From a virus: a stretch of 23,289 nucleotides of DNA. The notes under the pieces are model-generated. The model ran no database searches and had not been told where the DNA came from. It saw only the letters and a list, made by a program, of their open reading frames with translations. Of this stretch, positions 1 to 23,289 are shown one piece after another. Made by a program: the position numbers and the translations under genes. The stretch is from the IMG/VR virus record IMGVR_UViG_3300046804_001501, positions 1-23,289 of that record; one strand, given 5' to 3'. Positions within the stretch are counted from its first letter, which is position 1. Each line of letters opens with the position of its first letter.

Positions 1-2865
1 AACATCACCAATACGTCCGTCGCCAATATCCAATGCGCTACTAGGTGGTTGAGATCCACCAATAAACCTCAATACACCATTAATGTTATCATATACAAAG
101 TTTGTATGGTCGTTTGCCCACAAAACAATATCTCCAGCTCTAGCGTCTACTGGTTTGATGCGACTAAATCTGTAATCATCAAATCTGATTTCAAGATCTC
201 TTGGATTTGGTGTCTGAACGTATCGATAGCCATTTTGCTTCAATCCATAGTTAACAAATGCCATTGCCCATGGAGTTTGATCGCTGAGCGTCCAGTATTC
301 TCTTGTAAAGCCCAAATTACGCCATAAATCAGTGATGTTTGGATTTGATGGCTGGATTTTACCAGAAATTTCAACTCCAGCTTCTCTCCAATAACCATTT
401 GCGGCTAATGCCAACTGCTTATTTAACCATGCAGAGATATCGGCACTATCATTAATTACAATCAAACTGTCTCCAGCAACATCATTAAAAATAACATCTG
501 ATCCAGATTTTGGTGGTAAACCGATATACCGTTTTACATTATTGAATGTTGATGGATAATTATATGGATTAGCCAAATATTCTCTCAACAGAGTATTATT
601 TTCCTGTGTAATAGACTCTCGATATCTAACAATTTTATCAGATTCTAGATATTTTTGAGTATTTGTTGGTGTTCCTCGTCTAATAGGTTTCTGTAAGTAA
701 GAGGATGCAGCGATAACTTCTTGAACTTGTGCAGTTCCTATTTGCAGAATATCAGCGATTTCATAATCTTTTTTCTGGCTATAGTGATATAGATCAATAA
801 TCACATTAGCATCTATTGCTGGATTACTTGATAACGATGTATCAGCATTTGCTGCAGCACTACTTCCAGAACCAGCAACTGTGAGCACATGACTGTCGCC
901 ATTAGAATCAGCTCCAGTTGCTGTCATGTTTGTTGAGCCAGCGTTCAAAGTTCCATTGATATCAACAGTCGATCCTGTTATTCTTGTGCTATCGCTCTTA
1001 AAGTTCAGCATACCAGAAGTTGTAAAATATCCAGCTCCAGCTGAATTAATTGATATATCTGATGATGATTGAATCTTTATATCCTTAGACTTATGGTAAA
1101 CAGTATTTGCTGTTGTATAGTATTGATTTGCATATGAATACAACGTCAGGTCATTGGCTGTTGTTACATTTGACGTGTTTGAATTAATGATCAATTTATC
1201 GTCAACTGAAATATATTGATTGTTTGCAGTAATAGTTGATGTATTTGCAATATCAAAGTGTAATGTGTTTGCCTTGAGATTAAACCCACCACCAACAGAA
1301 ACATTCATATTCCCACTGATGTTTGCTTCTAAATTATTTTCAACTTGTAAAAAACAATCTCCAACAACTTTAATGTGAGCATTTGATTCTAATACAATGT
1401 TCACTTTTCCTGCAACATATAGATGATCGTCGCTCATCACAATCTTATAGTTGTTTTTAACAATTTTCTCAACTTTAGTGCCGCTTGGATAAAATTCCAT
1501 AAAACTGCCTGATCGATGGGCAAGATGCACGCGCTCGCTACCAGGTGTATCATCTAGTTCAAATACGTGGCCAGATTCTGTTTCCATAGCCTTATTGTGT
1601 GGATATTCAGCAGAATATGGAGAAACTGGCTCAGACCAGGATTCATCATTAGCACCAATAGCACTGACTGATGATCGTTCTCTGAATTTTTGTATTGTTG
1701 TTTTTTCTAAGGATGTAGCGAGATCATTTAATGATGGCTTTCCTAACTGTTCTGGTACAGGATATTTTAACGATTTCGCATCACCATCATCTGAGATATC
1801 GGATTCATGAATTTGAACACCAAGACCAGCACCTGGTGCATTGACTGGATTTCTTTGTAATGAACTATTGTTTCTTTGTTCAGCAATTAAACTTTTTGGA
1901 ATAGATTTAAATAAGTTTGCTGCAATATGCGATAATAAATCCTCGCTTTTTAAATATTTTCCTGTTGCTGATTTTGGTTTATCAGAACTTATAAGCTGCG
2001 CAGCTCTCACAAAATCACCAGAGGTGATTGCCGATCTAACACCAGTACGCTCAAAGTCAATATTCAATCCAATATGGTATGAGTGCAAAGCCAGTCCAGC
2101 TTGCTGAGCAACATTTAATCCGTCCCAAGTTGTTTGGCCAATAGAAGCAATTGCTCTATTGATAGAATCAGTCATATCAATTTGCAACAGTAATTTTGCT
2201 TGAGGTAGTGTGATTACTGTATCAATACCATTGATTCCATTTATAGGAAGATTTTCTAATGCAGTTAAAACAACGTATCCTTGTTTTAATTCTTGTTGAG
2301 AAAACTTATGCCCATAGCCAATAACACTTTGATTGCTTTCTGTGAGTGATGCTTTGGCTTTTAACAGTAATGGAATATGCAGCATGATGCTGTCCATAAC
2401 AATTTTAGATAATCCAATGCCATCATTTATGATATTTCCGCTAACAGGATTATCGGTTCCAGTTCTGGCTTCTGGGTAGTCAATTGCTGCAGGTTTCTTA
2501 GGAGAATTCCGAATTCTACTTGGAGTTCTCATATCACCAAATCCTCTACCGTCAGGAGGATTTTGTTTATTAAATCCTGGCAGTATGCCTAGTATTGCTG
2601 GCGACTGCGAGAATGATCCATCTAAGAAAAAGCCGATAACATACTCGCCTTCTTTTGGAGCAGAAAATAATTCGTTATTGTTTACTGAATAGACAGGAAT
2701 TGCCCATGGAAGATCTTCTGTTGGAATTGATGCAATGTCATCTGTATGAATTCCAAAAATGCGAACACGACATCTCCCAAGTTTTTCTGGGTCATTGCGA
2801 TCTTCAACGACGCCAATCCACCATTGAAATCCTTCTTGTCCAATAAAATTTTTTCTTAGTTTCAT
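1..2865 (-). CDS. 5: gp5-like baseplate hub/spike protein (C-terminus off the window edge)
   Basis: The reading frame is open from ATG 2863-2865 to the window edge, giving 955 residues without a stop. Residues 10-95 match the OB-fold domain of T4 gp5 (W-[IF]-VGVVEDR-DP-KLGR-RVR, then IPTEDLPWA and a G-FLDG segment). No T4-type lysozyme domain follows. Residues about 450-650 hold short beta-strand repeats rich in V/I-x-G/N, as expected for the gp5 triple beta-helix needle. Residues about 825-955 resemble the TIGR02594/DUF2272 NlpC/P60-like domain: EISG, TPW-x-x-AFVNYGL, AGDIVLW, a histidine in NDH and a GGSQ ending. The usual cysteine after TPW is Ala867; His920 is kept. The protein should form the membrane-puncturing spike with the gp27-like protein, whose stop overlaps this ATG (ATGA). 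The gp5 assignment is firm; activity of the C-terminal domain is doubtful. Confidence 0.9.
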   Translation of the reverse strand, partial: MKLRKNFIGQEGFQWWIGVVEDRNDPEKLGRCRVRIFGIHTDDIASIPTEDLPWAIPVYSVNNNELFSAPKEGEYVIGFFLDGSFSQSPAILGILPGFNKQNPPDGRGFGDMRTPSRIRNSPKKPAAIDYPEARTGTDNPVSGNIINDGIGLSKIVMDSIMLHIPLLLKAKASLTESNQSVIGYGHKFSQQELKQGYVVLTALENLPINGINGIDTVITLPQAKLLLQIDMTDSINRAIASIGQTTWDGLNVAQQAGLALHSYHIGLNIDFERTGVRSAITSGDFVRAAQLISSDKPKSATGKYLKSEDLLSHIAANLFKSIPKSLIAEQRNNSSLQRNPVNAPGAGLGVQIHESDISDDGDAKSLKYPVPEQLGKPSLNDLATSLEKTTIQKFRERSSVSAIGANDESWSEPVSPYSAEYPHNKAMETESGHVFELDDTPGSERVHLAHRSGSFMEFYPSGTKVEKIVKNNYKIVMSDDHLYVAGKVNIVLESNAHIKVVGDCFLQVENNLEANISGNMNVSVGGGFNLKANTLHFDIANTSTITANNQYISVDDKLIINSNTSNVTTANDLTLYSYANQYYTTANTVYHKSKDIKIQSSSDISINSAGAGYFTTSGMLNFKSDSTRITGSTVDINGTLNAGSTNMTATGADSNGDSHVLTVAGSGSSAAANADTSLSSNPAIDANVIIDLYHYSQKKDYEIADILQIGTAQVQEVIAASSYLQKPIRRGTPTNTQKYLESDKIVRYRESITQENNTLLREYLANPYNYPSTFNNVKRYIGLPPKSGSDVIFNDVAGDSLIVINDSADISAWLNKQLALAANGYWREAGVEISGKIQPSNPNITDLWRNLGFTREYWTLSDQTPWAMAFVNYGLKQNGYRYVQTPNPRDLEIRFDDYRFSRIKPVDARAGDIVLWANDHTNFVYDNINGVLRFIGGSQPPSSALDIGDGRIGDV

Positions 2866-4190
2866 GAGTTGATTGCCAAATTCCATGCAGAATTAAATGG
2901 TGGATTAAATCCAAGATTCACATTTACTGAATCTTTACACAACTCTGCATGACAAAAATAAGTATTCTCAACCAATTGATGTCGAATTCCTGTAATCAAA
3001 TATTTTCCTGACATCATTCCATCACGTTGTATATTATTTGGATCAGTTTGTGCGTCAGCTTTTGGAATACTTACGCTGACAACATCACCAACTGATAATG
3101 AACTATCGCCAGGCAAATCAATGTTTAATCTAGTATTATTTAATAGTGCTAATCTAGAAGCTCTAGAAAGTAGCCAATTACTTGTTAGATTATCCTGGAA
3201 TTTAGGAAACATTCTGACATATGCTGAGGCTTGATTCAATGAATTACCAATTCTATTTTTAGCATAGTTATATGGTAAATATTCATTTAATGTTTTTGAT
3301 GTTGTTGTCGATGCGCCAAATCGCTCATACTCAGTTGTTCGATTTAATACATCCAACTTCAATAACTCTGATGCATAAGCGCCATTATTCATACTATCTA
3401 ACACGTCAAATAATTGTTTGAATTGCATCTCATCTAGTTTATCATGTTTTGACCCAACAGATTCTGTGTAGTCCTCATTTTTTGGAGAATAAAACAAATC
3501 TTTTTTAGTTGGTCTAGAATACAAGCTGTTTAGTGAAACAAAATTAAATCCACTTATATTTTCATAAAATACAAATCCAGAAGATAAATCTGCTCTGTTT
3601 AGCGCAAATGAGGCAATCCAATTAATAGCCTCAAATGGTCTTAAATTTGGAACAATCAATGGATTTTTGTCTGGATTTATAAGCAGCGTTGATTCTTCAA
3701 TGCTTTTATCTGGAAGTTTTGCTTCTGAAATCTTCAAGAAATTTCTTGCAATTAATTTAACAACATCTGACAATCGTTTTTCTTTAAAAGATTTTGAGAT
3801 GTAGTATTGTTGATTTAAAATAAATTCCTCAGAACAAAAATGTATTTTAAACGTAGCGTTCGAAGTTCCACGTAAACTATAATCACTTATTTTGTATATT
3901 CTAAAAACTTTTTGGTATTTTGTCATACCAGGAGTATTAAATGCAATAGAAATAAACTCATTTCCATGCATCATAAGTCTGTTAAACAAATCATTTGAAT
4001 CAGTTACAGTAAGATCACCTGTTATAACATTGTTGAATAGATCTTCATATAGATTTATTTCTTTGAAAACATAATCTAAATCAATGTTTGTTCCAAGAGC
4101 ATTAATAATTTTCAGCTCTGATAATTTAAAATCATATTGTGAGAAGGAACCTTCGCCAGAAGATCTACCACTCAAATTACCATCTTTCAT
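2862..4190 (-). CDS. 27: Baseplate central hub protein, gp27-like
   Basis: A 442-residue protein between gp53 and gp5. The N-terminus (about 25-110) has a tube-like beta pattern ending in FRIYKISDY. The C-terminal 90 residues carry the hub signature seen in gp27/gpD-type proteins: LPGDSSLSVGDVVSVSIP, then SGKYLITGIRHQL and a Y-x-C-H-A-EL-KDS strand. Hub proteins of this class form a trimer joining the tail tube to the gp5 spike. The start lies 1 nt after the gp53 stop (TAA-T-ATG) with no clear ribosome site, so translation is probably coupled; the stop overlaps the gp5 start by ATGA. Similarity to T4 gp27 is weak by eye and the call leans on position and the C-terminal pattern. Confidence 0.72.
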   Translation of the reverse strand: MKDGNLSGRSSGEGSFSQYDFKLSELKIINALGTNIDLDYVFKEINLYEDLFNNVITGDLTVTDSNDLFNRLMMHGNEFISIAFNTPGMTKYQKVFRIYKISDYSLRGTSNATFKIHFCSEEFILNQQYYISKSFKEKRLSDVVKLIARNFLKISEAKLPDKSIEESTLLINPDKNPLIVPNLRPFEAINWIASFALNRADLSSGFVFYENISGFNFVSLNSLYSRPTKKDLFYSPKNEDYTESVGSKHDKLDEMQFKQLFDVLDSMNNGAYASELLKLDVLNRTTEYERFGASTTTSKTLNEYLPYNYAKNRIGNSLNQASAYVRMFPKFQDNLTSNWLLSRASRLALLNNTRLNIDLPGDSSLSVGDVVSVSIPKADAQTDPNNIQRDGMMSGKYLITGIRHQLVENTYFCHAELCKDSVNVNLGFNPPFNSAWNLAINS

Positions 4191-4191
4191 A

Positions 4192-5154
4192 TTACTTTGC
4201 CAGCATTAATGCGCTAAATTGATTTTCTATTGCTCCAATTACAGAAGATTGAGGAACAATAATTTTTCGCTTTTCTTCGTTTAATTCTACTTCATAATCG
4301 TAATATGTAACTGGTGCAACTGTAGTTGCAATTGTTAATGTGGCATTTGCACCAGTCACAGAACTTGTGACATTGTATGAGTTTGTATAGGAAGTATTTG
4401 TATTGATATTCACAACACTGCCAGTTGAGTAATTATAACCATTTGCTGTGACTCTATACTTTTTAACTTCTGAGAATGTTGGGTCATCAGAATTTGTTTT
4501 TGTTTCAGTTACCTGATAATGACTGATTGTATTAGAAGCCCACTCATAGCCATCTAAATTATTTGTTATTGCAATAACAGTGTGTGTTTGTGCAGCTGAG
4601 TTTGATGTAACACCTTTTATTGTTCTTCCATTTGCAAACATCTGAGAAGGAAATTTAAGTTTTAATATTTTATTAGTTGAGTCATATGCAACAATTGTGC
4701 CTTCTGCAGATGCTTTATCATATCTTGTTGGATGATAATGATAAACTGATTCATGCACTGGATCATCGCTCTGATATACAATTTCGCCAACTGTGTAGTA
4801 TGTTCCTGGAGTTGCATAAGACTCAGTTGTGCTCAAACTTACATTAATAGAAGCATATTTCTCTTTAATATATTTGTCGAATTCATATGGTCCAAGTGGC
4901 CAATCAAAATGCGGATCAATAATCTCATTTACCAAAAACAATATCCAATGCTTTTCAGGATTCCCATATACTCTGTTTGCAATTTGCTCTGCAGTTTCTC
5001 CGCCCTTAACTTCATACTTGAAGAATAAACTTTGATTTGAAATAATAGAATCAATAAACTTGACTCTAGCAAGCATATCTGGAACAATTTTTGCATTGTT
5101 CCCTTCTTTGTTTAGAGAATATAAAACTCTAGGAAATTTAGAAAAGTATGCCAT
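4192..5154 (-). CDS. 53: Baseplate wedge protein gp53 with an internal beta-rich insertion
   Basis: Residues 35-100 match gp53: YEVKGGETAEQIANRVYG, then NPEKHWILFLVN and DPHFDWPL, aligning with the T4 segment that contains YGNP-YWVLL and YDPYYGW. The C-terminal KRKIIVPQSSVIGAIENQF is the normal gp53 end. gp53 clamps neighbouring wedges around the hub. At 320 residues it is much longer than T4 gp53 (196). The excess is a Ser/Thr/Asn-rich, beta-predicted stretch at about 115-295, with YRVTANGYNYSTGSVVNI and SVTGANATLTI segments that look like a small beta-sandwich or bacterial Ig-like insertion. Its start overlaps the gp48 stop (TAATG). Confidence 0.85.
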   Translation of the reverse strand: MAYFSKFPRVLYSLNKEGNNAKIVPDMLARVKFIDSIISNQSLFFKYEVKGGETAEQIANRVYGNPEKHWILFLVNEIIDPHFDWPLGPYEFDKYIKEKYASINVSLSTTESYATPGTYYTVGEIVYQSDDPVHESVYHYHPTRYDKASAEGTIVAYDSTNKILKLKFPSQMFANGRTIKGVTSNSAAQTHTVIAITNNLDGYEWASNTISHYQVTETKTNSDDPTFSEVKKYRVTANGYNYSTGSVVNINTNTSYTNSYNVTSSVTGANATLTIATTVAPVTYYDYEVELNEEKRKIIVPQSSVIGAIENQFSALMLAK

Positions 5155-6350
5155 TAGTATCCGTTCTTAATATCGTTCTTGGTTAGAATTACACTTTCAA
5201 TAAACTCAATGTCTAAACTGATGGATACTGGTGTGCCATCGCGATGAGTTGTGAAGGTGTCGAGCTGTGCTGCATAATTGGTGTTTATTGATGCAATCAT
5301 ACAAGTTGTCACACGCGGCATGGCCAAATTTTCTATAAACTTACCAGTTGAATCTCTTCGTAAGAATTGAATTTCAAAATGATTAGGTGGTACCAAATAG
5401 CGAGTTCCACTGCCTTCAGCAATAGTTCCTTGCCCACCAGCATTTTCAGAGTGAGAGTGAAATCTAAATGTCTTAATAATTTTTTTGATTTCATCTGCCT
5501 CTTTAAGATTTCTTGGCGCAAATCTAAACTGAAACATAAACGTTCTTGGTTGTGTTCCACCATATGTGGTCTCAAGCATTGGATTTAATGCATATCCAAG
5601 ACCAGCAAGTATGGCTTCAGTTGATCGAGAACCAAATATTCCAGCTCTGCCTGCTAGTTCTGCAAATACTTCAGTTCTACCTAACGGAGAACCTAATCCA
5701 CCAACTGAAGCTGGAAATCCTGCAGTATACAATCCAGCTTTGCCTGATGCCTGATTGATTGATATTGGTTGATAATCATGCTTATCTTGATTAATAATCG
5801 TATCTGGCATGTACAATGTGATTGAACTGTCTAACTCAACAGTTCTTCTGCCATAATTCGTTTTTTGTCCACCTGTTAAATACTCGTATCCATTCGCACC
5901 AATTCCAATCAAATCTTCAGTCACTTTTCCAATATTAAATTTAGAGCCTTGCACAAGAGAACTCTGAAACAAAAAAGAAGTATTAAATGCGCCTTGTGTT
6001 ATGGGGAATTGTCTAACCTTTCCATTATACTGATCTGGTGGATTACGGAATGATGGAGTCACATTTGGATCATCTAAGAAAGATCGTTGTTGAGCATAGG
6101 CTACAAATCGAACTGCATTTTTAAATCCACCAGTTGGGTCGCCGATATTAAGTGGGTAATATAGATGCTTCGGCGCAGATTTTGCTCTGGATTTCCCAAT
6201 AACATCAATGCCTTCTAGCAGTTCGCCGTCTCTTGGACCCCTCCCAGGTGTTCTGCCAATGACATTAATATCTGTTAGAACCTCATCGCCTCTTGTATCG
6301 ACTCCAGGTCGTTTTCCAATTACATCAATACTCTGCAATATCTCGGTCAT
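5154..6350 (-). CDS. 48: Baseplate tail-tube cap gp48 with N-terminal repeats
   Basis: The 398-residue protein has the gp48 signatures SSITLYMPDTI with a following YQPISI, NPMLETTYGGTQPRTFMFQF, APRNLKEADEIKKIIKTFRFH and a C-terminal VSISLDIEFIE strand. In T4, gp48 caps the baseplate hub and, with gp54, starts the tail tube. Residues 3-54 are an added repeat region of three units (ILQSIDVIGK, VLTDINVIGR, LLEGIDVIGK). The same motif occurs at the end of the gp54-like protein encoded divergently. The ATG is preceded by AGGA, 8 nt upstream. It is the first gene of the minus-strand baseplate operon and lies 22 nt from the divergent gp4 start. Confidence 0.86.
   Translation of the reverse strand: MTEILQSIDVIGKRPGVDTRGDEVLTDINVIGRTPGRGPRDGELLEGIDVIGKSRAKSAPKHLYYPLNIGDPTGGFKNAVRFVAYAQQRSFLDDPNVTPSFRNPPDQYNGKVRQFPITQGAFNTSFLFQSSLVQGSKFNIGKVTEDLIGIGANGYEYLTGGQKTNYGRRTVELDSSITLYMPDTIINQDKHDYQPISINQASGKAGLYTAGFPASVGGLGSPLGRTEVFAELAGRAGIFGSRSTEAILAGLGYALNPMLETTYGGTQPRTFMFQFRFAPRNLKEADEIKKIIKTFRFHSHSENAGGQGTIAEGSGTRYLVPPNHFEIQFLRRDSTGKFIENLAMPRVTTCMIASINTNYAAQLDTFTTHRDGTPVSISLDIEFIESVILTKNDIKNGY
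6189..6344 (-). repeat. Three-unit peptide repeat in gp48 N-terminus
   Basis: Three units with consensus [VIL]-L-[TQE]-[GSD]-I-[DN]-V-I-G-[KR], spaced 20 residues apart and separated by Gly/Pro/Arg-rich linkers. It matches the repeat at 7949-8131. Confidence 0.85.
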
Positions 6351-6360
6351 TAAGATTTCC

Positions 6361-6368
6361 TATAAATA
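6361..6368 (+). promoter_or_regulatory. T4-type late promoter TATAAATA before gp4
   Basis: An exact match to the T4 late -10 element TATAAATA in the 22-nt gap between divergent gp48 and gp4. Only 4 nt separate it from the gp4 ATG (6373), so a transcript starting at the usual distance would be leaderless or nearly so. There is no Shine-Dalgarno sequence on the plus strand. Confidence 0.6.
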
Positions 6369-6372
6369 ATTG

Positions 6373-6807
6373 ATGGCATACAGTGGCAAATTTAGTCCGA
6401 AAAACACTAGTAAATATTTAGGTGACCCCACAAACATCTGGTATAGGTCGTTATGGGAACGCCGAGTTATGGTGCACCTGGACGAAAATACGAGTGTAAT
6501 CGGCTGGTCTAACGAGGAAATCGTTATACCATATTTATCCCCAGTTGACAATCGATGGCATCGTTATTTTCCAGACTTTTTCGTCCAAGTGCGCAATAAA
6601 AACGGGATTCAGGAAAGTATGATTCTGGAAGTAAAACCAAAGAGCCAATCCGTTCCACCTAAAATAAAGAGTCGAGTTACGCGACAATATATTCAAGAAG
6701 TGGCAACATGGGGTGTGAATGAAGCCAAGTGGAAAGCCGCCAAGGAATACTGCAAGGATAGAAATTGGAGATTTAATCTCATAACTGAGGACGAACTTGG
6801 AATATAA
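6373..6807 (+). CDS. 4: Head completion protein gp4 (gp50/65)
   Basis: The 144-residue product starting MAYSGKFSPKN aligns with T4 gp4 (MAYSGKWVPKN) along its length: KYLGDPTNIWYRSLWE, IGWSNEEIVIPY, RYFPDFFV, ILEVKPK, TWGVNEAKWKAA and a FNLITEDELG end. The ATG at 6373 is chosen over the in-frame TTG at 6370 because it matches the T4 start. The family has a PD-(D/E)XK nuclease-like fold: E52, D71 and E88-x-K90 are the visible candidate residues. gp4 completes the DNA-filled head before tail joining. Its stop overlaps the next start (TAATG). Confidence 0.93.
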   Translation: MAYSGKFSPKNTSKYLGDPTNIWYRSLWERRVMVHLDENTSVIGWSNEEIVIPYLSPVDNRWHRYFPDFFVQVRNKNGIQESMILEVKPKSQSVPPKIKSRVTRQYIQEVATWGVNEAKWKAAKEYCKDRNWRFNLITEDELGI

Positions 6808-7355
6808 TGGCAGCATTATTAGAAAAAATTAATAGAGAACTAGCCAAACGAAACATTGCTCCAAGAACAGCTGCTGCAAAATCGTATATACAAGGATTGA
6901 TTGCTAAAACAACAATCCCAACAAACAGATCTAATATTCTAAATGACGCCAAACGAATTACGCCATTTGCTGCAGTTGGTAGAATGTTCTTTTTTCGCTA
7001 TGACCCATTAACAAAAGAAAAATTATCACAATGGGATGAGTTTCCATTGGTGATTCCAACAACGGTAACTGGTGATGGGTTTACGGGTATAAACCTACAT
7101 TTTTTGGATTTTGGAATGAGATTACCATTATTGGATGGTCTTTCAATGTTCTTGAACAATGATAAATATGATGATTCTACAAGATTCGTTCTTTCGTATG
7201 ATTTGATTAAGAACATGAGTCAGTTTGCAGCAGTTAAAAACTGCATGAGAAGATACTTGTATGATCAAATGGTATCCTCAATAGTTTATATTGAGCCAAA
7301 TAACTGGGAAACAGCGATATACCTTCCAGTGCAAAATATGCGGAGTTATGGTTAA
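6807..7355 (+). CDS. Conserved structural protein of environmental T4-like phages, function unassigned
   Basis: A 182-residue protein translated by TAATG coupling from gp4 and into the gp54-like gene. Its core (FFFRYDPLTKEKLSQWDEFPLVIP, then DGFTGINLHFL and LPLLDGLSMF, ending WETAIYLPVQ) is a pattern I associate with a conserved family next to gp4 in cyanophage-type myoviruses. No T4 gene number can be given. The position in the late structural run suggests a virion or assembly role. There is no signal peptide or membrane segment. Confidence 0.75.
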   Translation: MAALLEKINRELAKRNIAPRTAAAKSYIQGLIAKTTIPTNRSNILNDAKRITPFAAVGRMFFFRYDPLTKEKLSQWDEFPLVIPTTVTGDGFTGINLHFLDFGMRLPLLDGLSMFLNNDKYDDSTRFVLSYDLIKNMSQFAAVKNCMRRYLYDQMVSSIVYIEPNNWETAIYLPVQNMRSYG

Positions 7356-8155
7356 TGGCAATTGATCCACAAAAAACATTAGACATTAATAACTTTCTCT
7401 CGGAAGTAAGGCTGAGTGGGTTCTCTAAACTCAATAGAATTGCTATTAATATCAAACCACCAAGAGAATTAATACAAATTCTGAATTATAAAAACAAAGA
7501 TAATTATCTAACCTATTATGCAGAATCTGTTCTGATTCCAGGATATGAAATACTCACAAACAATTTGTTTTTAGGTGGTCCGCCACTAAACATACCAGCC
7601 AGAAGCGAATATGCAGACGTATCAACAACGTTCCTCGTTGACGATGATATGCGCCAAAAAGTATTCTTCGATGCATGGATGAATTTTATCAACCCAAAAG
7701 AAAGCAAATTTGATTTCAGATATCGAGATGAATACATTGGAGAGATTGATGTGTTTCAAATTTCAGAAGATGGCAATAGAATCTCATATGGCGTCAGATT
7801 ATATGAAGCATTTCCTATTGCTGTTAGAGAAGTCAAAGGAAGTTGGGCTGAACAAGAACCAATCAGACTCGATGTAAACTTCTCATATCGCTATTGGAGA
7901 AGTTTTAATGCAGATGAATATGAACGAACAGATAACGATGCGCCTATAGTATTAGAAGGCATCGAAATAATTAATGGCGGTCGTAAAAAGATTGGTGGTA
8001 AGGAAGTATTGACAGGTATTAATGTTATTGGTAAAACTGGTGGTAAGGAAGTATTAACAGGAATAAATGTAGTTGGAAAAACAGGTCCTAAAGAAATTTT
8101 AACAAGTATTGATGTGGTTGGTAGAACAGGAAAAAGAAACGTATCGCCAAGATAA
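7355..8155 (+). CDS. 54: Tail-tube-fold protein, likely baseplate tube initiator gp54
   Basis: Residues 10-184 follow the gp19/gp54 tube fold: an N-terminal SEVRLSGFSKLNRIAINI strand, AESVLIPGYEI, an STTFLVDDDM strand, FFDAWMNFIN, then YEAFPIAVREV and LDVNFSYRYWRSF near the end. gp54 and gp19 share this fold. The position next to gp26/gp51 and divergent from gp48 favours gp54, but a gp19 paralogue is possible. Residues 199-259 form an added tail of four repeats (consensus KE-[VI]-LTGINV-[IV]-GKTG) matching the gp48 N-terminus. The start overlaps the upstream stop by TAATG. The 266-residue length is shorter than T4 gp54 (320). Confidence 0.72.
   Translation: MAIDPQKTLDINNFLSEVRLSGFSKLNRIAINIKPPRELIQILNYKNKDNYLTYYAESVLIPGYEILTNNLFLGGPPLNIPARSEYADVSTTFLVDDDMRQKVFFDAWMNFINPKESKFDFRYRDEYIGEIDVFQISEDGNRISYGVRLYEAFPIAVREVKGSWAEQEPIRLDVNFSYRYWRSFNADEYERTDNDAPIVLEGIEIINGGRKKIGGKEVLTGINVIGKTGGKEVLTGINVVGKTGPKEILTSIDVVGRTGKRNVSPR
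7949..8131 (+). repeat. Four-unit tandem repeat in the gp54-like C-terminus
   Basis: One degenerate unit (VLEGIEIING) is followed by three close copies of KEVLTGINVIGKTG spaced 15 residues apart. The two central copies (7994-8089) are near-identical at DNA level, which points to recent tandem duplication. Confidence 0.88.
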
Positions 8156-8169
8156 CTATGGAGTAAATT

Positions 8170-8901
8170 ATGGGTATACCGAAAATTGATTTGCCGACTT
8201 ATAAAATTAGAATTGAATCTATTGATAAAGAGATAACATTTCGTCCCTTTGTTGTTAAAGAAGAAAAGATTCTTTTAATGGCATTGGAATCAAGAGATTA
8301 CCAAACAAGTTTAGACGCAATAAAACAAATTATTAACAATTGTGTTCTAGATAAGATTGATGTTGAATCGTTACCTTTATATGAGATTGAGTATCTGTTT
8401 CTGAATCTAAGAGCCAGATCAATTGGCGAAATTGTATCGTTGGAATATGTTTGTGAAAACACAATAGATTTGCCTGAAGGAAAGAGAAAGTGTAAGGGAA
8501 AGATGGAATTAGACATAGATCTACTAAAGGTAGCCTATGAACATAAACCATCTAACAATATCGTATCTTTAACCAATACAGTTGGTATGAAATTAAATTA
8601 TCCAACTATTGAAATTTCAAAGGTCCTTGTTGAAAAACTTAACACTAAAGATGCACCAACAGAGATTATTAAACAATGCACTGAGTATCTTTATGATGAG
8701 AATCAAGTTTATAAAATAGAAGAAATGCAGCAAGGTGAGTTTGATGCATTTGTAGATAATTTAACAACTGAGCAATTTAAAAAGATTAAGAAATTCTTTT
8801 TAGATATGCCAATTTTAAGATATGAGAATCAATTAGTTTGCGGTAAGTGTAATAAAACACATACTGTCAGACTGGAGGGTCTCCTCGATTTTTTCGTATA
8901 A
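8170..8901 (+). CDS. 26: Baseplate hub assembly protein gp26
   Basis: The 243-residue product has gp26 signatures: an N-terminal LPTYKIRI strand, ITFRPFVVKEEKILLMALES, IINNCVLDKIDVESLPLYEIEY and FLNLRARSIGE. Cysteines C107, C121, C227 and C230 (the last two as CGKC) could form a zinc site. T4 gp26 is a non-structural hub assembly factor. The ATG follows GGAG by 8 nt. The gene ends with GAT TTT TTC GTA TAA; the embedded heptamer T TTT TTC is a canonical -1 slippery site, and the -1 frame continues as the gp51-like segment. This resembles lambda G/GT, where a short tail chaperone is extended by frameshifting just before the tape-measure gene. Confidence 0.88.
   Translation: MGIPKIDLPTYKIRIESIDKEITFRPFVVKEEKILLMALESRDYQTSLDAIKQIINNCVLDKIDVESLPLYEIEYLFLNLRARSIGEIVSLEYVCENTIDLPEGKRKCKGKMELDIDLLKVAYEHKPSNNIVSLTNTVGMKLNYPTIEISKVLVEKLNTKDAPTEIIKQCTEYLYDENQVYKIEEMQQGEFDAFVDNLTTEQFKKIKKFFLDMPILRYENQLVCGKCNKTHTVRLEGLLDFFV
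8889..8895 (+). promoter_or_regulatory. Probable -1 programmed frameshift heptamer (T TTT TTC)
   Basis: It lies in frame with gp26 as X-XXY-YYZ, two codons before the gp26 stop. A -1 slip keeps UUU/UUC pairing with Phe-tRNA and joins residue F242 to 66 further residues, giving a 308-residue gp26-gp51 fusion. I found no convincing downstream stem-loop by eye. Confidence 0.7.
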
Positions 8902-9095
8902 GCCTTCGTAATGAGAATTTGAAAACATACTTTACAACAAATTTTGCTTTAATGCAACACCATGGATATAGTTTGAGTGAGTTAGAACAAATGCTTCCAT
9001 GGGAAAGAGCAACGTATGTTTCATTGGTGGCACAACATGTGAAAGAGGAAAATGATAGGTTAAGAGAACGACAAATGCAGAGAAAGAATAAATGA
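8895..9095 (+). CDS. 51: gp51-like hub assembly segment, expressed by -1 frameshift from gp26
   Basis: The -1 frame gives 66 residues after the slip: RISLRNENLKTYFTTNF, then ALMQHHGYSLSELEQMLPWE, RATYVSLVAQHV and a charged helical tail. The ALMQHH-x-YSL-ELE-MLPWER-TYV pattern is what I recognise from gp51-like hub catalysts. The conserved block begins before the first in-frame ATG (8952), and the possible TTG at 8919 has no ribosome site, so independent initiation is unlikely. The stop overlaps the next ATG (9092) by ATGA. T4 gp51 is 249 residues, so this is only a short core. Confidence 0.65.
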   Translation, partial: RISLRNENLKTYFTTNFALMQHHGYSLSELEQMLPWERATYVSLVAQHVKEENDRLRERQMQRKNK

Positions 9096-10375
9096 TCAAA
9101 GGTCAATCAGAGTTTGAATCGCCTTTTGCAATGAAAGGCGACGAGCTGCGAAATGGATTCGCCAAGCGATTTGGTGGTGGATACGTTGGCGCATCTGATA
9201 TAATGAGTTCATTTAAAATGGACACTGAAGATATTGTTAAAAATATCATTGGATCTGATACCAAAGATATTAATAATATGATATCATCTGCAATTAACGA
9301 TAAAATTGGAGAAGCAACTCAAGAGCCAGCATCAACATATGCAAAATCTTCTGATGCAACTAATACAACAAACACTCCAGGATTCTCAGCACCATTTAAT
9401 CTAGACAGTATACAAGAAGCAATTCAGAAAACATATAATTCTGGTGCTCAAGACCCAACTATTCAGAACGCTGCTGCTGCGCTATCAACAACAGATAGCG
9501 GGATTACAAATGGATTAGATGGATTGATGTATAATCCAGATTTAATGAATTTTGATCCAGGTAATTTAGGATTTAGTCCAACAATTCCTTCAATAATACC
9601 AGATACGCTTCCTGATAATATTTTAGAGCAGTTACAACAGCAACCGATTGAGCCATCAACTCTACCTACAATTGATCAACCACCAATTCAGGAACCACCT
9701 CCAACTGTCAAAGATGTTGGAACAACTTCTGCGATCAATCAACAATTTAATGATACACTAGATGAAATGTTTGATGAGATTGAAGACATTCAAGTTATGG
9801 GGCAAACTCAAAGTGATGCAATCGATGATATATCAGATGAAATTGAAAGCATCAATGTAAATGGAAACACATTGACTGAAGAGATTGAAGATATTAGTGT
9901 AGATGGCAAGACTGATCAAAAGTCACTTCGCAAGGTTGAGAAAGACGTTGAGCAATTGACGGAAGACTCTGAAGATGATTCAAATGATCCTTGGGAAAAA
10001 TTCAAAGCATTATATGCAGATTTCTATGGCGGGAAAAATGCTGGTGCGATATTAAGAGAAGTTAAGGCAAGAGAAAATGGATATGGTCCATCTGATCTTG
10101 AGCCAACTCCATTAAATGGAATGTCATCCGACACAAGAGATATACTTAACGCTAAAAAAGAAAAGGATGATCTTCGTGCTTCTTCTATGAATAGAAATCA
10201 AAAACAAACGGATAAATCAGATAGAGCTGCTCCAATTATTATCAACAATAACAAAGCAATTACTGCAAAAACAAGTGATAATAAAACTGGTAGAGTATTT
10301 GCTGATGAGAGCACGTTCAATAGACTATCAACTGCTGACTCCAATCATCCACAATATATGGGATATGGTAGATAA
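9092..10375 (+). CDS. Structural protein in the tape-measure position, unrecognised family
   Basis: A 427-residue acidic, hydrophilic protein with no membrane segment. Residues 1-75 are partly helical; 78-135 are Ser/Thr/Ala-rich; 160-210 are Pro-rich and probably disordered. Residues 229-274 carry three units of E-I-E-[DS]-I-x-V-x-G-x-T, echoing the gp48/gp54 repeats. The end has APIIINNNKAIT followed by a Gly/Tyr terminus (QYMGYGR). It starts by ATGA coupling to the gp51-like segment. In many phages the gene directly after a frameshifted chaperone pair is the tape measure, so it may replace T4 gp29. Against this, it is short and not strongly helical. Another hub or tube-lumen protein is the alternative. 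Confidence 0.55.
   Translation: MIKGQSEFESPFAMKGDELRNGFAKRFGGGYVGASDIMSSFKMDTEDIVKNIIGSDTKDINNMISSAINDKIGEATQEPASTYAKSSDATNTTNTPGFSAPFNLDSIQEAIQKTYNSGAQDPTIQNAAAALSTTDSGITNGLDGLMYNPDLMNFDPGNLGFSPTIPSIIPDTLPDNILEQLQQQPIEPSTLPTIDQPPIQEPPPTVKDVGTTSAINQQFNDTLDEMFDEIEDIQVMGQTQSDAIDDISDEIESINVNGNTLTEEIEDISVDGKTDQKSLRKVEKDVEQLTEDSEDDSNDPWEKFKALYADFYGGKNAGAILREVKARENGYGPSDLEPTPLNGMSSDTRDILNAKKEKDDLRASSMNRNQKQTDKSDRAAPIIINNNKAITAKTSDNKTGRVFADESTFNRLSTADSNHPQYMGYGR
9776..9913 (+). repeat. Three I-x-V-x-G-x-T peptide units
   Basis: EIEDIQVMGQT, EIESINVNGNT and EIEDISVDGKT lie at residues 229-274 of the 427-aa protein. The core matches the repeats of gp48 and gp54-like proteins, though the flanks differ. 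Confidence 0.65.
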
Positions 10376-10398
10376 AAAAAGGCGCACCGAAGTGCGCC
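10374..10398 (-). terminator. Rho-independent terminator of gene 32 with UUCG tetraloop
   Basis: On the minus strand the order is GGCGCAC, TTCG, GTGCGCC, then seven T. The 7-bp stem closes a C(UUCG)G loop, the hairpin type first described downstream of T4 gene 32. The plus-strand structural run ends at the same place but lacks a U-tract on its side, so the site mainly serves the minus strand. Confidence 0.92.
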
Positions 10399-10427
10399 TG
10401 AAAACATCTACGGTTTTCTAATCGAAA

Positions 10428-11327
10428 TTACTCAGCAGCCAGCTTCTCGAAGAATGCCATATCGTCATCATCAGAGACGCTGACATCTTCAGCAGTTACC
10501 TTCTTGGCTGGAGCAGAACGAACGACAGGAGCAGAAACTTCCTCATCTTCGATCTTACGCGCAGACGCAGCAGTTGCGCCACCAGCACCAAGAACTTTAT
10601 CTAACTTCGCCTTCAACTCATCGTAAGACTTGAAGTTTTCTGGCTTCAAGAAATCCTTGAGTGAGTGTGCAGACTTCCAGACCTTTTCAATCTTCTCGTC
10701 TTCACCATCAAACAATGGAGCAGGAGTATCAAACTCTGACTTGTCATAGTTACGATAACCTTCGACGTTACGAATTTTAATCTTGAAGTTAGCACCCTTC
10801 CAGAAATCAAAGGGATTCATTGGCTTCTCATCTTCAAATTGTGGTTCGAGTTGTTCCTTGATCTTATCAAAGATTTTCTTACCAAACTTGTAGAGGAATA
10901 CCTTACCTTCGTTCTGCGGACGCTTGGCGTCAGAGATGACAAGCACATTTGCGATGTACGTCAACTTGCGCTTTTGCTTGCGAGCAATTTCCTTGTTGGC
11001 TTCAATGCCAGAATTCCAAAGAACTGTATTATGCTCAGAGACTGGGTCAGTCTTGCCAAGAGTTGTGAGAGAATTCTCAATGTACCAACCACCTGGACCT
11101 TGGAAACCGTGCGACCAGATTTGAACCCACGGTAGACCGTCTTCACCGTCAACAGCTGGCGTATCAAGAAAACGAATAACTGCGTATCCGTTGCCAGCAG
11201 CGTCAACTTCAGGTTGCCAGAAACGCTCATCTGCGCCTTTGCCACCACTATTACCACCTGCAGATTGTTCAACTGCTTTCTTTAACTTATCAAGGGACGA
11301 ACCCTTCTTTAGACTAGATAGTGTCAT
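10428..11327 (-). CDS. 32: Single-stranded DNA-binding protein gp32, lacking the zinc cysteines
   Basis: A 299-residue homologue of T4 gp32. It has a basic N-terminal cooperativity region (LKKGSSLDKLKKAVEQ), an OB-fold core (YAVIRFLDTP, WVQIWSHGF, KRKLTYIANVLVISDAKRP, NEGKVFLYKFGKKIFDKI, FWKGANFKIKI, GYRNYDKSEF) and an acidic tail (SVSDDDDMAFFEKL) of the kind that recruits replication partners. In T4 a zinc is held by H64, C77, C87 and C90; here the C-P-V-C pair reads D94-P-V-S97, so the zinc site appears lost. The ATG follows GGAG by 8 nt. gp32 coats ssDNA in replication and recombination and works with gp59, encoded immediately upstream as in T4. Confidence 0.95.
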   Translation of the reverse strand: MTLSSLKKGSSLDKLKKAVEQSAGGNSGGKGADERFWQPEVDAAGNGYAVIRFLDTPAVDGEDGLPWVQIWSHGFQGPGGWYIENSLTTLGKTDPVSEHNTVLWNSGIEANKEIARKQKRKLTYIANVLVISDAKRPQNEGKVFLYKFGKKIFDKIKEQLEPQFEDEKPMNPFDFWKGANFKIKIRNVEGYRNYDKSEFDTPAPLFDGEDEKIEKVWKSAHSLKDFLKPENFKSYDELKAKLDKVLGAGGATAASARKIEDEEVSAPVVRSAPAKKVTAEDVSVSDDDDMAFFEKLAAE

Positions 11328-11396
11328 TTGTATTACTCCGTATTGCGATGTATGAATTGTATTAACGACTTATCCACTTTCTTCATTACCATATTA
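11328..11396 (-). other. Gene 32 leader
   Basis: An AT-rich 69-nt gap between gp59 and gp32 with a GGAG ribosome site. A TATATAAT stretch at the gp59 end (about 11395-11402) could be a -10 element, but I see no good -35. Autogenous control sites of gp32 are usually unstructured A/U-rich leaders, which fits the composition but proves nothing. Confidence 0.3.
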
Positions 11397-12005
11397 TTAT
11401 ATAGTATTCTCATCAGCAAGTAAAGCCTTCTTCGTTAGCAATTTATACTTACTGACATCCACATTCAAGAATGCTCCGTATTTACGGATTTTTCTTGAAA
11501 TCTTGGGATAGATAATATCATCGCTGATCTTTTTATCCCAGATACGAACAAAGTCGAAGATGTTATTGAGGATTACCATCGTCTCAAGTGTTACTTCTTT
11601 TTGTAAAAATAACACTAACAGTTTTGGAAACTGCCCATCTTCGACCTTAAACAAATCGTTGAATTCTTTTGGATTGGGGCAAATCCTATTAAGATCTTCA
11701 ACATAAACTCGACTCATCGAGTCTGTTATTCTTTTCCATTCTGCGTAAGTGCTTTCGGCTTCTTCTTCAAGAAGTGATTTAGTCCAATTGCTGTCACTGT
11801 GTACAAAATTAGCAACCAGAAAACTAACCATTTCGTCGTCACGATATTTTCTCGCTAGTCTATGAAATAGAAATTTATCTCTACGTTTTTCGAATGCTTC
11901 TATAGAAACGCGAGTTTTGCCATCATATTGAAAGAAGTTATATCCCTCAGTGGAGAAATGTAACTTAATGGCTTGATACATGCAGTATAGATCATATCCT
12001 CTCAT
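11397..12005 (-). CDS. 59: Helicase loader gp59
   Basis: The 202-residue protein aligns with T4 gp59: GYDLYCMYQAIKLHF with YNFFQYDGKTRVS and EKRRDKFLFHRLARKY (T4 has YKLYLMIKQHM, KYNWCMRVS, QKRRDKYFFQKL), then LVANFVHSDSNW and a C-terminal helical half. gp59 loads gp41 helicase on gp32-coated forks. The start overlaps the gp33 stop (ATGA). The order 33-59-32 is the same as in T4. Confidence 0.92.
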   Translation of the reverse strand: MRGYDLYCMYQAIKLHFSTEGYNFFQYDGKTRVSIEAFEKRRDKFLFHRLARKYRDDEMVSFLVANFVHSDSNWTKSLLEEEAESTYAEWKRITDSMSRVYVEDLNRICPNPKEFNDLFKVEDGQFPKLLVLFLQKEVTLETMVILNNIFDFVRIWDKKISDDIIYPKISRKIRKYGAFLNVDVSKYKLLTKKALLADENTI

Positions 12006-12223
12006 AGAGGCAGTCGACTTCCTCGTGGCAAAAATCTTAGTTCCATTGCCTCACCTTCAATAATGCTCTTAAGAGATTCATTGATCATTGTTGCAGCGAT
12101 TTCAATCTCAAGATTATTTCGCTCACAGTAAGTTGTGATTGCATCCATGTGATCAATCTTTTCTTTCAGAGCAATCTCCATGATCATCATAGAGAAATTA
12201 TTCTTTTCTTCGCGACTTGCCAT
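12002..12223 (-). CDS. 33: Late transcription coactivator gp33
   Basis: A 73-residue protein. MDAITTYCERNNLEIEIAATMI matches the T4 gp33 core (YLEATTAFLEENSIPETQFAKFI), followed by a KSIIEGEA-x-x-LRFLPR segment. In T4, gp33 bridges the RNA polymerase beta flap and the sliding clamp at late promoters. I place the start at ATG 12221-12223, just after the guaC stop and with a weak GAG site, rather than 18 nt upstream inside guaC. The T4 C-terminal clamp-binding LDFLL is not seen; the end is RGSRLPL. Confidence 0.82.
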   Translation of the reverse strand: MASREEKNNFSMMIMEIALKEKIDHMDAITTYCERNNLEIEIAATMINESLKSIIEGEAMELRFLPRGSRLPL

Positions 12224-12224
12224 A

Positions 12225-13247
12225 TTAGATCTCATAAGCATTCAGGGAATTATTCAGTTGCTGAGTGACGCGAACAAATGTCGCACGCTTACTCAGTTCT
12301 TTCAATTCACCTGCTCCAATATATGTACATGCAGAACGTAAACCACCCAAAATATCAGAGAGCGTTTTAGATACTGCTCCACGATAAGGAATCTCCACAG
12401 TCTTGCCTTCGGATGCTCTATAGTTTGCAACACCACCATTATGTAAATCCATAGCAGTGTCAGAACTCATACCATAGAATTTATTACCACCAAGTGAACT
12501 GGCGCCACCTTCTTTGTGACCTGCAAGCATTGACCCTAGCATCACAAAATCGGCACCCGCAGCAAATGCTTTCACAACGTCTCCAGGAACGGAACACCCT
12601 CCATCCGCTATAATGTGACCCTTGAGACCATGAGCGGCATCAGCACACTCTATAACCGCACTCAACTGCGGGTAGCCGATTCCTGTCATTTTGCGAGTAG
12701 TGCAAACTGAACCAGGACCAATACCAACTTTCACAACGTCAACACCTGCGAGAATTAATTCCTCAGTCATCTCTGGCGTGACAACATTACCTGCCATTAA
12801 CAAAACGTATGGATAACGATCACGAAACTTATAAACAAAATCAACAAACTGTTGCGTATATCCATTCGCAACGTCGATACAGACAGGTATATGTTTATTG
12901 CCTACTATATTATAGACATTATCAAACTTTGACAAGTCTTTATCTGATATTCCCAATGAATAAATCGAACTATTCAGTTTCTGTTTGAATCGTTCGATTA
13001 ACTCTACATCAGGAATATGTTTAGTCAGTGCGACCATGCACTTGTGTTTGTCCAGTTCTTCATCCATCTGAAGAGTACCAACGCCATCCATGTTAGCAGC
13101 AATAATTGGGACTCCGCGCCACTCATTGCCGCTGCGGAATTTAAATGTACGTTCTAATATTACTGCACTTCTTGTTGCTATCGTTGATCGTTTAGGAGTT
13201 ATCAAAACATCTTTATAATCAAGTTTCACATCTTCAAGTATTCGCAT
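12225..13247 (-). CDS. guaC: GMP reductase
   Basis: The 340-residue protein aligns end to end with E. coli Gua[62 protein letters not shown] with catalytic Cys182, [53 protein letters not shown] and [15 protein letters not shown]. It uses NADPH to turn GMP into IMP. The short [17 protein letters not shown] region and absence of CBS domains favour GuaC over IMP dehydrogenase. The ATG at 13247 is chosen because it aligns with the E. coli N-terminus and has GAGAG upstream; an upstream ATG lies inside the sleB-like gene. It sits directly before the 33-59-32 block, 1 nt after the previous stop. It is probably host-derived and may shift purines toward adenine for an AT-rich genome. Confidence 0.95.
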
Positions 13248-13248
13248 A

Positions 13249-13878
13249 TCAACTCTCTTTGTAGAACAAATGTCGACCAATTTTCTTTACAAATTCTTTC
13301 GTTTGCTTCCAGTTAGGATTGACATAATCCGCATGAAAGTATAACGCACCATCCATTGTACCGTAGTTTCGTTTAGAAATCAATATATTCTGAGCAATTT
13401 TTTGTGCTTCTTTGTATTCAGATTTCGAGCGAATTGCTTTGTCATCTTGGCAAACCCAAGAGAACTGGCAAACACCATTGCGCTTTTGCTTTACTACTGC
13501 ACAAACAGATCGAGCAAATCCTTCTTTGACTCGATTGAGTGTGACAGTAGCAACGGCAATTTTACCAGCAGTTGATTCTGATCTTGCCTCGAAATAGATA
13601 TTCTGAGCAAGACACTCAACCTCTCGTAAAACTGCTTGTTGTTTGTCAAAACTTAAACTGAGGAACTCTACTTGATGCGAAAGTAGATCTAGTTCATTAG
13701 CAAGCGCAATGCTTGTTGCTTGTTGGGCTTCATACTGTTGCATTGCACGATGTTGTACAGTGAAAGGTACATACATTGTGAAGAAAATAAATGCAAACAA
13801 CCCACCGAATCTAATGAACAAATTATGGTTGCGATCAAAAAAGTTTTCTACATCACGAAGTAAATTTACTGCATTCAT
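13249..13878 (-). CDS. Membrane-anchored SleB-type cell-wall hydrolase, candidate endolysin
   Basis: A 209-residue protein. Residues 20-40 ([20 protein letters not shown]) form one membrane segment, followed by a helical stretch with coiled-coil character at 45-85. Residues 87-207 match the SleB/Hydrolase_2 family (PF07486): [15 protein letters not shown] with probable catalytic Glu97, [16 protein letters not shown]-x-Q, CQFSW, the [14 protein letters not shown] stretch and a GRHLFY end. The family cleaves peptidoglycan. The anchor would hold the enzyme on the periplasmic side, as in signal-anchor endolysins. The ATG is preceded by GGAGGAAAC, the strongest ribosome site in this block. It lies just downstream of the tmRNA. 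Confidence 0.85.
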
Positions 13879-13901
13879 GTTGTTTCCTCCATTATTGCAG
13901 T

Positions 13902-13933
13902 GGAAAGAAAAGAGTGGTGGTTCGCACCACCAC
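13902..13933 (-). terminator. Hairpin at the tmRNA 3' end, possible terminator or processing signal
   Basis: Minus strand: GTGGTGG, TGCGAA loop, CCACCAC, then TCTTTTCTTTCC. The stem is 7 bp and GC-rich; the tract after it is pyrimidine- but not purely U-rich. It may end the tmRNA transcript or partly attenuate readthrough into the hydrolase gene. Confidence 0.5.
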
Positions 13934-13936
13934 CCC

Positions 13937-13970
13937 TGACCTTTCTGTTACCAAGCGGTCAACTCTGGTA
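13937..13970 (-). other. H-type pseudoknot after the tag
   Basis: On the minus strand, TACCA (13970-13966), TGACC (13961-13957), TGGTA (13953-13949) and GGTCA (13941-13937) pair in the interleaved order a-b-a'-b'. Both stems are 5 bp and perfect. tmRNAs normally carry pseudoknots after the tag. Confidence 0.75.
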
Positions 13971-13984
13971 TTCTTATACTGCAA

Positions 13985-14026
13985 TTAAGCAGCAAGAGCC
14001 ATTTCGTAAACATCATCGTTTGCGTT
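13985..14026 (-). other. tmRNA proteolysis-tag reading frame
   Basis: TAGTA (14031-14027) matches the UAGUC that fixes the resume codon in E. coli tmRNA. Direct alignment gives a tag NANDDVYEMALAA; starting at the GCA gives ANDDVYEMALAA. Either way the frame and the ALAA degron end, recognised by ClpX in this tag family, are the same, followed by TAA. Confidence 0.88.
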
Positions 14027-14109
14027 TACTAGGTTTGCGCTGATTAAGTCAGTCGCCTCACTGGTAGCCGTCAGGTTATTACTTGCCCCGTCGAAGCCAT
14101 TACATCCCC

Positions 14110-14160
14110 GTAGATAGCCACCACGTACATTGCTGCAGAGGTGGTGGGCATATTGATATT
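14110..14160 (-). ncRNA. Internal transcribed spacer of the permuted tmRNA
   Basis: 51 nt join the CCA end to the GGGG 5' end. They fold into a stem of CCACCAC (minus strand, about 14142-14136) with GTGGTGG. Removal would give the two-piece mature RNA. Confidence 0.85.
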
Positions 14161-14221
14161 TGGTGGAGATGGTGGGAGTCGAACCCACGTCCGAAACACC
14201 TTTAGCTGTCAGTTTACTACC
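14161..14221 (-). ncRNA. tmRNA acceptor piece with T-arm and CCA
   Basis: This 3' half of the tRNA-like domain contains the conserved TTTCGGACGTGGGTTCGA stretch also found at the end of one-piece tmRNAs. CCA is encoded at 14163-14161. The 31-aa peptide gene ends at 14223, immediately before it. Confidence 0.92.
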
Positions 14222-14222
14222 A

Positions 14223-14318
14223 TTATTCGAAAAGATCTTCAATAAAATCAACAATTAAAAGTGATGAGTATAAAATTCCAACGACAATACCACAACACTT
14301 CCAAAACAAGATCCACAT
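14223..14318 (-). CDS. 31-residue single-span membrane peptide
   Basis: ATG 14318-14316 opens a 31-codon frame: MWILFWKCCGIVVGILYSSL, then LIVDFIEDLFE and stop. Residues 2-24 are a continuous hydrophobic segment and the end is acidic. A good ribosome site (AGGA, 5 nt upstream) overlaps the preceding stop, which supports real translation despite the small size. I do not recognise a family. Location next to the tmRNA and upstream of a cell-wall hydrolase allows a holin-like or envelope role, but this is only a guess. Confidence 0.6.
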   Translation of the reverse strand: MWILFWKCCGIVVGILYSSLLIVDFIEDLFE

Positions 14319-14319
14319 A

Positions 14320-14478
14320 TTATCCTTCTGTAAGAAACTGTTGCTTTGTTTGTTCATTCAACATTTTATGCTGTTCTTCCAGATATTTTTTGTATTGTTC
14401 GTTTGTCATATTATGCAAACCAACGCACAATCCATCTGGGCTTCTTCCGCATCTACATGGTTGTTGATCACTTACCAT
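14320..14478 (-). CDS. 52-residue CDGSH-like small protein
   Basis: ATG 14478-14476 follows GGAG by 8 nt. The product begins MVSDQQPCRCGRSPDGLCVG and continues LHNMTNEQYKKYLEE with a charged helical tail. C8-x-C10-x8-C19-x3-H23 resembles the 2Fe-2S ligand set of CDGSH proteins (C-x-C-x8-C-D-G-[ST]-H), with one residue fewer between the second and third cysteines and VGL in place of DGS. It could bind Fe-S or zinc. It is coupled to the 31-aa peptide and lies 36 nt after ahpD, so it may act with the peroxide-defence genes. Confidence 0.75.
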   Translation of the reverse strand: MVSDQQPCRCGRSPDGLCVGLHNMTNEQYKKYLEEQHKMLNEQTKQQFLTEG

Positions 14479-14514
14479 ATTATACTCCAATTAGAAACAA
14501 AAAGGTAGTATTAT

Positions 14515-15027
14515 TTAGCCATTCAAGACTTTACAAACGCTATTCATAACAGCAGCAATACGACCAATGTCGCGAAGTTGTTCTATAGTATAGTCCATCT
14601 TCTTCAGATTATCATAATGCGCCTTCACACAAAAGTGGCATTTGCCTACGATTGAGGCTGCGAGAGAATATGCTTCAAAATTTGCTTTTGAAGTGCCACC
14701 ATGATTCATAATTGCATTCATACGCAATCCAGCAGGCAATCCTTTGAGTGCAGAATCATCTGCCATTTCGACATATGGATACCAAACATTGTTTTGTGCC
14801 ATGATACAGGCTGCTGTCATTGCAGCATCGCATTCCTTGCGATCATCAAAGCCGCTGTCAATCACAGTCACGACTTTGCCATTGCCAGTTGCGTGTGCTG
14901 CGGCAAGAGCGCATCCTTGCGCAACGACAGGATCTAGAGTACTGCGCAGAAGCACAGCATCTAGATTCAATCGCGTATCCTTCGCATAATCAGGGATTAC
15001 TGATTTGAGTGATTCAATCCAACTCAT
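14515..15027 (-). CDS. ahpD: AhpD-like alkylhydroperoxidase
   Basis: The 170-residue all-helical protein contains the AhpD active-site segment GKCHFCVKAHYDNLKK, with C130-x-x-C133 and H137, followed by DIGRIAAVMNSV. AhpD reduces peroxides weakly and passes electrons to AhpC. Its ATG overlaps the ahpC stop (TAATG), so the two are made together. The length is normal for AhpD (about 175). Confidence 0.9.
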   Translation of the reverse strand: MSWIESLKSVIPDYAKDTRLNLDAVLLRSTLDPVVAQGCALAAAHATGNGKVVTVIDSGFDDRKECDAAMTAACIMAQNNVWYPYVEMADDSALKGLPAGLRMNAIMNHGGTSKANFEAYSLAASIVGKCHFCVKAHYDNLKKMDYTIEQLRDIGRIAAVMNSVCKVLNG

Positions 15028-15596
15028 TAGAGTGTTGCCCCACCGATCTGACGATTACATGCGCAGAGTTCGCCAGTTTGCAGTGCATCAAGAACACGAA
15101 GTGTCTCATCAGCATTACGACCGACGTTTAGATTGTTGACCGTAACATGCTGAATCACATTATCCGGATCAACAATAAAGGTTGCGCGAAGAGCAGCACC
15201 AGCTGGATTATAGAACGCACCAAGTTGGTCGATGAGACTTCGATCATCGCTGCTGTAGTCATAGGAATCATTGCGGTGAGTGTCAGCAAAGAACCATGAG
15301 GTGGTTGCCTTCAATCCTTCGTGAGCATTTTTCCATGCCAACTTACAGAACTCATTATCTGTGCTGCCAATCAAAAGAACTGCGTCGCGATCAGCGAAAT
15401 CCTTGTTCAACTTATCATAGGCAATAATTTCTGTTGGGCAAACAAAGGTAAAGTCTTTTGGATAATAGACAATCACTTTCCACTTGCCAATAAAACTGTT
15501 TTCTGTAATATTCTCGAAAGCATTATCAGGTGTCAATGCACCTGGCTTCACACCAGTAACTATGAATTTATCTAATAAATATCCAACTGTTTTCAT
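15027..15596 (-). CDS. ahpC: Peroxiredoxin AhpC (2-Cys)
   Basis: The 189-residue product has the peroxidatic motif FTFVCPTEI (Cys53), the WKVIVYYPKDFT strand, STDNEFCKLAW, a RATFIVDPDNVIQHV segment and a C-terminal ELCACNRQIGG with Cys178/Cys180 as resolving candidates. It reduces H2O2 and organic peroxides. I choose the ATG at 15596 because AGGAGTG lies 9 nt upstream; a start 48 nt further up has no such site. It is the first gene behind the promoter at 15630-15658 and shares a transcript with ahpD. Confidence 0.95.
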   Translation of the reverse strand: MKTVGYLLDKFIVTGVKPGALTPDNAFENITENSFIGKWKVIVYYPKDFTFVCPTEIIAYDKLNKDFADRDAVLLIGSTDNEFCKLAWKNAHEGLKATTSWFFADTHRNDSYDYSSDDRSLIDQLGAFYNPAGAALRATFIVDPDNVIQHVTVNNLNVGRNADETLRVLDALQTGELCACNRQIGGATL

Positions 15597-15629
15597 TTCA
15601 AACACTCCTGTGTAAAAGATATAGACATG

Positions 15630-15658
15630 ATTATATATGGGCAAAACTCCAAAATCAA
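15630..15658 (-). promoter_or_regulatory. Sigma-70-type promoter of the ahpC operon
   Basis: TTGATT (15658-15653), a 17-nt spacer and TATAAT (15635-15630) on the minus strand, about 34 nt before the ahpC ATG. The -10 is a perfect consensus match. Confidence 0.75.
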
Positions 15659-15667
15659 GGAGTTTGC
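15641..15667. promoter_or_regulatory. Inverted repeat over the ahpC -35/spacer, candidate operator
   Basis: GCAAAACTCC (15641-15650) and GGAGTTTGC (15659-15667) are inverted arms, differing by one A, centred on the -35 hexamer. The placement suits a repressor or activator dyad; a weak terminator for the upstream gene is the alternative. Confidence 0.45.
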
Positions 15668-15675
15668 TCCATTAA

Positions 15676-15706
15676 TTGATTAAATTGTTGCGATAGGTTT
15701 AATCAA
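15676..15706 (-). terminator. AT-rich 9-bp stem-loop at the end of the glycine-zipper gene
   Basis: TTGATTAAA (15676-15684) and TTTAATCAA (15698-15706) pair perfectly around a 13-nt loop overlapping the stop codon. It lacks a U-tract and GC pairs, so it is a weak terminator or mRNA-stabilising stem at best. Confidence 0.4.
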
Positions 15707-16134
15707 TGACGACCATATAAGCCATCTTCATATGCTTGGTTTTGAATTTCAAGCATAAGCATATTCTGACGTTTCACACAACCCTCAACCCAAGCACGTG
15801 CTGCATCTGGATAGTCAACATATTCAATTGGAATATTACGTTCGCAATAACGAATGATTCGTTGCTTTTTAAAATAAGGATTGGTCCGATATTTCGTGCT
15901 GCGAGAAGATTCATTTCGATAATCGCGATTCTCGGCAGCATCGCGTGCCATTTCTGCGCCAAGCAGTCCACCAATGACAGTGGCAATCTTCTTACCGTCT
16001 CCCTGTCCGATGGTCGAACCAAGTGCGGCTCCAGCAGCGGCACCCAATAATACGTCGGTATCGCTGGCGTTCTGAGCCATGGCATTTGCTGAGCCAAGAA
16101 GGAGGATTGCAGTGATAACAGCTGTACATTTCAT
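15703..16134 (-). CDS. Secreted glycine-zipper envelope protein (Rick_17kDa/PF05433-like)
   Basis: A 143-residue protein with a clear signal peptide: MKCTAVITAILLLGSANAMA, with cleavage likely before QNA. Residues 28-60 are a glycine zipper (LLGAAAGAALGSTIGQGDGK, then IATVIGGLLGAEMARD) typical of the 17-kDa surface antigen and related outer-membrane proteins. The C-terminal half has two cysteines (C95 and C118 region) in RYCERNIP and WVEGCVKR. I choose the ATG at 16134 because it opens the signal peptide and follows GGAGAG, 1 nt after the nuclease stop. In a phage, a protein sent to the host envelope could act in superinfection exclusion or envelope stress; this is inference. Confidence 0.8.
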   Translation of the reverse strand: MKCTAVITAILLLGSANAMAQNASDTDVLLGAAAGAALGSTIGQGDGKKIATVIGGLLGAEMARDAAENRDYRNESSRSTKYRTNPYFKKQRIIRYCERNIPIEYVDYPDAARAWVEGCVKRQNMLMLEIQNQAYEDGLYGRH

Positions 16135-16135
16135 T

Positions 16136-16822
16136 TTACTCTCCAAGTAAATTGGTATGCTTGTCAAAGTATGCATCGATATAAGTTTGCAGTTGACTCT
16201 TGTAATTATTTAGGTCATCACCTTCAACCTTAAGAGTTTGACAAAAGTTAGCAGTGTCAACGCCAATGAGAATAATGACTTGGTTAATCGGAATATTTGT
16301 CAATTCTGTAAACATCGTTGCATAGGCGGCACCTTGCATAAAATAGTTTCCGATGTTTTCTTTTTTCTTTAAACGAACAGAAGTCTTAAAGTCGATGACT
16401 GAAAGAACACCATTATGTTCGGCAATGCAGTCAACAGTTCCAGCAAGTCTAAGTTTATGGGAATAGAGTTTATCTTCGAGACAGTGAATATTGTCCACTT
16501 TGCCATCAATCTCTTGCTTCATGCGAACGAAGAGAGACCTGACATTTGGCATCATCTCGAGAGAAGAGATGTCTTCGTTCTTAAGATAGAGTTCAAGTGC
16601 TTTATGAACACCAGTGCCGCGAGTAGTGGCTTTGCGAGAAATCTCGTTGGCTTTTTCCTCACCAACCTTTTTGCGCCATTCTAAAATTGCTTCTTTGCCA
16701 TAATCAGCAAGAACTGTTGTGACAGAAGGATACTTATCGCCATTCGGCGTGACGTATACTCTTGTTCCATCCAAGTTTTCTTGGAGTAGTTGGGGGAACT
16801 GGTGAGAGATATGATTAAACAT
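16136..16822 (-). CDS. PD-(D/E)XK exonuclease, MGME1/RecB-like
   Basis: A 228-residue protein with the RecB-type nuclease layout: YPSVTTVL near the start, RGTGVHKALELYL (His73), E117 in CLEDKLYS, GTVDCIAE (Asp131), then IDFKTS with D144-x-K146 and a Q-x-x-x-Y helix (MQGAAYATMF). This order is seen in MGME1-like ssDNA exonucleases common in environmental T4-like phages. It likely degrades or processes ssDNA in recombination or host DNA breakdown. It has its own sigma-70-type promoter and an AGGA site upstream of the ATG. Confidence 0.85.
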   Translation of the reverse strand: MFNHISHQFPQLLQENLDGTRVYVTPNGDKYPSVTTVLADYGKEAILEWRKKVGEEKANEISRKATTRGTGVHKALELYLKNEDISSLEMMPNVRSLFVRMKQEIDGKVDNIHCLEDKLYSHKLRLAGTVDCIAEHNGVLSVIDFKTSVRLKKKENIGNYFMQGAAYATMFTELTNIPINQVIILIGVDTANFCQTLKVEGDDLNNYKSQLQTYIDAYFDKHTNLLGE

Positions 16823-16856
16823 TACAAAAGTATCCTTATCATGGTCGACATAGTCT

Positions 16857-16885
16857 ATTCTACTATATTAGCAAGCAATTGTCAA
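16857..16885 (-). promoter_or_regulatory. Strong sigma-70-type promoter for the nuclease gene
   Basis: TTGACA (16885-16880), 17-nt spacer, TAGAAT (16862-16857) on the minus strand. The -35 is perfect and overlaps the phoH stop codon; the nuclease ATG lies 35 nt downstream. Confidence 0.82.
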
Positions 16886-17631
16886 GTATTTTGTTCTTGC
16901 TCATATTTTTCTACTGCAACCAAGAAGTCTTTAACAAGAGAAGAGCGAACAATATCGTCTGTTGTAAACTCGATATTGGTAAACGATGGCATACTCTTGG
17001 CAATTTCATGAAACTTGCGCATACCAGATTTATCACCAGCCTTACGATATAGGTCTGTCTGTTTGTAATCGCCACAGAAGATAATCTTGGAACGATAACC
17101 AACTCTTGTCATAATTGTCGACAATTCTTCGAATGTCATGTTCTGGCATTCGTCTACGATGATAATCGAATCATCGAAACTCATACCACGAATGAAACTT
17201 GTAGATATAAACTCAATACGACCACATTCTTTGAGAGCCTCATAAGCATCACGGCGACCAAATAACGTATGACAAATTTGCATATAAGGTTGTTCATACA
17301 AACTCATTTTTTCTTCAACAGATCCAGGAGTGAATCCAAGATCACGAGATTGTACGGCGGAGCGAACAATGATTACATGGTGGAATGATGATGTTTTATC
17401 CAGGACTTCTTCTATTGCCTTGTAAACTGCAATAAATGATTTGCCAGTACCAGCCGAACCACAGAGCATAGTAAAATAGTCACCACGTTTGTAGGCTTCA
17501 AAGAACAAAGCCTGATTAGAAGTTAATGGCTCAAATGCTTTTAACTCAGCTGCTTTGATTCTTGCTGGTTTTTTTTCAGCTGGTTGTTCAGACACTTGAA
17601 TAAATGTGTTACCGTTTTTCTTTTTAGACAC
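16882..17631 (-). CDS. phoH: PhoH-like ATPase
   Basis: A 249-residue P-loop NTPase: Walker A GSAGTGKS at 58-65, IIIVRSAVQSRDLGFTPGS, Walker B IIIVDECQN at 156-164, and GDYKQTDL as the sensor motif. This is the PhoH family found in many marine phages; the exact role in phage is unknown (RNA-linked ATPase). The start is GTG (17631-17629) preceded by AAGGA, which overlaps the stop of the upstream gene. The N-terminal 35 residues are a Lys-rich leader. Confidence 0.92.
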   Translation of the reverse strand: MSKKKNGNTFIQVSEQPAEKKPARIKAAELKAFEPLTSNQALFFEAYKRGDYFTMLCGSAGTGKSFIAVYKAIEEVLDKTSSFHHVIIVRSAVQSRDLGFTPGSVEEKMSLYEQPYMQICHTLFGRRDAYEALKECGRIEFISTSFIRGMSFDDSIIIVDECQNMTFEELSTIMTRVGYRSKIIFCGDYKQTDLYRKAGDKSGMRKFHEIAKSMPSFTNIEFTTDDIVRSSLVKDFLVAVEKYEQEQNT

Positions 17632-17640
17632 AGTAAATCC

Positions 17641-17946
17641 TTATGCTAGATTATGTTTCTTCAATACTTGATCCGTTTTAACACGCTTTGTACTTTTCTT
17701 AAGAACTTTATCAGCCAATGGACTACGAGGATTTTGTTCAGCAATTTTATGCATGACTTCTTTCCAAGTGTTGTCTGTTTTCTTTCCAGCCATATCACCA
17801 GTTCCAGAATAACTGAATAATGGGGCTTCGCTATAATATCTTTCTAAATGTGGATTGTCTGCCTTAAATTTGTCATAGGCAGAAATAGGCATTGAATGCT
17901 CTTCAAGTTGTTTTGTTTTTGTATTCACAAACTCATAAATTGGCAT
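17641..17946 (-). CDS. Conserved small phage protein with FmdB-like N-terminus but no zinc cysteines
   Basis: A 101-residue basic protein. It begins MPIYEFVNTKTKQLEEHSMP, the opening of FmdB zinc ribbons, but has no cysteine at all. The middle DNTWKEVMHKIAEQNPRSPL and a Lys-rich end are typical of a family that accompanies phoH in environmental T4-like phages. The function is unknown. The start lies 3 nt after the HAD gene stop. Confidence 0.75.
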   Translation of the reverse strand: MPIYEFVNTKTKQLEEHSMPISAYDKFKADNPHLERYYSEAPLFSYSGTGDMAGKKTDNTWKEVMHKIAEQNPRSPLADKVLKKSTKRVKTDQVLKKHNLA

Positions 17947-17949
17947 AAA

Positions 17950-18567
17950 TCACCCAGTATATCTTTTAGATTTTCCATCTGGTTTAACATGATGCGCATT
18001 AAATTTAATGTTTGGAAACTCATCATGCAATGTTAAGAATTGTTTTAAATTATCTTCGCTGTCATCGTGAAGACTCACGTGAGTATAATTTCCATTCTTT
18101 AATTGATCACGAATAATGTTTGTTTTCTTTTCAGCAACTGTGCCTTCACTCTTATCATTACCAGCCCTGTACACATGAATATTGTCAATGTCTACATTCT
18201 GTTTTCTGAATGCACCAAGAAAACGATCTTTATCGTCAAAGTCAGCACGTGCTGTATTGATAATAACTTTACCACCAGTGGCTTTTGTTTTTTCGTGGAG
18301 TCTACGCATTTTTTCTAACATGCGTTTATTTGGTTTTGACTCAGTATCGAATTTTTCTGCAGATCTAAACTCAGAAAAATCATAATTATGACCTTCTGGG
18401 AGTTTATGTGTGTTATATTCTGCATTAGACAGAGTCTGTACAAGTTTATTTCCCTTCATGACACGAACTTTGGCTGTGGTGTGGAACAATGTGTCGTCCA
18501 CATCAAAGACGTGGAGTCCTGGACTGTTCTCGGTTTGTTCTTGTATGAACGAAATAAAATCTAGCAT
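17950..18567 (-). CDS. HAD-superfamily phosphatase/RNA-repair-like protein
   Basis: A 205-residue protein. HVFDVDDTLF (Asp22, Asp24) is HAD motif I, IINTAR supplies motif II, and HDDSEDN near the end is motif IV. The N-terminal MLDFISFIQEQ helix is usual in the phage family of this type (often annotated as Swiss-army-knife RNA repair-like HAD). I place the start at 18567, right after the previous stop, because the conserved N-terminal helix begins there; an upstream ATG would run 59 residues into the preceding gene. Substrate unknown. Confidence 0.82.
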   Translation of the reverse strand: MLDFISFIQEQTENSPGLHVFDVDDTLFHTTAKVRVMKGNKLVQTLSNAEYNTHKLPEGHNYDFSEFRSAEKFDTESKPNKRMLEKMRRLHEKTKATGGKVIINTARADFDDKDRFLGAFRKQNVDIDNIHVYRAGNDKSEGTVAEKKTNIIRDQLKNGNYTHVSLHDDSEDNLKQFLTLHDEFPNIKFNAHHVKPDGKSKRYTG

Positions 18568-18571
18568 AGCA

Positions 18572-19120
18572 TTATTTATACCAGCTAGGAATCTCCCTAT
18601 TCGTCCAACGAGCAAAACTGCTCTTGTACAACTTGTAATAGTTACGATATGCAGCGACTGAATCGCCAGGAATCTTGGCGTCTGCAGGCATGGCTTGTGG
18701 CGGCTCAGAGAACAATCCAGTTCGTGGTATATTGTTTGGGGCAAAACTCAGACTCTGAATCACCAAACTGGTCTTGTGCTGTTTATCAGTCTTACCACCA
18801 TAGCGGTAACGATATTCTTGACAAAGTTCAGCCGCCAGATTCCAGAGCCACTGATAATGATCTAGCGAATCTCGCACCCAAACACCACTAGGGTGATTGA
18901 CATGCGATGCTTTGTATAGATTATACTCACGATAGTCATCCAGTTTCCATCGTTTGATGTTTCGACCATTCGCAGTCTTATCTAGATATTGAGTACCATC
19001 AAGAATCCTATGGGCAGTCGAAAGCAACTGAGCATACTCGATAATCATCTTGACAACATGTTTATCACAATGATACTGTGCTGCAGTTTTCGCGTCTTTG
19101 TCAAGATAAAAAATGTTCAT
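18572..19120 (-). CDS. Conserved phage protein with MNIFYLD-DKHVVKM signature, function unknown
   Basis: A 182-residue protein. MNIFYLDKDAKTAAQYHCDK, HVVKMIIEYAQLLSTAHRIL, HVNHPSGVWVRDSLDHYQWL and a GDSVAAYRNYYKLYK end are a highly conserved set that I recognise from many myoviruses. Conserved Cys18, His17, Lys20 and His21 suggest an enzyme or metal site. Some databases link it to pyrimidine-dimer glycosylase, which I cannot confirm. The start overlaps the previous stop (TAATG). Confidence 0.8.
   Translation of the reverse strand: MNIFYLDKDAKTAAQYHCDKHVVKMIIEYAQLLSTAHRILDGTQYLDKTANGRNIKRWKLDDYREYNLYKASHVNHPSGVWVRDSLDHYQWLWNLAAELCQEYRYRYGGKTDKQHKTSLVIQSLSFAPNNIPRTGLFSEPPQAMPADAKIPGDSVAAYRNYYKLYKSSFARWTNREIPSWYK
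18573..18580 (-). promoter_or_regulatory. TATAAATA late-promoter match before the HAD gene
   Basis: An exact T4 late -10 element on the minus strand, 5 nt before the HAD ATG and overlapping the previous stop. As at 6361, initiation would fall on the start codon. It may be chance in coding AT-rich DNA. Confidence 0.4.
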
Positions 19121-19359
19121 TAGTTCAAAGTCCGATCAATTTCATCACCAAACTTCTGAATCTTGTCGCGACTGTCTGAAACAAAGTTCATCATTTGTTC
19201 ATAATCTTCTGGACTCAGCGTTGTTTTATATAACCGCAATGCTGTAGTCATCATTACTGCAGCAACAGCCAATGGTGGCATTTTTTCGCTCAGATGTTTG
19301 CCCATGTACAAATAGAGATCATCATACAATTTGAGCATTTGTTTTTCATCCTGATTCAT
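19120..19359 (-). CDS. Small helical phage protein, function unknown
   Basis: A 79-residue protein, mostly helical, with LAVAAVMMTTALRLYKTTLS followed by PEDYEQMMNFVSDSRDKIQ. The second half (DYE-M---ISDSRDK-) is a pattern seen in small conserved proteins of cyanophage-type myoviruses. It is linked to both neighbours by TAATG overlaps, so it is made with the DUF262-HNH protein. Confidence 0.7.
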   Translation of the reverse strand: MNQDEKQMLKLYDDLYLYMGKHLSEKMPPLAVAAVMMTTALRLYKTTLSPEDYEQMMNFVSDSRDKIQKFGDEIDRTLN

Positions 19360-20702
19360 TACTTTTTCTCCGAACGTAACTTAAGAATCATACGATACTC
19401 ATCAAGAGTCGTCGTACCCATGTCGCGGTTATGAGTCTTACGAATCACAGCACCGTCCATCAACTCACCGCCCTGAGCCCAAGCAGTATCGTGACCCCAC
19501 ACAGAGTCTTCAAGACGCAGCGGCTCACCATCAATAGCACACTTGAACCCCTGAATCGCTAGTTTCTGCTCACGCTCAGAAGTCGTCAGGCTTCGCTTAC
19601 TGTCGCGAAAGATCACGCCACAGTCATCGCCCATTTCTCCAAGAAGAAGTTTAGCGCATTCTTTCTGAAGATCGCTGCTAGAAAAGTTAGTAATATTCTT
19701 GCGAACAAACTCTTTAATTAGATAAATCTCACCACCATACTTGATTGTCTTGTTATTGTATGTGGTGTCAGCATTACCAGTAAGCAACGAATATCCAGTC
19801 AAGAAAGACTCATAGAACTTCTTGTAGTCATCGATCTTGAAGTTCTTGTTTTTCTCATAGAAAGCAAACCAAACCAATTGAAGTGCAGCGAACACATCGG
19901 TGTTCAGTTTATATGGCTTTCGCTCATATGCGATTCTCGTAATATCATCAAGAAAACGCTCAACATTTTTCAGCACAGTTTTGGTTGCGATGATATTTCC
20001 ATTGTACTCTTGATCAACAGCATCGTAGAATGTTGGAATACCAGCACCAACATTACCACCACCGTGCGATTTAATCAGCGCAAGGAACACATATTCGTCC
20101 CACTTGCGGCGATGATTTGGTGCCATGTCGAAGAACTTCGATTTTTCGACGCCATGTTTGTCAAATGCAGTTTCAAACAACTCATGCGCTTCGTTTTTGT
20201 ACTCAGGATAGTAACGAGTAAACGAACGAACAGCACGACAAAGCTCTGACTGGTCGTCACACATCAGCATCTCCATCGCATTTACTGGTGTGGTTTGATT
20301 CAGATTGCGGAACTTTTCAATGGCTTCTTGCGAAGTGCAAGTTGTGATATCAAGAGCAATTTGATAGTCTTCGAAGGAGATATTTAAATCCTTGAATTTC
20401 TTTTTGTTAACAGCAAATTTGTTTTGATAAAAGCCAACAACACCGCGAACTCGGTGGCCACCATCGATCACGAGATATTTAACACCAGGATATTTTTTTT
20501 GCATTTCCTCGTCTTCAGAGATATCGCGCAATGTTATCATGCCGATACCAACGCCAGACAATAAAGAATTGACGATTTCTTCGTTTTTAGTGTTGCCCTG
20601 AGAAGTGGGCGGTCGTTGTCCGATCGGATCCGGATTCAACTTTCCTGTAATCGCAAGATGCACAACTTCTTGCACAGTCATCTGTGTATATACAACTTTC
20701 AT
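19359..20702 (-). CDS. DUF262 (ParB/Srx-like) protein with C-terminal HNH-like nuclease domain
   Basis: A 447-residue protein. Residues 25-165 have DUF262 features: GQRPPTSQGNTKNEEIVNSL, GMITLRDI and YLVIDGGHR (78-84, the D-G-x-x-R nucleotide-binding motif), then FRNLNQTTPV. A helical middle section follows. Residues 385-445 form an HNH-like unit: FKCAIDGEPL, WGHDTAWAQGG with His404-Asp405, and KTHNRDMGT with His424-Asn425. DUF262 plus HNH is the architecture of GmrSD-like type IV restriction systems and relatives. In a T4-like phage it could cut host or competing-phage DNA. The start has GGAG upstream and two hairpins in the leader. Confidence 0.8.
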   Translation of the reverse strand: MKVVYTQMTVQEVVHLAITGKLNPDPIGQRPPTSQGNTKNEEIVNSLLSGVGIGMITLRDISEDEEMQKKYPGVKYLVIDGGHRVRGVVGFYQNKFAVNKKKFKDLNISFEDYQIALDITTCTSQEAIEKFRNLNQTTPVNAMEMLMCDDQSELCRAVRSFTRYYPEYKNEAHELFETAFDKHGVEKSKFFDMAPNHRRKWDEYVFLALIKSHGGGNVGAGIPTFYDAVDQEYNGNIIATKTVLKNVERFLDDITRIAYERKPYKLNTDVFAALQLVWFAFYEKNKNFKIDDYKKFYESFLTGYSLLTGNADTTYNNKTIKYGGEIYLIKEFVRKNITNFSSSDLQKECAKLLLGEMGDDCGVIFRDSKRSLTTSEREQKLAIQGFKCAIDGEPLRLEDSVWGHDTAWAQGGELMDGAVIRKTHNRDMGTTTLDEYRMILKLRSEKK

Positions 20703-20712
20703 ATTTTACTCC

Positions 20713-20752
20713 GTCACACATCGGTGACATGATTGCGTCTCACAACGGAGAC
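20713..20752 (-). promoter_or_regulatory. Two similar hairpins in the leader of the DUF262-HNH gene
   Basis: Minus strand: GTCTC-CGTTGT-GAGAC (20752-20737), then GTCAC-CGATGT-GTGAC (20728-20713). Both have 5-bp stems and 6-nt loops differing at one base; the second abuts the GGAG ribosome site. They look like paired protein-binding or translational control elements. Confidence 0.55.
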
Positions 20753-20783
20753 AAATAAAAAGAGGGGAGTGTTACCTCCCCTC
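20753..20783 (-). terminator. Rho-independent terminator after the wHTH gene
   Basis: Minus strand: GAGGGGAG, GTAACA loop, CTCCCCTC, then TTTTTATTT. The 8-bp stem is perfect and GC-rich. It separates the early small-gene block from the DUF262-HNH operon. Confidence 0.9.
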
Positions 20784-20798
20784 ACGCCAGACTTAATC

Positions 20799-21203
20799 TT
20801 ATTCGCGATAAGAATCAGCCAGACCCAACTCAGCCTTCAGCGACTCGAGTTCTGAGTCATTGATTTCCTCAACATCCAAAGTCGGAATGTCGGGATTATC
20901 TACTGCCTTCGCAGTCTTCGCAATCTTCGTCTTGGTCTTCAGAACAGCAATCTTTGCTGCCTTCGGAGCCTTCGTCTTGGCAACCTTCGTAGGGATCTTG
21001 ACCTTATCAGCATTTGTCAACTGATACGACAGAACCTTACGACCGTCACGCTCAGTCTTAACCTCACCACCGAAATCGTTTCTCAGTGCCGAGATAAGAC
21101 ACATAATGGAACCCTGCTTTACATTGAGAGTCTTGATCATCTTCTCAACAGGCACAGGCTTGCCATCTTTCATCAACGTGTAAAGAACTTCAACCTTTTT
21201 CAT
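20799..21203 (-). CDS. Winged-helix protein with basic Ala/Lys linker, putative DNA-binding protein
   Basis: A 134-residue protein. Residues 1-60 look like a winged helix: VEVLYTLMKDGKPVPVEKMI, VKQGSIMCLISALRNDFGGE, then a wing with VLSYQL. Residues 65-105 are Lys/Ala/Thr-rich like histone H1 tails, and the last 30 residues are acidic. It may be a phage transcription regulator or nucleoid-associated protein. The start at 21203 is chosen for GGAG upstream; an ATG 24 nt further up lacks a site. It has its own promoter and terminator. Confidence 0.72.
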   Translation of the reverse strand: MKKVEVLYTLMKDGKPVPVEKMIKTLNVKQGSIMCLISALRNDFGGEVKTERDGRKVLSYQLTNADKVKIPTKVAKTKAPKAAKIAVLKTKTKIAKTAKAVDNPDIPTLDVEEINDSELESLKAELGLADSYRE

Positions 21204-21239
21204 AATAACTCCATAACAAATTAACAACGGACACCAACA

Positions 21240-21268
21240 ATTATACTACCAACAATCGCAAAAGTAAA
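21240..21268 (-). promoter_or_regulatory. Sigma-70-type promoter for the wHTH gene
   Basis: TTTACT (21268-21263), 17-nt spacer, TATAAT (21245-21240) on the minus strand, 37 nt before the ATG. Confidence 0.68.
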
Positions 21269-21278
21269 GCCGCAAGAA

Positions 21279-21533
21279 TTACGCACGAAACGAACTGTAA
21301 TTGCGAATCTTGCTTTGCCGATTGGTATTGTATTGCACAAACTCAATCGTCTTACCAGCCTTTCGCAGTGCACTGATAAACAAATTAGCGTCAAGATCTT
21401 CCTCAAGAAAGACACGATCGTTTCGCTGATAAGAATATGTCGAAACTTCTTTCAGATCAACATACTTCGCCAGAGTCTTGCGACTCACCGAAAGCCAACC
21501 ATGACCAGGATCAGAATAAAAATAGAGTTTCAT
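21279..21533 (-). CDS. Conserved small phage protein (MKLYFYSDPGHGWL family)
   Basis: An 84-residue protein: MKLYFYSDPGHGWLSVSRKT, VSTYSYQRNDRVFLEEDLDA, FISALRKAGKTIEF and a basic NRQSKIRNYSSF end. I recognise this as a family found across many phages and some plasmids, without known function. The start at 21533 overlaps the preceding stop (TGATG) and begins the conserved region; an upstream in-frame ATG lies within the previous gene. Confidence 0.82.
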   Translation of the reverse strand: MKLYFYSDPGHGWLSVSRKTLAKYVDLKEVSTYSYQRNDRVFLEEDLDANLFISALRKAGKTIEFVQYNTNRQSKIRNYSSFRA

Positions 21534-21730
21534 CAGTAAATATCCACCAGCGTTATAATCTTGCCACCACACGCAGGTGACGACACCATCAACTTCGCAT
21601 TGCGCTCAATGGCGCGTTGCGCGTTCACCAGAGTCTTATAATATCGACCCTGTTCAGCCCACAGATAACGGTCGACCTTGTTGGTCTTGCCGTCGCCTAT
21701 GGGGTAAATCGTAGCGCGAATCTTTATCAT
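21533..21730 (-). CDS. 65-residue phage protein, function unknown
   Basis: A small basic protein beginning MIKIRATIYPIGDGKTNKVD, with ALWAEQGRYYKTL-like helix content and one cysteine. No family recognised. A -10 box lies 6 nt before its ATG with no Shine-Dalgarno sequence, so its mRNA may be leaderless. It is coupled to the next gene by TGATG. Confidence 0.65.
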   Translation of the reverse strand: MIKIRATIYPIGDGKTNKVDRYLWAEQGRYYKTLVNAQRAIERNAKLMVSSPACGGKIITLVDIY

Positions 21731-21736
21731 ACAACA

Positions 21737-21765
21737 ATTATACCGCGAAGCAAGAAAAAGGGCAA
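21737..21765 (-). promoter_or_regulatory. Sigma-70-type promoter placing +1 on a start codon
   Basis: TTGCCC (21765-21760), 17-nt spacer, TATAAT (21742-21737) on the minus strand. The next ATG begins 7 nt after the -10, where +1 is expected. The -35 overlaps the upstream terminator stem. Confidence 0.6.
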
Positions 21766-21783
21766 GGAGAAAAACTCCTTGCC
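21751..21783 (-). terminator. Rho-independent terminator after the coiled-coil gene
   Basis: Minus strand: GGCAAGGAG, TTTTT loop, CTCCTTGCC, then CTTTTTCTTG. The 9-bp stem is perfect. Confidence 0.9.
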
Positions 21784-21793
21784 CATCAAGGAC

Positions 21794-22168
21794 TTACGCA
21801 TTCAGCGCAGCAATTTCTTCAGCGGTATAGACCTTCACAGGACCAGCAGCACGCTGGTTCTTACGGATCTGCTTCGGCGCATTCGCCTTATCGCGCAGAG
21901 CCTGGAGTCGCGCTTCCGCTTTCGCAATCCGCGCAGCAACCTTCTCCGCACGCTTCGCATCACGCTGCTCCTTCGCCAAACGACGCGCATCAGCCTTCAC
22001 GACGCGACGAATCTTGGCTTCCTCGCGAAGTTTCTCGCGCAGTTCCTTCTGCCGCTTTCGCGAAGTCTTCACCGACTCACGCAGACCCTTGATCGTATCG
22101 AGATTAATCTTCATCGTCGAACGCTCAGCAGCGAGGACAGTACGCATTTCTCTAATCGAAAGACCCAT
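21794..22168 (-). CDS. Highly basic coiled-coil protein, function unknown
   Basis: A 124-residue protein. Residues 20-90 are almost all Lys, Arg, Glu, Ala and Gln in a heptad-like helix, with RKRQKELREKLREEAKIRR as an example; the end (KVYTAEEIAALNA) is acidic. It has many CGC codons and higher GC than neighbours, which also produces long antisense frames. It could bind nucleic acid or be an early host-takeover protein. The ATG follows GGAAGGA. It is monocistronic between its own promoter and terminator. Confidence 0.7.
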   Translation of the reverse strand: MGLSIREMRTVLAAERSTMKINLDTIKGLRESVKTSRKRQKELREKLREEAKIRRVVKADARRLAKEQRDAKRAEKVAARIAKAEARLQALRDKANAPKQIRKNQRAAGPVKVYTAEEIAALNA

Positions 22169-22222
22169 AATAAAATTTCCTTCCTATTTCGGGCGGGAAC
22201 CAATTTCCCATCCCATAAGACT

Positions 22223-22251
22223 ATTATCGCTGAAATGGTCTAAAATAGCAA
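22223..22251 (-). promoter_or_regulatory. Sigma-70-type promoter for the coiled-coil gene
   Basis: TTGCTA (22251-22246), 17-nt spacer, GATAAT (22228-22223) on the minus strand, about 55 nt before the ATG. Confidence 0.6.
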
Positions 22252-22302
22252 GAATAAAAACTCTAATAAAATCAATAACTTGCACAGGGTCTGTAAAACC
22301 TC

Positions 22303-22319
22303 CTGCAATCCTATTGCAG
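22303..22319. terminator. 7-bp inverted repeat after the glycosyltransferase gene
   Basis: CTGCAAT-CCT-ATTGCAG, a perfect stem with a 3-nt loop in the gap between the glycosyltransferase and the coiled-coil gene. On the minus strand GGAGGTTTT follows, so it might be a weak terminator. The surrounding 22285-22375 stretch has no gene or tRNA that I can see. Confidence 0.4.
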
Positions 22320-22378
22320 CGGGTCGGTCTGGGGGGTCTACTAGCCTACCTGTTAAAGTCCAGAACGGCTGCAATGGG

Positions 22379-23158
22379 CTATTCGTTATTGGTTTTTGCT
22401 GAATCGTTGTTTAGAAGATAATCTGGTATTTCTAAATTGTTTTCTTGAATGAATGCAATCTGGTGATTTCTAAAATTTTCTAAATTTTCGTTGTTCCAAT
22501 ATTCATCACTTTGTTGGTATTCCGCACCCATTCCAATTTTGCTTGCAATGAACCATGGCGTGTTAAAAAACACATTCATCATTTTATAATTCTTTCTGCC
22601 AACAAATTTTTGTGTATTATAGATCCAATTATCACCATAATAAATTTTAAACGGATCTGGGATTTTTATCCAATTTTCTTTGTGTATGAAAAAAATTGTT
22701 CCACCACCAACTGGTGTCCCATAAACACCAAACTCATTAATTGATATGTCGCCAGAAATAATAATATTCTCAATATTCTCTATCTTATCAAAATTGTTAT
22801 TCAATGCATTAAAATAATCAAACTTAATTTCAATTCCAAGAACACCAATTTCTTTCGTAACAAATTTATCTGCTTCTAAAAATACACGAAGATCAATTAA
22901 AATGTCATCACTCAATATGCAAAGGATATCATGTTTTGCGATATCCACGCCCATGTTCCATGCAGGATTCACAAAAATGTTTTCCTGCATAATGTGATGT
23001 TTAATCTTAGAGTGTTCTAAGATCTTATGCTTTGGTGCAAGTTTATTATTGTTATCAATTAGAATTACTTCGCCGATAACAGGCAGTTCAACTAGATTAG
23101 AGAGGAAATTAGTAAATGGTTTGAATCCCCAACAAACGGGAACAATAACTGAGATCAA
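22379..23158 (-). CDS. Family 2-like glycosyltransferase
   Basis: A 259-residue GT-A protein: an N-terminal ISVIVPVCWGF strand, EVILIDNN, NPAWNMGVDIAKHDILCILS with the metal-binding SDD (Asp84-Asp85), and a GGTIFFIHKENW acceptor-side segment. It probably glycosylates phage DNA, a virion protein or a host surface sugar; the acceptor cannot be read from the sequence. The start is TTG (23158-23156), with GGAG 6 nt upstream overlapping the end of the glutaredoxin gene; no ATG is better placed. Confidence 0.85.
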   Translation of the reverse strand: MISVIVPVCWGFKPFTNFLSNLVELPVIGEVILIDNNNKLAPKHKILEHSKIKHHIMQENIFVNPAWNMGVDIAKHDILCILSDDILIDLRVFLEADKFVTKEIGVLGIEIKFDYFNALNNNFDKIENIENIIISGDISINEFGVYGTPVGGGTIFFIHKENWIKIPDPFKIYYGDNWIYNTQKFVGRKNYKMMNVFFNTPWFIASKIGMGAEYQQSDEYWNNENLENFRNHQIAFIQENNLEIPDYLLNNDSAKTNNE

Positions 23159-23160
23159 TT

Positions 23161-23289
23161 TTAATCTCCAAGATATTTAATTAATTCGTCGCATCCACCA
23201 ATATACTTATCATCTACAAAAATTTGTGGAACAGACTTCGCTGTTGGAACAGATTCCAGAAGCTGCTCTTTTGTATAATCTAAACCAAT
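23161..23289 (-). CDS. Glutaredoxin, C-terminal part only
   Basis: 42 codons run in from the right edge to TAA 23163-23161. KSVPQIFVDDKYIGGCDELI contains the cis-proline SVP/TVP motif and the GG-C/S-DEL glutathione-binding loop of glutaredoxins. The N-terminus with the CPxC active site lies outside the window. Phage glutaredoxins usually feed electrons to ribonucleotide reductase. Confidence 0.88.
   Translation of the reverse strand: MGLDYTKEQLLESVPTAKSVPQIFVDDKYIGGCDELIKYLGD

Follow-up and report, generated by a model that had tools for sequence, protein, structure and literature searches.

A beta-type, circularly permuted two-piece tmRNA gene in a shared genomic slot of T4-like phages

Circularly permuted tmRNA genes are found in three main bacterial clades: alphaproteobacteria, betaproteobacteria, and cyanobacteria (PMC11915505). 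Among phages, a two-piece tmRNA was reported in 2022 for Melnitz, a relative of the virus considered here, and 53 of the 133 unique tmRNA structures in public phage genomes are two-piece (PMC9004378); the gene described below is therefore not the first phage-borne two-piece tmRNA. The roles proposed by the Melnitz authors are (i) maintenance of hijacked machinery or (ii) selective tagging of host proteins (PMC9004378). In the E. coli tag, AANDENY binds SspB, while ALAA binds ClpX (PMC8512704). What is new here is (i) a beta-type lineage in the slot between PhoH and gp33, (ii) modular tag exchange, and (iii) a conserved AND-x-x-aromatic signature; no description of these was found in the open-access literature, which as the sole literature covered is weak evidence of novelty.

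The window, i.e., the whole stretch of DNA that was analyzed, is a 23,289-base virus record. Its PHROG matches comprise baseplate hub and lysozyme, wedge, tail-tube cap, head closure, DNA end protector, and tail tube as well as gp32, gp59, and gp33, and the window is therefore T4-like, as a preliminary description made from the letters alone had held. By gp32 comparison, HTVC008M and Melnitz are the nearest phages in the database (~56-58% identity). The tail-tube protein (7355-8155, C terminus) and the gp48-like tail-tube-cap protein (5154-6350, N terminus) have in common a three-fold repeated peptide, E(V/I)L(T/Q)xI(D/N)V(I/V)G(K/R)(T/P), which was read directly. The genes that frame the RNA are as follows.

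16882..17631, minus strand: PhoH-like gene, the upstream boundary of the slot (Pfam PhoH, 2.7e-47; synteny)
15027-15644, minus strand: AhpC-like peroxiredoxin gene, upstream of the tmRNA (Pfam AhpC-TSA, 7.2e-22)
14515-15027, minus strand: CMD/AhpD-like gene, upstream of the tmRNA (Pfam CMD, 2.9e-10)
13249..13878, minus strand: SleB-type cell wall hydrolase, the next gene downstream of the tmRNA (Pfam Hydrolase_2, E 1.2e-22)
12225..13280, minus strand: IMP dehydrogenase/GMP reductase family protein (Pfam IMPDH, E 3.6e-65)
12002..12241, minus strand: gp33-like late transcription coactivator, the slot anchor (PHROG 254, E 1.1e-13; synteny)
11397..12005, minus strand: gp59-like helicase loader (PHROG 269, E 6e-59)
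10428..11327, minus strand: gp32-like single-strand DNA-binding protein (PHROG 224, E 1.8e-112)

The AhpC-like peroxiredoxin and CMD/AhpD-like pair just upstream of the tmRNA (14515-15644) recurs in many relatives.

An intact circularly permuted tmRNA gene lies on the minus strand at ~14256-13911. ARAGORN calls a tmRNA* at 13894-14253 with the tag ANDDVYEMALAA, and two Rfam models score far above their cut-offs: tmRNA_permuted (RF04321) with 147.9 bits against 47 at 14221-13985, and beta_tmRNA (RF01850) with 135.7 bits against 84 at 14256-13911. The Rfam E-values of the two matches in the 23-kb window, 1.1e-29 and 1.1e-41, exclude a chance match. Beta_tmRNA wins over the alpha and cyano models for this RNA, in a comparison that retains only the top model of the clan. 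The permuted two-piece tmRNA proposed in the preliminary description, which had named ARAGORN and Infernal with Rfam as the checks and a missing covariance-model match as the adverse outcome, is thus recovered by both programs. The interval that it gave (13914-14225) located the gene correctly, but the gene is slightly longer, at 13911-14256 by the beta_tmRNA model and 13894-14253 by ARAGORN. Its parts are listed below.

13911..14256, minus strand: permuted tmRNA gene (precursor), beta type (Rfam beta_tmRNA and tmRNA_permuted; ARAGORN tmRNA*)
14161..14230, minus strand: acceptor piece with the P2 3' strands, T-arm, acceptor strand, and ACCA; 5' end approximate (covariation)
14188-14172, minus strand: T-arm, within the acceptor piece
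14171-14165, minus strand: 7-nt acceptor strand CATCTCC
14164-14161, minus strand: encoded ACCA
14110..14160, minus strand: 51-nt spacer with a CCACCAC/GTGGTGG hairpin, expected to be removed by cutting
13985..14109, minus strand: 5' half, from GGGGATG to the tag stop codon
14037..14056, minus strand: stem-loop of the first pseudoknot region (GCGACTGACTTAATCAGCGC), with covarying pairs in alignment columns 270-309; coordinates counted from the sequence
13985..14023, minus strand: tag reading frame ANDDVYEMALAA-stop (ARAGORN and sequence reading)
13910..13937, minus strand: terminator-like hairpin AGGGGTGGTGGTGCGAACCACCACTCTT, followed by TTCTTTCCAC

The order is permuted, with the acceptor half and its T-arm upstream of the 5' half. 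Every element of the preliminary description is present on the minus strand where it had been placed, including the CCA end at 14161, the 51-nt hairpin spacer, the GGGG start of the 5' half at 14109, and the tag at 14023-13985, whose frame has a hydrophobic, Ala-rich end and a stop codon. The perfect 7-bp acceptor stem with G3.U also stands, as GGGGATG and CATCTCC form seven of seven pairs, and P2 between the halves, formerly a possible pairing, is now supported by covariation.

Compensatory changes that keep the pair are seen at 20 of the 31 consensus pairs in an alignment of 28 phage genes. The covarying helices are the acceptor stem, the T-stem, both P2 segments, and the first pseudoknot stem; the P2 that joins the halves changes in a compensatory manner at columns 9-14/257-262 and 34-40/234-240, while G3.U appears as an invariant U-G at columns 65-216. 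In each of the 87 parsed phage genes, all seven acceptor-stem pairs form and G3.U is unchanged, with eight pair combinations overall; four further genes failed to parse, among them those of L133-L135. Tag frames stay open across phages, and the usual LAA end is retained via differing codons.

CCA is encoded in 84 of the 87 parsed phage genes. It is not a phage-only trait, being encoded in 18 of 51 sampled betaproteobacterial genes. Spacer length in phages ranges from 3 to 159 nt, and the shortest spacers (3-6 nt) are no phage novelty, as bacteria have equally short ones. The window-type spacer hairpin sequence occurs in 34 viral contigs, while close relatives have spacers of 4-5 nt instead. 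In all newly fetched loci that were checked, this hairpin lies inside a tmRNA; having been found only within tmRNAs, it is unsupported as an independent mobile element.

The position of the gene is shared among relatives. Loci were fetched by the IMPDH/GMPR protein and gp32, not by the tmRNA, and then scanned; the 94 that were counted extend at least 2.6 kb upstream of the gp33 anchor, or of GMPR if gp33 was not found. ARAGORN finds a tmRNA* in 79 of these 94 viral loci, in one shared slot that, in loci with both genes, always lies between PhoH and gp33, in the gene order PhoH-(AhpC-CMD)-tmRNA-(SleB-GMPR)-gp33-gp59-gp32. The other 15 loci have no tmRNA by ARAGORN, and the gene is therefore probably not essential to this phage group. 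An odd ARAGORN tag in L056 does not reflect an interrupted tmRNA, since the ordinary ANDDSFTPMALAA frame is present. Both RNA types occupy the slot: the best Rfam model is alpha in Melnitz, L136, L159, L112, L144, and L152, and beta in L117, L121, L020, L119, L124, L131, and L133. The type of L112, L144, and L152 is unsure because Rfam says alpha and the tree places them on the beta side. Structured RNAs of differing kinds lie directly 3' of two phage tmRNAs: a glutamine riboswitch in Melnitz (L002 5592-5640) and a manA RNA motif in L159 (1273-1446).

A tree of cores, spanning the tRNA-like domain to the tag, splits alpha and beta types with support of 100/99 and places the window on the beta side, where it forms a clade with 35 other phage genes (95/96). 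The nearest bacterial gene found has ~77% core identity, compared with up to 94% among phage relatives. When bacterial genomes were scanned twice with exact patterns for an acceptor half nearly identical to this one, no permuted bacterial relative emerged; the first scan had zero matches, and the second matched two genomes, whose matching loci carry a one-piece tmRNA. The preliminary description had taken the ALAA end of the tag as a beta/gamma-style sign. This argument fails because the majority of sampled alphaproteobacterial tags also end in -ALAA, and as evidence of beta origin the tag end is set aside; it is the covariance model and the tree that support the beta assignment. Taken together, two independent programs (ARAGORN and Rfam), covariation, and the tree support the identification of the window RNA as a permuted two-piece tmRNA of beta type, encoded by a T4-like phage. 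The tmRNA type, as the only indication, suggests a betaproteobacterial host; against this, phages of the gammaproteobacterium Stenotrophomonas carry related permuted tmRNAs.

Given the intact anatomy, the compensatory changes, a tag frame that has been maintained, and a slot fixed in many phages, this gene very probably encodes a working two-piece tmRNA that would supply extra ribosome rescue during infection. The most likely predicted role is ribosome rescue with host AlaRS, SmpB, and ClpXP. One precursor would be transcribed and cut on both sides of the spacer by host tRNA-processing enzymes, and the acceptor stem and P2 would hold the two pieces together. Host alanyl-tRNA synthetase would read G3.U and charge the encoded CCA end, whereupon host SmpB would carry the tmRNA to stalled ribosomes. 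Once the tag A-ANDDVYEMALAA had been added, host ClpXP would recognize it, probably with the help of SspB. SmpB was not found in the eight phage records searched, including a 173-kb and a 141-kb one, so the RNA would rely on host factors. The likely benefit would be more rescue capacity while mRNA is cut during infection, with the tag controlled by the phage; extra ribosome rescue is the simplest benefit.

The tags keep their ends and vary between them. In a set of 22 distinct tags, from which clearly alpha-type phages and L144/L152 were left out, every tag has AND-x-x-[Y/F] and ends in a short hydrophobic stretch, whereas the middle and the length vary; the residue that aligns with Tyr7 of E. 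coli AANDENY-ALAA is Y or F in all 22. At core identity of at least 0.95, phage pairs have an identical tag in 29% of cases and a mean tag identity of 0.77, vs 51% and 0.95 for betaproteobacterial pairs. The aromatic residue is separated from the last three residues by three residues in the window (EMA), one in host-like tags, and up to five in other relatives, and the aromatic-to-LAA spacing of the window phage clade is 2-4 residues longer. SspB is present in 25 of 26 genomes of one betaproteobacterial family that carries beta-type permuted tmRNA. The tags of L116 and L133-L135 end in MVA rather than (L/I/V/M)AA (ANDSRFLMVA, ANDNSYRMVA), which could alter ClpX recognition.

Tags and tRNA-like domains have different histories. 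L023 and L057 are 65-68% identical in their tRNA-like halves, 100% in the tag, 99% over the next 75 nt, and 68% thereafter. Conversely, L010 and L012 share 97-100% of the halves, 72% of the tag, and 47% after the tag, where L010 is 96% identical to L057. If the tree is built from only the tRNA-like halves, ten changes between three tag classes have to be assumed, the minimum being two. These mosaics and the ten tag-class changes indicate that the tag, together with the pseudoknot segment downstream of it, is transferred between phages without the tRNA-like domain. Assembly chimerism is an unlikely source of the swapping because several contigs contain the same gene sequence, three of them for L010 and five for L023. 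Selection may favor tag exchange, although neutral recombination at shared sequence could do the same. It is conceivable, if rather doubtful, that the tag belongs to an exchangeable ~120-nt tag-plus-pseudoknot cassette under diversifying selection, in which the SspB contact (AND-x-x-aromatic) and the ClpX end are kept while spacing and middle change, such that the virus tunes ClpXP handling of rescued fragments.

The tag data bear on a second explanation, in which the phage variant replaces the host tag and proteolysis is redirected through a changed degradation rate or adaptor dependence. The preliminary description had proposed both an own supply of rescue RNA and a redirected host ClpXP as roles, and either would be plausible. 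The greater tag variety at equal core identity, the exchanged segment, and the lengthened spacing in the window clade would all fit, as would the finding that an E. coli SENY linker before ALAA lowers the KM of ClpXP from 3.38 to 1.55 uM, i.e., by roughly half, when SspB is absent (PMC8512704). With SspB, however, the longer linker has no effect on ClpXP degradation (PMC8512704). Against this explanation, the tags retain the ends that SspB and ClpX contact, and most of them should accordingly remain ordinary degrons; the variation in the middle may simply reflect relaxed constraint plus recombination; redirection is therefore a tentative reading, well behind ribosome rescue. Still less plausible is a decoy that inhibits host trans-translation by soaking up SmpB, after the manner of mycobacteriophage DS6A, whose minimal, tag-less tmRNA-like RNA inhibits tmRNA (PMC4131195, PMC11915505), because a decoy needs no tag frame, stop codon, or pseudoknot, and all three are maintained in dozens of phages. 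Finally, a functionless gene recently captured from a host, for which the bacterial beta-type affinity of the closest cellular relatives found might speak, or an assembly artefact is most improbable and is contradicted by the ~77% vs 94% core identities, the supported clade of 36 phage genes, and a slot shared by dozens of contigs from many samples.

Phages that carry a ribosome-rescue RNA of their own provide a natural variant set of a central bacterial quality-control system. One slot with two RNA lineages and many tags that keep the adaptor and protease contacts renders the purpose of a viral tmRNA testable, and the question opened is whether phages gain more rescue capacity or control over the fate of tagged fragments.

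Like the window, the mycobacteriophage Bxz1 group, Bacillus phage G, and Streptomyces phages encode tmRNAs, which are presumably one-piece. Those of the Bxz1 group and phage G are listed with no mention of permutation (PMC4131195), and those of Streptomyces phages are present as record annotations.

The betaproteobacterial permuted tmRNA (RF01850), the best covariance model for the window RNA, has the same gene order, tRNA-like domain, P2, and tag frame. It differs in that sampled betaproteobacterial tags are mostly ANDERFA(L/I/V)AA, with 10 residues vs 12 in the window, and core identity is at most ~77%.

Melnitz, a phage of Methylophilales/OM43 (MZ577097, ssrA gene 86), is likewise an aquatic T4-like phage with a permuted tmRNA in the PhoH-gp33 slot. 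Its RNA, however, is of alpha type (best Rfam model alpha_tmRNA) with the tag ANDNYVPVDYALAA, in contrast to the beta type of the window, and it is followed by the glutamine riboswitch, of which the window has no match at the Rfam gathering threshold.

The Stenotrophomonas phages Marzo (Menderavirus) and DLP6 are cultured examples of large phages with a beta-type permuted tmRNA, and their tags, VAANDDSYTVRIAA and ANDDSFAPMAIAA, respectively, resemble the window family. The DLP6 gene is unannotated in its record (L280 3951-4294, corresponding to KU682439.2 ~102807-103150). As permuted forms are known mainly from the three bacterial clades named above (PMC11915505), the Stenotrophomonas host probably has an ordinary one-piece gene. 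Both phages fall in one phage group with the window, with moderate support (86/84), but their tmRNAs lie in tRNA clusters, whereas that of the window occupies the PhoH-gp33 slot.
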